Made by a program: the position numbers and the translations under genes
In this document: piece after piece, positions 1-64,000 of the stretch
Layout: every line of letters begins with the position of its first letter
Position numbering within the stretch: position 1 is the first letter of the stretch
From: Myceligenerans pegani
Lineage (GTDB): Bacteria > Actinomycetota > Actinomycetes > Actinomycetales > Cellulomonadaceae
Assembly (NCBI RefSeq): GCF_014892515.1
Contig: NZ_JADBGR010000095.1
Location: 1 to 64,000, forward strand
Direction: 5' to 3'
DNA length: 64,000 nucleotides
Notes under the pieces: model-generated
Told to the model about the DNA's origin: nothing
Databases searched by the model: none
Seen by the model: the letters and a program-made list of their open reading frames with translations, nothing else

Positions 1-56
1 CCCCACCCCACCGCAGCAACCCGGCCAACAGTGCTACGCCAAGAGCGCCACCACCC

Positions 57-1421
57 TCACCACGAGGCGTTGCGCGCCAGCTCCAACGCCATCTCCTGCC
101 ACCACGCCCCCGCCGAGGGCCCCCCGTTGCACGTCCCGTCGGACTCGCCCGGGAGCTTCACCCAGAGCAGTGCGTCGAGGTTCGTCCCGTCGTCGACCAC
201 CGTCGGCCGCTCACCGAGGGCGCGTCCCCTCGGGTTGCACCAGGTATCGCCGGGGCCGTTGCCGTTGCGCGATGTGTCGATGACGTACGGACGCCCGCCG
301 ATCTGCGCCGAGACCTGCTCGCCGTACGCCTTCGCCTCGGCCGTCGTCCGGTAGTTCGACGTGTTCAGGGCGAACCCGACGGCATCGGCGAAGCCGACCT
401 GCTGCAGACGGCTCGCGGCCTCGCCGGCACTCAGCCAGGCGGAGTGCCCCGCGTCGATGTACACGCGGGCGCCCGCGTCGGTGAGCGAGTTCGCGGCATA
501 CCGGAGGAAGCCGATCCGGTCGCCCTGTCCGTCGCAGTCGCCGAGCTGGGCGAGAGCGTCGGGCTCCAGGATCACCCACGGCTCTCCCTGGATCCCCGAG
601 GCGACCGTGTCGACCCACTGCGCGTACTCGCTCTCCTCGACGCCGCCGCCGGAGTGGCTGCCGCAGTCGCGGCCCGGGATCGCGTACACGGTGAGTACGG
701 GGATCTTGCCCGCCGCGACGGCGCGGGAGGTGTAGTCGACGACCTCCTGGCGGGCGTGTTCGGGGTCGACCCAGTTGCCCACCCAGTAGGACTGCGGCGT
801 CAGCGCGATCTTCTCCAGCAGCGCCTTGTCCGTGCCCGACGCCGCCTGCCACGCGTCGTACGCCTGGTTGCCCGTGTCGACGTAGAACTCGCCGGCCGGC
901 TGTGTCGGGTCGTCGGTCGGGTCGTCGGTCGGGTCAACGGTCGGGTCGTCCGTCGGGTCGTCGCTGGGGTCGTCGGTCGGCTCGCCACCGACGTCGCCCG
1001 TGCACGTCGTGCCGTTCATCGCGAAGGACGACGGCGTGCCGGCCGTTCCGCTCCCGATGAACCCGAACGACGCGGAGCCGCCCGTGCCGAGACCGCCGTT
1101 CCAGCCGACGTCGGATGCGCTCACTCCGCTGCCGGACTGCGTCACGTCGGCGTTCCATGCCTGCGTGATGCCTTCCCCGCCGGTGAACTGCCAGGTCAGC
1201 TCCCAGCCGGAGACGGCGTCGCCCAGGTTGGTCACGGTGACGTCGGCCTGGAAGCCGCCGCCCCACGAGTTCGTGATGCGGTACTCGACGTCGCAGCCCT
1301 CGGCTGCCGCGGCGCTGGTGGCGGCGACGGTCGCCGCGGTGAGGGCGCCTCCGGTGCCCAGCGAGACGACGGCGGCCAGTGCGGCCCACCTCGCTCGTCG
1401 TCGGGAACTCGAGGTACGCAT
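57..1421 (-). CDS. GH6 cellulase with N-terminal CBM2
   Basis: Secreted 454-residue glycoside hydrolase family 6 enzyme that should cleave beta-1,4-glucan in cellulose outside the cell. An Arg-rich signal peptide ends near residue 40 (TSAAAA). A CBM2 cellulose-binding module spans about residues 43-140, bounded by Cys43 and Cys140, followed by an Asp-Pro-Thr linker (about 142-176) and the GH6 domain to the C-terminus. Asp252 (PGRDCG), Asp288 (ILEPDAL) and Asp428 (PGESDG) match the acidic residues of GH6 enzymes such as Cellulomonas CenA, which has the same CBM2-linker-GH6 order. The start at 1421 follows GAAGGAGA at good spacing; an upstream in-frame Met at 1538 lacks this. Endo- versus exo-action cannot be decided from sequence alone. 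Confidence 0.93.
   Translation of the reverse strand: MRTSSSRRRARWAALAAVVSLGTGGALTAATVAATSAAAAEGCDVEYRITNSWGGGFQADVTVTNLGDAVSGWELTWQFTGGEGITQAWNADVTQSGSGVSASDVGWNGGLGTGGSASFGFIGSGTAGTPSSFAMNGTTCTGDVGGEPTDDPSDDPTDDPTVDPTDDPTDDPTQPAGEFYVDTGNQAYDAWQAASGTDKALLEKIALTPQSYWVGNWVDPEHARQEVVDYTSRAVAAGKIPVLTVYAIPGRDCGSHSGGGVEESEYAQWVDTVASGIQGEPWVILEPDALAQLGDCDGQGDRIGFLRYAANSLTDAGARVYIDAGHSAWLSAGEAASRLQQVGFADAVGFALNTSNYRTTAEAKAYGEQVSAQIGGRPYVIDTSRNGNGPGDTWCNPRGRALGERPTVVDDGTNLDALLWVKLPGESDGTCNGGPSAGAWWQEMALELARNASW
918..998. repeat. Tandem repeat coding the GH6 linker
   Basis: Short units of the type GTCGGTCGGGTCGTC repeat here and encode the acidic DPTDDPT linker. The same units recur in the mannanase linker near 12025-12100 and, as a DPPTDPT variant, in the surface protein near 6815-6930. 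Confidence 0.8.
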
Positions 1422-1734
1422 GGGGATCTCCTTCGATCGGTGCTGTTCCAGCCAGACCGTACGGAGGCACGCCCGTGCACCGGCACCCGACGAACCGTTT
1501 AGACACGTGACCTGCGCGGGAAGCCGCCACAGGCCCACAACCCGGTCATGGAAGAACCCGCCACCAGATCGACGTGTCGTACAACTTCACATTGTCGCGA
1601 ATCTGTGTAACAGTTTTCCCACGGCGCCCCGCACGGGGCGCCGGCCAACTTCACCAAGCAGCACTTCACCAAGCAGCACTGCACCAGCACCACGCAGGCA
1701 GCCCCCGAGCACACAGCCACCGGAGGTCAGCAAC
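1422..1734. other. Intergenic region with hairpin and tandem repeat
   Basis: About 310 bases between the GH6 gene (leftward) and a tiny gene (rightward). It should hold both promoters. Visible structure is a 10-bp perfect hairpin at 1622-1643 (arms CGGCGCCCCG and CGGGGCGCCG) and a 15-bp tandem duplication at 1650-1679. I see no CebR-type operator and no convincing -35/-10 pair. Confidence 0.6.
1650..1679. repeat. Perfect 15-bp tandem duplication
   Basis: TTCACCAAGCAGCAC occurs twice back to back, just upstream of the small gene at 1735. A recent slippage duplication or a paired protein-binding site are both possible. Confidence 0.75.
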
Positions 1735-1950
1735 GTGACGCATTCGAATCGCTCGACCGCGACGCAGAGCACGAATTGGGCGCTCGCCCGTTCCCGGGGC
1801 TCGAACCCCGCAAGGCTGCTGGAGCTGAGGGTCGGCGGATTCGGCCGGCGCGAGTTCCTCACCATGGCCGGCATCGGGTCGGCCGCCACCGCGATCTGCA
1901 TTGCGATCGCCGCGCTCGATCCCGCGCTCTTCTTCGGTTCCTCCTGGTGA
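1735..1950 (+). CDS. Tiny protein with Tat-like signal
   Basis: A 71-residue protein of unknown function. The GTG start is preceded by GGAGG with eight bases between, which is why I accept it as a gene. Residues 37-44 (GRREFLTM) followed by a hydrophobic Ala/Ile stretch to about residue 60 look like a twin-arginine signal, but only about ten residues follow it (ending FFGSSW). It could be a small membrane peptide, an orphan Tat signal left by deletion of a secreted protein, or a chance frame. It lies divergent from the GH6 gene. Confidence 0.45.
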   Translation: MTHSNRSTATQSTNWALARSRGSNPARLLELRVGGFGRREFLTMAGIGSAATAICIAIAALDPALFFGSSW

Positions 1951-2132
1951 ACCGTCCCGGTTGAGCCCTGCCCGCGCGAGCCCTCGCGGACGCGGCCACC
2001 ACATGCCGCCCTGGGCGGCGACCTCAGGCCGACGGGCCCGGACAACGGCGTTCGGGCCCGTTTCCTCTGCCCTCCGGAAAATTCCCGTGACCTGTGGTGA
2101 CGTCGGCCATGGCCGCCGCCGTCCGCGCTCAC

Positions 2133-2138
2133 TACGCT
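2133..2138 (+). promoter_or_regulatory. Leaderless -10 hexamer, GNAT gene
   Basis: TACGCT fits the actinobacterial TANNNT -10 and lies six bases before the ATG at 2145; no Shine-Dalgarno is seen, consistent with a leaderless mRNA. Confidence 0.4.
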
Positions 2139-2144
2139 GAGGCG

Positions 2145-2435
2145 ATGACCGAGCTCGAGTACGACGTCGTCGACAACATCGACGCCTCACGCTACGAGGC
2201 CCGCCTGACCGGCGGAGCCGTGGCGGGCTTCCTGGAGTACCGCACCGAGGGCGACAGGATCGTCATGCCCTCCACCGTCGTGAACCCGCAGCACCGCGGG
2301 TACGGCGTCGCCGCCCGCCTGGCACGGACGGCCCTGGAGGACGCCCGGGCGGCGGGCAAGAAGGTGGAGCCGATCTGCTGGTACGTGGCGGAGTACATCG
2401 AGAAGCACCCCGAGTACGCGGACCTCGTCGGTTAG
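2145..2435 (+). CDS. Short GNAT N-acetyltransferase
   Basis: A 96-residue single-domain GNAT protein of the small COG2388 type, which transfers acetyl from acetyl-CoA to an unknown amine. The acetyl-CoA loop is seen as NPQHRGYGVAARL (about residues 47-59) and the family C-terminus as PICWYVAEYIEKHPEYADLV. I start at 2145 because a -10-like hexamer lies six bases upstream and because family members begin near here; an in-frame ATG at 2109 would add residues without a ribosome site. It is a single gene ahead of pgm. Confidence 0.8.
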   Translation: MTELEYDVVDNIDASRYEARLTGGAVAGFLEYRTEGDRIVMPSTVVNPQHRGYGVAARLARTALEDARAAGKKVEPICWYVAEYIEKHPEYADLVG

Positions 2436-2482
2436 ACGGGCGCGAGACTCCGTGAGGTGCGCGGACCTGGCACTATCGACCT

Positions 2483-4171
2483 ATGCACCCGCGCGCCGGA
2501 ACTGTTGCGACCGCTGACGACCTGATCGACGTCGACCAGGTGGTCGGCGCCTACTACGACCTCACGCCCGACCCCGCGGATCCCGCCCAGCGGGTCGTGT
2601 TCGGCACGTCCGGGCACCGGGGTTCCAGCCTCGACACCGCGTTCAACGAGGCCCACATCATCGCGACGACGGCGGCGATCGTCGAGTACCGCCGCGCGCA
2701 GGGCACCGACGGGCCGCTGTTCATCGGACGCGACACGCACGCGTTGTCGCTGCCCGCGTGGCAGACCGCGCTCGAGGTGCTCGCGGCGGCCGGAGTCACC
2801 GTCATGGTCGACGCGCGAGACTCCTACACGCCCACCCCCGCGGTCTCGCAGTCGATCCTTCTGCACAACGAGGCCCTCTCCGAGGCCGGCGTGCGCACCT
2901 CCGGCCCGGGCCTGGCGGACGGCATCGTCGTCACGCCCAGCCACAACCCGCCCCGCGACGGCGGGTTCAAGTACAACCCGCCGCACGGTGGCCCCGCCGG
3001 CTCGGAGGCGACCGGATGGATCGCCGGCCGCGCGAACGAGATCCTGGCCTCCGGCGCGGGTACGATCGCGCGGGTCTCGCTCGAGGCCGCGCTGGGCGCG
3101 GAGACGACGCACCGGCACGACTTCCTCTCCACCTACGTCGACGACCTGGCGACGGTGCTCGACCTGGAGGCGATCCGGTCGGCCGGCGTGCGGATCGGTG
3201 CGGACCCGCTGGGCGGGGCGTCCGTCGAGTACTGGGGAGCGATCGGCGAGCGTTACGGCCTCGACCTGACCGTCGTGAATCCGCAGGTGGACCCGCGATG
3301 GGCGTTCATGACGCTCGACCACGACGGCAGGATCCGGATGGACTGCTCGTCGCCCTCGGCGATGGCGTCCCTGGTGGCGCGCATGAACCCGGCCGACGGC
3401 ACGAGCGCGCCGTACGACATCGCCACGGGGAACGACGCCGACTCCGACCGGCACGGCATCGTCACCCCCGACGCGGGGCTGATGAACCCCAACCACTACC
3501 TCGCCGCGGCGATCCGGTATCTCTTCTCGGGGGCGCGCCCGGAGTGGCCGGCGTCGGCCTCGATCGGGAAGACCCTCGTGTCGTCGTCGCTCATCGACCG
3601 GGTCGCGGGCGATCTCGGACGGCGGGTCGTCGAGGTCCCGGTCGGGTTCAAGTGGTTCGTGCCCGGCCTGCTGTCGGGTGACGTCGCGTTCGGCGGCGAG
3701 GAGTCTGCCGGGGCGTCGTTCCTGCGCCGCGACGGACGGGTGTGGAGCACGGACAAGGACGGGCTGCTGCTGGCGCTGCTCGCCTCCGAGATGCTCGCCA
3801 CCACCGGGAAGACTCCGTCACAGCACCACGCGGACCTCGTGCGGCGGCACGGCGACTCCTGGTACGCGCGCGTCGATGCTCCGGCGACCCGCGAGGAGAA
3901 GGCGGCTCTGGCCGCGCTGTCGCCGTCGGACGTCACGGCGGCCGCGGTGGCCGGGCAGCCGATCACGGCGGCCTTGACCGAGGCCCCCGGGAACGGCGCG
4001 AAGATCGGTGGGCTCAAGGTGACGACGAAGGACGCGTGGTTCGCGGCGCGGCCGTCCGGCACGGAGGACGTGTACAAGATCTACGCCGAATCGTTCCTCT
4101 CGGCGGACCACCTGACGGAGGTCCAGGCGGCCGCACGTGAGGTCGTGAGCGGGGCGCTCGCCGGGCGATGA
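2483..4171 (+). CDS. pgm: Phosphoglucomutase, alpha-D-glucose specific
   Basis: Cytosolic 562-residue phosphoglucomutase interconverting glucose 1-phosphate and glucose 6-phosphate, linking glycogen and cell-wall sugar metabolism to glycolysis. The phosphoserine loop is TPSHNPP with Ser153, the Mg-binding loop is DADSDRHG near residue 318, the sugar loop is GGEESAG near 410, and the phosphate-binding C-terminal motif is RPSGTED near 524. Length fits the 545-560 residue alpha-specific bacterial family. CACTAT six bases before the ATG is a weak leaderless -10. A perfect 12-bp hairpin terminator follows at 4231. Confidence 0.95.
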
Positions 4172-4230
4172 CCCGGCGAGCCGGAGCCGCGGAGGGCCGG
4201 CCGGACAACCCGCGGGAGCATCGGCCGGCG

Positions 4231-4257
4231 TGATCGGTGCCGCCGCGGCACCGATCA
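4231..4257 (+). terminator. Terminator after pgm
   Basis: Perfect 12-bp stem (TGATCGGTGCCG / CGGCACCGATCA) with a 3-base loop, followed by CATCTTTCTC. It lies 60 bases after the pgm stop. Confidence 0.75.
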
Positions 4258-4368
4258 CATCTTTCTCAGCTACTTTGCGTGCGCCCGCGGATCCAGCCTT
4301 GATACGTTGCTGAGGCTTTCACTCGATCTTCACGTCGGGTCGTCCTCGGGGCGGCCCCAAGGAGACCC

Positions 4369-4824
4369 ATGCTCGTCTTCATCGTTCTCGGCATCCTCGG
4401 ACTCATCCTCGGCCTGCTCTCGGTCACTCTCGGTGATCTCTTCGAGCTCGGCGACGGCGCCCTGTCCGGCACCTCGCTCGGCGCCGGCCTCTTGCTGTTC
4501 GGCGCCACGGGCGCCGTGGTGACGTCGTCCGGTCTACCGGTCGTCGCCACCTACCCGATCGCGGCCGTCATCGGGCTCGCCGTGATCCTGCTCGTGAACC
4601 TCCTGCTGAAGCGGCTGCGGCAGTCCGACGACGCGACCCCGAGATCGGTCGTCGGGCAGCAGGGCGCGGTGACCTCCGAGGTGTCGACGGCGCACGGCGA
4701 GGTGTCGCTCGACAACGAGCTGGAGACCCGGATGGCCTTCGCGGACGGGCCGATCCCGCAGGGCGCCCGGGTCACCGTCGTCGAGCAGCACGGCAGCCGC
4801 GTGAAGGTCACGCCGGCCGAATGA
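4369..4824 (+). CDS. NfeD-like membrane protein
   Basis: A 151-residue NfeD-family protein. Residues 2-24 and about 36-80 are hydrophobic membrane segments separated by a short acidic loop, and the C-terminal 60 residues form the small OB-fold domain (GQQGAVTSEV, then IPQGARVTVVEQHGSRVKV). NfeD proteins are partners of SPFH proteins, and the flotillin-like gene follows 116 bases downstream on the same strand, so the two probably form a membrane-microdomain operon. The ATG follows CCAAGGAGACCC, a strong ribosome site. Confidence 0.85.
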   Translation: MLVFIVLGILGLILGLLSVTLGDLFELGDGALSGTSLGAGLLLFGATGAVVTSSGLPVVATYPIAAVIGLAVILLVNLLLKRLRQSDDATPRSVVGQQGAVTSEVSTAHGEVSLDNELETRMAFADGPIPQGARVTVVEQHGSRVKVTPAE

Positions 4825-4940
4825 CCGGCGCCGAACCAGCCCCGGGCCCGTCGTCGTGAGTCCGCGCCGTCACGACCACGTGACGCTTCTCGACGGCGCG
4901 GCCCGCGCCACCCCACCAGGACGTCCAGCAAGGAGTGCAC

Positions 4941-6425
4941 ATGTCCCCTGACAGCCCGGGTCTCGTCGGCGTCATCGCCGTCGTCGCCGTCATCGTCGCC
5001 GTCGTCATCCTGATGGCGTTCGTCTCCAGCAGGATCCGGCGGGTCCCGCCGAACCAGGCGCTCATCGTCGTCGGGCGAGGCGCCGGCAAGCGCGAGGCCG
5101 ACCTGGCCAACCAGAAGGTCGTGGTCGGCGGGCGTACGTTCGTCTGGCCGGTGCTGCAGCAGGGCTTCTCCATCTCGCTGGAGCAGCGCCAGATCGGGAT
5201 CGTCGTCGAGGGCGTCGACGCGAACCGCATCAAGGTCGCGATCAAGGCGTCGGTGAACTTCAAGGTGCGCGGTGACGAGGAGGGAGTGCGCCGCGCCGCC
5301 CAGCGCTTCCTGTCCCAGCAGGACATGCTGACCGAGATCATCAAGGAGGCACTGGAGGGTTCGCTGCGCTCGATCGTGGGCGACATGACGCTCGAGGAGA
5401 TCATCTCGGACCGCAAGGGCCTGTCGGACCGCGTGGTGCAGTCCACCAAGATGGACCTCGCCGAGCAGGGCCTGCAGATCGACATCCTGAACATCTCTGA
5501 CATCTCCACGCCTGGTTCGGACTACCTGGAGAACCTGGGCCGCGCCGAGTCCGCGCGGGCCCGGCAGCTCGCCGAGGTCTCCGAGGCCGAGGCGAAGCGC
5601 ATCTCCGAGTTCGCGGTCATCGAGGCCGCCGAGCAGATCGCGCAGCGGCAGAAGGAACTGGACCTGAAGAAGGCCGCGATCAAGGCCGAGACCGACAAGG
5701 CCCAGGCCGAGGCGGAGGCCGCGGGCCAGCTCGCCCGCGCGGAGCAGGACCGGAACGTCGCCATCGAGGAGCGGGAGGCGATGGCGGAGAAGGCCCGCGT
5801 GGAGCAGGAGCGCCTCGACATCGAGATCCGCAAGCCCGCCGAGGCCCGCGCCTACGCGCAGGTCCAGGAGGCGAACGCGCGCCGCGACGCCGAGAACGCC
5901 TCGACCCAGGCCGACGCGTTCAAGCGCACCACGATCGCGGAGGCGAACAAGACGGCCGCCATCCAGGACGCGGAAGCGGCCGCCGAGGCCGTGCGCCGTG
6001 CCGGTGAGGCGGAGCGGGACAAGCAGGTCGCCCTGGCCGCCGGTATCCGGGCCGAGGGCGAGGCCCGTGCCGCCGCCGTCGAGGCCGAGGGCCGCGCCGA
6101 GGCCGCCGCCACCGACGCCAAGGCCGAGGCCCTGCGCAAGTACGGTGAGGCGGCACTGGCGCAGGAACTCATCGAGCGGCTGCCCGAGATCGTGCGCGCC
6201 GCCGCCGAGCCGATCGGCAACATCGCGGGCATGACCGTCGTCTCCACCGACGGCGCCTCCGCGCTCACGAAGAACGTGGCGAGCGTCCTCGGCGAGGGCC
6301 AGGGCGTGATCAAGCAGCTGACGGGCGTGGACATCAACGAGCTCATCAGCGGCGTCGCGGGGAAGGGCATCACCAGGCCGGCGACGGACAGTTCCCCTGC
6401 CACGGACGGGTCGGCCGCCAGGTAG
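4941..6425 (+). CDS. Flotillin-like SPFH protein
   Basis: A 494-residue flotillin-family protein that should scaffold membrane microdomains. It has one N-terminal membrane segment (about residues 7-29), an SPFH/band-7 domain to about residue 200, then a long Ala/Glu/Arg-rich coiled coil (AEAEAAGQLARAEQDR and similar heptads) and a C-terminal flotillin tail near residues 395-470. The ATG at 4941 follows AAGGAG with five bases between; a GTG at 4935 overlaps that ribosome site and is less likely. It follows an nfeD-like gene, the usual pairing. A strong hairpin at 6460 ends the operon. Confidence 0.9.
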   Translation: MSPDSPGLVGVIAVVAVIVAVVILMAFVSSRIRRVPPNQALIVVGRGAGKREADLANQKVVVGGRTFVWPVLQQGFSISLEQRQIGIVVEGVDANRIKVAIKASVNFKVRGDEEGVRRAAQRFLSQQDMLTEIIKEALEGSLRSIVGDMTLEEIISDRKGLSDRVVQSTKMDLAEQGLQIDILNISDISTPGSDYLENLGRAESARARQLAEVSEAEAKRISEFAVIEAAEQIAQRQKELDLKKAAIKAETDKAQAEAEAAGQLARAEQDRNVAIEEREAMAEKARVEQERLDIEIRKPAEARAYAQVQEANARRDAENASTQADAFKRTTIAEANKTAAIQDAEAAAEAVRRAGEAERDKQVALAAGIRAEGEARAAAVEAEGRAEAAATDAKAEALRKYGEAALAQELIERLPEIVRAAAEPIGNIAGMTVVSTDGASALTKNVASVLGEGQGVIKQLTGVDINELISGVAGKGITRPATDSSPATDGSAAR

Positions 6426-6459
6426 CGGGTCCGGCGACGGCGCACCGCCGCGGACACGG

Positions 6460-6494
6460 CGACGCCGGGTCAGCTCGTCGCTGACCCGGCGTCG
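6460..6494. terminator. Bidirectional terminator
   Basis: Perfect 14-bp stem (CGACGCCGGGTCAG and its complement) with a 7-base loop, between the convergent flotillin gene and the LAYTG surface-protein gene. It can serve both strands. Confidence 0.8.
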
Positions 6495-6529
6495 CCCGTC
6501 CCGGGCGGGCTACCGCGGCGGGGTGCCGC

Positions 6530-7375
6530 TCAGGCCTCGTCAGCCTGGAGCTTGCGGCGCAGGCCGATGAGCCCCGCGCCGGCCGCGACCAGACCGGCCG
6601 CGATGCCCGCGAGAGCACCCGACTCGCCGCCGGTGTAGGCCAGGGTGCCCGGGTTCTCGGCGACGGTGTCGGAGGCGGGCTCCACCTCGGAGATGGCGTC
6701 CTCACCCGTGTCGACCGGCGCGGTCCCCGGATCCGTCTCGACGGGGTCGTCGACCTCCTCGGCCGGCGGGGCAGGAGTCGGGTTCTCGCCCCCGCCCCCG
6801 GTGCCGCCGTCGGTCGGCGGGTCCGTCGGATCGGTCGGCGGATCGGTCGGGTCCGTGGGCGGGTCCGTCGGGTCCGTGGGCGGATCGGTCGGATCGGTCG
6901 GCGGGTCGGTCGGGTCGGTCGGCGTCTCGCCGCCGCCGCCCTCGCCGCCGCCGCCCTCACCGGGGTCGTCACCGTCGCCGCCGTCACCCGGGTCTCCCGG
7001 GTCGTCCGACGGGACGACGGCGTCGACGACGCGCTCGACCGCACCCGTCGCGCCCTCGACGATCCCGCCGACGAGACCCGGCTCGCCGTCGTCCTCGGCG
7101 GTGGTGTCGGCGTCGGCCGCGGTGGTCTCCGCATCGGTCTCGGCGGGCTCGTCCGCCTCGGCGGCCGTGCCGGTCGCGTCCGCCTCGGCGGCGGCGCGGA
7201 CCGCCTCCTGCGTCGCGCCGTCGAGGTCCAGGTCGCCGGCCTCGGTGCTGCCGCTCGTCGCGGTCGGCTCGGTGGCATCCCCCTGCTCGTCCGCCAGGGC
7301 AGCATGGCCTCCGGCGGCGACGAGCCCGCCGGCCACCACGACCGTGGTGACGAGTCGGCTGAACTTGTTCTGCAT
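6530..7375 (-). CDS. LAYTG-anchored repeat surface protein
   Basis: A 281-residue secreted, probably wall-anchored protein of unknown function. It has a signal peptide ending near residue 28 (GGHAALADE), an acidic Ala/Glu/Thr-rich segment, a DPTDPPTDPTDPPTD repeat stretch (about residues 150-185) and a C-terminal sorting signal: LAYTG, a hydrophobic segment rich in Ala/Gly, then LRRKLQADEA. LAXTG signals are used by class E sortases in high-GC actinobacteria. There is no recognisable enzyme or binding domain and no sortase gene in the window. The ATG at 7375 follows CCGGAGGAAA. It may be a wall spacer or adhesin-like stalk. Confidence 0.8.
   Translation of the reverse strand: MQNKFSRLVTTVVVAGGLVAAGGHAALADEQGDATEPTATSGSTEAGDLDLDGATQEAVRAAAEADATGTAAEADEPAETDAETTAADADTTAEDDGEPGLVGGIVEGATGAVERVVDAVVPSDDPGDPGDGGDGDDPGEGGGGEGGGGETPTDPTDPPTDPTDPPTDPTDPPTDPTDPPTDPTDPPTDGGTGGGGENPTPAPPAEEVDDPVETDPGTAPVDTGEDAISEVEPASDTVAENPGTLAYTGGESGALAGIAAGLVAAGAGLIGLRRKLQADEA
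6815..6930. repeat. Tandem repeat coding DPPTDPT
   Basis: Units of about 12 bases (GGCGGGTCGGTC and close variants) repeat and encode the Asp-Pro-Pro-Thr stalk of the surface protein. Related in sequence to the linker repeats of the GH6 and mannanase genes. Confidence 0.8.
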
Positions 7376-7943
7376 GCTCGATTTCCTCCGGTTGTTCCGT
7401 CGGACGCGTGAGTGCTCGGACGCGTGCGTCCTCAGACACTTCCGGGCAACATCCTTCACAACTCGGACGAAATAATCCAGCAATATGACCGGTTTCGATC
7501 GGCTTTTCTGAAGATTTCACGTCGACATTGCCTAGGGAGGACCCTGGGGCCGGCCCGAAGGACGAACCGGCCCCAGTGCCTCCTGCAGCGGATCGGTCCC
7601 CGTACCGCCGCCGTTCGACGACGTCCCGGATCCCGCCCGCACGGTACGGGCGTCGGCTGGAGGCGCCCCCCAGCGGCACCTCCGGCGTCGACCCCTGACA
7701 TCCGGCGGATCGCGATCCCCGATCGCGGGCACACCCCCCAGCGATACCCCGCGAAGAACCGCGAACCAGATGTCAGCCGTCCGCCGGCGACGTACCCACG
7801 GGGAACGCGCCGGCGACCAGGATCTTCCGACAACTCGACAGAACACGCACAGAAGTCATCCGTGCCGACGATATGGAGATCCGTGCACAACTGTGAACCC
7901 AATTCGCACGTCGTGCAACGGGACCGCGAAGCTCGCGCGACCT
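7376..7943. other. Intergenic region, 568 bases
   Basis: Upstream of the LAYTG protein and downstream of the VIT1 gene, both leftward. No credible gene is seen in it. It holds two direct copies of CGGACGCGTG (7401-7410 and 7417-7426), 16 bp apart, close to the surface-protein start, and a 10-bp perfect hairpin with a 13-base loop at 7544-7576. The length leaves room for a structured leader, but I cannot match a riboswitch class. Confidence 0.55.
7544..7576. other. 10-bp hairpin in leader region
   Basis: Arms CTGGGGCCGG and CCGGCCCCAG around a 13-base loop. It lies about 170 bases upstream of the surface-protein start. It could be part of a leader RNA or a distant terminator for VIT1. Confidence 0.5.
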
Positions 7944-9134
7944 CTAAGCCACGACCGTACCGAACGCCAGTCCCAGGAGGTACGTCACCGTCGCGGCGCC
8001 GAACCCGATGAGCAACTGCCGCACCGCCCGGGTGAGCGGTGAGGCGCCGGACAGCAGACCCACGATCGCCCCGGTGGCGAGGAGCGCGATGCCGACGAGG
8101 ACGGAGGCGACGGCCACCGCCGCACCCCCCGCGAGCCCGAGAAGGTAGGGCAGGACGGGAATCAGCGCGCCGGACGCGAAGAAACAGAACGACGAGAACG
8201 CGGCACCCCAGGCGGTCCCGTGCGTCTCGTGCTCGTCCACGCCGCCGGATCCCTCCACCGCGATGCTCACTTGCGCCTCGGCGACGGCCTCCCCGCCGTC
8301 GGCCTCCGCCTCCGGCGCACCGCCGCGCGGACCGACGACGGCGGGGGCGGCGAACGGGGCCAGGATCTCGTCCGCCCGAGCCTGCGCCTCGTCGGGGGTC
8401 AGGCCCCGGGCACGGTAGACGAGGGCCAGTTCGTTGGCGTCGAGGTCCAGGTGCGGCAGGGCCGCGGCGGTGTCCGGCGACGGCGACGACGCCTCCAGCA
8501 GTTCGCGCTGCGACCGCACCGACACGAACTCCCCCGCGGCCATCGACAGGGACCCGGCGAGCAGCCCCGCCAGCCCGCTGAGGAGGATCGTCTGCTGCGG
8601 GACCCCCGAGGCACCGACGCCGAGCACCAGGGCGAGGTTCGAGACCAGCCCGTCGTTCGCTCCGAACACCGCGGCGCGGAAGGTGCCGGACAGCCGGTTC
8701 CGTCCGCGGGTCGCGAGACTGCGCACCACCTCCTCGTGGATCTGCTCGTCGGCGGCCATCGTCGCGGTGGCGTCCACGTCCCGCGAGTACGCCGAGCGGG
8801 CCTCGGCGCGCTGTGCGAGCGCCAGCACGAACACCCCGCCGAACCGGCGGGCCAGGAGTCCCAGGACGCGGGAGCGCCATTCCGTCCGCAGCGGCTCGCC
8901 GACGTCGTCCCCGAGCAGGTCGAGCCAGTGCGCCTCGTGCCGCTTCTCGGCCTCGGCCAGCGCGAGCAGGATCGCGCGCTCCTCACCCGTGCGGCGGCGT
9001 GCGAGATCACGGTACGACGCGGCCTCGGCGCGCTCGGCCGCGAGGTAGCGCCGCCACCGGCGGATGTCGGCCCGTGTACGACGACGCGACGGGTGCTGGC
9101 CTGCGGCACGCTCTGCGGAGGTGGGTCCGGACAT
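7944..9134 (-). CDS. Rubrerythrin-VIT1 fusion metal transporter
   Basis: A 396-residue membrane protein of the VIT1/CCC1 iron-manganese transporter family fused to an N-terminal ferritin-like (erythrin) domain. The N-terminal about 150 residues show ExxH motifs (EKRH in AEAEKRHEAHW and EQIH in ADEQIHEEV), as in rubrerythrin-type diiron helices. The VIT domain follows with GANDGLVSNLALVLGV, MAAGEFVSVRSQ and a C-terminal cluster of hydrophobic helices. Family knowledge suggests it moves Fe2+ or Mn2+ out of the cytosol, with the ferritin-like domain sensing or oxidising iron. The ATG at 9134 starts the erythrin domain; the upstream open frame is probably not translated. Confidence 0.88.
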   Translation of the reverse strand: MSGPTSAERAAGQHPSRRRTRADIRRWRRYLAAERAEAASYRDLARRRTGEERAILLALAEAEKRHEAHWLDLLGDDVGEPLRTEWRSRVLGLLARRFGGVFVLALAQRAEARSAYSRDVDATATMAADEQIHEEVVRSLATRGRNRLSGTFRAAVFGANDGLVSNLALVLGVGASGVPQQTILLSGLAGLLAGSLSMAAGEFVSVRSQRELLEASSPSPDTAAALPHLDLDANELALVYRARGLTPDEAQARADEILAPFAAPAVVGPRGGAPEAEADGGEAVAEAQVSIAVEGSGGVDEHETHGTAWGAAFSSFCFFASGALIPVLPYLLGLAGGAAVAVASVLVGIALLATGAIVGLLSGASPLTRAVRQLLIGFGAATVTYLLGLAFGTVVA

Positions 9135-9281
9135 GCTGCCATGATCGCAACGTGCACCCGGCCGTGGGTTGCGGGGAAGCGGGCCACGGATTCCGGGAAG
9201 GCATCCGCGCTGGTTTCCGGCACCCGGAACTCGCCGTGTCAAGCATGTCGCCCTACCCAGCATCGCGTTCGGCAGGGCACA

Positions 9282-9935
9282 ATGGACGCCGTGATCATCC
9301 TCAGCGCCCACGGGGACGCCCTCGGTGACCCGGGTGCGATCGGCTGGGCATGGATCGACCACACGGACGGGAACTTCGACTCCGGCGGCGCCGCCAGCGG
9401 CACCGACCAGTCCGCCGGGCTGACCGCCGTCCTCCGCGCGATCGAGGCCCACCCCGGCGACGAGCCGCTCCTCGTGGAGTCCGGGTCGCAGCAGGCCATC
9501 CGGGTCGCCTCGGAGTGGCTGCCGGTCTGGAAGGCCAACGGCTGGCGCACCGCGGCCGACGAAGCCGTCCCCGACGCCGACATCGTCCGCGCCCTGGACC
9601 AGGCCGTCGCCGCGCGCACCGGCCCCGTCCGCTTCCGCCACGTCCGCGGGCACATCGACAGTCCGTTCCACGAGCGCGCCCGACACCTCGCGGAACTCTC
9701 CGCCGCCGACTGGTCGGCGGGACGGGGCGATCTCGACGGCTTCCTGATCGGGAACATGCCACCGTCCGCACGAAGCGCGGACCTGGCCGACGAGCCGGCC
9801 AAGGACGCGGTGGGCGACGGCGGGGTGGAAACCCCGCGCGCGTCACGCCCCGGCACCTCGCACGACGGCCGTGGCGACACGGCCGACCACCAGGAGAGCT
9901 CCCGGGCCGCATGGGAGTCCGCGACCCTGTTCTGA
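9282..9935 (+). CDS. RNase H-fold protein lacking catalytic acids
   Basis: A 217-residue protein whose first 150 residues align along the whole length of E. coli RNase HI: LGDPG matches LGNPG, WLPVWKANGWRTA matches WIHNWKKRGWKTA, and VRGHIDSPFHER matches VKGHAGHPENER. All four catalytic acids are changed: Asp10 to His, Glu48 to Gly, Asp70 to Gly, Asp134 to Arg; only the active-site His124 equivalent is kept. It should therefore not cut RNA-DNA hybrids by the normal mechanism and may bind nucleic acid only. The last about 65 residues are a polar, probably disordered tail. The ATG follows AGGG. It is divergent from the VIT1 gene. Confidence 0.8.
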   Translation: MDAVIILSAHGDALGDPGAIGWAWIDHTDGNFDSGGAASGTDQSAGLTAVLRAIEAHPGDEPLLVESGSQQAIRVASEWLPVWKANGWRTAADEAVPDADIVRALDQAVAARTGPVRFRHVRGHIDSPFHERARHLAELSAADWSAGRGDLDGFLIGNMPPSARSADLADEPAKDAVGDGGVETPRASRPGTSHDGRGDTADHQESSRAAWESATLF

Positions 9936-10052
9936 CAGGCCCGACAGGTCGGCTGGGAAGCCCTCCCGGCCGACGACGGGAAGCAACCGATCACGACGGC
10001 GTGGCGGCGCGCAGGCGCTGCTGGGCGATCGCCCGCGGGACGGCGACCCCTG

Positions 10053-10086
10053 TCAGACGGATGTGAGGCTCAGACGGACGTGAGGC
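10053..10086. repeat. 17-bp tandem duplication over a stop codon
   Basis: TCAGACGGATGTGAGGC and TCAGACGGACGTGAGGC lie in tandem (one mismatch) at the 3' end of the lyase gene. Read on the minus strand, the last codons and stop are copied once beyond the stop. Confidence 0.75.
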
Positions 10087-11518
10087 TCAGGCCGTCCTCC
10101 TGCACGTCGACGGCCACGGCGCCCATCCCGGTGAGCGCGTCCGCCTCGGCACGGAACTCCAGCCGGTCGGCGACCGTCCGGGCGTGCTGCGCCATGTCTC
10201 GCGCGATCGTGACGCTCTCACCCAGGTAGCTCGACGGATCGATGAGCCGGCGGATGTGCGCCGGGTCGAGGTGTTCGCGGACCGCGGCGTTCTGGAGCAG
10301 CAGGTCGAGGAAGGACGCGTCGCCGACGGCGGCCGCCTGCGCGACGTCGTACACGATCTCGTGCGCACTCTGCCGCCCGATGCGCTCGCCGAGTTCCAGC
10401 ATGAGCGACTCGGAACTCATCAGACCCTGCGACAGCGCCAGGTTCTCCCGCATCCGCTGCTCGTCGACCTCGAGCCCGGACATGATGACCGACAGCCGCA
10501 CGAGCAGGTCGCCGGACAGCACGGCCGCCTGCGCGATGACGTCCTCCAGCAGCGCGGTCATGCCGCCGTTCGCCTCGTGATCGTGCAGCATCGACTCGAG
10601 CGCCGGGCCGGTGAGCGCACGCACCTGGGCGCTCATGGACTGCATGTCGAGGGCGAGCTGCGGGTTGCGCTTGTGCGGCATCGTCGAACTGCCGACGGTG
10701 CCGGCCGGGATCGGCTCGAACGCCTCGCCGAACTCGGGCTGCATCAGCGTGTAGACGTCCTTGCCGATCTTCCCGGCGGTTCCGGCGAGCAGGCCGAGCA
10801 CCACGACGAACTCGACCATGCCGTCGTTCACGGCCCGCGACGGGACCGGCATCGTCCCCAGGCCGAGCCGCTGGGCGACGCCCCGCTCCACCGCGCGCCC
10901 CTGCGGCCCGAAGGACGCGAACGTGCCGACCGCCCCGCCCATGAGAACGCGGAACAGCCGGTCCTCGAGGCGCTCCAGGCGATCGACGGTGGCGGTGAGC
11001 TCGTCGATCCACACCGCCGCCTTGAAGCCGAAGGTGACCGGCACGGCGTGCTGGGAATGCGTGCGCCCGGGCATCGGCACGGCGGCGGACGAGTCGGCGA
11101 GCTTGGACAGGGCGCGCAGCGTCGTGGCGAGATGTCGCTTGAGCGCCCGGTGCGCGTCGCGCAGCACGAGGATGTCCGCGGTCTGCGTGATGTTCTGGGT
11201 CGTGGCACCCCAGTGGATCCACTCGCCGTGCTCGGGCCCGACGACGCGCGTGAGCTCGTCGACCAGCGGCATGAGCGGGTGGCTGGCCGTCGCCGTGGCC
11301 TCGGCGATCCGGTCCATGTCCAGGTTCTCGATCCGCGCGGCGGCCTCGATCGCCGCCGCGGCGCCCTCGGGGATCAGTCCGACCTCGGCCTCGGCCTGAG
11401 CAAGTGCCGCCTCGACGTCGAGGCGGCGCTGGAATCGGTTCTCGGCGCTGAAGAGGTGCTTGATGCCGGGCTCGGGCACTCGGCCGTCGGTGTAGCGTCG
11501 AATCGATTCGTCGGACAT
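10070..11518 (-). CDS. Adenylosuccinate lyase / PcaB-type lyase
   Basis: A 482-residue enzyme of the fumarase/aspartase superfamily, which catalyses beta-elimination releasing fumarate or the reverse cyclisation. The superfamily signature is GSSTMPHKRNP, and the conserved helical core has IHWGATTQNITQTAD and PGRTHSQHAVPVTFG. Overall it resembles the 3-carboxy-cis,cis-muconate cycloisomerase and Bacillus-type PurB branch. It is not like the usual actinobacterial PurB that begins with an NVLATRYAS-type motif, so the exact substrate is open. I start at the Met at 11518 (MSDESIRRYTDG); an in-frame ATG 15 bases upstream is possible. No pathway genes are adjacent. Confidence 0.8.
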   Translation of the reverse strand: MSDESIRRYTDGRVPEPGIKHLFSAENRFQRRLDVEAALAQAEAEVGLIPEGAAAAIEAAARIENLDMDRIAEATATASHPLMPLVDELTRVVGPEHGEWIHWGATTQNITQTADILVLRDAHRALKRHLATTLRALSKLADSSAAVPMPGRTHSQHAVPVTFGFKAAVWIDELTATVDRLERLEDRLFRVLMGGAVGTFASFGPQGRAVERGVAQRLGLGTMPVPSRAVNDGMVEFVVVLGLLAGTAGKIGKDVYTLMQPEFGEAFEPIPAGTVGSSTMPHKRNPQLALDMQSMSAQVRALTGPALESMLHDHEANGGMTALLEDVIAQAAVLSGDLLVRLSVIMSGLEVDEQRMRENLALSQGLMSSESLMLELGERIGRQSAHEIVYDVAQAAAVGDASFLDLLLQNAAVREHLDPAHIRRLIDPSSYLGESVTIARDMAQHARTVADRLEFRAEADALTGMGAVAVDVQEDGLSLTSV

Positions 11519-11680
11519 CTTCGCAGCCCCCATGGGGTCGTCGAGTGGAGCGGGCGACCACAGCCTAGCCGAATGTTTCCTGGATGTTAACCGCATGGCG
11601 GCATAGGCAGGGGGTGAAAACGGCCGGGGGCGTGCCGCCGACGCATCGGCCGCTCTGCCGCCCGAGGTGGAGAGGACGCG

Positions 11681-11717
11681 CGAGTGGCAGCGCCGCCCAC
11701 GACGACGCCGCCACTCG
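11681..11717 (-). terminator. Possible mannanase terminator
   Basis: 8-bp stem (CGAGTGGC / GCCACTCG) with a 21-base loop, within 50 bases beyond the mannanase stop. No T-run is evident, so the assignment is tentative. Confidence 0.4.
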
Positions 11718-11726
11718 AGCGCACTC

Positions 11727-13118
11727 TCAGTCCGTGCAGGTCACGGCGACCTCGGCGGGGGCGGTGCCGTTGGCCGTGAACCCGTAGCCGGTGGACCCGC
11801 CGGGGCTCAGGGTCCCGTTCCAGCCGACGTCGCTCGCGGTGACGGTCGATCCGCTGACGGAGTGGTCCGCGTTCCACAGGCTCCCGAGCGTGGTGCCGGC
11901 GGGCAGCGTGAACCGCGTGGTCCAGCCGTCGACGCCGGACGCGCCTGCTGTGACGGTGATCTGGGCCTGGTAGCCGCTGCCCCAGTCGTTCACGACGTCG
12001 AACGCTGCCTCGCACGCGCCGGGATCGCCGGTCGGGTCGTCCGTGGGATCATCCGTCGGGTCGTCGGTCGGGTCGTCGGTCGGGTCGTCCGTCGGATCCG
12101 GGCCGCCGAACACGCTCGCCTTCACGGACGTCTCCGAGAGCCCGTCAGGACCGGTGATGACCCGATCGCCCCAGGCCGTGCGCTGGGCGGGGTCGAACTG
12201 CCGCACCATGTCGAGATAGTCGACGCCGCCGCTGTTGCCGCTCCAGGACCAGGCGAACCAGCCGATGCCCTGGGACCGGGTGTACGACATGATCGTGTCC
12301 TCGTCCGGGTTGCCGTCCGAGTGGTCGTGCCCGAACTCGCCCACGATCAGCGGCAGGCCCATCGCGTCGAACGCGTCGATGTAGTCCGTGACGGTCTGCG
12401 CGGCGGAGTACACCCCGTACATGTGGACGGAGAACACGGTGTTGCCGTCCGGGTCGGCTGCCGCCACCTGCGGAGCCTGCGCACGCATGATGCCCTGCCA
12501 GTCCTGGCCCCAGTTGGGGGCGTCGACAACGATCGTGTGGTCGAACCCGGCGTCGCGCAGCCGCTGGATCGCGGCCGAGGTGTCGGCCGCCCAGCCCTGG
12601 TTCGTCGCCGCGTCGTTGCCGTAGGGCTCGTTGCCGATGTTGACGAGCACGTAGTCCTCGGTCCCTTCCAGTACCGACTGCAACGAGATCCAGTAGTCGA
12701 CCGCCTCGTCGAGCGTCGAGGCCGCGGCCTCCTCGCCGTAGCCCGTGGTGTCGTGGTCCTCGAGCACGCAGATGAGCTCGTTCTGCCGGCAGAGGTCCAC
12801 GACGTTCGCCACGTCGGCGGGACCGTTCTGGTTCCATCGCGTGCCGTCGCTCAGCACCACCCGCACGGCGTTCGCCCCGGCGTCGTCGATGTCGGCGAAC
12901 GCCCCGGTCTCGTTCTGGTACCAGGTGTGCATATGGCTGATGCCACGCAGCAGCAGTTCCGTGCCGTCGGCCTCGACGATCCGGTCGCCCACGATGTGGA
13001 TGCCCACGTCCTGTGCGTCGGCGGACTCGGCGGCGCTGGGCAGCGCCATGGCCGTCGGTGCGGCGAGCAGCGCGGCACCGCCCGCGGCGGCGAGCAACGC
13101 CTTTCGTCTGGGTCGCAT
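11727..13118 (-). CDS. GH5_8-type beta-mannanase with CBM2
   Basis: Secreted 463-residue enzyme: signal peptide to about residue 32, GH5 catalytic domain (about 38-338), DPTDDPT linker (about 340-366) and a C-terminal CBM2 between Cys369 and Cys461. The catalytic domain tracks Bacillus and actinobacterial GH5 subfamily 8 endo-1,4-beta-mannanases closely (RGISHMHTWY, ANAVRVVLSDG, VFSVHMYGVY, GWFAWSWSGNSGG). The acid/base is Glu164 in VNIGNEPYG and the nucleophile Glu261 in IVGEFGHDH. It should cut mannan or glucomannan in plant cell walls, with the CBM2 tethering it to cellulose. The start at 13118 follows GAGGGAG. A LacI-type operator lies upstream at 13257. Confidence 0.88.
   Translation of the reverse strand: MRPRRKALLAAAGGAALLAAPTAMALPSAAESADAQDVGIHIVGDRIVEADGTELLLRGISHMHTWYQNETGAFADIDDAGANAVRVVLSDGTRWNQNGPADVANVVDLCRQNELICVLEDHDTTGYGEEAAASTLDEAVDYWISLQSVLEGTEDYVLVNIGNEPYGNDAATNQGWAADTSAAIQRLRDAGFDHTIVVDAPNWGQDWQGIMRAQAPQVAAADPDGNTVFSVHMYGVYSAAQTVTDYIDAFDAMGLPLIVGEFGHDHSDGNPDEDTIMSYTRSQGIGWFAWSWSGNSGGVDYLDMVRQFDPAQRTAWGDRVITGPDGLSETSVKASVFGGPDPTDDPTDDPTDDPTDDPTDDPTGDPGACEAAFDVVNDWGSGYQAQITVTAGASGVDGWTTRFTLPAGTTLGSLWNADHSVSGSTVTASDVGWNGTLSPGGSTGYGFTANGTAPAEVAVTCTD
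12025..12100. repeat. Tandem repeat coding the mannanase linker
   Basis: GTCGGTCGGGTC-type units repeat here and encode five DPTD units; compare the GH6 linker at 918-998. Confidence 0.8.
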
Positions 13119-13256
13119 GAACTCCCTCGTTCCCGGGCACACGGCGCAGGCCCTTGCTGCCCGACGACGAACCCGCGCACCCCGCGGGACCACTGTCGCC
13201 ATCCCACCCGGAAAGACCCAGCACCTTAAGCGATTAACTTGTTGGAACGAAAGGGG

Positions 13257-13268
13257 GAAAGCGCTATC
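13257..13268. promoter_or_regulatory. LacI-type operator upstream of mannanase
   Basis: GAAAGCGCTATC matches the LacI/GalR-family palindrome GAAAGCGCTTTC at 11 of 12 positions, centred on AGCGCT. It lies 139 bases upstream of the mannanase start. A second short inverted repeat, ATCG-AAAA-CGAT, overlaps it at 13266-13277. A sugar-responsive repressor is the natural reading; none is encoded in the window. Confidence 0.5.
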
Positions 13269-13334
13269 GAAAACGATGTCGCCGGCGGCGGGAGCCGATT
13301 GCGATCCACGACGCCGGTCGTTCCTGCCGGCCGC

Positions 13335-14051
13335 TCAGGCCGTGGGCGCGACCGCCTTCGCGCAGCGACCGCGCATCTCGTCACTGAGCCGGCAGTCCCC
13401 GGCGGCGTCCCCGGCGAGCAGACGCCGGGCCAGATCGGCGAGCACCACGGGGTCGGGGTCCCCCTGCTCTCCCTCGCGGGGCGTGACGCCGCGCGCCGCC
13501 GAATAGTACGCGGCGAACCAGTCAGCGATGCGGACGCCGTGCTCCGGCACGTGGACCACGTCGATCGTGTCTCCCGCCCCGATCTCCCCTGCCTCGGTGA
13601 CTCGCAAGTACGCACCGGTGCGATTCGCCGCCGTGAAGCGGCGCACCCAGCGCTCCTCGCCCATGCGGCGCTGGAACGTCGCGCAGGGCGTGCGCGGCTG
13701 GGTGACCTCCAGAACGGCGGAACCCACGCGCCACCGCTCGCCCACCACGGCCGTGCTCACGGCGAGGCCCGACGTGCGCAGGTTCTCGCCGAACAGCCCG
13801 GGCGTGATCTTCCGGTCGAGTTCGGTCGCCCAGTGCTCGGCGTCCTCCTCGGCGTAGGCGTAGACGGCCTGGTCGGGCCCGCCGTGGTTGGCGCGGTCGG
13901 CCTGGACGTCCGCGTACAGGCCGAGCCGGCGCGCTTTCACCCGGGCCCCCACGGCCCGCTTGTCGATGGCGGTGGTGCCCACGGAGCCGGAGTCCGGCAG
14001 CAGCTGGTGGACGCGGCAGACGGCGACGACGGATCCCATGGCGGCAATCAT
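13335..14051 (-). CDS. MOSC domain protein
   Basis: A 238-residue cytosolic MOSC-domain protein related to YiiM and to the C-terminal domain of molybdenum-cofactor sulfurase. The MOSC core is visible as RANHGGPDQAVYAYAEED and ITPGLFGENLRTSGLAVSTAVVGERWRVGSAVLEVTQPRTPC, with the conserved Cys in PRTPCATFQRR. Such proteins take part in sulfur or N-hydroxylated substrate chemistry with molybdoenzymes, but no molybdenum gene is nearby. The Met at 14051 is used; a second ATG four codons later (14039) is equally plausible. Confidence 0.85.
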   Translation of the reverse strand: MIAAMGSVVAVCRVHQLLPDSGSVGTTAIDKRAVGARVKARRLGLYADVQADRANHGGPDQAVYAYAEEDAEHWATELDRKITPGLFGENLRTSGLAVSTAVVGERWRVGSAVLEVTQPRTPCATFQRRMGEERWVRRFTAANRTGAYLRVTEAGEIGAGDTIDVVHVPEHGVRIADWFAAYYSAARGVTPREGEQGDPDPVVLADLARRLLAGDAAGDCRLSDEMRGRCAKAVAPTA

Positions 14052-14066
14052 GCCAGCCGGTCCCTG

Positions 14067-14567
14067 TCAGTTGTCCCGGGGATCCGACCTTCGCACGAGG
14101 TCCTGGAGGGTGCGCTGCACCTGCTCGACGTCGGGCACGTCGTCGAGCACCATGCCCTCGCGGTCGGATCCGTCCGAGATGACGAGCGTGCCGCAGCCGA
14201 ACAGGCGGTCGCTCAGCTGCTTCTCGAACGTCACGTCGTTGATCCGGTACAGCGGGATGTCCCGGCCGGTGTGCGTGAGAATGCCGGTGCGCAGCGACAC
14301 CCGCTGGTTGGTGATGACGTAGGTGGTGGTGACCCACTTCAGGTACGGCGGGATCGTCGCGGCGATCACGAGCAGGACGGCGGCGGCGGTGGCGAACAGC
14401 GGCGCCCATGACGGCAGCCCGAACATCGGCGCGACGATCCAGGCCGCGACGGCGATCGCCGCGAGCACCACGATCCACGCGACCGGCTTCAGGAGCACCT
14501 TGCGGTGCGTCCGCAGCCGCATGACGACGGACTCACCCTCGGCAAGGTGCTCATCTCGAAGACCCAT
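14067..14567 (-). CDS. PH domain-containing membrane protein
   Basis: A 166-residue protein with two hydrophobic helices (about residues 27-46 and 51-73) followed by a bacterial PH (YdbS/DUF304-like) domain: YLKWVTTTYVITNQRVSLRTGILTHTGRDIPLYRINDVTFEKQ. The N-terminal LAEGESVVMRLRTHRKVLLKP is typical of the family. Function is not established; related proteins sit in the envelope. I start at 14567 (MGLRDEHLAEGE), with an ATG three codons upstream (14576) as alternative. It is divergent from the arsenic operon and 15 bases from the MOSC gene on the same strand. Confidence 0.8.
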   Translation of the reverse strand: MGLRDEHLAEGESVVMRLRTHRKVLLKPVAWIVVLAAIAVAAWIVAPMFGLPSWAPLFATAAAVLLVIAATIPPYLKWVTTTYVITNQRVSLRTGILTHTGRDIPLYRINDVTFEKQLSDRLFGCGTLVISDGSDREGMVLDDVPDVEQVQRTLQDLVRRSDPRDN

Positions 14568-14640
14568 GCGAGGCATATTGCCACGAATCGGAACCGCCGC
14601 GGTACGGGCGCGGCCGGATCGGGCACGACAGGACTCGACC

Positions 14641-14661
14641 ATTGAATCGGCATGTGTCAAT
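14641..14661 (+). promoter_or_regulatory. ArsR-type operator
   Basis: Inverted repeat ATTGA-N11-TCAAT ends at the first base of a TATAGAT -10 (14661-14667) that lies just before the arsR start at 14670. Position and TTGA/TCAA core fit autorepression by the ArsR domain encoded next; the spacing is longer than in classical sites. Confidence 0.5.
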
Positions 14662-14669
14662 ATAGATGC

Positions 14670-15839
14670 ATGTCGATCCAGGACAGGGCGAACCCGGGTG
14701 GCGCCGCGGCCGAGCGGCACGCCATCGGCACCGACGCGGCGAACGCCGTCGCGCACACTCTCAAGGCCCTCGCGGACCCGCTGCGGCTGCGCATGCTGTC
14801 GGCGATCGCCACCGATCCGAACGGCGAGACCTCCGCCGGGGACCTGGCCACGCTGACCGACGTCGCTCAGCCGACCGTGTCCCACCATCTCAAGGTGCTG
14901 CGAGACGTCGGGCTGCTCACCTCCGAGCGCCGGGGCACGTTCGTCCTCTACCGGATCGAGCCCGGCTACCGCGGGGCCATCAACACGCTGCTGGACAAGT
15001 TCGCCCCCTCCGCCGTGAGCGTGGGCAAGGGCCCTCACATCACCGGCCTGGCCGACGTCGACCACGAGCTGACCAGCCTCGCCGCGTCCCTCGCGACCCG
15101 CGTACCCGGGACCACCCCCGAGGAGTCGCTTCGCGTGGTGCGCGAGTCGTACGCGGCGCTCGCCCGCCGCGGCGGCATCCCGACCCACCTCGTGGCGCTC
15201 ACCGAACACTTCGCCCACCAGCGGCTCGACGACCTCGTCAAGGCGCGGGAGTCGGGCGACGAGACCGGCGCCGCGGCCAGGCCGACGGAGGCGGAACCGG
15301 CACCCGTTCCCCACCGGCCGTCGGAGGCCGCGGACGGCGCCCGAACCGATGCGTCCGGCCCCGCCACGACCGCCCTCGATCCCGGGGCCGGCGCCGCCGG
15401 CACCGCTCGCAAACCCCAGGTCCTGTTCGTCTGCGTGGCCAACGCCGGACGCTCCCAGCTCGCCGCCGCTCTCATGGCGCACTACGCGGGCGACCGCGTG
15501 GTGGTGCGATCCGCGGGATCCGCGCCCGCGCCCGACGTGCACGACACCGTCCGAGAGCTCCTGGCCGAGATCGACCCGCCCGGGGCAGAAGCCGGCGCGG
15601 ATCGCGTCGTCTTCCCCAAGCCGCTGACCGACGACGCGGTCCGCGCGGCCGACGTCGTCGTCACCATGGGCTGCGGAGACGCCTGCCCCGTCCTGCCGGG
15701 GAAGCGGTACGAGGACTGGGTGGTGGGCGATCCCGCCCTGGCGTCCCCGGCAGGCGTGGCGGCCATCCGCGACGAGCTCGACCGCCGCGTGCAGACCCTC
15801 CTGGCGGAGATCCTGCCCGGAGAACCGATCCGTCCCTGA
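14670..15839 (+). CDS. ArsR regulator fused to arsenate reductase
   Basis: A 389-residue three-part fusion. Residues about 25-105 are an ArsR winged helix (LADPLRLRMLSAIA, then AQPTVSHHLKVLRDVGLLTSERRG). Residues about 110-195 are an all-helical segment like the N-terminal bundle found before some actinobacterial ArsC phosphatases. After a Pro/Ala linker, residues about 250-389 are a low-molecular-weight phosphatase-type arsenate reductase with CVANAGRS (Cys255) and MGCGDACPVLPGKRYEDW. The classical ELCVCDL metal site of ArsR is absent, so arsenite sensing must use other residues. No Shine-Dalgarno; the ATG at 14670 lies just downstream of TATAGAT, consistent with leaderless expression. Confidence 0.88.
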   Translation: MSIQDRANPGGAAAERHAIGTDAANAVAHTLKALADPLRLRMLSAIATDPNGETSAGDLATLTDVAQPTVSHHLKVLRDVGLLTSERRGTFVLYRIEPGYRGAINTLLDKFAPSAVSVGKGPHITGLADVDHELTSLAASLATRVPGTTPEESLRVVRESYAALARRGGIPTHLVALTEHFAHQRLDDLVKARESGDETGAAARPTEAEPAPVPHRPSEAADGARTDASGPATTALDPGAGAAGTARKPQVLFVCVANAGRSQLAAALMAHYAGDRVVVRSAGSAPAPDVHDTVRELLAEIDPPGAEAGADRVVFPKPLTDDAVRAADVVVTMGCGDACPVLPGKRYEDWVVGDPALASPAGVAAIRDELDRRVQTLLAEILPGEPIRP

Positions 15840-15936
15840 ATCCCCCTCGCCCGTCCCGGCCCTCTCGGAACGTCCGGGCCACGGACGTGCGCGGCCTCCT
15901 CCCGACACACGACCCACGAGATCACCTGGAGCACCC

Positions 15937-16350
15937 ATGAGCACCACCCCGTCCGCCCTGTTCGTCTGCGTCCACAACGCGGGCCGTTCCCAGATGGCCG
16001 CGGGATTCCTGCGCGAGCTGTCCGGCGGCGCCGTGGAGGTTCGCTCGGCCGGTTCCGAACCCGCCGAGCAGATCAATCCCGTGGCCGTCGACGCCATGCT
16101 GGAGAAGGGCATCGACATCCGCGCCGAGCGACCCAAGGTCCTGACCACCGACGCCGTGCAGGCGTCCGACGTCGTCATCACCATGGGCTGCGGCGACGCC
16201 TGCCCGATCTTCCCCGGCAAGCGCTACGAGGACTGGGCGCTCGAGGACCCGGCGGGCCAGGGAATCGAGGCGGTGCGGCCGATCCGCGACGAGATCGAGA
16301 AGCGCGTACGGTCCCTCATCGCCGAACTGGGCGTGGAGGCCGTGGCCTGA
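15937..16350 (+). CDS. arsC: Arsenate reductase, LMW-phosphatase type
   Basis: A 137-residue arsenate reductase that reduces As(V) to As(III), probably through a mycothiol adduct as in Corynebacterium ArsC1. The active-site loop CVHNAGRS starts at Cys11 and the C-terminal MGCGDACPIFPGKRYEDWALEDP carries the Asp of the phosphatase fold. It is about 45 percent identical by eye to the C-terminal part of the upstream fusion, so the operon has two reductases. It overlaps the next gene by one base (TGATG), indicating coupled translation. Confidence 0.93.
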   Translation: MSTTPSALFVCVHNAGRSQMAAGFLRELSGGAVEVRSAGSEPAEQINPVAVDAMLEKGIDIRAERPKVLTTDAVQASDVVITMGCGDACPIFPGKRYEDWALEDPAGQGIEAVRPIRDEIEKRVRSLIAELGVEAVA

Positions 16351-17297
16351 TGTCGGGCACGACGGCGGTCGAGGCCGGGACCGAAGGAGACGTGCCGGAG
16401 GGCGCGGGGCCGGGGGACCACTCGGGAAGGGGGGTGCGGTCCGATGCCCCGGCGGCCCTCGCTCCCGGCGAGGACGCCGTACCGGGCGTGAAGCACCGTG
16501 AACGCGTTGCCGGGACGACGGCCGGGCAGGTCGAGGAACTCGCGCTGTGGCGCCGCGCCGTCGCCGAGGGCCTCGGCACCTGCCTCCTGGTCACGGTGGT
16601 GGTGGGCTCCGGGATCATGGCGCAGCAGCTGTCGGACGACGTCGGGCTGCAACTGCTGGAGAACAGCCTGGCCACGACGCTCGGGCTGGCGGTGCTGATC
16701 GCCGTGCTCGGGCCCGTGAGCGGAGCGCACCTCAATCCGGTGGTGACGCTGGTGGACTGGTTCACGGGACGCGGTGCGGCGTCGCGGACCGACTCCGGGA
16801 ACGATCCCCGCACCACCCCCCGGAAGGGAGGCGGGACGGAGGACGCTCGCCCGCCCGGCCGGCTCGCCGTCGTCGGGACCTACGTCGCGGCCCAGATCGC
16901 GGGCGGGATCGCCGGCGCCGTCCTGGCGAACGCCATGTTCGTCGCACCCACCGCGCTCGCCACGACCGACCGGGCCACGGCGCCGCACCTGCTCGCCGAG
17001 GTCGTCGCCACCGCCGGGCTCGTCCTGGTCGTCCTGGGCCTGCTGCGGTCCGGGCGGGAGGCCTGGGTGCCCGCCGCCGTCGGGTCGTACATCGGCGCGG
17101 CGTACTGGTTCACGTCGTCGACGTCGTTCGCGAACCCCGCGGTGACGGTGGGCCGCATGTTCAGCGACACCTTCGCGGGGATCGCGCCGGGTTCGGTGCT
17201 CCCGTTCGTCGCCGCGCAACTCGTCGGCGGCGCGCTCGCGGTGGGGTTGGCGGCGGTGCTGTTTCCCCGCGCTCGCCAGGAACAGCTCCCCGCCTGA
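16350..17297 (+). CDS. Aquaporin-type channel in ars operon
   Basis: A 315-residue MIP-family channel. The two half-helix motifs are HLNPVVTL (NPV in place of NPA) and FANPAVTVGRMFSDTFAGIAP. The first about 55 residues are polar, and about 30 extra residues (residues 140-170) sit in one loop. In arsenic operons such channels (AqpS type) let arsenite made by ArsC leave the cell down its gradient, in place of an ArsB or Acr3 pump, neither of which is encoded here. The start overlaps the arsC stop. A start nearer the first helix is possible but has no clear ribosome site. Confidence 0.88.
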   Translation: MSGTTAVEAGTEGDVPEGAGPGDHSGRGVRSDAPAALAPGEDAVPGVKHRERVAGTTAGQVEELALWRRAVAEGLGTCLLVTVVVGSGIMAQQLSDDVGLQLLENSLATTLGLAVLIAVLGPVSGAHLNPVVTLVDWFTGRGAASRTDSGNDPRTTPRKGGGTEDARPPGRLAVVGTYVAAQIAGGIAGAVLANAMFVAPTALATTDRATAPHLLAEVVATAGLVLVVLGLLRSGREAWVPAAVGSYIGAAYWFTSSTSFANPAVTVGRMFSDTFAGIAPGSVLPFVAAQLVGGALAVGLAAVLFPRARQEQLPA

Positions 17298-17372
17298 GGT
17301 TGCGCGCCCACGGCCCGGCCCACTGCCGGTGCCGCTTCCCGGCGTGAGCTGGTCGGCCCAGGACCGCCCCCG

Positions 17373-18824
17373 TCAGTCGGACGAGCGGCCGTGGGCGAAG
17401 CCGGTGGCGAATCCGAGCTCACGACGCTCCGGCGGGGCGCCGATCGTGACGGGCTGCGGCGCCGACGGGACGCCGCAGCAGGCGTCGGCCCCCGTGAGCG
17501 CCGCCGCGAGCGCGTCCGCCGGGACCGTACCGTCGTCGTCGGCCTGCAGGGCGAGGTTCGAGGAGCAGACGCCCGTCTCCGGGAGCTGGAGCTGCACCTC
17601 GTCGGCGGCGGCGCGGTCCCCGGCAAGCGCCGCCGCGATCGATCGGACCTGCTCATAGCCGGTGGCCAGCAGGAACGTCGGGGCGCGGCCGTAGGACTTC
17701 ATGCCCACGAGGTAGAAACCGTCGTCGGGGTGGGCGAGCTCGGCCTCACCGTGCGGCGGGACGGTGCCGCAGGAGTGGTGGTTCGGGTCGATGAGCGGCG
17801 CGATCCTGCTCGGCGCCTCGACGACGGGGTCCAGGTCGAGGCGCACCTCTCGCAACATGCCGAGCTCGGGCCGGAACCCGGTGGCGGCCGCGATGGTGTC
17901 GACGGCCAGGTCGAGCGGACCGTCGACGCCGTCACGTCGCCCGGATCCGACGACCCGGACGGCCTCGCCGTCGAGGGGGGACAGCGCCTCGATGGCCACG
18001 CGCGTGACGAGAGCGACGTGGCCGGCCTCGACCGCGTCGCGCAGGCGGGTGCCGAGCAGGCCGCGCGCCGGGAGCTGGTCGTCGGAACCCCCGCCGTAGA
18101 GTCGCCGTGGGGAACCGCCGCGGATGGCCCAGGTGATCCGGGTGCCCGGCTCCTGCTCGGCCAGCTCGACGAGGCTGAGCAGGGTGTTCGCGGCGGAGTG
18201 GCCCATCCCGACCACGAGGGCGTGGCGCCCGGCGAAGCGGTGCCGGTCCCGGCCGAGCACGTCCGGGAGCGGGCCGGCCAGGAACGCGGCGGCGTCGGCC
18301 TCGCCGGCCGCCGGCAGGCCGGACGTACCCAGCGGGTTGGGCGTCGCATAGGTGCCGGACGCGTCGATCACGGCCCGGGCGAGGACGTCACCGGCGTCGG
18401 TCCGTACGAGCCAGGGCCTGCGCTCGCGGCCGAGCGAGCGCGTCCGGTCGGCGCCCTGGCGTGCGACGGCGGTCACCCGGGCACCGAAGCGCACACGGTC
18501 GCCCAGTGCTTCCGCGAGCGGCACGAGGTAGCGCTCGACGAGGTCGGCGCCGGTGGGCAGGGCGTCGGGATCCGGCTCGACCCAGCCGCCCGGCGTCGTG
18601 TCGGTGGAGACGAGCAGGCGGCGGGCGGCCGCATCGATGTCGAAGCGCCAGGGCGAGAAGAGGCGGACGTGACCCCAGTCGGCCACGGCGGCGCCCGGGC
18701 CGCTACCCGCCTCCAGGACGAGTGGTTCGAGTCCGCGCTCCAGCAGGTGGGCCGCGGCGGCGAGCCCGGTCGGCCCGGCCCCGATGACGACGACGGGAAG
18801 CTCCTCGCGGGGCGTCTCGGTCAT
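17373..18824 (-). CDS. Flavoprotein monooxygenase, ArsO-like
   Basis: A 483-residue FAD/NAD(P)-dependent oxidoreductase. The FAD Rossmann motif is VVIGAGPTGLAAAAHLLERG (about residues 11-30) and a second dinucleotide motif is ALVVGMGHSAANTLLSL near 195. Flavoproteins of this kind (ArsO) recur in actinobacterial arsenic operons, and this one is convergent with the ars operon. The C-terminus is Cys-containing (GVCSSNLAL, GADACCGVPS), which could bind arsenic; that is inference. The ATG follows AAAGGAGCGGAC. An inverted repeat at 18838 just upstream could be an ArsR site. Confidence 0.82.
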   Translation of the reverse strand: MTETPREELPVVVIGAGPTGLAAAAHLLERGLEPLVLEAGSGPGAAVADWGHVRLFSPWRFDIDAAARRLLVSTDTTPGGWVEPDPDALPTGADLVERYLVPLAEALGDRVRFGARVTAVARQGADRTRSLGRERRPWLVRTDAGDVLARAVIDASGTYATPNPLGTSGLPAAGEADAAAFLAGPLPDVLGRDRHRFAGRHALVVGMGHSAANTLLSLVELAEQEPGTRITWAIRGGSPRRLYGGGSDDQLPARGLLGTRLRDAVEAGHVALVTRVAIEALSPLDGEAVRVVGSGRRDGVDGPLDLAVDTIAAATGFRPELGMLREVRLDLDPVVEAPSRIAPLIDPNHHSCGTVPPHGEAELAHPDDGFYLVGMKSYGRAPTFLLATGYEQVRSIAAALAGDRAAADEVQLQLPETGVCSSNLALQADDDGTVPADALAAALTGADACCGVPSAPQPVTIGAPPERRELGFATGFAHGRSSD

Positions 18825-18837
18825 GTCCGCTCCTTTG

Positions 18838-18853
18838 ATCGAAATTGGTCGAT
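18838..18853 (-). promoter_or_regulatory. Candidate ArsR site before flavoprotein gene
   Basis: ATCGA-AATTGG-TCGAT, a perfect 5-bp inverted repeat with 6-base spacer, begins 14 bases upstream of the flavoprotein start. It resembles ArsR half-sites of the ATCAA/TTGAT kind only loosely. Confidence 0.35.
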
Positions 18854-18978
18854 GGACGCGGTGACAACATATCCACAAACTTCGATGCGTCGCAAGATGG
18901 TGGCACCGCGTCGTCCCGAGCCTCCTGGCGAGAATGTCAGACACCCGAGGCATGCTGGTCGGGACGAAGGGAGTCATC

Positions 18979-19710
18979 ATGTCCGAGACACAGCAGGCAG
19001 GGATCGCCCGGATGGGTTCGGTCGTCCTCGACGTACCGGACCTGGCCGCGTCCGCGCGGTTCTGGACCGCCATGACCGGCGGGGAGATCCTGTCGCAGGA
19101 CGACGAGTGGGTGTCGACCCGCACGTCGGACGGCTGGGGTCTGCACTTCCAGCACGCGCCCGACCTGATCCCGCCCGACTGGCCGGGGCAGGACCGTCCG
19201 CAGCAGCTCCACCTCGATCTCCGCACGCCCGACGTCGCCGCGGCGAGCCGCGAGGCCGTCGAGCGCGGGGCCACGGTGCTGCGGGAGAACGAGGAGTGGA
19301 CCACGCTCACCGACCCGGCCGGTCATCCGTTCGACCTCTGCGTCGCCGAGGACAACCCCGGCACGACCGTCATGGGCCTGACCTTCGACGTCCCGGACTC
19401 GCACGCCGCCGCGCAGTTCTGGTCGGCGCTCATCGGCGAGCCGGTCCTCTACGACCAGGACGGGATGGCCATGACCGGTGGCGATCGGCCGCTGCTGTTC
19501 CAGCAGGTGGAGAACTACACCGCGCCCGCCTGGCCGGATCCCGCGCGGCCGCAGCAGGGCCACCTGGACGTGTTCGTGGACGACCTCGACGCCGCCGAGG
19601 AGGCCACTCTGGCGCTCGGTGCGACCCGGCTGCCGGGCCAGGGCGAGACGTTCCGGGTCTTCGCCGACCCGGCCGGCCACCCGTTCTGCCTCTGCCTCAA
19701 CGAGGAGTGA
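18979..19710 (+). CDS. Two-domain VOC (glyoxalase-like) protein
   Basis: A 243-residue protein made of two glyoxalase/bleomycin-resistance-type VOC domains (about residues 8-122 and 126-243). Each ends with a matching TDPAGHPFDLCVAED or ADPAGHPFCLCLNEE motif, so it arose by duplication. Metal ligand positions are not fully clear and the substrate is unknown. The ATG follows GAAGGGAGTCATC. It is divergent from the ArsO-like gene; there is no ArsI-type Cys pair, so an organoarsenical lyase role is not supported. Confidence 0.85.
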   Translation: MSETQQAGIARMGSVVLDVPDLAASARFWTAMTGGEILSQDDEWVSTRTSDGWGLHFQHAPDLIPPDWPGQDRPQQLHLDLRTPDVAAASREAVERGATVLRENEEWTTLTDPAGHPFDLCVAEDNPGTTVMGLTFDVPDSHAAAQFWSALIGEPVLYDQDGMAMTGGDRPLLFQQVENYTAPAWPDPARPQQGHLDVFVDDLDAAEEATLALGATRLPGQGETFRVFADPAGHPFCLCLNEE

Positions 19711-19744
19711 CACGACCCGAACGAAGAGTGACGCTGCGTGGCCT

Positions 19745-20500
19745 CTATTTCGCCGTTGCCTGGACGTAGGTGAGGCGGCCCATGGACCAGTCCTCGTGGG
19801 CGATCTCGCGGGCGTTCTCCAGGCCGGCGTCGGTGAGGAGGCGCGGGATGCCGTCGTCGAGGTTGGCGACGACCACCCGGCTCGTCGCGCTCCGTCGGCG
19901 GAGCGGGGCGGTCAGGTGGTTCCACAGGTGAGCGAGGCCGCCGCCGTGGCCGGCACCACCGTGGTGGGCATCGCCGTGGCCGGCATCAGCGTGGTCACCG
20001 CCCAGGTCGAGGATCGTGACCTTCCCGCCCGGACGAAGGACCCGCGCCACCTCGCGGGCGAACACCGGACGCTCGTCGTCGGGCACATGGTGCAGGGCCA
20101 TGGAGGAAATGACGTGGTCCACGGTGCCGTCGTCGGCCGGGAGCCGGTCGGCGAAGCCACGCACCAGCGTGCCCTTGCGCCGGGCCCGGCGCAGCTTCCG
20201 GGCGGCGAGCTCCAGCGCCTGAACGTCCGGGTCCAGCCCGGTGACCACCGCACCGGGGGCGACGTCGAGCACCGCGAGGAGAAGGCTGCCGGTGCCGCAG
20301 CCGACGTCGAGCACCGACTCGCCGTCGCGGATGCCGGCCAGCTCGACCGTCCGCGCGTACCGGCGGCGCATCCCGAGCATGCGGACGGTGACGTCGAAGA
20401 ACGGTGTCAGCCAGCTCTTTCCCATCCCGGGCAGGAACTCCCGGCCCTCCGTCCCCGGATCGGTGTCGTCGATGATGCGAACGTCGGGTGGGGTACTCAT
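19745..20500 (-). CDS. SAM-dependent class I methyltransferase
   Basis: A 251-residue cytosolic methyltransferase. The SAM-binding motif is VLDVGCGTGSLLLAV (about residues 64-78), with motif II ADRLPADDGTVDHVISSMALHHV and post-motif VLRPGGKVTILDLGG. A His/Gly/Asp-rich insert follows (GGDHADAGHGDAHHGGAGHGGG), which may bind metal or be a simple linker. It resembles UbiE/arsenite-methyltransferase-like proteins in fold, but the ArsM cysteines are missing. The ATG follows ACGGAGGAAGCACC. It is divergent from an AraC-type regulator 100 bases away, its probable controller. Confidence 0.82.
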   Translation of the reverse strand: MSTPPDVRIIDDTDPGTEGREFLPGMGKSWLTPFFDVTVRMLGMRRRYARTVELAGIRDGESVLDVGCGTGSLLLAVLDVAPGAVVTGLDPDVQALELAARKLRRARRKGTLVRGFADRLPADDGTVDHVISSMALHHVPDDERPVFAREVARVLRPGGKVTILDLGGDHADAGHGDAHHGGAGHGGGLAHLWNHLTAPLRRRSATSRVVVANLDDGIPRLLTDAGLENAREIAHEDWSMGRLTYVQATAK

Positions 20501-20600
20501 GGTGCTTCCTCCGTAGCGGCGGCGTGACAGTCCTGGAATGCTTCCTGGTGGACAGGATCGGCCGCCGCCGGGCGGCACGGCAGGACGGAACTTCGGCGGT

Positions 20601-21749
20601 ATGGGAGATTCCTCGGGCGTCGGACCGGAGGCCCGTGCGGACGACGACGGCGCGCGCCCCGCACGCCGCGCCCGCCTGCGCCGGGTGCGCTCCGACGGCA
20701 CCCCGGTGTACGGCCACGACGCCCGCCCCGGGCTCCCGCCGATCGGCATCGTGCGCCTGCATGCCGACAGCCACCAGACCGGCGGGCACCGAGCCGACAG
20801 CCACGAGACCGGCGAGCGCCGAACCGACGGGCTCGGGGGCGCCGCATTTCCCCACCGCCCCCACGTCCACGACTTCCACGTCCTGCTGTACGTTCACCGA
20901 GGCAACGGCAGCGTCCGGATCGACGGCGCGACGCATGCCCTCCACGACGGCGACGTGTTCGGCGTCGCCCCGGGCCGGACCGTCGAGCCGGGCGAGCCGC
21001 TCGAGTCGGGTGACGATCTCGCCTGGGCGGTGCACTTCCTGCCGGACGTGATCCCCGCTCTGGCCTCCGTCTCGCCGCTCGCCTGGGACCACCATCCGCT
21101 GTTGCGGATCTTCTCGCCGGCCGGCGCGGTTGCCTCGCCTCCCTCGCCCGACCCGTCGCGGCAGGACCAGGACGGCGCGGCGGGCGCGAAAGGCGCGGAA
21201 GGCGCGCGCGATCCTGCGGGCGGGATCGCCTCGGTGCCCGGCCCCGAGCGAGAACGCTGGCTCGGCTGGTTCGAGGATCTCGTCGAGGAGACCGGGCACC
21301 CCGAACGCACCGGTGCGCCGGACGCGATGGTGGCCGGGCTGACCCGCCTCCTCGTGGCCGCCGCGCGACTGGCGCCCGGGCCGTCGATCGTGCCCGACCC
21401 CCTCGTCGTGCGGGTGTTCGAGCAGGTGGAGAACATGTTCCGCGACCCCGTGTCGGCGGGGGACGTGGCACGTGAGCTCGGCTACACGCCGGGACATCTG
21501 ACGACCGTGGTCCGCGAGCGTTCGGGACGGACCGTGGGCGAGTGGCTCGCCGAGCGCCGCCTCACCGAGGCGCGGCGTCTGCTCCTGGAGACGGACCTGC
21601 CGCTCGGCGCCGTCGCCGCCCGGACGGGGCTGGCGGACGGCGCATACCTCGGCAGGCGCTTCCGGCGCCGCTACGGCACGAGTCCGGACAGGTGGCGCCG
21701 GGAGCGGCGGGCGGACATCGCGTCCGCACCACCGCCAGGAACGCCCTGA
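20601..21749 (+). CDS. AraC-family transcriptional regulator
   Basis: A 382-residue regulator with an N-terminal cupin sensing domain (about residues 75-150, HDFHVLLYVHRGNGSVRIDG and HDGDVFGVAPG) and a C-terminal AraC double helix-turn-helix (about 280-370, SAGDVARELGYTPGHLTTVVRERSGRTVGEWL and GLADGAYLGRRFRRRYGTSPDRWRRE). A low-complexity stretch near residue 190 is Pro/Asp/Gln-rich. The ATG at 20601 is the first Met before conserved sequence, with only a weak GGCGG site. It probably controls the divergent methyltransferase gene and itself. Confidence 0.85.
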   Translation: MGDSSGVGPEARADDDGARPARRARLRRVRSDGTPVYGHDARPGLPPIGIVRLHADSHQTGGHRADSHETGERRTDGLGGAAFPHRPHVHDFHVLLYVHRGNGSVRIDGATHALHDGDVFGVAPGRTVEPGEPLESGDDLAWAVHFLPDVIPALASVSPLAWDHHPLLRIFSPAGAVASPPSPDPSRQDQDGAAGAKGAEGARDPAGGIASVPGPERERWLGWFEDLVEETGHPERTGAPDAMVAGLTRLLVAAARLAPGPSIVPDPLVVRVFEQVENMFRDPVSAGDVARELGYTPGHLTTVVRERSGRTVGEWLAERRLTEARRLLLETDLPLGAVAARTGLADGAYLGRRFRRRYGTSPDRWRRERRADIASAPPPGTP

Positions 21750-21768
21750 CCCGCACCCCGGTGCGGGT
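21749..21768 (+). terminator. Terminator after AraC regulator
   Basis: 9-bp perfect stem (ACCCGCACC / GGTGCGGGT) with a 2-base loop that begins at the last base of the stop codon. Confidence 0.55.
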
Positions 21769-21847
21769 GTGAGCGACCTGGACGACGTGGGAACCAGAGC
21801 TCAGGCAGCACCCGCGGCCTGAAGCCCGGACGCCCGAGAAAGGCGAT

Positions 21848-21877
21848 GTCCGGGAACCCCGCACGGAGTTCCCGGAC
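21848..21877 (-). terminator. Terminator of alpha-CTD-like gene
   Basis: 10-bp perfect stem (GTCCGGGAAC / GTTCCCGGAC) with a 10-base loop, directly beyond the stop of the leftward gene at 21880. Together with 21749-21768 it separates two convergent genes. Confidence 0.6.
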
Positions 21878-21879
21878 AG

Positions 21880-22323
21880 TCAGTCCGTGGTCGCGCCGCT
21901 CATCGTCGCTGCCAGGGACTCCTCCACGAGCGCCGTGAAGATCCCCTCGAGGACCCGCGGCCCCACCGACCAGGAGGTGAGCAGCTCCGTAACCGTGACG
22001 GTGCCCAGGTCGCTCGCGGTCTCGAGGCCGTGGCGCCGGAGCACGTTCCGCTGACGCGACGGGAGGTCCAGGTTGTTGAGGTTCAGTTCGCCGGGGAGGC
22101 GGGGGAACACCGATCCGATGTGGCTGGTCGGCCGGTGCTGGATCGCCAGCTTGGCCACCTCCAGGGCGACCGCGGGCACCTCCGACTCGGGAGTGGCGGC
22201 GATCGGCTCGGACCAGCGGGGATCGGGCTGGTTGGCGTCGAGGCCGGCGACGCCGACGAGCCAGGGGAACGCGTCCGTCCACAGCAGGGTGGGCGGCGTC
22301 TCGGGCGCTGCTGCTTCAGTCAT
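21880..22323 (-). CDS. Orphan alpha-CTD-like HhH protein
   Basis: A 147-residue protein of unknown function. The C-terminal half (LDLPSRQRNVLRRHGLETASDLGTVTVTELLTSWSVGPRVLEGIFTAL) has the helix-hairpin-helix spacing of the RNA polymerase alpha-subunit C-terminal domain, including the Arg-Asn and Gly-x-x-x-Leu positions, which in alpha contact UP-element DNA. The N-terminal half is rich in Pro and Trp and is not recognised. It could bind DNA as a small regulator, or be the N-terminal remnant of a larger actinobacterial protein with such a domain. It stands alone between terminators and a palindromic region. Confidence 0.7.
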   Translation of the reverse strand: MTEAAAPETPPTLLWTDAFPWLVGVAGLDANQPDPRWSEPIAATPESEVPAVALEVAKLAIQHRPTSHIGSVFPRLPGELNLNNLDLPSRQRNVLRRHGLETASDLGTVTVTELLTSWSVGPRVLEGIFTALVEESLAATMSGATTD

Positions 22324-22403
22324 TCAGGTTCCTGGGCGCAATCTCGCATCGTCGGTCGGTGGTTCTAGCATCCCCAACCTCACCAGGTTATCCGGCGATG
22401 CGA

Positions 22404-22447
22404 CACGAAAATCGTGGAACTTCACCCACTCCGAGCGGGTGAAGTTC
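22404..22447. promoter_or_regulatory. Two adjacent perfect palindromes
   Basis: CACGAAAATCGTG (22404-22416) directly abuts an 11-bp perfect inverted repeat GAACTTCACCC-N9-GGGTGAAGTTC (22417-22447). The pair lies between the leftward ABC importer and the promoter of the alpha-CTD-like gene. Read leftward, the second hairpin then GATTTTCGTG could end the ABC operon; the first looks more like an operator. Confidence 0.5.
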
Positions 22448-22510
22448 TCAATGGTGCCCGACCTGGAGCGCCGCACCGCCGGATCGTCCGCGCCGCCGAC
22501 GCTCCGTCCG

Positions 22511-23401
22511 TCACTCCATCGGGTGCAGCAGCCGGTGCAGGAACTGCCGCGTGCGCTCCCTGCGCGGCTCGCGGAACATCCGCTCGGGGTTCCCTCGCTC
22601 GACGACGACGCCGCCGTCGAGGAACAGCACCTCGTCGGCCACGGCCCGGGCGAACTGCAGCTCGTGGGTGACGACCACCATGGTCCAGCCCTCGTCCGCC
22701 AGCTCCTTCATCACCGCCAGCACCTCACCGACGAGCTCGGGATCGAGGGCCGACGTCGGCTCGTCGAACAGCAGCAGCTCCGGCCGCAGCGCGAGGGCGC
22801 GGACGATGCCGACCCGCTGCTGCTGTCCTCCGGACAGCTCGTGCGGGTAGGCGTCACGCTTCTCGGCCAGCCCGACCCGCTCCAGGAGCTCCGTGGCACG
22901 CCAGGTGGCCTCGGCACGCGGCACGCGCTGCACCTGGACGGGTCCCTCGATGACGTTCTGCAGCACCGTGCGGTGCGGGAACAGGTTGTGCTGCTGGAAC
23001 ACCATCGCCGAGCGGTCGCGGAGCGCGAATCGCTGCTGCTTGGTGATCTTCCGGGAGAAGTCGAGCGTCAGTGGTTCGCCCGCGGGCGACTCGGCGTCCG
23101 GGACGCCTCTCCGAACCTGTCGCCGCGACGGCGCGGCGGTGATGGTTCCGGCGTCAGGCATCGCCAGGCCGTTGAGCGAGCGCAGCACCGTCGTCTTGCC
23201 GGATCCGGAGGGCCCGATCAGCGCGGTGACGCTGCCCCGGCGCACCTCGAGGTCGATGCCCCGCAGCACGTGGTTGTCCCCGAAGGTCTTGTGCAGTCCG
23301 CGCACGGTGAGGAGGGGCGTGCCACGCCGGGCACGGTCCTCGGGCTCCAGCACGTCGCCGGGCCCCTCCGGCCCGGCACCGGTTGCGTCAGTGGGCGACA
23401 T
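22511..23401 (-). CDS. Polar amino-acid ABC importer ATPase
   Basis: A 296-residue ATPase of the GlnQ/TcyN type that powers uptake of a polar amino acid or cystine. Walker A is GPSGSGKTT (about residues 64-72), the signature LSGGQQQRV near 195, Walker [15 protein letters not shown] near 215, and the switch His in [11 protein letters not shown]. About 30 residues precede the domain and about 35 are inserted after the first strand ([15 protein letters not shown]). It overlaps the permease gene by 14 bases, so translation is coupled. Confidence 0.9.
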
Positions 23402-24050
23402 AGCGGTCCAGCCTCTTCTCGAGCGCGCTCTGCCCGGCCGCGAGGGCGGTGCAGAAGATCCAGTAGATCAGTGCCGCCTCGAGGTAGAGCAAGAGGATCT
23501 GGTCGGGGTTGCCGGCGGCGATCTCCTGCGCCTTGCGGAACTCCTCGGTCACCAGGATGGTCGAGGCCAGTGACGTGTCCTTGACCAGCGAGATGAACGT
23601 GTTCGACAGCGGCGGCACCGATACCCGCGCCGCCTGGGGCAGCACGATCCGCCGCAGGGTCCGTGCGGTCCCCATGCCGACCGTGTACCCGGCCTCCCAC
23701 TGGCCGCGCGGCACGGAGAGGATCGCGGCCCGCACGATCTCGGCGGCGTAGCCACCGACGTTCAGCGAGAACGCGACGATGGCGCTCGGCCACGGGTCGA
23801 TGACGACGCCCAGGTTCGGCAGGCCGTAGAACACGATGAAGAGCTGCACCAGCAGCGGCGTGCCGCGGATGACCGACACGTAGGCCGTGCCGATCCAGGC
23901 CAGGATCACGTTCGGCGACAGCCGCAGCAGCGCCACGAACAGCGCGATCACCAGGCCGATCGCGAACGAGACGAGCGTCAGCGGGATCGTTCCGGTCAGC
24001 CCGCCGGACAGGATGGGCCAGAACGCGTTCCGGGCGAGTTCCCAGTCCAC
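23388..24050 (-). CDS. Polar amino-acid ABC importer permease
   Basis: A 220-residue inner-membrane permease of the HisM/GlnP type. It has about five hydrophobic segments and the EAA loop [39 protein letters not shown]. It starts with GTG at 24050, immediately after the stop of the binding-protein gene, and ends inside the ATPase gene. The three genes form one operon: binding protein, permease, ATPase. Confidence 0.9.
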
Positions 24051-24842
24051 TTACTCGGAGACGTCGTCGCCGAAGTACTTCTCGCTGAGCTCGGCGAGCG
24101 TGCCCTCCGCACGCAGTTCCTCCAGGGCGCCGGTGATCTCCTCGGCGAGCGCCTCACGCTCCGGCGTCACCACGAACGCCGACTCGGACGTCTCGTCCGT
24201 CTCCGCCGCGATCTTGAGGCCGGAGTCCGCGTTCTCGTTCACGTAGTCGAGGTAGGTGAGCGTGTCGTTGATCGTGGCGTCCACCCGCCCGTTCCGCAGG
24301 AGGGAGATGGACTGTGCCCAGCCCTCGACGTTCTCGATCTCCGCGCCCGACTCCTCGGCGAGGTCGCGCCAGTTGCTCGTCAGCGACTGCGCCGTCGTCT
24401 TGCCCTCCAGGTCGTCGAACGAGCTGATGTCGTCGTTGTCCTCCGTGACGACGATCGCCCCGCGCGACACGGTGTAGGGCGCGCTGAACGCGTACTGCTC
24501 CTCGCGCTCCGGAGTGATCGTGACCTGGTTGGCGATCGTGTCGAACCGGCCCGCGTCGAGTCCGGCGAAGATGGCGTCCCACTGCGTCTCGGCGAACTCG
24601 GTCTCGAGGCCGAGCTTCTCGGCGACGGCCTCCGCCACCTCCACGTCGTACCCCACGAGCTCGCCCGAGTCGTCGTGGTAGCTGAAGGGCCGATAGGTGC
24701 CCTCGGTCGCGACGGTCAGCGTGCCACCGCGGACCAGCCCGAGGCCGTCGTCGTCGCCGGTGTCGCCGGACGAGCACGCGCCGAGTGCCAGGAGGGCGGC
24801 CGAGGCGGCTGCGACTGTGGCGAGTGCGCGGGTGCGGGTCAT
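24051..24842 (-). CDS. Amino-acid ABC binding lipoprotein
   Basis: A 263-residue family 3 solute-binding lipoprotein. The signal peptide ends in the lipobox LGAC, giving a lipid-anchored Cys at about residue 23. The family core is GGTLTVATEGTYRPFSYHDDSGELVGYDVEVAEAVAEKLGLE and FDTIANQVTITPEREEQYAFSAPY, close to cystine and general polar amino-acid receptors. The start at 24842 follows GAAAGG. It is the first gene of the importer operon and divergent from the amidohydrolase. Confidence 0.9.
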   Translation of the reverse strand: MTRTRALATVAAASAALLALGACSSGDTGDDDGLGLVRGGTLTVATEGTYRPFSYHDDSGELVGYDVEVAEAVAEKLGLETEFAETQWDAIFAGLDAGRFDTIANQVTITPEREEQYAFSAPYTVSRGAIVVTEDNDDISSFDDLEGKTTAQSLTSNWRDLAEESGAEIENVEGWAQSISLLRNGRVDATINDTLTYLDYVNENADSGLKIAAETDETSESAFVVTPEREALAEEITGALEELRAEGTLAELSEKYFGDDVSE

Positions 24843-25017
24843 GTGGGGGCCTTTCGGATCGTCGGTGCGCGGGATGTTACCGCGCGACCTCCGCGACCTC
24901 CTATCAGGTCCACGGATGTCACCCATCAACAGTAGCGATGGTTGGTGTCGTTCCTCGCCCCGCGCGGCGGTGAGAGGTGTCACGCCGGACGATCACACGT
25001 GCCGCACGGCGGGGGCT

Positions 25018-25023
25018 TACCTT
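25018..25023 (+). promoter_or_regulatory. Leaderless -10 hexamer, amidohydrolase
   Basis: TACCTT (TANNNT) lies six bases before the GTG start at 25030, and there is no Shine-Dalgarno. Confidence 0.4.
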
Positions 25024-25029
25024 TGCCTC

Positions 25030-26634
25030 GTGACCACACTGATCCTCTCCCGCGCCCGGGTGCTGGGCGCGGACCAGCTCGTCGACATCCAGGTCTCGTC
25101 CGGCACGATCGCGGGGATCACGCCGGCATCGTCCGGCGCGGCCGCGGCCGACGGGCACTCCCCGCGGATCGGCGCCGGGGCGCCGGAGGTCGTGGACCTG
25201 GACGGGCGGTGGGTGCTGCCGGGACTGTGGGACGCGCACACGCACATGGAGCAGTGGGCGCTGGTCCGGCGGCGGCTCGACGTCGCGCCGGCGTCCTCCG
25301 CCGAGCACGCCGTCCGCCTCGTGCGGGACGCCCTGGACTCCCGCGCCGCCGAGGGCACCGATGCGGACGAGCCGCTGGTCGGCTTCGGGCTGCACTGGGC
25401 GACCTGGCCGGAGCCCCCGACCGCGGTGATGCTCGACGCCGTGGGCGACGTGCCGGTGGTGCTGCTGTCGTTCGACCTCCACTCCGCCTGGGTGAACACG
25501 GCGGGCCTGCGGCGCCTGGGCGTCGAGCATCCGACCGGGCTGCTTCTCGAGGACGAGATGCTGCCCGCCGAACAGCTCGACCATCCGTCCGGCGCCACTC
25601 TGGACCGGCTGGTGCACAGCGCCGGCCAGGCCGCCGCGGCGCGGGGCGTGGTCGGCGTCGTGGACTTCGGCATGGACGACAACATCGGCGCATGGCGGCG
25701 TCGCGTACGGTCCTGGGACGGACTACGGGTGCGGGCTGGTGTCTGGTACTGGGACCTCGACGCGGCGCTGGCGGAGGGCCTGCGCACGGGCGACCCGCTG
25801 GGCGGCGCGGTGGACGCACCGCGCGGCCGGACCGGAGGCCTTCCGGGCCGGCCGGCGCGCAGGCCGCTCGTCGAGATGGGATCGCTCAAGGTCATCAGCG
25901 ACGGCTCCCTGAACTCGCGGACCGCCTGCTGCTTCGACCCGTACGCGGGGTCGGACGGACCCGACGCGCACGGCATGCTCAACGTGCCGCCCGAGGAGCT
26001 CCAGCTGCTCATGAAGCGTGCCACCGACGGCGGCCTGACCTGCGCCATCCATGCGATCGGAGACCGGGCCAACGCCCTCGCGCTGGACGCCTTCGAGACG
26101 ACCGGGGCGCGCGGCTCGATCGAGCACGCGCAGCTGGTGCGCTGGTCGGACGTCGAACGGTTCGCGGCCGGCCGCGTGACCGCCAGCGTGCAGCCGGAGC
26201 ACGCGATGGACGACCGTGACGTCGCCGAGGGACTGTGGCCGGACCGTACGGACCGCGCGTTCCCGCTGGCGACGCTCGCCGCCGCCGGCGTACCGCTCGC
26301 GCTGGGGTCCGACGCGCCCGTCGCCCGCCTCGACCCGTGGTTCGCGATCGCGTCGGCGGTAACCCGGTCCCGCGGCGGCCGTGAGCCCTGGCACCCCGAG
26401 CAGGTGCTCACCGTGGAGCAGGCGCTCGAGGCGTCGACGGACGGGCGCGGCGTCGCACCGCGCGCGGGCGGCCCGGCCGATCTCGTCGTGCTCGACGGCG
26501 ACATGCCGGGCCTCGGCGCGCACCAGGACTACCTGGTGCAGCCCGCCGACCCGTCCGACGTCTCGGAGGCGCTCCGCACGATGCCGGTCGCGGGCACGCT
26601 CCTCGACGGGGAATGGACGCATCGGGTGCTCTGA
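25030..26634 (+). CDS. Amidohydrolase family 3, YtcJ-like
   Basis: A 534-residue metal-dependent amidohydrolase of the YtcJ / N-substituted formamide deformylase group. The first metal motif is LPGLWDAHTHMEQW (HxH), later ligands are in IHAIGDRANALALD and SIEHAQL, and the catalytic Asp is in ALGSDAPVARLDPW. The metal-bridging Lys is probably in MGSLKVISDGSLNSRTA. The substrate is unknown; members hydrolyse N-substituted formamides and related C-N bonds. The GTG at 25030 is chosen from the leaderless -10 and from the usual family start (TLILSRARVLGAD). Confidence 0.85.
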   Translation: MTTLILSRARVLGADQLVDIQVSSGTIAGITPASSGAAAADGHSPRIGAGAPEVVDLDGRWVLPGLWDAHTHMEQWALVRRRLDVAPASSAEHAVRLVRDALDSRAAEGTDADEPLVGFGLHWATWPEPPTAVMLDAVGDVPVVLLSFDLHSAWVNTAGLRRLGVEHPTGLLLEDEMLPAEQLDHPSGATLDRLVHSAGQAAAARGVVGVVDFGMDDNIGAWRRRVRSWDGLRVRAGVWYWDLDAALAEGLRTGDPLGGAVDAPRGRTGGLPGRPARRPLVEMGSLKVISDGSLNSRTACCFDPYAGSDGPDAHGMLNVPPEELQLLMKRATDGGLTCAIHAIGDRANALALDAFETTGARGSIEHAQLVRWSDVERFAAGRVTASVQPEHAMDDRDVAEGLWPDRTDRAFPLATLAAAGVPLALGSDAPVARLDPWFAIASAVTRSRGGREPWHPEQVLTVEQALEASTDGRGVAPRAGGPADLVVLDGDMPGLGAHQDYLVQPADPSDVSEALRTMPVAGTLLDGEWTHRVL

Positions 26635-26712
26635 CGGCTCACGGGCGCGGCCGCCCGCGGCGACGACCACGCCGTCCCGGGTCGACCAGGTCGTCCGCAC
26701 CGGCCCAACCCC

Positions 26713-27708
26713 TCAGTCCGCGGTCTCGCCCGGGTAGGTGAGGCCGATCTGGCTCCGGATCTCGTCGAGGGTGCCCATGATCGCGACCGTCTCCGCGATG
26801 GGCAGGATCTCGCCGTCCGTCCGGCCCTCGGCGATCAGCCGCTCGGCCTCCAGCGCCTGGAAGTGCATGCCGCGGCCGGTCACCTTGCCGTCGCTGCTGA
26901 ACTCCTCGGTGACGTTCCCGTCCACGTCGTACACCCGGAAGGACGTGGGCGTGAACCACCACGGGTCGATCTCGATCCGCCCGTCGGTCCCGAGGATCGA
27001 CGCCGTGACGGGCCCTCGTGTGTCCGACGCCGAGATGGTGGTGGCGAGGCGGCCGGCGTCGTACCCGAAGATCGTCGCGATGGTGGCGTCCGCGCCGGTC
27101 TCCTTGAACGTGGCGTGCGACTGGATCGTGAGCGGCTCGCCGAACACGTCCCAGGCGAACGAGATCGGGTAGATCCCGAGGTCGAGCAGAGATCCGCCGC
27201 CGAGTTCGAGGGCGTTGATGCGGTGTTCGAGGTCGTCGGGGAGGTCCTGGCAGTGGTCGGCCATGACGGTGCGGGCCTCGCCGAGGGTGCCCTCCGCGAG
27301 GATCTCGCGGATGCGGACCATGTGCGGCAGGTAGCGGGTCCACATGGCCTCCATGGCGAGCAGGCCCTTGGACTCGGCCAGCTCCGCGATGGCCTCGGCC
27401 TCCCGGCGGTTCAGCGTGAACGGCTTCTCGACCAGCACGTGCTTGCCGGCGTTGAGCACGAGGGCCGCGTCGACGGCGTGCATGGGGTGCGGGGTGGCGA
27501 CGTAGACGATGTCGACCTCCGGGTCCGCCACGAGTTCCTCGTACGAACCATGGGCGTGCGGGATGCCGAACTCGTCGGCGAAGGCCTTCGCCTTGTCCGC
27601 GAAACGTGAGCCCACCGCCTGCACGGTGAAGCCGTTGGCCTTGAGGTCACTGGTGAAGGCGTGGGCGATACCGCCCGTGGCGAGAATGCCCCAGCGCAGG
27701 TGTGTCAT
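26713..27708 (-). CDS. Gfo/Idh/MocA-family oxidoreductase
   Basis: A 331-residue NAD(P)-dependent oxidoreductase. The Rossmann motif is LRWGILATGGIAHAFTSDL at the N-terminus and the family hallmark EKPFTLNRREAE is near residue 97. The C-terminal domain GGGSLLDLGIYPISFAWDVFGEP matches the dimeric dihydrodiol-dehydrogenase / trans-1,2-dihydrobenzene-diol branch, usually acting on sugars or cyclic polyols. It is monocistronic, convergent with the amidohydrolase, with a leaderless promoter. Confidence 0.9.
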   Translation of the reverse strand: MTHLRWGILATGGIAHAFTSDLKANGFTVQAVGSRFADKAKAFADEFGIPHAHGSYEELVADPEVDIVYVATPHPMHAVDAALVLNAGKHVLVEKPFTLNRREAEAIAELAESKGLLAMEAMWTRYLPHMVRIREILAEGTLGEARTVMADHCQDLPDDLEHRINALELGGGSLLDLGIYPISFAWDVFGEPLTIQSHATFKETGADATIATIFGYDAGRLATTISASDTRGPVTASILGTDGRIEIDPWWFTPTSFRVYDVDGNVTEEFSSDGKVTGRGMHFQALEAERLIAEGRTDGEILPIAETVAIMGTLDEIRSQIGLTYPGETAD

Positions 27709-27715
27709 ACGACGG

Positions 27716-27721
27716 AGCCTA
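27716..27721 (-). promoter_or_regulatory. Leaderless -10 hexamer, oxidoreductase
   Basis: On the minus strand TAGGCT lies seven bases before the ATG at 27708, without a Shine-Dalgarno. The same TAGGCT-N6/7-start arrangement is found at 41628. Confidence 0.5.
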
Positions 27722-27828
27722 GTGGCGGACGACGACGGCCGTGGCGGCGTCTTCCCGAGGGCGCACGAGCAGCCGGGACCGTTGTTGCCACCTACCCGGC
27801 CGCGGGAGCGTGCCCGCGGGAGCGACGC

Positions 27829-27875
27829 ACGACGCCGGCCCGCACCCCCGGGTGGAGGGTGCGGGCCGGCGTCGT
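27829..27875 (-). terminator. Terminator of M6 protease gene
   Basis: A perfect 19-bp GC-rich stem with a 9-base loop, 24 bases beyond the protease stop codon. It is the longest simple terminator hairpin in the window. Confidence 0.8.
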
Positions 27876-27899
27876 CGTGCCGCGGTCAGAGCGCGCCGG

Positions 27900-30227
27900 T
27901 CAGGAGCGGTCGACCTGGATCGTCATGTGGCCGTTGCGGCTGTTCTGCCGCAGCACCTTGATGCTGGTGCCGGTGCCACCGACGATGACCGAGTGCTGCG
28001 GGTTGGACTCGTCGTAGTACGCGTACGGGTCGCTGTCGTCGAACGTCCGGACCTGCCACGACCACCACGGGGTACGCAGCGTGGCGGGGGCGTCCCCGAG
28101 CTCGCTGTGCAGGGAGAGGCGGTCCTTCCGGTGGTAGCCGAACGTCGCGTCGTACGTCTGGATCCGGTTGCGGGCGATCGTGCCGTCCGAGAACTTCAGC
28201 GGTCTCGCGCTGGCGTCCACCGGGAGTGCCTGGCCGTAACCCGGGTGGGTGGACGTGTTGTTGTCGCCGTACAGGCCGTTCACGTACCAGATGAGGAGCC
28301 CGTCCTGGTACGGGAAGTGCTCCACGCGGTCGGGGTTCGACTCCGTCCAGCCGAAGTTGTACGGGCCCTCCTTCAGCGTCACGTCGTAGCCGCCGTACAC
28401 GCGGTGCTCGGCGAGGTAGTAGTGCGAGAACGTCGCGTCGTAGGCGCCGTCGGTCGCGATCTTGAAGTCGCCGGTCCAGTCGGCCGTGTCCTCGAAGTCC
28501 TCGGCGAGCGCGTCGCCGACGGCGACCGTGTCGACCACGAGGCCGCGCTCGTTGACGCCGCCGTCCGAGGTGTAGCGGAACCGGATCTGCGCCGTCTCGC
28601 CGGCGTACTCCGACAGGTCGGCGGTCAGCTCGACCCAGCCACCGGACGAGCCGTCGATGCCGCCGCCCGGGTTGGTGCCGTTCGGGTCCTCGTCGGACGA
28701 CTCGCTCGTGGACAGGGAGGTCCAGGTCGCGCCGCCGTCGGTGGTGATGTCGACGAAGGCGTAGTCGTAGCCCTCCTCGATCTCGTAGTTGACCTGGGCG
28801 GACAGCTGGCCGCCGGCCGGCACCACGAACTCGGGGGAGGCGAAGGTGGCGTTCATGTTGTTGCCCGTGTCGGAGTAGGCGTACCTGCCGTCGATCGGGT
28901 CGACGCCCACCTCGATGCTCTCGGTTCCGTCGGGCAGGTTCACCAGGGCCGCCTGCGGCCGCGTCGTCGCGTGGAACGCCGGACCGAGGTCCACCGTGCC
29001 GGAGGCGTCGGCCTCGACCGTCTCGTAGTCCAGCCAGCCGAGGAACATCTTCTCGGTGGCGCCCATGTGGTTGGGCGTACCGCCGATGTGCCCGTCGTCG
29101 TGCCCGTGACCGAGCCACGATCCGGAGCTCATGAGGTTCCAGAAGCCCGTGCCGTTCTCGCCGCCACCGGAGGTGTCGTAGTAGTCCGGGAGGCCGAGGT
29201 CGTGACCGAACTCGTGCGCGAACACGCCGAGGCCGCCGTTCTCCGGCTCGGTCGTGTAGTCGCGGATCCAGATGTCGGTGCCACCGATCTTGATGCCGCC
29301 GAGCTTCGGGTGGTCGGCAGGGCCGTCCTCCCAGAGGCCGCCCTGGTTGACCGCCCAGCGGTGCGACCAGATGGCCCACGGCGGCGCGCCGGCCTCCTCG
29401 CCCTCGCCCGCGTGGATCGCCTGGAAGTGGTCGACGTAGCCGTCGGGCTCGTTGATGATGCCGTCACCGTCGGCGTCGTACCGGTCCCACACGTCGAAGG
29501 ACTGGAGGTACTCGACGACCTCGTCGTGCGTCCTGCCGGAGGCGAGCTGCTGCTCGTACCAGGCGTTCGCCGCGTCCTGGATGAAGGCGGTCATGCTCTC
29601 GCCGGTCTCGTCGCCCGTCTCGCTGCCGCCGCCGTAGTAGGACGCGCGGTGCGGCACCGTGACCCACTCGGAGACGTCGCCCTGCAGGTCGAAGCGGCCC
29701 GAGGACATCTCGTCGTAGACGTCGTGGAACGACTCACCGTTGTCGGTGCCGTTGAAGAACATGTCCATGTAGTGGTCGCGCGAGAAGTCGCTCTCCCAGT
29801 ACGTGGTGTTGTCGTCCGCGGAGGGTTCCGGGATCTCGTTGTGCAGCGGTCCCGCGGGGGATTCGGGGAAGTGCGGCGAGCCCTCGCCGTCGCCGAACTC
29901 GACGAGGATCGAGAAGAGCTGCGCGGTCTCCTGGGTGCCGTACTCGACGTACTCGCCCGGGGCGATCCTGACGACCTTGGACTTCTTGCTGCCCTTCCCG
30001 CGAGTGGTGACCTTCGCCTCGCCGGTGGCGACCATCTCGACCGCCTGCTGCTTCCGCTCGCGCTGCTTGTCGGCGAGTGCATCGGGGCGGTCGTCCGCTC
30101 GCTGCTGAGCGGAGGTCGCCGGGTCCGGCTCCGCCTCGCTCGGCGCGGCGGCGGCGCTGACCGGCACGAGAGCACCTGTGAGCAGCAGAGCCGCACCAGC
30201 GCCCGCTGCGCTGATTCGTGGATTCAT
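27900..30227 (-). CDS. Secreted immune-inhibitor-A M6 metalloprotease
   Basis: A 775-residue secreted zinc protease of the immune inhibitor A (M6) family. The signal peptide ends near residue 28 (VSAAAAP), a propeptide follows, and the zinc site is HEFGHDLGLPD near residue 350, with the M6 domain continuing to about residue 440. The rest has beta-sandwich segments (about residues 475-630, VDITTDGGATWTSLS and RFRYTSDGGVNERGLVVDTVAV) usual in this family. An Asp-rich DADGDGIINEPDG loop probably binds calcium. It should degrade extracellular proteins. The ATG at 30227 follows GGAGGAATCC. Confidence 0.93.
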   Translation of the reverse strand: MNPRISAAGAGAALLLTGALVPVSAAAAPSEAEPDPATSAQQRADDRPDALADKQRERKQQAVEMVATGEAKVTTRGKGSKKSKVVRIAPGEYVEYGTQETAQLFSILVEFGDGEGSPHFPESPAGPLHNEIPEPSADDNTTYWESDFSRDHYMDMFFNGTDNGESFHDVYDEMSSGRFDLQGDVSEWVTVPHRASYYGGGSETGDETGESMTAFIQDAANAWYEQQLASGRTHDEVVEYLQSFDVWDRYDADGDGIINEPDGYVDHFQAIHAGEGEEAGAPPWAIWSHRWAVNQGGLWEDGPADHPKLGGIKIGGTDIWIRDYTTEPENGGLGVFAHEFGHDLGLPDYYDTSGGGENGTGFWNLMSSGSWLGHGHDDGHIGGTPNHMGATEKMFLGWLDYETVEADASGTVDLGPAFHATTRPQAALVNLPDGTESIEVGVDPIDGRYAYSDTGNNMNATFASPEFVVPAGGQLSAQVNYEIEEGYDYAFVDITTDGGATWTSLSTSESSDEDPNGTNPGGGIDGSSGGWVELTADLSEYAGETAQIRFRYTSDGGVNERGLVVDTVAVGDALAEDFEDTADWTGDFKIATDGAYDATFSHYYLAEHRVYGGYDVTLKEGPYNFGWTESNPDRVEHFPYQDGLLIWYVNGLYGDNNTSTHPGYGQALPVDASARPLKFSDGTIARNRIQTYDATFGYHRKDRLSLHSELGDAPATLRTPWWSWQVRTFDDSDPYAYYDESNPQHSVIVGGTGTSIKVLRQNSRNGHMTIQVDRS

Positions 30228-30610
30228 GGATTCCTCCGGGGTGTGAGTGCCTCCGGCCCTGAGGAGGCCGGGGCACAGCGGTAGCCAGGGGCCACGGTCC
30301 TGCCGCGGCTGGTTGCCGCGGGCGGATCCGGGCCCCGCATGTACCGGGGTGTCCGACCGAGCCGGAGGTATCGGCGCCGAGTCGCTTGTCGGACCTCGAC
30401 GTCCGAGCGGCGACTCAATCACCGTTCCATTTCAGAAATGTTGCGTGCGGCACGTTACTTGAAGTTACGTCAGGATATAACCGGCGGGAATCCGCCATGG
30501 TGGATGGCGGAATCCCGCCACGAATGGCATTTCGTCCGATGGCATCGTTTCCACCTCTCGGCCGGACTCGGAAGAAAACGGTTGCGCCGGTGTGCCAGAC
30601 TGTCGAATCG
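30228..30610. other. Intergenic region, 383 bases
   Basis: Divergent promoter region between the M6 protease and the MFS transporter. The part around 30425-30480 is markedly AT-richer (GTTACTTGAAGTTACGTC, GGATATAACC), suggesting promoters. GCGGCACGTTACTTG and AAGTTACGTC give two GTTAC words 11 bases apart, a possible GlnR/PhoP-like pair. The frame upstream of the MFS start stays open but shows no gene-like sequence. Confidence 0.45.
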
Positions 30611-31840
30611 ATGCGATCGAACCTTGCCCCCCAGGCCGTCCCGGCGCTGCCTCCCGAGCAGAGGTCCCTCCAGCGGCGGGCCGTCGTGGCGCTGGTCGCG
30701 TTGTCCACGTCGGCGTTCATGTTCGTGACGGCGGAAAATCTTCCCGGTGGTCTGCTCACGATCATGGCCGGTGACCTGGGGCGCACCACGTCCCAGGTGG
30801 GGCTCCTCGTGACCGCGTACGCAGCCGTCGTCGTCGTCGCGACCGTGCCGCTGGCGCACCTGACGCGGCGGTTCAGCCGCCGCGTCGTCCTCGCGGGGAC
30901 GACGGCGGTCTGCGCGGCGGGCCTGACCTGGTCCGCTTTTGCCGTCGGCTACGCGGATCTGATGGCCTCACGCGTCGTGACGGCGCTCGGCCAGGCCCTG
31001 TTCTGGGCGATCGTCATGCCGGCCGCCGCGAGCATGTTTCCCCGCGAGGTGCGCGGCAGGATGATCGCGCGGCTGGCGATCGGGAACTCGCTCGGCCCGA
31101 TGCTCGGCGTCCCGTTCGGCACGTGGCTGGGCCAGCTGACGACCTGGCGTACGCCGTTCCTGGTCATGGCGGGGATCAGCGCGCTGGCGTGCGCGGCGAT
31201 CCTGCTGACCATGCCGGACGCCTCGCAGGCGAGGGACGACACCTCGCGGGGCACGCATCCTGACCGGCGCCGCTTCGTGGTGCTGCTCGCGGTGACGCTC
31301 CTGCTCGTCACCGGCGCGTTCGCGTGGATCACGTTCATCACCCAGTTCCTGCTGGAGGTGGCCGGTTTCGCCGACCGGTGGCTGTCGGTGCTGCTGCTGG
31401 GCAGCGGCGCAGCGGGCCTGGTCGGGACGCTGCTCGTGGGCCTGGTGCTGGACCGGTGGCCGTGGTGGTCGCTCGCCGGCGGCTCGGCAGGCGTGGCGGT
31501 GTTCCTCCTGGTGCTCCAGTTGTTCGGGGCGATGCCCGGGGCCGCCGTCGTGGGCATGCTGCTGTTCGGCACGACCTTCAGCTTCATCCCGCCGGTGGCC
31601 GCGCACCTGGCGATGCAGGTGGCGCCTGGCAGGACCGAGATGGCGACGGCCGTGTCCAGCGCCGTGTTCAACATCGGCATCGCCTCGGGCGCGGCGCTCG
31701 GCGCCTACGTCGTCGCTACCTGGGGCCCGCAGTTCATCCCGCTCGCCGGCGCGATCGCCGTCCTCGCGGCGCTGGCCCTCACCCTCTGGGACATGCGGTA
31801 CGTCCGAAGGGCATCGCGTCCACCCGCCCCAGACCGCTGA
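30611..31840 (+). CDS. MFS transporter, sugar/drug efflux type
   Basis: A 409-residue major facilitator protein with about 12 membrane helices, of the AraJ / Cmx-type DHA1 efflux group. Family motifs include TAENLPGGLLTIMAGDLGRTTSQVGLLVTAYA in helix 1-2 and the motif-A loop LAHLTRRFSRRVVLAGT. The central loop is short (PDASQARDDTSRGTHPDRRR). It probably exports a drug or sugar. I start at the Met at 30611 because the upstream open frame has no membrane or family sequence. Confidence 0.85.
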   Translation: MRSNLAPQAVPALPPEQRSLQRRAVVALVALSTSAFMFVTAENLPGGLLTIMAGDLGRTTSQVGLLVTAYAAVVVVATVPLAHLTRRFSRRVVLAGTTAVCAAGLTWSAFAVGYADLMASRVVTALGQALFWAIVMPAAASMFPREVRGRMIARLAIGNSLGPMLGVPFGTWLGQLTTWRTPFLVMAGISALACAAILLTMPDASQARDDTSRGTHPDRRRFVVLLAVTLLLVTGAFAWITFITQFLLEVAGFADRWLSVLLLGSGAAGLVGTLLVGLVLDRWPWWSLAGGSAGVAVFLLVLQLFGAMPGAAVVGMLLFGTTFSFIPPVAAHLAMQVAPGRTEMATAVSSAVFNIGIASGAALGAYVVATWGPQFIPLAGAIAVLAALALTLWDMRYVRRASRPPAPDR

Positions 31841-31999
31841 CGCGGTCCCGCCGCGGGAGGGCGCCGGGCGGCCGGCCTGTCACAGTGCAGGTCGAGGCGC
31901 GGGGACGGCGGCGGCAGCGTTCGGCCGCATGTCACCCCGCGTTCACGCGACCCGCACTACCGTGGGCCCGCACGTCCCCTTCACCCCTGAGGAGCACTC

Positions 32000-33277
32000 A
32001 TGCGCCGCCCTGTTCTGCGCGCAACGGGCCTCGTTCTCGCCGCCGCCCTCGTGGGCGGTGGCGGCGCGGCCGTCGCGGCCCCCGGCCCCGTTCCCGACCG
32101 CAGCGCCCACGACAAGGCCGACCGGCCGGCGTCGTCGGCCAAGAAGTGGCCCGCCAGGAAGAACCTGCGGGTCGCCACCTACAACCTGTCGCTGAACCGC
32201 GCCGCGGAGGGTCAGCTCGTCGCCGACCTGTCCGACGGCGAGAACGAACAGGCCAGGACCGTCGCGGAGGTCATCCAGCACGCGCGGCCCGACGTCGTGC
32301 TGCTCAACGAGTTCGATCACGACGACGCCGGGGAGGCCGCCCGCCTGTTCCGCGAGAACTACCTCGAGGTCCCTCAGGGCGACGCGGACCCCATCGAGTA
32401 CCGGTACGCGTTCGTGGCGCCGTCGAACACGGGCGTGCCCAGCGGCTTCGACCTGAACAACGACGGCACGGTCGGCGGGGGCGACGACGCCCTCGGATTC
32501 GGGCTGTTCCCCGGCCAGTACGGCATGGTCGTGCTGTCGCGGTATCCGATCGACGCCGACCGGGCGCGCACGTTCCAGCACTTCCGGTGGCGGGACATGC
32601 CCGGCCCGGCGCTGCCCACGGACCCGGCGACGGGCGAGCCCTGGTACACGGACGAGGAACTCGACGTGCTGCCGCTGTCGAGCAAGTCGCACTGGGACGT
32701 TCCGGTGCGGGTGGGGCACCGGACGGTGCACGTGCTGGCCGCGCACCCGACGCCGCCGACGTTCGACGGCGCGGAGGACCGCAACGGTCGCCGCAACCAC
32801 GACGAGATCCGGTTCTGGGCCGACTACGTGACCGGCGGCCGCACGGCGTCGTACATCTACGACGACGACGGACGCCGGGGCGGCCTCCACCGCGGCGCGT
32901 CCTTCGTGATCCTGGGCGACTACAACGCCGACCCGGCCGACGGCGACTCGTACGACGGCGCCATCCACCAGCTGCTCGACAACCGGCGGATCCAGGACCC
33001 GGCGCCGACGTCGGAGGGCGCGGCCGAGGCGGCCGCACTGCAGGGCGGTGCCAACGAGTCGCACCTCGGCGACCCAGCCCTCGACACGGCCGACTTCGCG
33101 GACAACGCGCCCGGAAACCTCCGCGTCGACTACACCCTGCCGAGCCGCAACCTACGGGTCCGGGACGCGGGCGTCTTCTGGCCGACGTCGGACGACCCGC
33201 TCTCCCGCCTCACGGGCACGTACCCGTTCCCGAGCAGCGACCACCGCCTGGTCTGGGTGGACATCCGCACCAGGTGA
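32000..33277 (+). CDS. Secreted EEP-fold phosphatase/nuclease
   Basis: A 425-residue secreted protein of the endonuclease/exonuclease/phosphatase superfamily. The signal peptide ends near residue 27 (GGGGAAVAAP). Catalytic motifs are VATYNLSLNR, DVVLLNEFDHDD (metal-binding Glu), HVLAAHPTPPTF, VILGDYNADPAD and the C-terminal PSSDHRLVWVDI (catalytic His). A FDLNNDGTVGGGDDALGFG insert looks like a calcium or dockerin-type loop. Close relatives are annotated as extracellular phosphoesterases; it may release phosphate from nucleic acids or organic phosphate. The ATG follows TGAGGAGCACTC. Confidence 0.85.
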   Translation: MRRPVLRATGLVLAAALVGGGGAAVAAPGPVPDRSAHDKADRPASSAKKWPARKNLRVATYNLSLNRAAEGQLVADLSDGENEQARTVAEVIQHARPDVVLLNEFDHDDAGEAARLFRENYLEVPQGDADPIEYRYAFVAPSNTGVPSGFDLNNDGTVGGGDDALGFGLFPGQYGMVVLSRYPIDADRARTFQHFRWRDMPGPALPTDPATGEPWYTDEELDVLPLSSKSHWDVPVRVGHRTVHVLAAHPTPPTFDGAEDRNGRRNHDEIRFWADYVTGGRTASYIYDDDGRRGGLHRGASFVILGDYNADPADGDSYDGAIHQLLDNRRIQDPAPTSEGAAEAAALQGGANESHLGDPALDTADFADNAPGNLRVDYTLPSRNLRVRDAGVFWPTSDDPLSRLTGTYPFPSSDHRLVWVDIRTR

Positions 33278-33361
33278 CGTCAACCCACCCACAGTTCCCA
33301 TCCCGTCGCGGCGCAGCAACCCAGCTCCGCCGCGACGACAGGACTCCACCAAGGTGAGGAA

Positions 33362-33402
33362 GGATCCGGAGGGATGCCCGAAACGGACATCACTCCGGAT
33401 CT
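33362..33402. terminator. Bidirectional terminator
   Basis: Arms GGATCCGGAG and CTCCGGATC around a 21-base loop that itself pairs GATG with CATC. It lies between the convergent EEP gene and livF. Confidence 0.55.
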
Positions 33403-33419
33403 CCCGTGGGCCGGAGAGA

Positions 33420-34214
33420 CTAGTTCTCCCTCTTCACGTCCTCTGCCAACGTCCCCAGATACAACGAGATCACCTTCGGGTCGCTCTGCAGCTCCTGCCC
33501 GGTCCCCGTGTACGCGTCCCTGCCCTGGTCCAGGACGTAGCCCCGGTCGCAGATCTGCAGGCAGCGCCGCGCGTTCTGCTCGACCATGATCACGGACACG
33601 CCCGCCTTGTTGATCATGCGGGTGCGCAGGAACGCCTCGTCCTGCCGCACGGGCGACAGGCCGGCCGACGGCTCGTCGAGCAGCAGCACGGACGGGTTCA
33701 TCATGAGCGCGCGGGCCATGGCGACCATCTGCCGCTCACCACCCGACATCGCACCCGCCCGCTGGCTGCGCCGCTCCCCCAGCGTGGGGAACAGGTCGAC
33801 GATGAACTCGAACCGCTCGTCGAACGTCCTCGGGCGCAGGTAGACGCCCATCCGCATGTTCTCCTCGACCGTGAGCGAGGGGAACACGTTGTTCGTCTGC
33901 GGCACGAACCCGACGCCGCGCGCCACCAGGGAGTTCGCCTTCATGCCGGTGATCTCGTCGCCGTTCATCGTCACGGTGCCCGAGGTGATGTTCACCAGCC
34001 CGAACAGCGCCTTGAGCAGCGTGGACTTCCCGGCACCGTTCGGCCCGATGATCCCGACCAGCTCGCCCTTGCCGACCTCGATCGAGCATCCATTGAGGAT
34101 GTTCACCCCGGGCACGTAGCCGGCGACGAGGTTGTCGGCCTCGAGCAGCAGTTCCTTGCCCGGGGGCAGGTTGGTCGCCTTGCCGCCCGGACGGGCGGTC
34201 TCCGTCGCGGTCAT
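33420..34214 (-). CDS. livF: Branched-chain amino-acid ABC ATPase LivF
   Basis: A 264-residue LivF-type ATPase of the hydrophobic amino-acid uptake family. Walker A is GPNGAGKSTL (about residues 58-67), the signature MSGGERQMV near 160 and Walker B VLLLDEPSAGLSP near 178. The start overlaps the livG stop by four bases (ATGA). It is the last gene of livHMGF. The end of the protein, SLYLGTLAEDVKREN, is usual for LivF. Confidence 0.93.
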   Translation of the reverse strand: MTATETARPGGKATNLPPGKELLLEADNLVAGYVPGVNILNGCSIEVGKGELVGIIGPNGAGKSTLLKALFGLVNITSGTVTMNGDEITGMKANSLVARGVGFVPQTNNVFPSLTVEENMRMGVYLRPRTFDERFEFIVDLFPTLGERRSQRAGAMSGGERQMVAMARALMMNPSVLLLDEPSAGLSPVRQDEAFLRTRMINKAGVSVIMVEQNARRCLQICDRGYVLDQGRDAYTGTGQELQSDPKVISLYLGTLAEDVKREN

Positions 34215-35194
34215 CGCTTCTCCTCCTCGGCCTCGAGCCGGGCCAGTACCTCGGGATCGAGCAGCGCGTCGTCACCGAGGTCGGTGTCGTGGTGCGCGCC
34301 CAGGTAGGCGTCCACGACCGCCTGGTCCTTCATGACGGAGCCGGGCGGCCCCTCCGCCACGATCCGCCCCTCCGCCATGACGACCACCCAGTCGGAGATG
34401 TGCCGCACGGCGTGCATGTCGTGCTCCACGAAGAGGACGGACATGCCCTCGTCACGCAGGTCCTGGATGTGCCCCAGCAGGGACTGGACCAGCGCCGGGT
34501 TCACGCCGGCCATCGGCTCGTCGAGCATGATCATGGTGGGGTCGGTCATGAGCGCCCGCGCCATCTCGAGGAGCTTGCGCTGGCCGCCCGACAGCGACCC
34601 CGCGTACTCGTCGCGCATCTTGTCGAGCCTGAAGCGCTCGAGGATCTCGAGGGCCTTCTCCTTGTTGCGCGCCTCCGTGGCGGCCCACAGCGGCTGGAAC
34701 ATCGAGGCGAACATCCGCTCGCCGGGGTTCTTGGTCGCCGCGAGCAGCACGTTCTCCAGCACGGTCAGACGCGACAGCGCCTTGGTGAGCTGGAAGGTGC
34801 GCACCATGCCGGCACGTGCGACGCGCGCCGCGCTCTTGTGGGAGATCGGCGCACCCTCGAAGGACCACTCGCCCTGGTTCGGTCTGTCGAACCCGGTGAG
34901 CAGGTTGAAGAAAGTCGTCTTCCCGGCGCCGTTCGGGCCGATGAGCGCGGTGATCGCGCCCCGCTCGACCTCGAGGTAGTCGACGTCGACGGCGGTCATG
35001 CCGCCGAAGCGGCGCTGCACGCCCCGCGCCGTCAGGATCGCGTCGGGCTTGGCCACGCCGACCTCCGGCGCGACGTGCGACAGGTCCCGCCCGGCCCGCT
35101 TCGCGGTCTCGCTCGGGGCGGGCGCGCCCTGGCTGTCCCCGCCCGGGACGGCGGCGCCGGTCTCGTTCTCGTTCACGGTCTTCTCATCGGGCAT
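34211..35194 (-). CDS. livG: Branched-chain amino-acid ABC ATPase LivG
   Basis: A 327-residue LivG-type ATPase. Walker A is GPNGAGKTTFFN (about residues 92-103), the signature LSGGQRKLLEMAR near 200, Walker B MIMLDEPMAGVNP near 217, and DAYLGAHHDTD near the C-terminus is the LivG tail. A polar N-terminal extension of about 50 residues is not needed for the domain, so an internal start is possible. It overlaps livM by 11 bases. Confidence 0.92.
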   Translation of the reverse strand: MPDEKTVNENETGAAVPGGDSQGAPAPSETAKRAGRDLSHVAPEVGVAKPDAILTARGVQRRFGGMTAVDVDYLEVERGAITALIGPNGAGKTTFFNLLTGFDRPNQGEWSFEGAPISHKSAARVARAGMVRTFQLTKALSRLTVLENVLLAATKNPGERMFASMFQPLWAATEARNKEKALEILERFRLDKMRDEYAGSLSGGQRKLLEMARALMTDPTMIMLDEPMAGVNPALVQSLLGHIQDLRDEGMSVLFVEHDMHAVRHISDWVVVMAEGRIVAEGPPGSVMKDQAVVDAYLGAHHDTDLGDDALLDPEVLARLEAEEEKR

Positions 35195-36176
35195 CGAGGG
35201 CCAGCTCCTTCTTGTTCCCCAGGATCCCCTGTGGTCGGAAGATCACGATCAGCATGAGCGTCACACCCACGAGAACGCCCGCCACGTGGTCGACGTTCTG
35301 GGTCGGAATGGGCAGGAACTCCATGACGTCGGTCCGCATCCCCGCGCGCACGATCATGTACACGAAGAAGAACAGCATGGACCCGAGGACCGGGCCGAAC
35401 AGCGTGGCCGCGCCGCCCAGGAGCATCACCGTCCACACCCAGAAGGTCATGGTGCGGCCCATGGCGTCGGGCGCGATGGCACCGGGCAGCACGAAGATGA
35501 TCCCGGCGAGCGACCCGAGGACACCACCGAGGATCAGGGCCTGCATCTTGTACGAGTACACGTTCTTGCCGAGGGCGCGGACGGCGTCCTCGTCCTCCCG
35601 CACGCCCTTGAGGACGCGGCCCCACGGGCTACGGGTGAGCAGCCAGACGACGACGAGCGCCAGGATCACGAGGCTCCACGCGAACAGGCGCGTCCACCAG
35701 GAGTCGGAGCCGTTGTTGAGGTACTCGAGCGGGCCGATCATGGTGCGGCCGTCCGGCAGGAACGACAGCTCCTGGAACGACCCCTTGTAGTCGCCGCCGC
35801 GAATGCCCGCGGAACCACCGGTGTAGTCGTCGAACAGGGTGGATCGTCCGAGCATGCGGATGATCTCCGCGGCGGAGATCGTCACGATCGCCAGGTAGTC
35901 CCCCCGCAGTTTCAGGGTGGGCAGGCCGAGGATCACGGCGAAGAGGGTTCCGGCGGCCATCGCGATGAGCAGGGCGACCCAGAACGGTGCGCCCGAGATG
36001 GTGGCGATGCCGAAACCGTAGGCACCGAGCAGCATGAAGCCGGCCTGGCCGACGTTCAGCAGGCCCGTGTAGCCGAAGTGGACGTTCAGGCCGATCGCGG
36101 CGAGCGCGTACGCGGCGGTAGCCGGCGCCAGCAGCTCCCCGAGGGCCAGAGTGAGGACTCGAAGCAGTTCTTCCAT
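35184..36176 (-). CDS. livM: Branched-chain amino-acid ABC permease LivM
   Basis: A 330-residue inner-membrane permease with about eight helices. The family core is AAIGLNVHFGYTGLLNVGQAGFMLLGAYGFGIA near the N-terminus and WGRVLKGVREDEDAVRALGKNVYSYKMQALILGGVLGSLAG, the ATPase-contacting loop. It starts 13 bases after livH and overlaps livG. Confidence 0.92.
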   Translation of the reverse strand: MEELLRVLTLALGELLAPATAAYALAAIGLNVHFGYTGLLNVGQAGFMLLGAYGFGIATISGAPFWVALLIAMAAGTLFAVILGLPTLKLRGDYLAIVTISAAEIIRMLGRSTLFDDYTGGSAGIRGGDYKGSFQELSFLPDGRTMIGPLEYLNNGSDSWWTRLFAWSLVILALVVVWLLTRSPWGRVLKGVREDEDAVRALGKNVYSYKMQALILGGVLGSLAGIIFVLPGAIAPDAMGRTMTFWVWTVMLLGGAATLFGPVLGSMLFFFVYMIVRAGMRTDVMEFLPIPTQNVDHVAGVLVGVTLMLIVIFRPQGILGNKKELALDAR

Positions 36177-36189
36177 GGCGAGGCTCCCT

Positions 36190-37614
36190 TCAGCCGATCC
36201 GCTCGCGGCTGCCGAGGATGCCCTGCGGCCGGATCAGGAGGACGAGGATGAGGATCAGCAGGGCGGTCGCGTAGCGCACGTCGCTGGGAATGACCAGGCC
36301 GGCGAGTTCGACGACGAGGCCGATCAGGATGGATCCCACGAGTGCCCCGTACGCCGTGCCGAGACCTCCGAGGGTCACCGCGGCGAACATCAGCAGCAGG
36401 AGCTGGACGCCCAGGTTCCAGGTGAAGGACCCGAACGAGATCCCGATGAGCAGGCCCGCGAGGGCCGCGAGCGCGGTGGCCGAGACCCAGACGATGCGGA
36501 CGACGGCGTCCGGGTCGATGCCGGTCGCCGAGGCGAGCGCCCGGTTGTCGGCGACGGCACGGATGGCCCGGCCGATCCGGGTCTTCGTGAGGAGCAGCGC
36601 GATGGCGATGATGACGACGAGGGCGACCGCCATCGACACCCAGGAGGCCCTGCTCAGGGTGATTCCCGCGATCGTCGTCGGCACCGGGTTCGTGGTGATG
36701 ATCCGCATCGATCCGGCCTCGATCCACTGCAGCACGTACTGCAGGGCGAGCGAGAGGCCGATCGTCACGAGCATGAGCTGTGCGGCGGGGGTGCCGCGCC
36801 GACGCAGCGGGCGCCAGATCGCCGCGTCCTGCGCCAGGCCCGTCAGGCCGCCGATGACGACGATCAGCAGGGCCGCGACCCAGACCGGCAGTCCGGCCTG
36901 GTTGATCAGGAGGAAGCCGCCCATCGCGCCGATGACCACCTGCTCGCCGTGCGAGAAGGACGAGATGCCCGTGGTGCCGAAGATGAGGCTGAGGCCCACC
37001 GATGCGAGGGCGAGCAGGAGGCCGAACCGGAGGCCGGAGCCTACCTGCTGCCAGACCTGCCCGAACGACGGCAGACCGGAGACGGTCACGTCCTCCTCGA
37101 CGAGACCCTCGGCTCCCGCCGCGCCCGGAGCGTCGTCCTCGGCCGGCGCACTGGTCTCCGGCTCGGTCGCCTCCGGATCCGGCGCCGGACCCGTGCCGAT
37201 GGTGAACGCGCCGCGCGCGGTCGCGCCGGTCTGGGCGCGGACCTCGCGCTCCGTGGGGTCGGCGTGGGTGTCGGCGGGGAGCGTGTCCGTGTTCACGGTC
37301 AGCGTGTAGGTGCCGCGAGTCGGCACCGCCACGGACACCGGTCCCTCGCCGGTCGTGGTGACGACGGCCTCGAAACCCTCGCCGGCGATGGTGACCTCCA
37401 CGCCGGCTACGGGTTCCCGCTCCTCGTCGAGCACGATCGGCGAGACACAGGTGGTGCTCGCGTCGGGCGTGCAGTCTGTCGCGATGTCGTCGGTCGCCGC
37501 TCCCGCGGGTACGGCGAACATCGCCGCTCCCGCGATCAGCGCCGCGAACGCAGCCATGATCACGGCGAGTACGCGCCGTGGGGCTGTCGCGATCATCGGT
37601 CGGTCGGCTGTCAT
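36190..37614 (-). CDS. livH: LivH permease with Ig-like N-terminal domain
   Basis: A 474-residue fusion. Residues 1-40 are a signal peptide or first helix (VLAVIMAAFAALIAGAAMFAVPAGA). Residues about 55-150 form an extracellular carboxypeptidase-regulatory/Ig-like beta domain (SPIVLDEEREPVAGVEVTIAGEG, TRGTYTLTVNTDTLPADTHADP) with Cys47 and Cys55. After an acidic Pro linker, residues about 190-474 are a normal LivH permease (GISSFSHGEQVVIGAMGGF, GRAIRAVADNRALASATGIDPDAVVR). Normal LivH proteins are about 290-310 residues. The extra domain would face outside, where it could help capture the binding protein or substrate. The ATG at 37614 follows ACGGAGGACCCGGC. First gene of livHMGF. Confidence 0.9.
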   Translation of the reverse strand: MTADRPMIATAPRRVLAVIMAAFAALIAGAAMFAVPAGAATDDIATDCTPDASTTCVSPIVLDEEREPVAGVEVTIAGEGFEAVVTTTGEGPVSVAVPTRGTYTLTVNTDTLPADTHADPTEREVRAQTGATARGAFTIGTGPAPDPEATEPETSAPAEDDAPGAAGAEGLVEEDVTVSGLPSFGQVWQQVGSGLRFGLLLALASVGLSLIFGTTGISSFSHGEQVVIGAMGGFLLINQAGLPVWVAALLIVVIGGLTGLAQDAAIWRPLRRRGTPAAQLMLVTIGLSLALQYVLQWIEAGSMRIITTNPVPTTIAGITLSRASWVSMAVALVVIIAIALLLTKTRIGRAIRAVADNRALASATGIDPDAVVRIVWVSATALAALAGLLIGISFGSFTWNLGVQLLLLMFAAVTLGGLGTAYGALVGSILIGLVVELAGLVIPSDVRYATALLILILVLLIRPQGILGSRERIG

Positions 37615-37657
37615 GTGCCGGGTCCTCCGTGGTCTTCGGTGCCAGATGTCCGAGGGT

Positions 37658-37677
37658 TTCTCGAACAGTTCGGGAAG
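37658..37677. promoter_or_regulatory. Palindrome, candidate liv operator 1
   Basis: TTCTCGAAC-A-GTTCGGGAA has near-perfect 9-bp arms and starts 44 bases upstream of the livH start. It shares the pattern TTCYCGA(A)CAGTNCGGGAAG with 37734-37752. Confidence 0.5.
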
Positions 37678-37733
37678 ACCGCGGTAACCAGGGGAGTTCA
37701 GAAAAACTGAACAGGCCCTGAAACTGCCGCGGA

Positions 37734-37752
37734 TTCCCGACAGTGCGGGAAG
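37734..37752. promoter_or_regulatory. Palindrome, candidate liv operator 2
   Basis: TTCCCGACAGTGCGGGAAG, perfect 6-bp outer arms, same pattern as the copy at 37658-37677, 76 bases apart. Confidence 0.5.
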
Positions 37753-38003
37753 TGTAGCCGCGACGTGTTTCACATCCACGATCCGATGGCACGGTAGCGG
37801 TTACGATTCGGCATCCCCTTGGTCAGCCCTCCACCAAGCTCGGCCGCAACCGCCATATCCCGGGCATCAGGGCCCAGTGACGGGCGGGCCCCTGGACCCA
37901 GGGCGGCCGATACCGGGGTGCGAGCGGACGGTACCGGTCCACGGAACGGAGTCGATCCGGACCGGCCCGTACATCCTCTTGCCCGAGCCGCGATACTGGC
38001 CAG

Positions 38004-39257
38004 ATGACTTCCAGGCTCGCGCCGCTCGTGACCGTCCTGCTCCTCCTCGCCACCGCGGGGTGCAGCGGACAGGCCGGCGCACCCCGCCCGTCGTCGTCCC
38101 CCGGGACCGGGACCGCGACGCCTTCGGGCGCCCCGACGACCGGCCCGGCGACCGGGACGCCGTCGTCCACCCCGGACGCCTCGCCCGACCCGACGACGTC
38201 TCGTCCCGCCGCCCCGGCACCGTCGGGCGCCGAACTCCTCGAGGGCATGACCCTCGCGGAGAAGGTCGGGCAGATCATCATGGTCGGGGTGCCCGTCAGC
38301 GGCGGTCGCGAGACGGCGGCGGCCGCCATCCGGCAGCACCACGTGGCGAACATCTTCCTGCACGGACGCACCCAGGCGGGGCAGGGCCCCGTGCGCCGTC
38401 TGGTGACCGACTTCCGGGCGATCGGCACCGCCGCCAACCCGCGGGACCCGCTCATGCTCGTCGCCACGGACCAGGAGGGCGGAGCCGTGCAGGTGCTGCG
38501 CGGCAACGGCTTCAGCGACATGCCGAGCGCCGTGGACCAGGCGGACATGTCCCCCGATGAACTGCGACGCGACGCGGAGACGTGGGGCACGGAACTGGCC
38601 GACGCCGGCGTGAACCTCAACCTGGCACCCGTGGTGGACATCGTCCTCGCGTCGGCGGCCGCGTCGAACGCGCCGATCGGGGCGAACCGGCGCAACTACG
38701 GGTACACGCTGGAGTCCGTGGTGTCCGGGTCGGTGGCCTTCGGGCAGGGGCAGCGTGACGCCGGGGTCGCCACCGCGCCCAAGCACTTCCCCGGACTCGG
38801 CCTCGTGGTCGGGAACACCGACACGTCCGCGGGCGTGACCGACACCGTGACGGGTCCCGACGCGAAGTCGGTCGAGGCGTTCGCCGCGAACGTCGCGTCG
38901 GGGAGCGAGTTCGTGATGATGTCGTCGGCCGTCTACACGAAGATCGACGCCGAACGGCCCGCCGTGTTCAGCCCCGCCGCGATCGACCTGCTGCGCGACG
39001 ACGTCGGGTTCGACGGCGTCATCATGACCGACGACCTCGCCGCAGCGGCCCAGGTCCAGGCATGGTCCCCCGGCGACCGCGCGGTGCTGGCGGTCGAGGC
39101 CGGCGTCGACCTGGTGCTGGCCTCGGCCGACCCGACGACGGCGGCCCCGATGGCCCGCGCGCTGGTGGAGCGCGCCGAGCGGAACCCGGACTTCGCGGCC
39201 AGGATCGACGAGGCCGCGGCCCGGGTCCTCACCGCCAAGAGCGCACTGACCGGCTGA
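38004..39257 (+). CDS. GH3 lipoprotein, NagZ/LpqI-like
   Basis: A 417-residue lipoprotein (lipobox LATAGC near residue 19) with a Pro/Thr/Ser-rich linker to about residue 73 and a GH3 N-terminal domain. Family motifs are TLAEKVGQIIMVG, TDQEGGAVQVL, TAPKHFPGLG and IMTDDLAAAA, whose Asp is the expected nucleophile. In NagZ and mycobacterial LpqI the acid/base His lies in a GDSH segment; here the same place reads GNTDTSAG, so that His is absent. It may cleave N-acetylglucosaminides with a changed mechanism, or act on another glycoside. No GH3 C-terminal domain is present. Confidence 0.85.
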   Translation: MTSRLAPLVTVLLLLATAGCSGQAGAPRPSSSPGTGTATPSGAPTTGPATGTPSSTPDASPDPTTSRPAAPAPSGAELLEGMTLAEKVGQIIMVGVPVSGGRETAAAAIRQHHVANIFLHGRTQAGQGPVRRLVTDFRAIGTAANPRDPLMLVATDQEGGAVQVLRGNGFSDMPSAVDQADMSPDELRRDAETWGTELADAGVNLNLAPVVDIVLASAAASNAPIGANRRNYGYTLESVVSGSVAFGQGQRDAGVATAPKHFPGLGLVVGNTDTSAGVTDTVTGPDAKSVEAFAANVASGSEFVMMSSAVYTKIDAERPAVFSPAAIDLLRDDVGFDGVIMTDDLAAAAQVQAWSPGDRAVLAVEAGVDLVLASADPTTAAPMARALVERAERNPDFAARIDEAAARVLTAKSALTG

Positions 39258-39308
39258 CCGATCCGGGCGCCGTGGCCCGGTCGCCGGCCGTGTCGACGGA
39301 GGCGACCG

Positions 39309-41621
39309 CTACACCGGCGGGGTGGAGACGTCCGCGAGTCCCAGCACCTGGAGGATCCAGGCGTGCTCGAAGGCGATCTGCTCCCACGTCGCGTAGCGTC
39401 CCGAGACACCACCGTGGCCGGCCTGCATCTCGATCTTGAGCAAGGCGGGAGCGCCGGCCGCACGGAGGCGCGCGATCCACTTCGCCGGCTCGACGTACAT
39501 CACGCGCGTGTCGTTGAACGACGTCGTCGCCAGCACCTGCGGGTAGTGCGAGGCGTCGTCCGGGATGTTCTCGTACGGGCTGTACGACTTCATGTAGGCG
39601 TACACCTCGGCGTCGTGCAGCGGGTCGCCCCACTCGTCCCACTCGGTGACGGTGAGCGGCAGCGACGGGTCGAGCATGGACGTCAGCGCGTCCACGAAGG
39701 GCACCCCGGCGAGCACGCCGCCGAACGCGTCGGGCGCGAGGTTCAGCGCCGCGCCGACGAGCAGCCCGCCGGCGGAACCGCCGTCGGCCACCGTCCGCTC
39801 CGGCGTGGTCCAGCCCACGGCGGCGAGATGCCGCGCGCAGGCCACGAAGTCGGTGAACGTGTTGCGCTTGTGGCCGAGCTTGCCGCCGTCGTACCAGTGC
39901 CGGCCCATCTCGCCGCCCCCGCGCACGTGGGCGATCGCGAACACCACGCCACGTTCGAGCAAAGACAGGCGCGGGATCGAGAAGTACGGGTCGAGCGACA
40001 TCTCGTAGGCGCCGTACCCATAGAGCAGGACGGGCGCGGGAGTCACCGGCACGCCGTCGTCCCCGAGCGTCACGCGGTCCTTGCGCCAGACCAGCGAGAT
40101 CGGGACGCGGGTGCCGTCCTCGGCGACGGCCCACTCGCGACGTTGCGCGTACTCGTTCGGGTCGAAGCCGCCGAGCACCGGGGTCTGCTTGAGGAGCGTG
40201 CGCTCGCCGGTCGCCACGTCGTAGTCGTAGACGGCGGACGGCGTCACGAACGACGTGTACCCGACCAGCAGGTTGGGCTGCTCCCAGACGCCGACGCCGG
40301 CACCCACGGACTCCAGCTCCTGCCCGAAGGTCATCTCCTCGAAGCGCCAGGAGGTCCCGACCGGTCCGACCTCCGGCGGCCTGGCGGACTCCATGAGCTG
40401 CGGTTTGATCTCCGACGCCGGGAGTGTCGGGGCCGCACGCCGATCCGGCGACGCCCCGGGCCGGCGGACCACCCCGTCCGGCGTGTCGAGGCGCAGGATC
40501 CCGCTACGGCCTATCGCGCCCCGGCGGTAGTAGAGGACGAGGTAGCGCTGGGACGCGGAGATGCCCTCGAGGCGGACGTCCGGATCGTGCGGTACGGCGA
40601 CGTCGCCCCACCCGGCCGTTCCCTCGGGCCCGGGCACGTCGGCGACCGTGAGCTCGAAGTTCTCCGCGTTCTCGTTGTGCAGGATCAGGAGCACGTCGCG
40701 GCCGCCGGCCGAGCCATCGGCGGGCAAGAACGTCTCGGGCAGAACCGCGTGCTCCACCGAGTACTCGACGCCCTCGCTCCGGGGCCGCACGCAGCGGAAC
40801 TCGCCGGTGGGATCGTCTGCCTCGAGGATCCAGCACTCGCTCGTGACCTTGGAGGCGAGCTCGATCACGAGGTACTTCTTGGAGCGGCTCACGCCCGCGC
40901 CCATCCAGTACCGTTCGTCGGGCTCGTCGAACACCATCACGTCGTCGTCCCGCGACGTCCCGATCCGGTGCCGCCACAGGCGGTGCGGACGCCACGCCTC
41001 GTCGACTGTCTGGTAGAAGACGTGGATCCCGTCGGGCGCGAAGAAGGCGCCGGGCGCCGTGCCCGGGACCTCGTCGTCCAGGTCCGTGCCCGTGCTCAGA
41101 TCGCGGATGCGCAGGGTGTAGCGCTCGTCGCCGGACGTGTCGACGGCATAGAGCAGGAGACCGCCGTCGTCGGACACGTCGAACGTGCCGAGCGAGAAGA
41201 AGTCGTGACCGTCGGCCTCGACGTTCTGGTCGAGCAGCACCTGCTCTCCCGGCACGGGCTCGCCCGGTTCGAGGACCCGCGGCGTCCAGTCGTCCGGGTC
41301 GCCGACCTCGTACCGCGCGTGGATCGGGTACTGCTTGCCCTCCTCGGTGCGGGAGTAGTACCACCAGCCGCCGTCGCGCGACGGGAGGGACAGGTCGGTC
41401 TCCTGCGTACGGGCCTTGATCTCGTCGAAGATCGACTGGCGCAGCGGCGCGAGGTGCTCGAGGCGCGACATCGTCCAGGAATTCTCCGCCTCGAGATACG
41501 AGACGACCTCCGGGTCCTCCTTCGCGCGCAACCACTCGTACTCGTCGGTGAACGTGTCACCGTGATGGGTGCGGGTTGTCGGTCGGCGGTCCGCGGCGGG
41601 TGGCATGACGGTCTGATCCAC
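39309..41621 (-). CDS. S9 prolyl oligopeptidase family, oligopeptidase B-like
   Basis: A 770-residue cytosolic serine peptidase: a seven-bladed beta-propeller (about residues 75-450) and a C-terminal alpha/beta hydrolase domain. The catalytic Ser is in GGSAGG (about residue 615), Asp in TSFNDTRVMYVEPAKW (about 704) and His in MQAGHGGVSGRY (about 738). The RGGGEMGRHWYDGGKLGHKRNTFTDF segment is typical of oligopeptidase B, which cuts short peptides after basic residues. The GTG at 41621 lies six bases after TAGGCT and is taken as a leaderless start; an ATG five codons later is possible. Confidence 0.92.
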   Translation of the reverse strand: MDQTVMPPAADRRPTTRTHHGDTFTDEYEWLRAKEDPEVVSYLEAENSWTMSRLEHLAPLRQSIFDEIKARTQETDLSLPSRDGGWWYYSRTEEGKQYPIHARYEVGDPDDWTPRVLEPGEPVPGEQVLLDQNVEADGHDFFSLGTFDVSDDGGLLLYAVDTSGDERYTLRIRDLSTGTDLDDEVPGTAPGAFFAPDGIHVFYQTVDEAWRPHRLWRHRIGTSRDDDVMVFDEPDERYWMGAGVSRSKKYLVIELASKVTSECWILEADDPTGEFRCVRPRSEGVEYSVEHAVLPETFLPADGSAGGRDVLLILHNENAENFELTVADVPGPEGTAGWGDVAVPHDPDVRLEGISASQRYLVLYYRRGAIGRSGILRLDTPDGVVRRPGASPDRRAAPTLPASEIKPQLMESARPPEVGPVGTSWRFEEMTFGQELESVGAGVGVWEQPNLLVGYTSFVTPSAVYDYDVATGERTLLKQTPVLGGFDPNEYAQRREWAVAEDGTRVPISLVWRKDRVTLGDDGVPVTPAPVLLYGYGAYEMSLDPYFSIPRLSLLERGVVFAIAHVRGGGEMGRHWYDGGKLGHKRNTFTDFVACARHLAAVGWTTPERTVADGGSAGGLLVGAALNLAPDAFGGVLAGVPFVDALTSMLDPSLPLTVTEWDEWGDPLHDAEVYAYMKSYSPYENIPDDASHYPQVLATTSFNDTRVMYVEPAKWIARLRAAGAPALLKIEMQAGHGGVSGRYATWEQIAFEHAWILQVLGLADVSTPPV

Positions 41622-41627
41622 CGCATC

Positions 41628-41633
41628 AGCCTA
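41628..41633 (-). promoter_or_regulatory. Leaderless -10 hexamer, oligopeptidase
   Basis: TAGGCT on the minus strand, six bases before the GTG at 41621; no Shine-Dalgarno. The preceding gene ends 80 bases upstream, so the peptidase has its own promoter. Confidence 0.5.
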
Positions 41634-41700
41634 GTGTCGCCGTGGTGTGCCCGACCAAGAATCCACAGGTTCCGCCGCACCGAATCCGATCGAAATCGGT

Positions 41701-42771
41701 TCACTCGATCGCCGCGGCGATCACCTCGACGAACGCGTCCACGTCCGCCTCGGTCGTGGCCCACGAGCACATCCAGCGGGCCTCGACGCGGTCCGGCGTC
41801 TCGCCGTCGGCCCAGTCGTAGAAGCGGAACCGCTCGCGCGCGGCGTCCGCGGCACGGCGGGGCAGGCTCGCGAAGACGACGTTCGCCTCGGTGGGGTGGG
41901 TGACCCGCACGACGTCGCCGGGCAGCGCGCGCTCGATCCCCTCCCGCAGACGGGCCGCCATCGCGTTGGCGTGCCGCGCGTTGCGGAGCCAGAGGGGGTC
42001 GGCGCCGCCGGGCTCGCCCAGCAGCGCGAGGAGCTGCGCCGAGACGAACCGCGCCTTCGAGGCGAGCTGCATCGTCTGCTTGCGCAGGAACGGGATCGCG
42101 TCGGCGAGACCGGCATCGGCGCCTCCGTCCAGCACGACCACGGCCTCACCGATCATGCCGCCGTTCTTCGCCGCGCCCAGGGAGAGGATGTCCACCCCGG
42201 CGTCCGTGGTGAGCTCCCGCAGGCCCGTGCCGAGCGACGCGGCCGCGTTGCCCAGCCGCGACCCGTCGACGTGCACGAGCATGCCGTGGTCGTGGGCGGC
42301 CTCCACCAGTGACCTCAGCTCGCCGAGCGGGTAGACCGTGCCGAGCTCCGTGGACTGCGTCAGCGACAGCACGGCGGGCTGCGCGCGGTGCGGGTTGCCG
42401 AGATCGCCGGCCCACGCGTGCACGGCGTCGGCGGTGATGCGGCCGTGGCGGGACGGGCACGCGAGCAACTTGAGCCCGCCGACCCGCTCCGGTGCGCCGT
42501 TCTCGTCGGTGTTCGCGTGCGCGACGTCGCTCAGCACCACCCCGCCCCAGCGCGGTGCCGCGGCCATGAGGCTGATCACGTTGGCGCCCGTGCCGATCAG
42601 CACGGGGAACGCGGTGGCTCGCGGGCCGAAGACCTCGCGGGCCCGTGCCTGGAGGCGCTCGGTCGTCGCGTCGTCCCCGTAAGGGACGTCCGGGCCGCCA
42701 TTCGCGGCCGCGAGGGCGGCCATGACCTCGGGGTGGACAGGGGCGTAGTTGTCGGAGGCGAAGTGCTGCAC
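41701..42771 (-). CDS. PLP-dependent threonine aldolase
   Basis: A 356-residue fold-type I PLP enzyme of the low-specificity threonine aldolase family, splitting threonine or related beta-hydroxy amino acids into glycine and an aldehyde. The N-terminus FASDNYAPVHPEVMAAL, the PLP Asp/His region LVHVDGSRLGNAAASLG and the Schiff-base Lys in LGAAKNGGMIGEAVVV (the Pseudomonas-type variant) are visible. It lies between the oligopeptidase and the liv binding-protein genes, all leftward. Confidence 0.9.
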   Translation of the reverse strand: MQHFASDNYAPVHPEVMAALAAANGGPDVPYGDDATTERLQARAREVFGPRATAFPVLIGTGANVISLMAAAPRWGGVVLSDVAHANTDENGAPERVGGLKLLACPSRHGRITADAVHAWAGDLGNPHRAQPAVLSLTQSTELGTVYPLGELRSLVEAAHDHGMLVHVDGSRLGNAAASLGTGLRELTTDAGVDILSLGAAKNGGMIGEAVVVLDGGADAGLADAIPFLRKQTMQLASKARFVSAQLLALLGEPGGADPLWLRNARHANAMAARLREGIERALPGDVVRVTHPTEANVVFASLPRRAADAARERFRFYDWADGETPDRVEARWMCSWATTEADVDAFVEVIAAAIE

Positions 42772-42802
42772 GGGCCCATTGTCCGTGGTCCGAGAGCGAC
42801 GA

Positions 42803-42906
42803 CGGCGGCCCGGGTCGCCTCTCGTGCGAGAGGTGGCCCGGGCCGCCGCCGTACGACATTCCGGTGCTCGAGCTCGCCGGAAGCCCGTCAGGCTCTGGCG
42901 AGCTCG
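42803..42906 (-). terminator. Double hairpin after liv binding protein
   Basis: Two structures: a 12-bp plus 7-bp stem (arms CGGCGGCCCGGG and complement, inner CCTCTCG/CGAGAGG) at 42803-42848, and a 9-bp stem GAGCTCGCC/GGCGAGCTC at 42870-42905. They end transcription of the binding-protein gene ahead of the aldolase. Confidence 0.65.
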
Positions 42907-42942
42907 CCGACGACGAGCCGGTGTGCTACCGGCTCCCCGGCG

Positions 42943-44205
42943 TCACCCGATCGAGCCCTCGACCGCGTTGGTCCACTCGATGGTGTTGTCGGCCTGGTAC
43001 TCGTACACGCCGATGAACGCGGACGACGGGTCGTTGTCGTCGTTCAGCGGGCCGATGCCCGAGACGCCGACGTAGCGGATCTCGTCGCCGTTCTCCAGCG
43101 CCTCGACGCCTTCCTCGAAGGACGTGACCTCGACGCTGCCCTCCTCGGAGCCCGAGACCGCCTTGATGTTCTCGGCGATGGTCGCGCCGTCCGTGCCCTC
43201 GCCCCGGACCGCCGCGAGAGCGGCCAGGATGGTGGCGTCGTAGGACTCGGGGCCGTACGAGTAGTCCTCGAGCGGCGAGCCCTCGGTCTCCTCGTAGTAG
43301 TCCGACAGGCGCTGCTGGAAGTCCTCCTCGGCCTGCGCACCGGGAATGGTGCCGACGACGCCGGTGAGCGTGCCCTCGTCGAAGTCACCCTCGTAGGAGG
43401 CGGTGTTGCCGTCGCAGAAGTAGGTGGTCCCGTCGAACTCCCAGCCCTGGGCCAGCAGCTCGGCGACGATCGCCTTGGTCTCCTCGAAGGCGATGACGCT
43501 GATCGCGTCGGGCTCCTGCGCGAGCAGGTCGGTCACCTGCGCGGCGAAGTTGGTTTCGCCCGGCTGGAACTCCTGCCCCTCACCGGTGCCGCCGTAGACG
43601 ATCTCGGCACCGCCCTCCTCGAGCGTCTGCTGCACGTTGTCGCGCAGGCCGGTGCCGTAGTCCTCGTTCTGGACCAGGAAGCCCACCTTCTGGTGGCCGT
43701 CGTCCAGGATCAGGCTGCCGAGGGCCGAGCCCTGCACGGTGTCCGGCGGGGCGGTGCGCGCGTAGAAGTCGCTGTAACCGGACAGCGTCGTGGCGGTGTT
43801 CGCCGGGGAGATCTGCATGATCTCCTGCTCCGCGAACTTGTCGACGACGTTCGCCGACACGGCCGACGACGCCGCGCCGATCACGACCGAGACATCTTGG
43901 CTGATGAGGTCGGCAGCCGTCGAGTTGGACACCGAGTAGTCGGTGGTGTCGCCCGAGTCACCCGGGATCAGCTCGACCTCGTTGCCGAGCACGCCGCCGG
44001 CCTCGTTGATGTCCTGGATCGCCAGACCCACGCCGGCCACCTCGGGCGGTCCGAGGAACGCGAGAGTACCGGTGATGGGCAGGATGGTGCCCACCTTCAG
44101 GGGCTCGTCGGAGCCACCGCCCGAGGTTGTCGAGCAGGCCGCGAGGCCGAGGCTGAGGACCGCGGCGAGCGCCAGCCCGCGTGCGGCCGTGGAACGTCGA
44201 TTCAT
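42943..44205 (-). CDS. Branched-chain amino-acid ABC binding lipoprotein
   Basis: A 420-residue LivK-like periplasmic-binding lipoprotein; lipobox LGLAAC near residue 24. The type I binding fold is clear from LKVGTILPITGTLAFLGPPEVAGVGLAIQDINEAGGVLGNEVELIPGDSGD and later GPESYDATILAALA. It probably serves the livHMGF transporter, whose operon lacks a binding protein and begins 5.3 kb away on the same strand. The start at 44205 follows GAAGGGACTGAGC. Its upstream region carries GTNAC repeats at 44285 and 44323, suggesting nitrogen control. Confidence 0.92.
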   Translation of the reverse strand: MNRRSTAARGLALAAVLSLGLAACSTTSGGGSDEPLKVGTILPITGTLAFLGPPEVAGVGLAIQDINEAGGVLGNEVELIPGDSGDTTDYSVSNSTAADLISQDVSVVIGAASSAVSANVVDKFAEQEIMQISPANTATTLSGYSDFYARTAPPDTVQGSALGSLILDDGHQKVGFLVQNEDYGTGLRDNVQQTLEEGGAEIVYGGTGEGQEFQPGETNFAAQVTDLLAQEPDAISVIAFEETKAIVAELLAQGWEFDGTTYFCDGNTASYEGDFDEGTLTGVVGTIPGAQAEEDFQQRLSDYYEETEGSPLEDYSYGPESYDATILAALAAVRGEGTDGATIAENIKAVSGSEEGSVEVTSFEEGVEALENGDEIRYVGVSGIGPLNDDNDPSSAFIGVYEYQADNTIEWTNAVEGSIG

Positions 44206-44284
44206 GCTCAGTCCCTTCACAGGGGAGTAGTTCTGCATGACGCGGCACCTTGCCCCGTCGTGCCGTTGAACGTAGTCATGCTGT

Positions 44285-44300
44285 GTCACGTGAGTGTGAC
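44285..44300. promoter_or_regulatory. GTNAC pair (GlnR-like)
   Basis: GTCAC-GTGAGT-GTGAC: two GTNAC half-sites with a 6-base spacer. A companion to the triple site at 44323. Confidence 0.4.
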
Positions 44301-44322
44301 GAGCGCCTCTCCCGGTCGAATC

Positions 44323-44349
44323 GTTACGGTGCTGTGACCTCAACGTGAC
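44323..44349. promoter_or_regulatory. Triple GTNAC box, GlnR-like
   Basis: GTTAC-N6-GTGAC-N6-GTGAC: three half-sites at an exact 11-bp period, 118-144 bases upstream of the liv binding-protein start. This matches the architecture of GlnR nitrogen-control boxes (GTNAC and GAAAC half-sites with 6-base spacers). Confidence 0.5.
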
Positions 44350-44416
44350 TGCATTGCACCCGGAACGTTCACTGAGCCCCCCGCACACATCACAGGCCGA
44401 GCGAAGGATCCGTGTG

Positions 44417-44422
44417 TAGGCT
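44417..44422 (+). promoter_or_regulatory. -10 hexamer of cold-shock gene
   Basis: TAGGCT preceded by TGTG; about 100 bases of leader follow before the start at 44525. No clear -35 is seen. Confidence 0.4.
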
Positions 44423-44524
44423 TGGTGGTGTTGCAGTGCGATCGTTCTTCCAAGAGATGACGACGACACCGTGATTGACCGCGATCCCGAAGGCCGGGGT
44501 CGTCACCTCTTGCAAGGAGCAAGC

Positions 44525-44728
44525 ATGGCATTCGGAACCGTCAAGTGGTTCAACGCTGAGAAGGGCTTCGGCTTCATCGCCCCCGAGGAGGGCGGAAGCG
44601 ACGTCTTCGCCCACTACAGCGCCATCCAGACCAACGGCTACCGCACGCTGGAGGAGAACCAGCGCGTGGAGTTCGACGTGAAGCAGGGCCCCAAGGGCCT
44701 GCAGGCGGAGAACATCCGCCCCGCGTGA
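44525..44728 (+). CDS. Cold-shock protein
   Basis: A 67-residue single cold-shock domain that binds single-stranded RNA and DNA and melts RNA structure. RNP1 is KGFGFIAP and RNP2 VFAHYSAI, with [11 protein letters not shown] at the N-terminus; these are the standard motifs. The ATG follows GCAAGGAGCAAGC. Usual full length is 65-70 residues. A perfect hairpin terminator follows. Confidence 0.96.
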
Positions 44729-44739
44729 TCTGAACCACG

Positions 44740-44769
44740 AAGGGCCGGCTCCCGAGGGAGCCGGCCCTT
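44740..44769 (+). terminator. Terminator after cold-shock gene
   Basis: AGGGCCGGCTCCC and its complement with a tiny loop, flanked by AA and TT, followed by TTTCGT. A strong intrinsic terminator 12 bases beyond the stop. Confidence 0.85.
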
Positions 44770-44803
44770 TCGTATGCCTGGCGGCGTGATGGCGGGTGGC
44801 GGG

Positions 44804-45604
44804 TCAGAACTCGCCGCCGCCGAAGTCGAAGCCGCCGTCGAAGCCGCCGCCGTCGCCACCGAAGAAGTCCCCGCCGCCGAAGAAACCGCCGTCGCCGCCG
44901 GCCGCCTCGGCCGCGCCGGCGTCGGCACCGGACGCCTCGACGACGCCCGCGTCCCCGGCGTCCGCGCCCGCGTCCTCGCCGGACGCTCCCTCCTCGCCGG
45001 TGCCTGCCTCCTCGACACCCGCTTCCTCGGTCCCGGCCCCCTCGGCCTCCGCGTCGGCGGCGTGCTCCTGGGTCGGGTCGCCGAAGGTCGGCCCGAAGAG
45101 CGCGTTCGCGACGGCGGACCCGATGACCATGCCACCGATCGTGCCGAGCAGGCTCGCGCCGAGCATCGAGCCGAACGACGGGCCGGCGAAGCTGCGCTGC
45201 AGCGTGCCGGGCTCGCGCATCTCGGCCCGGGTCGCCGTGCGGGCAAGGTCCCGCGGGTCGTCCGAGGTGGCCTGCTCGTGCGGGGGCACCTGAGAGTTCA
45301 GCTCGGTGAGGACCTTCCGCCGCTGCTCGGGCGTGAGCTTCTCGAACGCCTCGGCGTGTGCCTGTTCGACGGCGTCCGGCGGCGCCGTGCGCAGCATGTA
45401 CTTGTAGCGATCGATGGCGATGTCGTCCGGTGTCCGTTCACCCGTCCGCAGGGCGGGTTGTCCACCCTGGCCCGGATAGGCAGCGGGCTGCGCACCGTAC
45501 TGCGGTGGGGCGGTCGGAGCCGGGCCGCCCTGTGAGCCGTACGGCCCGTACTGCTGGTAGGGGTCCTTCGGCTCACGGCCGAGGAGTCGGTCGAGGAAGC
45601 CCAT
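44804..45604 (-). CDS. Gly/acidic-rich protein, unknown
   Basis: A 266-residue protein of unknown function found in related actinobacteria. The N-terminus MGFLDRLLGREPKDPYQQYGPYG is Pro/Gln/Tyr-rich, then a conserved helical segment (IDRYKYMLRTAPPDAVEQAHAEAFEKLTPEQRRKVLTELN) and a glycine-zipper hydrophobic stretch (SMLGASLLGTIGGMVIGSAVANALFG, about residues 146-171). The tail is very acidic and ends in FGGG/FDGG repeats. The hydrophobic stretch suggests membrane association. The ATG follows GAAAGG. Divergent from the nuclease-helicase gene. Confidence 0.75.
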   Translation of the reverse strand: MGFLDRLLGREPKDPYQQYGPYGSQGGPAPTAPPQYGAQPAAYPGQGGQPALRTGERTPDDIAIDRYKYMLRTAPPDAVEQAHAEAFEKLTPEQRRKVLTELNSQVPPHEQATSDDPRDLARTATRAEMREPGTLQRSFAGPSFGSMLGASLLGTIGGMVIGSAVANALFGPTFGDPTQEHAADAEAEGAGTEEAGVEEAGTGEEGASGEDAGADAGDAGVVEASGADAGAAEAAGGDGGFFGGGDFFGGDGGGFDGGFDFGGGEF

Positions 45605-45723
45605 CTCATGCCTTTCGTCGAGCGGTCACCCGGTTCAACGTGTCCGGGCGGCGGCGGGTTCCGTCGATGTCGTGCCCGCTGTGCCCCCTCGTCGATGTCG
45701 GTGTCTGCTGGTAGACCGGTGCC

Positions 45724-48700
45724 ATGTTCCTCTTGGAGCCGGGGCGTCCCGAGACTCTCGTGCACTCCGCCAGCGACCTGGTCGTGGCCGGCGAGTGCGA
45801 GTTCCGGCTGCTCCGGCGGCTCGACGAGCTGCTCGGGCGGATTCCGCCGCGGCCGCGTGCCGAGGACGAGATGCTCGCGCGCACCGCAGCCCTCGGTGAC
45901 GCGCACGAGAGCCGCGTGCTCGCGTCCTACCAGGCACGGTTCGGCGTGACGACGCTCCCGGAGGAGCACGACGGCGCTCCGGCGGGCGGGGTGTTCAGCG
46001 TCCCGCTCGCGCGGCGCATGTCGCACGACGAACTCACCGCTGCCCACGAGCGCACGCTCGCCGCGATGGAGCGTGGGGCTGACGTCGTCTTCCAGGCGTC
46101 CTTTTTCGACGGCCGCTTCCACGGCCGGGCCGATTTCCTGGTACGCGACCCGGCGCGCGACGCTCGGCGCGCCCCTGCCGGACCGGATGCGCCCGGTCCG
46201 GGCCACGCAGGGCCGGGCCTCACCACTGGTGGGATGCCCGGTCCGCGCTACGCCGTCTACGACACCAAGCTGGCGCGTCGCGCGAAGGTGCGGGCCCTGC
46301 TGCAACTCGCCGCGTACGCCGACCAACTGATCGCGGCGCGGATCGACCCGACCGATCGGGTCCACCTGATCCTCGGCGACCGGACCGAGACCCACCACGA
46401 CCTCGGCGACGTGCTCCCCGTGTTCCGCCGGCGTCGCGAGCGCCTCCTCCAGGTCCTCGAGGAACATGTCTCCGACGACGCCCCGGCGGCCTGGGGTGAC
46501 GACCGATGGCTGGCCTGCGGTCGCCTCGGCGTGTGCCAGGACTGCGCCGAGGCGGCCGCCTCGCACCGCGATGTGCTGCTGGTCAAGGGCGTCTACGAGC
46601 GGCAGCGTGCCCGCCTGGCGGCGGGCGGGATGACCACCATCGACGCCCTGGCCGTCGCGGAGGCGCCACCCGACGGGATGGCGGCGGCACGGTTCGAGAG
46701 CCTGCGGGAACAGGCCCGCCTGCAACTCGGCCTGGACGCGGGACATGGCTCGGTCGCGCTGGACGGCGGTTCGGACGCGCCGGGTGGCGACGGACCTGCC
46801 GCGGGGCCCGGTTCGGCCGAGGACGGCGACGCCGGGCCTGACGGCACCCCCGCCGGGGCACGGCTGCGGTGGAAGATCGTCGACCCGCAGCCGATCGACA
46901 ACCTGCCCGAGCCGTCCCCGGGTGACATCTTCTTCGACTTCGAGGGCGACCCCTTGTGGGAGGAGGCACGCCCCTCGGGCGAGCGCGCCGCGACAGGGCT
47001 CGACTACCTGTTCGGCTGGGTGGAGCGGCCGCCGTCGCCGGACGGGAAGCCGCCTTTCACCGTTCTGTGGGCCGACGACCTGACCGCAGAGCGCGACGCG
47101 CTCGTGCGGTTCGTGGACCACGTGAACGCGCGCCGGGCCGTGCATCCCGGGATGCACGTGTACCACTACGCGCCGTACGAGAAGACGCATCTGCTGTCCA
47201 TCGCCACGCGGCACGGCACCTACGAGGAGGAGGTCGACGACCTGCTGCGGGAGGGCGTGCTCGTGGACCTCTACGCGGTGGTGCGGTCGGCGCTGCGGAC
47301 CAGTGACCGGTCGCTGTCGATCAAGAAGCTCGAGCCGCTCTACATGGCCGACGATCCGGCGCGGGAAGGGGTGAAGGACGCCGCCACGTCCGTGATCGAG
47401 TACGCGGAGTACGCACAGGCCGTGGTGGAGGGGCGGATGGATGATGCGGGCGGTTTGCGGCGGCGGATTCTGGAGTACAACGAGTACGACTGTCGGTCTA
47501 CCTTGCGGTTGCTGGAGTGGTTGCGGTGGGCACGGGGACAGGCGCAGGTCTCTGGTGGGGTTTCTTCCGTGGGTGGGGCGGCGTTCGAGCAGGAGAACGC
47601 TCGTAGGGCGGCCCAGGGTCAGGGAGACCTCGCGCGGACGCGTTCACGGGCCCCAGGGGGCCCTCCACTTCGGGCCTTTACGTCCGCGCGAGGTCTCCCT
47701 GACCCTGGGCCTCGGTTCGGCGAGGAGCTGCAGGCCGTAGGTGGTGGGGACCGGGGCAGTGAGGGCGCATGGGATGAGGCTGCACGGGGTGAGGGTGCGG
47801 CTGCACGGGGTGAGGCTGCGGCGAGTGAGGCTGCGGGTGGGGATGCGGCTGCGGCGGGTGGGGGTGGTGGGGAGGGCTCGCGGAGTCGGAGGCGGTTGGA
47901 GGAGCGGGAGCGGCGGAGGGCTCTGGCTCAGGAGATTCGGGAGGTTGTGGGAGAGAGCGCCAGGGGGCGAAGTGGTGCCGAGCAGGCGCTGGCGTTGCTC
48001 GGCGCTGCTCTCGAGTACCACGTGCGGGAGGACAAGCCGTTCTGGCAGGAGCATTTCGGGCGGCTGGAGCTGCCGATCGACGAGTGGCCGGGTCAGGGAT
48101 CGACGTTTCGCGTGGAACGCGGGCGCGTCGTCCGGGACTGGGCGGTCGAGACCGGGCGGAGGATTCCTTCGCGCGACGTCGAGCTCGCGGGCCGGATGCT
48201 CGACGCGTCCCGGGTCGGCGACTCCGATCTGGTGGCGGGGACGAATGTGGAGGTGCTCTACGACAGGCCGGTGCCGCCCGTCGTGCGGAGCCTGCCGGAC
48301 CGGGCGGTGCGGGGTGCGCACTCCGGGGGTGAGATCGTCGACGTGCGACCGGAGACCGACCTGGGCGACGACGCCACGGGGACCGGAGGCACGGCCGACG
48401 TCGTCGTCCTCCGGGAACGGCTACGGCGGGACGCGAGTGAGCACGACCAGCTTCCGGTGGCCCTCTCCCCCGGGGCCGGGCCGGGGCACGGGCCCCAGGA
48501 GCAGGCGATCGAGGAGGCGGCCACCGCGGCCCTGCGGTCGTGGCGCCGGGGAGACGGACTGCCCCCCGGGCCCGCCACGGACATCCTGGAACGGCGCCCG
48601 CCGCGGCTGGTGAGCCGCGGCGGCCTGCCCTCCCCCGGCGACCACGACGACATGGTGACCACCGTGGAGCACGCCCTGCGGGACCTCGACGGCTCCTACA

Positions 48701-49965
48701 TCGCCGTGCAGGGGCCGCCCGGGACCGGCAAGACGTACGTCGGATCGCATGTCGTGGCTCGGCTCGTCCGTGACGGATGGCGGGTCGGCGTGGTGGCGCA
48801 GTCCCACGCCGCCGTCGAGAACATGCTGCAGGCGGCCGTGGCCAAGGCGGGGGTGCCGCCCGCCGTCGTCGCCAAGAAGAAGCACGACGCCGGGGTGCCG
48901 CGCGGACGCGGGATGCCGCGCCGAGCGGGCGGCCCTCTGGACGGCGGTCCCGGGTGCGTCGACACTGCGGGCGCCGGCACAGCAGGCGCCGAGACGGCGG
49001 ATGCTCCGCTCGAGCCGCCATGGCAGGAGTTGAGCGCGGATGCGCTCGCGGATTTCGCCGCCCGGCGACCCGGCGGGTGCGTGGTGGGTGGGACCGCGTG
49101 GGACTTCGCGCACCGGCGATGGCCCGCGGCCGGGCTCGACCTGCTCGTGATCGACGAGGCCGGGCAGTTCTCCCTGGCCGACGCCGGCGCCGTCGCGCGG
49201 TCGGCGTCGCGGCTCCTGCTGCTCGGCGATCCGCAGCAGCTCCCCCAGGTGACACAGGGCCGGCATCCCGAACCCGTCGACTCGTCGGTGCTCGGCTGGC
49301 TCTCGGGCACCGAGCCGGTCCTGCCCGAAGAACTCGGCTACTTCCTGGAGACGTCCTGGCGGATGCACCCGGCGTTGTGCCGCAAGGTGTCGGACCTCGC
49401 CTACTCCGGAAAGCTGGACGCCCATCCGGTCGCCGCGGCGCGATCGCTCGCCGGCGTGGAGCCCGGCGTGCACCACGTTCCGGTGCCGCACGAGGGCAAC
49501 CGACTCTCCTCGCCCGAGGAGGCGGCGGAGGTGGTCCGGCAGGTCCGGGCCATGGTGGGCCGCGAGTGGTCCGACCCTGGAGAACTGACCGGTGCCGTAC
49601 GGCCCCTGGGTCAGGAGGACGTCGTGGTGGTGGCCGCCTACAACGCGCAGGTGCATGTCGTCCGGCGTGCGCTCGCCGAGGCGGGCCTGGATCGCGTGCC
49701 GGTCGGGACCGTCGACCTCTTCCAGGGGCGGGAGGCACCCGTGGTGATCCTGACGCTCGCCGCGTCGTCGCCACACGACGTCTCCCGCGGCATGGGCTTC
49801 CTGCTGTCACGCAACCGGCTGAACGTGGCGGTGTCGCGGGCCCAGTGGTGCGCGCTCGTCGTCCGCTCGCCGCGCCTGACCGACTACGTCCCGGGCGATC
49901 TCGAGGCGAACGGGCTCCGCCATCTGCTCGACCTCGGCGCCTTCCTCCGCCTCACGTCGGACTGA
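45724..49965 (+). CDS. RecB-like nuclease / RNase-H fold / SF1 helicase
   Basis: A 1413-residue TM0106-family protein. Residues about 1-300 are a RecB/Cas4-like nuclease with VYDTKLAR (D-x-K near 178-180), a QLAAYADQL motif near 194 and a Cys cluster ACGRLGVCQDC near 262. Residues about 400-610 are an RNase_H_2-type 3'-5' exonuclease-like domain (IFFDFEGDPLWEEA). The C-terminal part is an SF1 helicase: Walker A GPPGTGKT at 997-1004, Walker B LLVIDEAGQFS near 1143, and VAVSRAQWCALVV near 1375. It probably unwinds and cuts nucleic acid in repair or defence. Residues about 629-663 are encoded by a 102-bp palindrome, and residues about 670-740 by low-complexity DNA with different codon use. TAGACC six bases before the ATG suggests a leaderless start. 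Confidence 0.88.
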   Translation: MFLLEPGRPETLVHSASDLVVAGECEFRLLRRLDELLGRIPPRPRAEDEMLARTAALGDAHESRVLASYQARFGVTTLPEEHDGAPAGGVFSVPLARRMSHDELTAAHERTLAAMERGADVVFQASFFDGRFHGRADFLVRDPARDARRAPAGPDAPGPGHAGPGLTTGGMPGPRYAVYDTKLARRAKVRALLQLAAYADQLIAARIDPTDRVHLILGDRTETHHDLGDVLPVFRRRRERLLQVLEEHVSDDAPAAWGDDRWLACGRLGVCQDCAEAAASHRDVLLVKGVYERQRARLAAGGMTTIDALAVAEAPPDGMAAARFESLREQARLQLGLDAGHGSVALDGGSDAPGGDGPAAGPGSAEDGDAGPDGTPAGARLRWKIVDPQPIDNLPEPSPGDIFFDFEGDPLWEEARPSGERAATGLDYLFGWVERPPSPDGKPPFTVLWADDLTAERDALVRFVDHVNARRAVHPGMHVYHYAPYEKTHLLSIATRHGTYEEEVDDLLREGVLVDLYAVVRSALRTSDRSLSIKKLEPLYMADDPAREGVKDAATSVIEYAEYAQAVVEGRMDDAGGLRRRILEYNEYDCRSTLRLLEWLRWARGQAQVSGGVSSVGGAAFEQENARRAAQGQGDLARTRSRAPGGPPLRAFTSARGLPDPGPRFGEELQAVGGGDRGSEGAWDEAARGEGAAARGEAAASEAAGGDAAAAGGGGGEGSRSRRRLEERERRRALAQEIREVVGESARGRSGAEQALALLGAALEYHVREDKPFWQEHFGRLELPIDEWPGQGSTFRVERGRVVRDWAVETGRRIPSRDVELAGRMLDASRVGDSDLVAGTNVEVLYDRPVPPVVRSLPDRAVRGAHSGGEIVDVRPETDLGDDATGTGGTADVVVLRERLRRDASEHDQLPVALSPGAGPGHGPQEQAIEEAATAALRSWRRGDGLPPGPATDILERRPPRLVSRGGLPSPGDHDDMVTTVEHALRDLDGSYIAVQGPPGTGKTYVGSHVVARLVRDGWRVGVVAQSHAAVENMLQAAVAKAGVPPAVVAKKKHDAGVPRGRGMPRRAGGPLDGGPGCVDTAGAGTAGAETADAPLEPPWQELSADALADFAARRPGGCVVGGTAWDFAHRRWPAAGLDLLVIDEAGQFSLADAGAVARSASRLLLLGDPQQLPQVTQGRHPEPVDSSVLGWLSGTEPVLPEELGYFLETSWRMHPALCRKVSDLAYSGKLDAHPVAAARSLAGVEPGVHHVPVPHEGNRLSSPEEAAEVVRQVRAMVGREWSDPGELTGAVRPLGQEDVVVVAAYNAQVHVVRRALAEAGLDRVPVGTVDLFQGREAPVVILTLAASSPHDVSRGMGFLLSRNRLNVAVSRAQWCALVVRSPRLTDYVPGDLEANGLRHLLDLGAFLRLTSD
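47610..47711. repeat. 102-bp palindromic element in helicase gene
   Basis: Perfect 31-bp inverted repeat (47610-47640 and 47681-47711; the left arm begins GGCCCAGGGTCAGGGAGACC) enclosing 40 bases with an inner GGGCCCC/GGGGCCC hairpin. Total length is 102 bp, exactly 34 codons, so the gene frame is kept. It looks like an inserted palindromic mobile repeat. Confidence 0.8.
47765..47880. repeat. G-rich degenerate tandem repeat
   Basis: Units like GAGGCTGCACGGGGT repeat imperfectly and encode Ala/Gly/Glu linker sequence. At 47856-47876 GGGTGGGGGTGGTGGGGAGGG fits a G-quadruplex pattern on the coding strand. Confidence 0.6.
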
Positions 49966-50121
49966 TCCGAGACGAGACGGCGGCGCAGTCGGCCCGTGGC
50001 CCTGGCGAAGTAACGCCCTCGCCCCCGGGTAGGGCAAAATGTCCGGTTGGGTGACCGCTCCCTGGCTTTTTCGACACCGGATGCTCCATAGTGGCCCCGC
50101 CCCCACGTTGAAGGAGAAACC

Positions 50122-51543
50122 ATGGCCGTGCGCTTCAACCCGCCCCCGGGTTGGCAAGTGCCCCCGGGATTCCGACCCGACGCCAGCTGGGTGCCCGACC
50201 CGTCCTGGCCCCCGGCCCCGCCCGGCTGGGAGTACTGGATCACCGAGCCGAACCCGGCGCCGCCCGCAGCGCCCCAGCCCCCGGCGCCGACCCCCGCCCC
50301 GGAGCCGTCGACACAGCCGGCGCCGTCGCACCCGGCACCGACGTCGCGCCCGACACCGACGCGCCCGACACCGACGCACTCGGCACCGACGCCGAACCCG
50401 GCCGCGCGGGAACACGACGCGACCGCGACACCGGCCGGCGGCGCTCCGCAGGGCGCCCCCGTCGACGAGCTGACCGTGCGCCGTGCGCCCGACGACGCGG
50501 AGATCACGCGGGCGCTCGACCAGCCGACCGCCGTCCTGTCGTCAGGTACCCCCGAGGCGAACCGGCCGGGAACGGACGAGACGATGATCCGCCCGGCGCC
50601 CGGCCCCGACGGCCCTGCCCCGCGCGAGGACACGAGCACGATGGCGCTCGAAGCCGTGCCCGGTGCCGGCGCACCGCTCCCTCACCCGCCGGGCCAGGGC
50701 TCGCCCGGCCAGGCTCCTCCCCTGCCCCCCGGCATGCCGGCAGGACCCGGTGGTCCCGGCTTCGGGGGCTACGGCGGGCCGGCGGGACCGGGAGTCCCGG
50801 GGCCCGGTGGCCCGGGCGGTCCGGGCATGCTGCCGCCCGGCGGGCAGGCGCCGAAGAGTTCCGTGGCCGCGATGGGACAGAACCTGCTCGGCTCGATCAA
50901 GAATTTCGGCAACAGGTCCCGTCAGCACGACCCGACGGCCGCGCCACCGCTGCCTGCCGGCCCGGGCGCACCCGTGCCGGCGGGTCCTGGCATGCACGGT
51001 CCCGGCGGGCGCCCGCCCGCCGGACGGCCGGGCGCCCCCGGAGGCAGCAGGTCGCCCGGTTCCCCGCTCCTCATCGGGGTGGGGATCGCCGGTGCGGCGC
51101 TGGGCGTGATCATCGGCGTCGTCGTCACCGCAGGCCTGCAGGCGGACGCCAACCAGGCGATCACCAACGCCGAGCGGATCAAGGCCGAGGTCGCGGTCGA
51201 GCGCGAGGAGCTCGAGGCGGATCGCGCCGAGCTCAAGAAGGAGCGGGACGAGGTCGCACAACGGGAGCAGGAGCTCAGCAAACGCGAGTCCGAGCTCACC
51301 AAGAACGAGCGTGACCTGAGGGAGCAGCAGGAACAGCAGCAGCGCGAGCAGCAGCAGCGGGAGGAGCAGGACGACAGGGAGGAGAACAACGGCAACGGGA
51401 ACGGAAACGGCGGTTTCCAGTTCTTCTTCACCTGCGACGACGTCCGCGCGGCGGGCCGCGCACCGCTCCCCGATTCCGACCCGAGCTACCGCTGGGACCT
51501 CGACCGGAACGGCAACGGTCTCGCGTGCGAGGACGGCGAGTAA
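50122..51543 (+). CDS. Membrane protein with excalibur domain
   Basis: A 473-residue protein. The N-terminus (NPPPGWQVPPGFRPDASWVPDPSWPPAPPGWEYW) is a Pro/Trp-rich motif common in actinobacterial membrane proteins. A long Pro/Gly/Ala-rich cytosolic stretch leads to one membrane helix (about residues 313-338), a charged coiled coil (about 345-415, AELKKERDEVAQREQELSKRESEL) and a C-terminal excalibur domain (FTCDDVRAAGRAPLPDSDPSYRWDLDRNGNGLACE), a small Asp-rich calcium-binding unit with two Cys. Probably a surface or envelope protein; function unknown. The ATG follows TTGAAGGAGAAACC. Confidence 0.82.
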   Translation: MAVRFNPPPGWQVPPGFRPDASWVPDPSWPPAPPGWEYWITEPNPAPPAAPQPPAPTPAPEPSTQPAPSHPAPTSRPTPTRPTPTHSAPTPNPAAREHDATATPAGGAPQGAPVDELTVRRAPDDAEITRALDQPTAVLSSGTPEANRPGTDETMIRPAPGPDGPAPREDTSTMALEAVPGAGAPLPHPPGQGSPGQAPPLPPGMPAGPGGPGFGGYGGPAGPGVPGPGGPGGPGMLPPGGQAPKSSVAAMGQNLLGSIKNFGNRSRQHDPTAAPPLPAGPGAPVPAGPGMHGPGGRPPAGRPGAPGGSRSPGSPLLIGVGIAGAALGVIIGVVVTAGLQADANQAITNAERIKAEVAVEREELEADRAELKKERDEVAQREQELSKRESELTKNERDLREQQEQQQREQQQREEQDDREENNGNGNGNGGFQFFFTCDDVRAAGRAPLPDSDPSYRWDLDRNGNGLACEDGE

Positions 51544-51563
51544 GCGGCCAGCGGGAAAGGATG

Positions 51564-51605
51564 AACGGCCCGAGGCAGAACCCCAGATTTCTGCCCCGGG
51601 CCGTT
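51564..51605. terminator. Bidirectional terminator
   Basis: 17-bp stem with one mismatch (left arm begins AACGGCCCGAGG) and an 8-base loop, followed by CGTTTGTT. It lies between the convergent excalibur gene and the sigma-linked gene. Confidence 0.75.
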
Positions 51606-51675
51606 CGTTTGTTCCCGCCGGAGGAACCCAGACTCCGACGGGAAGTCTTGTGCGGCCCTCACGGGCCGGGTCGTG

Positions 51676-53061
51676 TCACCCTCCGGAGTCGCCTCCGAGA
51701 GCGTCGCCGACGCCGCCCAGGGCGCCCTCGAGGAGCTTGCCCACGCCGTCGGTCACGGTCTCGATCGGGCCCGTCGAGTCGCCCCGCTCCGTCTCGCTGG
51801 GGCTGGGGCCCGGCGTCGTCGGGGACGGGTCCTCCGACCCTCCCGAACCGGGATCGTCGCCGCCGACCGGGATCTCGATCAGCCCTCGCTGCACGGCGAC
51901 GGCGGCCTCGGTCAGGTCGATGAGGCACTGTCGCCACTTTCCGGCGTCGATGCCGTCGGGAACCGTACCGAGCGTGTCCTCGGTGAGTCCGGCCGGGGCG
52001 GTCCACGTGTCGCCGGTGCGCGACGAGACACAGACCTCCATCGCCGCGACGACCGGCTTGGCCGCACCCTCCGTCATGACCTGGCCGAGGTCGGTGACCA
52101 TCGGGGAGAGCTCGGCCCGGGAGGGCTTCTTGACGACGCCCTCGGCGGCGTTGTAGGTGACGGTGCACTCGGGCGAGGTCGTCCGGCACCACGAGGCGCC
52201 CCACCTGGCCCCGTCCGCGTAGACGAACCCACGCGGCTCGACCGGCGAGCGCACCTCGGCGACCCGCAGCCATACCTCGCCGTCGCCGAGCACGTCGAAC
52301 GGGGTGATCTCGACCGAGGTCGTCGACGGGTCGTCCGGCGCCAGGGGCTCGTCCAGGACGAGATGCTGGGCGCCGGACGTCAGGCCGGAGGTGAGGCCGA
52401 AGACCAGCGAGGCGCCGCCGTCGGCCCGCCGCACCATCGCGTCGTTCGTGATGCCGTCCCAGAGCAGCGTGCCCGCGGTGTCGCCGCGGGTCATGGCGCG
52501 GAAGTCCGCGTCCGTCCCGGCGAAGACGCGCAGCGCCTCCCAGATGGTCTCGTCGCCCTCCGTCCCGAGCTCGATCTGGGCAAAGAAGTTCAGGCCGTCG
52601 CCCCAGGCACTGAGCCCGAGATCGACGAGAGCGGTGTCGTCGTCGACCATGACCGTGCCCGGCTCCGTGACCTGCCACACGGCGGGGCCGACCTTCGCGA
52701 CCTTCGCCGACGACGGGGCGGGGAGTGTGGCGGGGCCTGCGGTCTGCGCCGTCGGCTCGGGGGTCGGGGCGGGCTCGGCGTCGACCGTCTCACCGTCGAC
52801 GGAAGCCGATGACGACGGCGACACCTGCACCGGCCCGTCGCTCCACAGGCCGGGCACGCCCGGAATCGCGCCGGCCGCGCCGAAGCCCGCTGTGCTCAGC
52901 GCCAGGCCGGCGGCCGCGGCGTAGCCAGCGCGGCGGGCGGCGTGCTTGCGCCGGCTGGATCGCAGCACGGAGTCGACGTCGAGGGTCGAGCTTCCGGCTG
53001 CGTCGAAGGCGGTGTCGCGGAGGCGGGAGACGAACTCCTGGTCGGACATGTGGTCGCTCAT
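51676..53061 (-). CDS. Membrane protein coupled to SigE-type sigma
   Basis: A 461-residue protein of unknown family. About 42 cytosolic residues (SDQEFVSRLRDTAFDAAGSSTLDVDSVLRSSRRKHAARR) precede one membrane helix (AGYAAAAGLALSTAGFGAAGAI, about 45-66); the rest is extracytoplasmic, with a Thr/Pro linker, a domain with four Cys, and an acidic Gly-rich C-terminus. Its ATG overlaps the sigma-factor stop (ATGA). Position and topology suggest an anti-sigma factor with an unusual large sensor domain, but no HxxxCxxC zinc motif or known anti-sigma domain is seen. Confidence 0.75.
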   Translation of the reverse strand: MSDHMSDQEFVSRLRDTAFDAAGSSTLDVDSVLRSSRRKHAARRAGYAAAAGLALSTAGFGAAGAIPGVPGLWSDGPVQVSPSSSASVDGETVDAEPAPTPEPTAQTAGPATLPAPSSAKVAKVGPAVWQVTEPGTVMVDDDTALVDLGLSAWGDGLNFFAQIELGTEGDETIWEALRVFAGTDADFRAMTRGDTAGTLLWDGITNDAMVRRADGGASLVFGLTSGLTSGAQHLVLDEPLAPDDPSTTSVEITPFDVLGDGEVWLRVAEVRSPVEPRGFVYADGARWGASWCRTTSPECTVTYNAAEGVVKKPSRAELSPMVTDLGQVMTEGAAKPVVAAMEVCVSSRTGDTWTAPAGLTEDTLGTVPDGIDAGKWRQCLIDLTEAAVAVQRGLIEIPVGGDDPGSGGSEDPSPTTPGPSPSETERGDSTGPIETVTDGVGKLLEGALGGVGDALGGDSGG

Positions 53062-53702
53062 CGGGCACCTCCCCGTGATTCCAAGATCGTGCGCAGCTGG
53101 GCGAGTCCGCGGGAAGCCGTCGACTTCACCGTGCCGAGCGGCATGCCCAGCTCGCGCGCCACCTCGGTCTCCGACAGGTCGAGCAGGTGCCGCATCACCA
53201 CGACCCGGCGCTGTTTCAACGGCAGCTGGAGCAGCGCGCGGACCACGGCGTCGCGGTCCTCGACGGTGCGGGTGGGCGACGCCACCGCGGAGCCACCGCG
53301 CGCGGTCTCGCCTCTCGCGGCGGGCTCGTCGAGCAGGTCCTCGGGGCCGGCGAGCACCTCGCGCCGAGTGCGACGCCACGTGTCGATGCGCAGGTTCGCG
53401 AGGATGCGTCGTGCGTAGACGAGCGGGTCGCCCTGGCGTGCCTTGTGCCAGTGGCGGTAGCACCGCTCGAACGTCTGTTGTGTCAGTTCCTCCGCGCGGT
53501 GGCGGTCACCGCAGAGGAGGAACGCCATGCGGTGCAGCGGATCGCGCGCGGCACGCATGAACTCTGTGAACTCCGTGTTCTTGTCCGTGACCGTACCTTC
53601 GGCGGTGGCGCGTTCGGAATCCGGTCGTCGCGCGCTGCCACGCGATGCCGCGTGGCGGATCTGGGCACCCACGCGGCCCGAGGCTACGGCATCGCCCGAC
53701 AT
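53058..53702 (-). CDS. SigE-family ECF sigma factor
   Basis: An RNA polymerase sigma factor of the actinobacterial SigE (SigE70) family. Region 2 is EFTEFMRAARDPLHRMAFLLCGDRHRAEELTQQTFERCYRHWHK and region 4 LPLKQRRVVVMRHLLDLSETEVARELGMPLGTVKSTASRGLAQLR. Typical members begin just before region 2; here the nearest starts are GTG at 53672 and ATG at 53702, and I take the ATG (214 residues). The frame stays open much further upstream to 54101, without recognisable sequence. It is followed by a coupled membrane protein, its probable regulator. Confidence 0.85.
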   Translation of the reverse strand: MSGDAVASGRVGAQIRHAASRGSARRPDSERATAEGTVTDKNTEFTEFMRAARDPLHRMAFLLCGDRHRAEELTQQTFERCYRHWHKARQGDPLVYARRILANLRIDTWRRTRREVLAGPEDLLDEPAARGETARGGSAVASPTRTVEDRDAVVRALLQLPLKQRRVVVMRHLLDLSETEVARELGMPLGTVKSTASRGLAQLRTILESRGGAR

Positions 53703-54190
53703 GTCGCGATAGTCGACAGACCCCTGGACAACATTGTCTTGGTCATACTCACGTTCCTGGTCGGCCGGGCCGGCTCCCACCGGTCCGGCATCGACCGGTT
53801 CCCCGCCGACGAGCTCGACGCGGGCGGTTCCGATCGGACCGCGTGAGGATGCCGCCGCCCCCTGCGCGGCGGCAACTCCCTCCGGCGTGCCATCCCTGGG
53901 CACGCCGTGCGCCGCCATGTCCTCGACGAGGTTCACGACGACGCGCGCATCGGTCCGATGTGCGGGAACGGTGACGGCACGCGTGCAGTCGCACGCGTCA
54001 TACCTGGGGATGCCGACGGCGAGATACGCCGGGGCGGAAACAACGACCGTCACGATCAGAACACGCGGTGGGTTCCGCAAAGGTTCCAGACAGTTCTGCA
54101 AATTTTGTCATGAACCGCACGGCCCTTACAGTTCCGTGACGGCACCCGGTGATCGCCCTCGTCCCCACCGTGCCTCCCTATGCTGGTGGG
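53703..54190. other. Divergent region, sigma factor and two-component genes
   Basis: 488 bases with open frames on both strands but no recognisable protein. It should hold the sigma-gene promoter; the rightward side ends in the leaderless -10 at 54179. A polar, low-complexity N-terminal extension of the sigma factor cannot be excluded. Confidence 0.5.
54179..54184 (+). promoter_or_regulatory. Leaderless -10 hexamer, response regulator
   Basis: TATGCT lies six bases before the ATG at 54191; no Shine-Dalgarno. Confidence 0.5.
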
Positions 54191-55177
54191 ATGTCCCGAG
54201 TCCTGGTCGTCGACGACGATCGCACCGTCGCCGAGGTGGTGGTCGCGTACCTGCAGCGGGCCGGGATCGACGCCGACCACGCCGCAGACGGGCACGCGGC
54301 CCTGGCGTCGGCCGCCGGCGCTCCGCCCGACGCCGTCGTGCTGGACCTCATGCTGCCGGGAATCGACGGACTCGAGGTCTGCCGTCGGCTGCGGCGGCTG
54401 CGGCCCGACCTGCCGGTGCTCATGCTCACCGCCCGCGGCGAGGAAGAGGATCGCGTCCTCGGCCTGGAGACCGGCGCCGACGACTACGTGACCAAGCCGT
54501 TCAGCGCCCGCGAGCTCACGCTGCGCGTCCAGGCGCTCCTTCGCCGGGCGTCCGGCTCGGGCGGGGCCAGCGCTCCGGACAGGGACGCTCCGGACAGGGA
54601 CACGGTCCCGGCACGCGCCGACGGCCGCGACGGCGTTCTCGCGTCTCGGGGCGTCCCGGCGGACGTCGATCGCGCGGCCGGTGCGCCGGCGGGGTACGAC
54701 GCGGCCGCACCGGGCGGCGAGGTACTGCGGGACGGGGATCTCGTGCTCGACGCCGGGGCGCATCGCGTGACCCGGCGCGGGCGGGAGCTCTCGCTCACGG
54801 CGCGGGAGTTCGATCTGCTGCGCTGGTTCCTGCGCCACCCCGGCCAGGTGCACGACCGTCCGGGCCTCATGCGCGACGTCTGGGGCTGGGAGTTCGGCGA
54901 CCAGTCGACCGTGACCGTGCACGTCCGGCGACTGCGCGAGAAGGTGGAGGACGATCCGTCGCGTCCGGAACGCCTCGTCACCGTGTTCGGCGTCGGCTAC
55001 CGCTGGGACGGCGGGGGCGACACGAGGACGGACCCGGGGTCGACGGACACATCCGGAACCGACGCACCGCGGCCGGACCCGGTACCGGACGGCGCGGCCC
55101 GCAGCACGGCAACAGGCGCTCCGGGGGCAGGCACAGCGGAGGACGCACCACGCGAGGACTCTTCGTGGACGACGTGA
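54191..55177 (+). CDS. OmpR-type response regulator
   Basis: A 328-residue two-component response regulator. The receiver (residues 1-120) has the acidic pair DDD, phosphoacceptor Asp52 in [12 protein letters not shown] and Lys in [12 protein letters not shown]. The C-terminal winged helix (about 190-275) has [31 protein letters not shown] and [11 protein letters not shown]. The linker between them (about residues 125-180) is unusually long, and about 50 disordered residues follow the DNA-binding domain. It overlaps the kinase gene. Confidence 0.93.
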
Positions 55178-56271
55178 TGCTGGAGGGCGTCGCGCTGTCG
55201 GCCGGCGTGGCGGCCGCGGTCGGCGCGGTGGGGGCGTTCGGTGTCTTCGCGCTGGCCCGACGGCGTGCCGCGGTGGCAGCCGTTCTCGCGCCGCTGGTGG
55301 TCGTGGTGTCGGTCGCCGCGGGCGTGTACGCGAGCGTGCGTGCGATGTTCCTGTCCGACAAGGACTCCACCACGGTGCTGCTCCTGCTGGCGGCCGCGAT
55401 CCCCGTGGCGCTCGGCGTCGGGATGGTGCTGGCCGTGCGGATCTGGCGGATCGCCGCGGAGGCCGCGGCGGTCGCGGCCGCGCGGGAGCGGGACCGCGAG
55501 ATCGAGGCCGGACGCCGCGAGATGGTGGCCTGGGTGTCCCACGATCTGCGCACGCCGCTCGCCGCCGTCCGCGTGCTCGCCGAAGCGCTCGAGGACGGCG
55601 TCGGTGACGAGGCCGAGACCGTGCGACGGATCCAGGCCGAGAACCGGCGGATGTCGGGCATGGTGGACGACCTGCTCGCGCTCTCGCGGCTGCAGTCGCC
55701 CGCGCTCGTCCTCCGCACGCAGCTCGTGGACCTCCGCGACCTCGTCTCCGACGCCGTCGCCGCCATCCGCCCCCTCGCCGACGCGCGGGACGTGCGGGTG
55801 GTGGAGGCCGACGGCGGCGGCGCGGTGGCCACCGTGGACGCCCGTGAGGTTTCCCGCGCCGCGGCGAATCTGCTGGTCAACGCGGTCCGTCATACCCCTC
55901 GGGGCGGGACCGTGACGGTCACGGCGCGTTCCTCGGCGGCCGGTTCGGCTCCTGGACGGCAGCGGGTGGCCGTCATCGCGGTGCAGGACGAGTGCGGCGG
56001 GATACCCGAGCCCGACCTGCCGCGGGTGTTCGACGCGGGATGGCGGGGAACGCGCGCCAGGACGCCGGAGCGGACCGCGGAGGACCGGCCCGCCGTCGGA
56101 CCGAACCCGGGGCCGGCTCCGCACGAGAGCGGCGGCGCCGGCCTCGGGCTGGCGATCGTGCGCGAGGTCGCGGAGGTCCATGGGGGCTCCGCCGCGATCC
56201 GGAACTCCGGGCCGGGGTGCGTCGCGGAGCTCCGGCTGCCCGTCGGAGAGGAACCCGACATCGGAACGTGA
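55165..56271 (+). CDS. Sensor histidine kinase
   Basis: A 368-residue membrane sensor kinase, partner of the preceding regulator. Three hydrophobic segments (about residues 6-28, 35-60 and 73-95) with little extracellular sequence suggest sensing within the membrane. The phosphoacceptor His is in [13 protein letters not shown], the N box in [14 protein letters not shown], and ATP-lid motifs are [23 protein letters not shown] and [16 protein letters not shown] at 55165 follows GAGGACTCTTC; the ATG at 55177 overlapping the regulator stop is an alternative. Confidence 0.9.
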
Positions 56272-56313
56272 ACACTTCGCGCGGGAAGCCTTCTGCCGGG
56301 GGATGATCGGACC

Positions 56314-57906
56314 ATGAGTACACAAACTTCACCCGAGACACGTCCGCGGGAGGAGTGGACCGGGCAGGTCGGCTTCATCCTGTCGGCGATCGGGTCGGCG
56401 GTCGGACTGGGGAACATCTGGCGGTTCCCCGGAGTGGCCTACGAGAACGGTGGCGGCGCGTTCCTCGTGCCGTACCTGGTCGCTCTCGTCACCGCCGGCA
56501 TCCCGATCCTGTACCTCGACTACGCCATCGGACACCGGTTCCGCGGCTCGGCCCCGCTCGCGTTCCGCCGGATCAGCCGATGGTTCGAGACCCTCGGCTG
56601 GTACCAGGTGGCGATCTGCTTCGCGATCGCCGTGTACTACACCGCCGTGATCGCGTGGGCCCTGAGCTTCTTCTGGTACTCCTTCGGCCTGCGCTGGGGC
56701 GACGACACCACGACGTTCTTCCTGGTCGACTACCTCCAGGTGGCGGACGTCGGCGGCGAGGACCCGTGGTTCACGCTCGACTTCGTCCCGGCGGTGCTGA
56801 TCCCGCTCGTCCTGGTGTGGGTCGTGACGATCGTCGTCCTCGCCGCGGGGGTGGCACGCGGCGTGCAGCGGGTCAACATCGTGTTCATGCCGCTGCTGCT
56901 CGTCGCCTTCGGCGTGCTGGTGGTCCGCTCGCTGTTCCTCCCGGGTGCCGCGGACGGGCTGAACGCCCTGTTCACTCCGGAGTGGAGCGCGCTGCGGAAC
57001 GCCGACGTCTGGATCGCGGCCTACGGCCAGATCTTCTTCTCGCTGTCGATCGCGTTCGGGATCATGATCACGTACGCCTCCTACCGCAGGCGTCGCGGCA
57101 ACCTCACCTCTCCCGGTCTGGTGGTCGCGTTCGCGAACTCCGGGTTCGAGCTCTTCGCCGGGATCGGGGTCTTCGCCTCTCTCGGGTTCCTCGCCGGGCA
57201 GCAGGCCGTGGCGGTCGGGGATCTCGAGGGGATCACCGGGCCGATCCTGTCGTTCGTGACGTTCCCCGCGCTGGTCTCCCAGATGCCGGCCGGTTCGCTG
57301 TTCGGCGCGCTGTTCTTCGGGTCGCTGGTGATGGCCGGGTTCACGTCGCTCGTGTCGATCCTGCAGGTGGTCTCGGCCGCGTTCCAGGAGAAGCTGTCGA
57401 TCTCGCGCCGTCAGGCGGCGCTCGGCATCGGCGGGCTCGCGGGCGTGATCTCGGTGCTCGGCTTCTCGACGACGACCGGCCTGATCGCCCTCGACACCCT
57501 GGACAACTGGGCCAACAACGTGGGGATCGTCTCCTCGGCCGTCATCATGTGCGTGCTGGTGATCTGGGTCGGACGGCGCGGAGGGGAGCTGCGGTTCCAT
57601 CTGAACTCCGTGTCGACGTTCCAGGTCGGGAGCTGGTGGACGTTCTGCGTCGGCATCCTGGCGCCGCTGGTGCTCGGCTGGATGCTCGTGTCGCGGATCC
57701 AGACGCTGCTCGTCGAGGGGTACGAAGGCTACGCCCCCTGGTACACCGGGCTCGTGGGCTGGGGAGCGATCGCCGCGTTCGTGGTCTTCGCCGTGCTGCT
57801 CACGCTCGCACCGTGGAGGTCACCGGTGGGTGCCTACGACGCCTGGCCACGCTACGACAAGGAGCACGCCCCCGGGGCGCGTGAGGGGAAGGGAGGTCCG
57901 GCATGA
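56314..57906 (+). CDS. SNF-family sodium symporter, MetP-like
   Basis: A 530-residue LeuT-fold sodium-dependent transporter with about 12 helices. The N-terminal SNF signature is WTGQVGFILSAIGSAVGLGNIWRFPGVAYENGGGAFLVPY, which forms sodium and substrate sites in LeuT. With the small gene that overlaps its end, it matches the MetP/MetS methionine and alanine importer of Corynebacterium glutamicum. Substrate is inferred from that pairing. It follows a two-component system on the same strand. Confidence 0.9.
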   Translation: MSTQTSPETRPREEWTGQVGFILSAIGSAVGLGNIWRFPGVAYENGGGAFLVPYLVALVTAGIPILYLDYAIGHRFRGSAPLAFRRISRWFETLGWYQVAICFAIAVYYTAVIAWALSFFWYSFGLRWGDDTTTFFLVDYLQVADVGGEDPWFTLDFVPAVLIPLVLVWVVTIVVLAAGVARGVQRVNIVFMPLLLVAFGVLVVRSLFLPGAADGLNALFTPEWSALRNADVWIAAYGQIFFSLSIAFGIMITYASYRRRRGNLTSPGLVVAFANSGFELFAGIGVFASLGFLAGQQAVAVGDLEGITGPILSFVTFPALVSQMPAGSLFGALFFGSLVMAGFTSLVSILQVVSAAFQEKLSISRRQAALGIGGLAGVISVLGFSTTTGLIALDTLDNWANNVGIVSSAVIMCVLVIWVGRRGGELRFHLNSVSTFQVGSWWTFCVGILAPLVLGWMLVSRIQTLLVEGYEGYAPWYTGLVGWGAIAAFVVFAVLLTLAPWRSPVGAYDAWPRYDKEHAPGAREGKGGPA

Positions 57907-58046
57907 ACGCCGGAGCGATCGTGCTGATGGTGGTGTCGCTGCTGCTCGTGTGGGGCGGGCTGGGCGTGAGCATCGCGATGCTCATGTCCCGTCCCGAGCG
58001 CACGGAGTGGCCCGAGGGCTGGGAGCGCGACGACGCGGACGCCTGA
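57903..58046 (+). CDS. MetS-like small transporter subunit
   Basis: A 47-residue protein: one membrane helix (AIVLMVVSLLLVWGGLGVSIAML) and a short polar tail (RPERTEWPEGWERDDADA). It matches the small subunit of methionine/alanine importers (MetS type), needed with the large subunit for uptake in Corynebacterium. Its ATG overlaps the symporter stop by four bases (ATGA), so the two are translationally coupled. Confidence 0.85.
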   Translation: MNAGAIVLMVVSLLLVWGGLGVSIAMLMSRPERTEWPEGWERDDADA

Positions 58047-58073
58047 CGTCCGTCGTGCGTCGCGCGTCGCGCG

Positions 58074-58178
58074 TGAGGCCGGCCGGTTGTCGGAGAAGGC
58101 CGGTCCGCTGTCGTGGTCGGTCGCTCGATGGACCGGCTTCCCGACATCGGACCCGCCGCCGACAACCGGCCGGCCTCA
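58074..58178. repeat. 105-bp nested palindrome
   Basis: A perfect 20-bp inverted repeat (TGAGGCCGGCCGGTTGTCGG and its complement, 58074-58093 and 58159-58178) encloses a second 8-bp repeat (GCCGGTCC/GGACCGGC). It lies between the convergent metS and alditol oxidase genes and ends six bases from the latter's stop. Confidence 0.75.
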
Positions 58179-58184
58179 TCGCTC

Positions 58185-59492
58185 TCACGCGGGCAGGATC
58201 TCCGTGAGGTAGCCGCCACGGAACTTGCCCCGCGGGTCCAGGCGCTGCGCCAGGGCGGCGAAGTCGTCGAAGCGGGGGTACATCGCCGCGAGCTCGGCGG
58301 GCTTCGCGACGAAGATCTTGCCCCAGTGCGGGCGGGCTCCCCAGGGGAGCAGCGCCGCCTCCAGGTCGTGCAGGACGGCCCGGACCGCGTCGTCGTCCGG
58401 CTTCCACGTGAAGTGCAGGGCGAGGGTGGCGCCGTCGAACGGGCTGAGCCACAGGTCGTCGCCGGCGACGGTGCGGATCTCGCTCGCGAACAGCAGTGGC
58501 GCCACCTTGGGACCGAGTTCGCGCATCGCCTCGATGGCCTCGGCCGCGTGCTCGCGTGGCACGAGGTACTCCGACTGGAGCTCGGCACCCGTCGAAGGCT
58601 TGTGCTCCGCGCGGAAGTGCGGGAGCCGTTCATGCGCAGGCCCCGGCACGCCGCCCTGGACGGTGCTGGCGGCAGGGTCCTCGCCCGCCAGCGGATGCAT
58701 CGGCCCCGGGGCGTCCCGCGCGCCCAGGTCGAGCAGGACGTCGCGGGCCGGGCGACGCCGCTCGCCGGTCGCGTCTCCGGCCTGCCCGTCGGACGAACCG
58801 GCCACGCGTGACTTCAGCCAGACCTGCGAGACGGCGTCCTCGTCCCAGAGGGTGAAGGCGCTGACCGAGTACGCGGCCCCGGTGACCGCTTCCAGGTCGG
58901 TGAGCAGCGCCTCCCATGGCAGGTCGACGACGACGTCCTGGCTGACCTCGAACGCCGGATCGGTCGCCATCTCGACCCGCGTCACCACGCCGAGTGCGCC
59001 GAGACCGACCACGGCTCCCGGGAAGTCCGCGTCGCCCCGGCGCAGGGTGCGGGCCTCGCCGTCGGCCGTCACGATCTCGAGACCGACGACGTCGCTCGCG
59101 AGACACCCGTTGGCGTCGCCCGAGCCGTGAGTCGCGGTGGCGATCGCGCCGGCCAGCGAGATGTGCGGGAGCGACGCCATCGTACGCAGCGCCCGCCCCC
59201 GTTCCAGCAGGGCCGTTCCCGCCTGGCCGTACAGCAGCCCGGCGCGCAGCGACGCCACGCCTGTCGCGGCGTCGACGACGACCGCGGGCCGGCCGTCGTC
59301 GTACACGTCGAGCAGGACGTGGGTGCCGGTGGTGTCCGCGACGTCGCAGAACGAGTGCCGCGAACCCAGCGCCTTGATCCGGTCGCTACCACCGACCAGG
59401 TCCGCGAGTTCCTCCGGGGTGCCCGGCCGCGCGACCGCGCCCGCCGAGTACGTGAGGTTGCCTGCCCAGTTCGTTCTGACGTCGTTGCTCAC
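58185..59492 (-). CDS. aldO: Alditol oxidase, FAD-linked
   Basis: A 435-residue flavoprotein closely matching Streptomyces alditol oxidase AldO, which oxidises xylitol, sorbitol and similar polyols with oxygen and forms hydrogen peroxide. Shared stretches include NWAGNLTYSAG at the N-terminus, LGSRHSF with the His that binds FAD covalently, MASLPHISLAGAIATATHGSG, GVPGPAHERLPHFRAE and ARPHWGKIF. About 20 extra residues (RRPARDVLLDLGARD) are inserted near residue 240. GTG at 59492 (VSNDVRTNWAGN) gives the family's length; an in-frame ATG at 59594 seems too far upstream. Confidence 0.9.
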   Translation of the reverse strand: MSNDVRTNWAGNLTYSAGAVARPGTPEELADLVGGSDRIKALGSRHSFCDVADTTGTHVLLDVYDDGRPAVVVDAATGVASLRAGLLYGQAGTALLERGRALRTMASLPHISLAGAIATATHGSGDANGCLASDVVGLEIVTADGEARTLRRGDADFPGAVVGLGALGVVTRVEMATDPAFEVSQDVVVDLPWEALLTDLEAVTGAAYSVSAFTLWDEDAVSQVWLKSRVAGSSDGQAGDATGERRRPARDVLLDLGARDAPGPMHPLAGEDPAASTVQGGVPGPAHERLPHFRAEHKPSTGAELQSEYLVPREHAAEAIEAMRELGPKVAPLLFASEIRTVAGDDLWLSPFDGATLALHFTWKPDDDAVRAVLHDLEAALLPWGARPHWGKIFVAKPAELAAMYPRFDDFAALAQRLDPRGKFRGGYLTEILPA

Positions 59493-59612
59493 GAGCACAG
59501 GGTGCCACTCGCGGGCCCGGACGCCGGAACCGGTCTCATCGCCGGCTGCGGAGAGGTCTCGTCGGGATGGTCCGGGCGCCGATGCACGGACCATCCCGGC
59601 GGGACCTGCCGG

Positions 59613-59987
59613 TCAGGCGGACGCCTTCTCCTCGATGAGCAGGCGCTCCGCGATGCCGACCATGTCCAGGACTCGCATGACCTCCGCCGACGGGTCCCGC
59701 AGGGTCACCGTCGCCCCTGTCTCCTCGCCCAGCACGAAGACCTGGAGGATGAACGCGACGCCGGAGGAGTCGATGAAGGTGACGTCCCGCGCGTCGACGA
59801 CCACGGGCGCGGGATCCGGGCGGGAGGCGAGGGAGGCCATCGCCTGGCTGGCCGCCTCCCGGAGCTGGGCGTCGACCTCACCCCAGAGGGTGAGGATCGA
59901 GCCGTCGTACACATGTCGGCAGGTGATCCCCGAGGCGGGGCGTTCAGACGCTGTTGCGGGGTCGGAAGAGCTCGGGAGAGGGTCCAT
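59613..59987 (-). CDS. STAS-domain anti-sigma antagonist
   Basis: A 124-residue STAS-domain protein of the SpoIIAA/RsbV kind. The phosphorylatable Ser is in DVTFIDSSGVAFIL (about residues 67-80). Such proteins switch sigma factors by binding a kinase-type anti-sigma factor when unphosphorylated; no partner RsbW-type kinase is in the window. The ATG at 59987 is used; a GTG four codons upstream is closer to a GGAG but overlaps it. Confidence 0.82.
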   Translation of the reverse strand: MDPLPSSSDPATASERPASGITCRHVYDGSILTLWGEVDAQLREAASQAMASLASRPDPAPVVVDARDVTFIDSSGVAFILQVFVLGEETGATVTLRDPSAEVMRVLDMVGIAERLLIEEKASA

Positions 59988-60227
59988 GTCTTCGTACACT
60001 CCGTTGTCAGTGCTTCGACCGATATTTGACGTGCCCTTGGCGCAGACTCACCTCACCGTGATGCGCGGGGCAAGGAATTCGACTGGGTTCGAGTCTTCAC
60101 CCAACAGCCCGAAGAGTCCAGCCCCGACCGGTTACGTTCACGTTGCGCGAAGTCAAGATCACGTGACACCCCGCCAACGAGCCGGGGCGGGCGACAGTTC
60201 CCACTGTGGCCGCCTTCACCGTATTCC

Positions 60228-60608
60228 TCATGACTCTTGCGTATTTTGGTCAAGCTCTTGCCCGAGCATTCTGGTCGCCAGCGAGGCCGTGTCCGCTGCG
60301 TCCTGGTCGTCGTACTCGGTCCGCTCGGTGCGCCAGTACTCGGAACCGTCCCGCGTCCGGGTCACGAGCCCGAGGTCGACCATCGCCCGGCGCAGACCGA
60401 CCGGGTCACGCGCCACGCGGGCCAGGCGCTCCGTGAGCTCCCGCTCGCCGATCGGCTCCAGCAGGTGCGGAAGCGCTCGCGTCGCGATGTAGCGCGTGAC
60501 CGCGACCTTGTCGCGGCGGCGCCGGGGCAGTGTCTCGAGGCGACCGTCGAGGAGGAAACGCCGCGGGTCGACGGCGGCGGACTTCGCGGGGTCGGAAGGA
60601 GTGTTCAT
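60228..60608 (-). CDS. DUF2087-family protein
   Basis: A 126-residue cytosolic protein matching the DUF2087 C-terminal winged-helix-like domain: FLLDGRLETLPRRRRDKVAVTRYIATRALPHLLEPIGERELTERLARVARDPVGLRRAMVDLGLVTRTRDGSEYWR. Members are often fused to helix-turn-helix domains and may regulate transcription; here it stands alone. The ATG lies eight bases after a TACAGT hexamer (leaderless). Confidence 0.82.
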   Translation of the reverse strand: MNTPSDPAKSAAVDPRRFLLDGRLETLPRRRRDKVAVTRYIATRALPHLLEPIGERELTERLARVARDPVGLRRAMVDLGLVTRTRDGSEYWRTERTEYDDQDAADTASLATRMLGQELDQNTQES

Positions 60609-60788
60609 CGCTGTGCACTGTAAGGCGCGTGCGTGAATCCGCGGTGTCTCCGCGCCGGCCCGCGTCGGCACGGCAGGACCGCGCTCGCGGGCAACTGCGC
60701 GACGTCCCGAGGGAGGCGCGCCGAGACGCGGCGCCCTCGGCCAGGACGGCCACGGCGCCTGCCTACGGACCGGCTCACGGCCACTCTG

Positions 60789-63089
60789 TCAGACGCGGGC
60801 CGGATCGCCGGCGTCCTCACCGCCGGCGCTCTCGCCGTCTGGATCCTTCCCGTCGAGCCTCTCGCCGTCGGGGTCCTCGCCGTCGTCCCTTCGCCGGGCG
60901 AGGAACGCCGTCCCCGTCGAGCCGACGACGCCCGTCATCGCGTCCGTCCGGGACGACGGCGCATCCGATGGCGTGTCCGCGGGGCCGGAGGACGACGTCG
61001 AACTCGCCGAGTCGTCGTCGCCCGAACCGCCGTCCTCCGCGTCGCACGACGTGCCCGACCCCGAGTCGTCACCGGAGCCCGAGTCGTCACCGCCCTGGTC
61101 GTCACCGGAGCCCTGGTCGTCACCAGTGCCCGAATCCTCGCCCGCGTCGTCGCCTGACGCCGTGCCCGTGTCGCCCTCGGCGTCGCCGGCAGGGTCACCG
61201 GACTCGTCGCAGGAATTGCCGGGCTCGGTCGGCTCGCCGCTCGGATCGCCCGGATCGCTCGGCTCGTCGTCGGGCTCGCTGGGCGACGGCGACGGGTCAC
61301 TGGGCGAAGGCGACGGGTCACTGGGCGAAGGAGACGGGTCACTGGGCGACGGCGACGGCCGCGGCCTGTCACTCGGCGAGGGAGACGGGCTCGGCTCCTC
61401 GTCGGGCTTGCTGGGCGAGGGTGACGGGCTCGGCTTGGGCGATGGCTTCGGCGGCTTGGACGACGGGTTCGATCCGTCCCCGGGATCCCTGCTCGGGTCG
61501 TCCGAACCGGCCCTGTCGCCGCCGTCCTTCCCCTTCTTGGTGTCCTTCCCGTCCTTCGTGTTCTTGGCGGGGACCGCCGGGGACTCGTCGCCCGGCTTGG
61601 GCTTCTCCGGCGGCCGGTACCGCGGGTCGTCCTCGGTGCTGATGTCCGACACGTCGAGTGCGCGGTTCGGGATGATCCCGGCCGCGAAGAACTCGAAGTG
61701 CCACGGCTCGGGCTTCGAGCCGTCCAACCGGGCCCAGGCCGGGTTGTCCCAGCCGTAGTCCGGGCCGTGCACCCGGAGCCACACGTACTCGGCGCTGCGG
61801 CCCGTGTTGATCGGCGCACCGAGATCGACGGCGATGCCCCAGCCGTGGTTGGAGGTGCCGGGGATCGCCGCCAGGGCCGGCTTGCTCGCACGGAGCGCCA
61901 CCTGCGCCTCGTAGGTGCGGTACGAGTCGGTGATCGGAATGCTCCGGCCGAACCGTGCCTCGTACTCCTCGTTCAGCGCGCTGAGCCGTTCGGCCGCATC
62001 GCAGCGCAGCCGGTGCCCGGGCGCGAACTCGAGGGGGCAGAGCACCGAGAGCGGGATGCGTCCGTTCGCGAATCCGGCGGTGGACAGGGCGAACGCGTCC
62101 ACGACGGACAGCAGGTTCTGGCGCAGGCCCGGGTCGCCTGAACCGGCGGCGCCGCTCGTGCCACCCGCCGGCACCGGGGCGACGACGAGCGGGTCCGCCG
62201 CGGTCGGGTCCATGAGCCGGGCCAGTCGCTGTGCCGCGAGGACGAGGTCCTCGTGCGTCACGAGGACGTCGTGATCATGGGTGTCCGTCTCCGCGTCGAG
62301 GCTCGCCGAACCGTCCGCGCCGAGGTCGTCGATCGGCTTGTCGTCCAGACCGTGGACGTGCGCGGCCTCGGTCGCGGACTCGACGTCCGCGTCGCCCCCG
62401 GGGCGGTCTCCGTCCCGGACGTCGCCCGCCTGCTCCTCGTCCGTCTGATCCGTACCGGTCTGCTCGTCGCCGGCCCGCTCCGTGTCGGTGCGCCCCGCGC
62501 CGGTCCCACCCGTGCCGGCGTCCCCGCCAAGCGCCTCGGCGGCGTCGCCCCGCCCGGACCCGCCGACCACGGACCCGTCGCGCGGGTCCAGGATGCCGGA
62601 CGCCGCGCGGATCGCTTCCTGCTGCGCCCGGTAGGTCGTGTACAGCATGCCGAGCTCGGCGGCTGCCTGGGCCACCTGCGGGTCCATCGAGGCGCCCTGC
62701 TCCACGGCGAGCTGGTGCGCGCGCTCGAGCACGCCGAGCACCTGGTCGATGGTGATGTTCCCGTCCGAGACGGAGACCACGGAGGCTTCACCGGATGCGG
62801 CGTACGAGCGCAACGGTGCATCGGCGTAGCCGGCCCCGCCCCGTGGGAGGCTACCTCCCGAGCTGAGCAGCACGGCAGCGGCCACCGCCGCTCCCACGAC
62901 GGCCGCCGAGGCCCGCCGCAGCCCCAGGCGGTGTGCGCGCACGAAGGCGGCACCGGGCAGCCTGGATCGCCGGCGCGACGGTGCCGCCTCCGCCGGCACG
63001 GTCTCGGGCAGCACACCGTCCGGCGCCTCGTCGGCACCGTCCGCGCGCTCCCCCCCGAGGGAATCGCTCGGGCTGCTCAATGGACACAC
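60789..63089 (-). CDS. VanY-like M15 D,D-carboxypeptidase, long tail
   Basis: A 766-residue membrane-anchored or secreted peptidase. After about 55 polar residues comes one membrane helix (VVGAAVAAAVLLSSGG). The M15 (VanY) zinc peptidase domain lies at about residues 340-475: SYRTYEAQVAL, SNHGWGIAVDLG (His and Asp ligands) and EPWHFEFF (His). It should trim D-Ala from wall peptides. A Lys/Asp region, PSPSPSD seven-residue repeats and a Ser/Asp/Gly tail of about 270 residues follow, probably disordered wall-spanning sequence. GTG at 63089 is used; TTG at 63080, eight bases after GGGGG, is a real alternative. Confidence 0.87.
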   Translation of the reverse strand: MCPLSSPSDSLGGERADGADEAPDGVLPETVPAEAAPSRRRSRLPGAAFVRAHRLGLRRASAAVVGAAVAAAVLLSSGGSLPRGGAGYADAPLRSYAASGEASVVSVSDGNITIDQVLGVLERAHQLAVEQGASMDPQVAQAAAELGMLYTTYRAQQEAIRAASGILDPRDGSVVGGSGRGDAAEALGGDAGTGGTGAGRTDTERAGDEQTGTDQTDEEQAGDVRDGDRPGGDADVESATEAAHVHGLDDKPIDDLGADGSASLDAETDTHDHDVLVTHEDLVLAAQRLARLMDPTAADPLVVAPVPAGGTSGAAGSGDPGLRQNLLSVVDAFALSTAGFANGRIPLSVLCPLEFAPGHRLRCDAAERLSALNEEYEARFGRSIPITDSYRTYEAQVALRASKPALAAIPGTSNHGWGIAVDLGAPINTGRSAEYVWLRVHGPDYGWDNPAWARLDGSKPEPWHFEFFAAGIIPNRALDVSDISTEDDPRYRPPEKPKPGDESPAVPAKNTKDGKDTKKGKDGGDRAGSDDPSRDPGDGSNPSSKPPKPSPKPSPSPSPSKPDEEPSPSPSPSDRPRPSPSPSDPSPSPSDPSPSPSDPSPSPSEPDDEPSDPGDPSGEPTEPGNSCDESGDPAGDAEGDTGTASGDDAGEDSGTGDDQGSGDDQGGDDSGSGDDSGSGTSCDAEDGGSGDDDSASSTSSSGPADTPSDAPSSRTDAMTGVVGSTGTAFLARRRDDGEDPDGERLDGKDPDGESAGGEDAGDPARV
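61270..61400. repeat. 21-bp tandem repeat in M15 gene
   Basis: Units like GACGGGTCACTGGGCGAAGG repeat at 21-bp period and encode PSPSDPS heptads in the peptidase tail. Confidence 0.8.
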
Positions 63090-63348
63090 CCCCTACGTCG
63101 ATGGACGCCGACGCCGTGCCGTCGCTGACTCAGCTCCGTCACCACCTCGACCTCCCGGTTGCGCGCTCGCATCTTCGCACACGCCACTGACACCGCCCGG
63201 CGCCCAGTGAGCTGCGCACCGGCCGGCACTGCGTCCAGATCGGGTCGACCACCCATCGGCACTCTCCCCAGCCATCGATCGTGTCATCGTCTCCCGGGGC
63301 GATCAAGGCATCAGCCGTTCCGGGCACGAAGAACTGCCCCGGGGCACC

Positions 63349-64000
63349 TCAGCGCAACGGACCGACGGCGGCCGCGGCGGCCGCCACCACGGCCCCTCGG
63401 GTGACCAGGTTCGTCACGGCATCGATCTCGGGTGCCAGGACGCGGTCCGCACCGGGGCCGCCCACCGCACCACGAACGACGTCGTACACCGCACGCGTGC
63501 CCGGCGCGATCCGGTCGGGTCCCCACGGCGAGGCCGGGCGCGGCGGGGCCGACACGTCGGCCGGACGCCCTCCCTCGTTCTCCGCTCGTTCCGCGAGTCG
63601 CAGGTCGAGGGCACGGCACGCGGCCATGATCTCGATCGCGAGCACCCGGCCGAACCCGTCGACCGCCTTGCGAAGCTTGCGGGCCGCGGCCCAGCCCATG
63701 GAGACGTGGTCCTCCTGCATGGCCGAGCTCGGGATGGAGTCGACGCTCGCGGGTACCGCGAGCCGCTTCAGTTCGCTGACGATCCCGGCCGCCGTGTACT
63801 GGGCGATCATCAGCCCGGAGTCGACGCCGGCCTCGTGCGCGAGGAACGGCGGCAGCCCGTCGTTGCGGTGCTTGTCCAGGTGCCGGTCGGTGCGGCGCTC
63901 CGAGATGCCGGCGACGTCGGCCACGGCGACCGCGACGAAGTCCAGCGCGTAGCCGACGGGGGCGCCGTGGAAGTTCCCGCACGACTCGACGCGACCGTCG
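63349..64000 (-). CDS. hutH: Histidine ammonia-lyase, 3' part
   Basis: The last about 216 codons of histidine ammonia-lyase, which converts histidine to urocanate in histidine breakdown; the gene continues beyond the right edge. Family segments are CGNFHGAPVGYALDF, VADVAGISERRTDRHLDKHRNDGLPPFLA, DSGLMIAQYTAAGIVSELKRLAVPASVDSIPSSAMQEDHVSMGW and RVLAIEIMAACRALD. The MIO-forming Ala-Ser-Gly would lie outside the window. Upstream hut genes cannot be judged. Confidence 0.93.
   Translation of the reverse strand, partial: DGRVESCGNFHGAPVGYALDFVAVAVADVAGISERRTDRHLDKHRNDGLPPFLAHEAGVDSGLMIAQYTAAGIVSELKRLAVPASVDSIPSSAMQEDHVSMGWAAARKLRKAVDGFGRVLAIEIMAACRALDLRLAERAENEGGRPADVSAPPRPASPWGPDRIAPGTRAVYDVVRGAVGGPGADRVLAPEIDAVTNLVTRGAVVAAAAAAVGPLR

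Follow-up and report, generated by a model that had tools for sequence, protein, structure and literature searches.

What is a perfect 31-bp palindrome doing in the middle of a helicase gene of Myceligenerans pegani, and how do the two arms of such a palindrome stay matched? We approached these questions from the copy in the window, which is the whole stretch of DNA that was analyzed (64,000 nucleotides, positions 1 to 64,000 of contig NZ_JADBGR010000095.1). Our preferred reading, to which we assign a probability of about 0.58, is that the palindrome is a dispersed element in which one arm serves as the source for the other, so that the two remain matched, most likely through template switching during replication, and that the helicase carries it as a passenger.

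The copy in the helicase gene

The initial annotation, which was made from the letters alone, described a perfect 31-bp inverted repeat around a 40-base core with an inner GC hairpin, 102 bp in all, and a repeat search recovered the same structure. The two arms (47610-47640 and 47681-47711) are 31 nt each, are 100% complementary, and have 40 nt between them; the inner hairpin at 47648-47663 reads GGGCCCC-A-GGGGGCCC. Among the 25 of 33 window pairs that were listed (at least 20 nt, gap of 300 or less), the element at 47610-47711 is the longest perfect inverted repeat, and there is just one other perfect pair, of 20 bp. When we scanned the window with a 24-nt arm pattern, allowing up to 3 mismatches, the two matches were the two arms (0.00 expected). 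Folded as single-stranded DNA, the element reaches -54.1 kcal/mol, versus a mean of -22.6 for shuffled sequences, and 0 of 200 shuffles were as stable. The features of this locus are:

45724..49965, plus strand: host gene, encoding a 1413-aa RNase H-like / AAA helicase (open reading frame and Pfam)
46927..47523, plus strand: RNase_H_2 domain, upstream of the element (Pfam)
47610..47711, plus strand: palindromic element, 102 bp (positions 1-103 of covariance model R1; 106.4 bits, E 5.9e-21 in its own genome, from a model built from 60 copies that include this one)
47610..47640, plus strand: left arm, 31 nt, which varies among copies (repeat search, alignment of copies)
47641..47680, plus strand: core, 40 nt, conserved across the family (alignment of copies)
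47641..47648, plus strand: conserved head of the core, CGTTCACG (CGTT in 88-90 of 90 copies per position; TCACG in 60 of 60)
47648..47663, plus strand: inner GC hairpin, GGGCCCC-A-GGGGGCCC (helix 2 of the 60-copy alignment, with 99.4% of cells paired)
47664..47674, plus strand: conserved tail of the core, TCCACTTCGGG (alignment of 60 copies)
47681..47711, plus strand: right arm, 31 nt, the reverse complement of the left arm (repeat search)
48670..49863, plus strand: AAA domains, downstream of the element (Pfam)

As the initial annotation had claimed, the insertion is in frame: the element amounts to 34 codons (with its edge codons, it reads AAQGQGDLARTRSRAPGGPPLRAFTSARGLPDPGP), and the open reading frame at 45724-49965 stays open across it. 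The proposed location in a linker also held up. Pfam finds RNase_H_2 at residues 402-600 and AAA domains from residue 983, so the element, at about residues 629-663, lies in an interdomain linker of the helicase.

Empty orthologous helicases, which the initial annotation had suggested looking for, do exist: the element is absent from the orthologs in the three congeners that were searched and in G194 (Promicromonospora genus group), with linkers that could not be aligned. Four helicases from the Promicromonospora group carry the element in the same linker and in a different reading frame; these may go back to a single old insertion or to two independent ones. The element in the helicase is most likely a tolerated passenger that adds 34 residues to a poorly conserved linker.

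Some other repeats in the window should be mentioned. Beside the element, the helicase linker at 47759-47866 is made of short GC-rich direct repeats, and the linkers of the congeners are shorter. A 33-nt inverted repeat (82% complementary, 8-nt gap) at 51548-51621 is directly behind an open reading frame that ends at 51543 and is probably an ordinary terminator. A perfect 20-bp inverted repeat with 65 nt between its arms is at 58074-58178.

Range, anatomy, and positions of the family

A DNA search of the genome of M. pegani found further copies on other contigs, and the covariance model brought the total in this genome to six copies of the element (150 candidates scored). Across 221 related genomes, the model matched 38 genomes from 6 of 25 genera; this search scored 18 candidates per genome, and for three genomes, which reached 18 matches, the counts are therefore minimum values. 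With a DNA query instead of the model, 40 of the 221 genomes matched (E <= 0.01), including four weak matches in genera without model matches. An exact pattern for the core, run against a collection of 84,980 species, matched 75 stretches, all of them from Promicromonosporaceae by title (Isoptericola, Promicromonospora, Krasilnikoviella, Puerhibacterium, Xylanimonas, and Myceligenerans, which NCBI places in this family). Within what was searched, the element family is confined to Promicromonosporaceae. One congener (G001) has no copy. There were no exact core matches in viral contigs and no blastn matches in plasmids and phages (E <= 1e-3). We also rejected a known RNA family for the window copy: a comparison of positions 47000-48200 to Rfam 15 gave 10 matches with E <= 5, all of them under the gathering score. 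In the open-access literature that we searched on these genera and palindromes (titles and the starts of abstracts), we did not find this element described.

The initial annotation reasoned that a mobile palindrome should have multiple dispersed copies, and this is what we found, in the genome itself (six copies) and in its relatives. The opposite pattern, in which all orthologs would share the palindrome and it would occur at no other site, does not describe this family, which has dispersed copies and empty orthologs. The initial annotation also raised the possibility of an assembly artifact. The assembly is a draft in 111 contigs, and we found nothing else to favor an artifact or a chance palindrome; because the same core occurs in 38 separately assembled genomes, often with several copies per contig, an artifact is refuted, and chance or artifact is extremely improbable as the explanation.

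We analyzed the family's anatomy with several sets of copies. A smaller set had 93 copies, of which three with odd boundaries were dropped, leaving 90 for a sequence logo. For the larger set, 235 model hits were reduced to 198 by removing opposite-strand echoes and overlaps and then to 160 distinct copies by removing identical elements. These form 70 clusters by the similarity of their flanks. The clusters are roughly sites, except that a site with opposite orientations in two species counts as two clusters.

In the logo, conservation is high in the core and partial over roughly the innermost 10 positions of the arms, and the outer arm has little information. Nevertheless, the arms pair. Each of the 31 stem pairs has changed on both sides among 60 aligned copies, in which 95.4% of the cells of the whole structure are paired, as compared to 62.8% after shuffling and 41-48% after sliding. 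Of the six pairs of the inner hairpin, three are invariant, two have changed on both sides, and one deviates in nothing but an unpaired cell. Elsewhere in the family, this hairpin takes the form GCGCCCC or GGGCGCC, with partners that match.

The stem also has a defined length. Across 158 copies (two truncated copies of the 160 were left out, and the register was set for the best inner pairing), the fraction paired is 0.92-1.00 at positions 1-28 and then falls to 0.84, 0.73, 0.58, 0.32, and 0.16; farther out, it is roughly 0.25-0.39. In 119 of the 158 copies, no more than one of the first 29 pairs is missing, and imperfect stems are few (22 or fewer of 29 pairs in four copies). Good pairing reaches position 38 or more in just five of the 158; in two copies from M. 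pegani's own genome (L003 and L005), pairing extends to about position 50. When arms from different clusters are compared, their identity peaks at 15 of 31; the arms mostly differ from cluster to cluster. The sharp drop in pairing, together with the variable letters, implies a stem whose length is measured at 30-31 bp and whose sequence is largely free. The larger set was gathered by a model that rewards pairing, which would miss decayed copies, but the copies found by the core alone (the pattern search with 75 stretches) pair just as well. In short, the core is shared, the arms pair over 30-31 bp in nearly all copies, and the letters of the arms mostly vary from site to site and also, at one site, from species to species, while the two arms stay complementary.

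Relative to genes, as called by our own codon-score gene finder (whose calls were compared only with the open reading frames around the window element), 79 of the 160 copies are in convergent gaps, 45 are in tandem gaps, and one is in a divergent gap; 28 are within genes, four overlap a gene end, and three are at the edge of the locus. By cluster, these are 37 convergent, 22 tandem, one divergent, eight inside genes, and two overlapping. For comparison, control intergenic DNA that lacks the element has 14.5% of its length in convergent gaps, 55.1% in tandem gaps, and 30.4% in divergent gaps. In 74 of the 79 convergent copies, and in 35 of 37 if each cluster is counted once, the TTCACG side is the one closer to the stop codon of its own gene, and the median distance of convergent copies to the stop codon is 24 nt. 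Among loci with two copies, 7 of 12 have both in a convergent gap, each oriented as its own gene. A site just behind the stop codon, in an orientation set by the gene, is strongly favored.

These positions fit an element that acts at the 3' ends of mRNAs, as a terminator or a stabilizer, with selection on the mRNA hairpin. Nevertheless, we consider this explanation unlikely. None of the 124 convergent or tandem copies has TTTT within the 15 nt downstream, so we rejected an intrinsic terminator with a T-tract, and with only six copies in the genome of M. pegani, the element cannot be a general terminator. Furthermore, although 30 of the 45 tandem copies run along the genes, 15 run against them, and five of the eight clusters inside genes are in the sense orientation. 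The types of mismatches in the stems also argue against selection on the mRNA (see below).

The 28 copies inside genes (15 sense and 13 antisense; 8 of 70 clusters) fall in six host genes, which we take from their Pfam domains to be this helicase, GcvP, an HrpA-like helicase, a fusion of a hydrolase and an AMP-ligase, a family-4 glycosyltransferase, and an ABC-F-like ATPase. Five of these hosts have the element between Pfam matches, and the HrpA-like protein has it inside the match to DUF3418. Lengths of 101 or 104 were seen for 23 of 28 copies in genes versus 44 of 130 other copies (p 3.6e-6, with copies of one gene not being independent), which is expected if the reading frame is kept. The GcvP linker of G002 (L327) contains a short imperfect palindrome, absent from the list of the repeat finder, that resembles the arms of a congener's element and lacks the core; it is possibly the remnant of a deletion.

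The element spreads, as is evident from its being dispersed, present or absent at given sites, and equipped with near-identical arms at different loci of G144 (29-31 of 31 alike). A MITE of a known transposon would be expected to have a target-site duplication and ends that match those of the transposase's own element; we saw no target duplication or clean insertion boundary, with the empty sites that were compared being much diverged. Joining the flanks of the 160 copies gave 199 spanning matches; those listed were diverged linkers, repeat arrays, or the element's own array or stem, with no exact boundary among them. The transposase family Y1_Tnp (PF01797 in Pfam) is in none of the 38 genomes that carry the element, and in just two of the 221 genomes (G077 and G130).

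Some copies have other repeats nearby. In G144 and G149, short CGAGGTAGT-type repeats, spaced about 20 nt apart, lie up to about 350 bases from the element (L256, L257, L259, L260, L087, L264, and L266); they are direct on the left of the element and inverted on its right. In G145 and G139, the intergenic DNA at gene ends contains arrays of GAGTCAGCGC (L216-L240). AGTCAGCGC occurs 44 times near 7 of the 15 copies in G139 and 0 times in the far DNA that was examined; near the copies in G145 it occurs 40 times, with 6 occurrences in far DNA. In both G139/G145 and G144/G149, part of the copies lie amid arrays of short repeats; these repeats differ between the genomes and reverse their direction from one side of the element to the other. 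Such a mosaic resembles BIMEs, and recent spread may be the spread of the whole mosaic of repeats.

How the arms stay matched

To follow the arms in place, we compared orthologous copies in 55 disjoint pairs whose flanks are 78-95% identical. Of 1595 stem positions, 439 had two-sided changes, affecting both arms, and 76 had one-sided changes. The mean difference was 0.299 per arm, as compared to 0.127 in the flanks and 0.082 in the core. Not all pairs conform: in the two closest, every change is one-sided (2 and 4), and in the third closest there are none. That the arms evolve in concert is well supported.

Could selection for pairing account for this? For copies within genes (31 overlapping pairs, excluding those with a third-position difference above 0.30), two-sided changes in the arms occurred at 0.187 per position, versus 0.247 for third codon positions and 0.319 for fourfold sites. 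If each two-sided change began as a harmful one-sided step that awaited compensation, then the rate should be well below neutral; it is not far from neutral, which on this theoretical argument is hard to obtain by selection alone.

A second line of evidence is from the glycosyltransferase gene, where the copies of two species (L147 and L099) are at the same site and have arms that are identical at 27 and 28 of 31 positions, but the core is inverted. Two relatives have the same site with no element. Although 85 flipped pairs were flagged, most of them link the two copies of a two-copy gap or involve repeat-rich gaps, so we claim only this one inversion. In the hydrolase/AMP-ligase gene, three copies (L274, L134, and L146) are in the same linker region as a fourth (L255), from a different genome, and in the opposite orientation, with 17-18 of 31 arm positions alike; this may reflect inversion or a separate insertion.

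Given the two-sided changes and the inverted core, one arm seems to be copied from the other. Template switching has been reported to homogenize the arms of palindromes and to invert their spacers (PMC8604942). Another study treats template switching likewise and reports that multiple compensations are enriched, while compensation with inversion of the loop is rare and not enriched (PMC8794818). Template switching is our best inference for the cause of the concerted arms. A hairpin would form in one strand as it is replicated, and a template switch by the polymerase would then copy one arm from the other. This would account for near-neutral two-sided changes in the arms, for a core that inverts without leaving its site, and for palindromes that occasionally extend into their flanks. 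The core would persist by selection or because fresh copies spread, and movement would need an enzyme. However, template switching gives no reason for the end of the stem at 31 bp, which holds in all but the few copies with good pairing out to position 38 or more. It also fails to predict how copies are oriented behind genes and the asymmetry of mismatches that is described below.

We also considered whether the arms are made anew at each insertion, as an inverted copy of the DNA that flanks the target. This would account for arms that mostly differ between clusters and for the two copies that pair to about position 50. But the length of the arms is fixed near 31 bp, their inner third is partly conserved, and near-identical arms occur at different loci. 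Also, the empty glycosyltransferase sites have no evident arm sequence, although linkers are too diverged to decide the matter. Overall, we view arms derived from the target as very unlikely.

To examine the mismatches in the stems, we counted them once per cluster, position, and type, on the top strand of the core. A.C mismatches outnumber G.T mismatches by 60 to 23 (p 6e-5), and pyrimidine-pyrimidine mismatches outnumber purine-purine mismatches by 25 to 7 (p 0.002). The bias was first noticed in the 90 copies, and because the larger set largely includes them, these counts are not an independent test. Antisense copies inside genes have no bias (5 and 5, which are small numbers). Selection on an mRNA hairpin would favor G.U, but A.C is the commoner of the two on the mRNA strand, which speaks against such selection. 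This leaves two readings: what counts is the hairpin of the antisense strand, or the top-strand hairpin is cleared of G.T, G.G, and T.T. The latter would fit NucS, which prefers G-T, G-G, and T-T and has weak or no action on others, notably A-C (PMC8228993). The genome of M. pegani has a match to NucS and no match to MutS_V.

If the antisense hairpin is what matters, then the working form of the element might be a folded single strand. A putative lineage-specific recombinase or transposase would read the core once the antisense strand has folded, similar to integron attC sites, which are read by their structure; the stem would be a 31-bp spacer that is free in sequence, with its pairing kept by selection. 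The sharp end of the stem at 30-31 bp fits this explanation, as do the conserved core, the dispersal of the element, and the preference for mismatches that are stable on the antisense strand. However, we found no candidate enzyme (Y1_Tnp being absent from all 38 carriers), the near-neutral rate of two-sided change is hard to achieve by selection alone, and the antisense copies in genes are unbiased. The preference of NucS (PMC8228993) also gives another reading of the asymmetry. We consider a folded strand with selected pairing to be rather unlikely.

We tentatively suggest, as a minority possibility, a new kind of mobile element that is defined by structure: only the core would be read by its letters, the 31-bp arms would be a helix of measured length and free sequence, and an enzyme of Promicromonosporaceae would read the antisense fold, insert the element in a set orientation behind transcribed genes, and renew the arms in the process.

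Comparison with known elements and significance

The initial annotation compared the palindrome to Rickettsia palindromic elements (RPEs), which are dispersed hairpin DNAs of about 100 bp that lie in frame in protein-coding genes and are tolerated as extra peptide. Part of this comparison stands: the family is dispersed and has empty orthologs, and some copies are in-frame insertions inside genes, mostly between domains. But such copies are a minority (28 of 160 copies, 8 of 70 clusters, and six host genes). Most copies are at the 3' ends of genes, and in another phylum. RPE copies have the whole palindrome sequence in common, while in this family, the core is common and the arms are not (identity between clusters peaks at 15 of 31). 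Also, RPEs are described as losing the identity of their repeats over time (PMC6649704), while here, the pairing is maintained (0.92-1.00 at positions 1-28). Thus, the family is RPE-like inside genes, yet it is not an RPE.

The closest parallel for the concerted arms is in the mitochondria of nematomorphs, whose genes contain perfect inverted repeats with arms that evolve together, and for which template switching has been proposed (PMC6649704). The 439 two-sided versus 76 one-sided changes that we observed are similar in kind. However, our family is dispersed, its copies have the conserved core in common, and the length of its arms is fixed; we saw no shared family sequence described for the nematomorph palindromes.

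REPs and BIMEs, with their RAYT proteins, are also short palindromes, many of which are behind genes and sometimes in inverted pairs, and some copies of our element are likewise in a mosaic with other repeats. But the REP unit is a palindrome of 20-40 bp with a GTAG or CGTC tag (PMC3733652), as compared to a variable 31-bp stem and a 40-nt core here. No REP-type tag is conserved at or outside the outer end of the stem; the inner stem has CGNCC, with a variable third letter. Since none of the 38 carriers contains Y1_Tnp, identity with the REP/RAYT system is not supported.

Integron attC sites, which are recombined by an integron integrase, have a conserved folded shape with variable sequence and have conserved R'' and R' boxes at the ends of the stem. 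They are similar to our family in combining a conserved fold with variable letters, in lying 3' of genes in the genes' orientation, and in favoring one strand. Here, however, the conserved letters are at the loop end, the outer stem has little information, and there are no cassette arrays. Mobile double-hairpin elements and repetitive hairpin elements of mitochondria are also small dispersed hairpins in intergenic DNA, but those of sponges have conserved stems and variable loops (PMC2800124), which is the opposite of what we see. Our family is set apart by a conserved core with arms that are largely free in sequence and evolve in concert.

These elements bear on the question of whether perfect stems survive mutation by slow compensatory selection or by copying one arm from the other. 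The 160 copies, which form 70 clusters, allow one small element to be tracked at its sites, whether these are inside genes or intergenic, and the core provides an internal control. They also extend in-frame palindromic insertions to the actinobacteria, far from Rickettsia. And if the hairpin of one strand is edited by NucS or is read by an enzyme, then the mismatch bias makes that testable.
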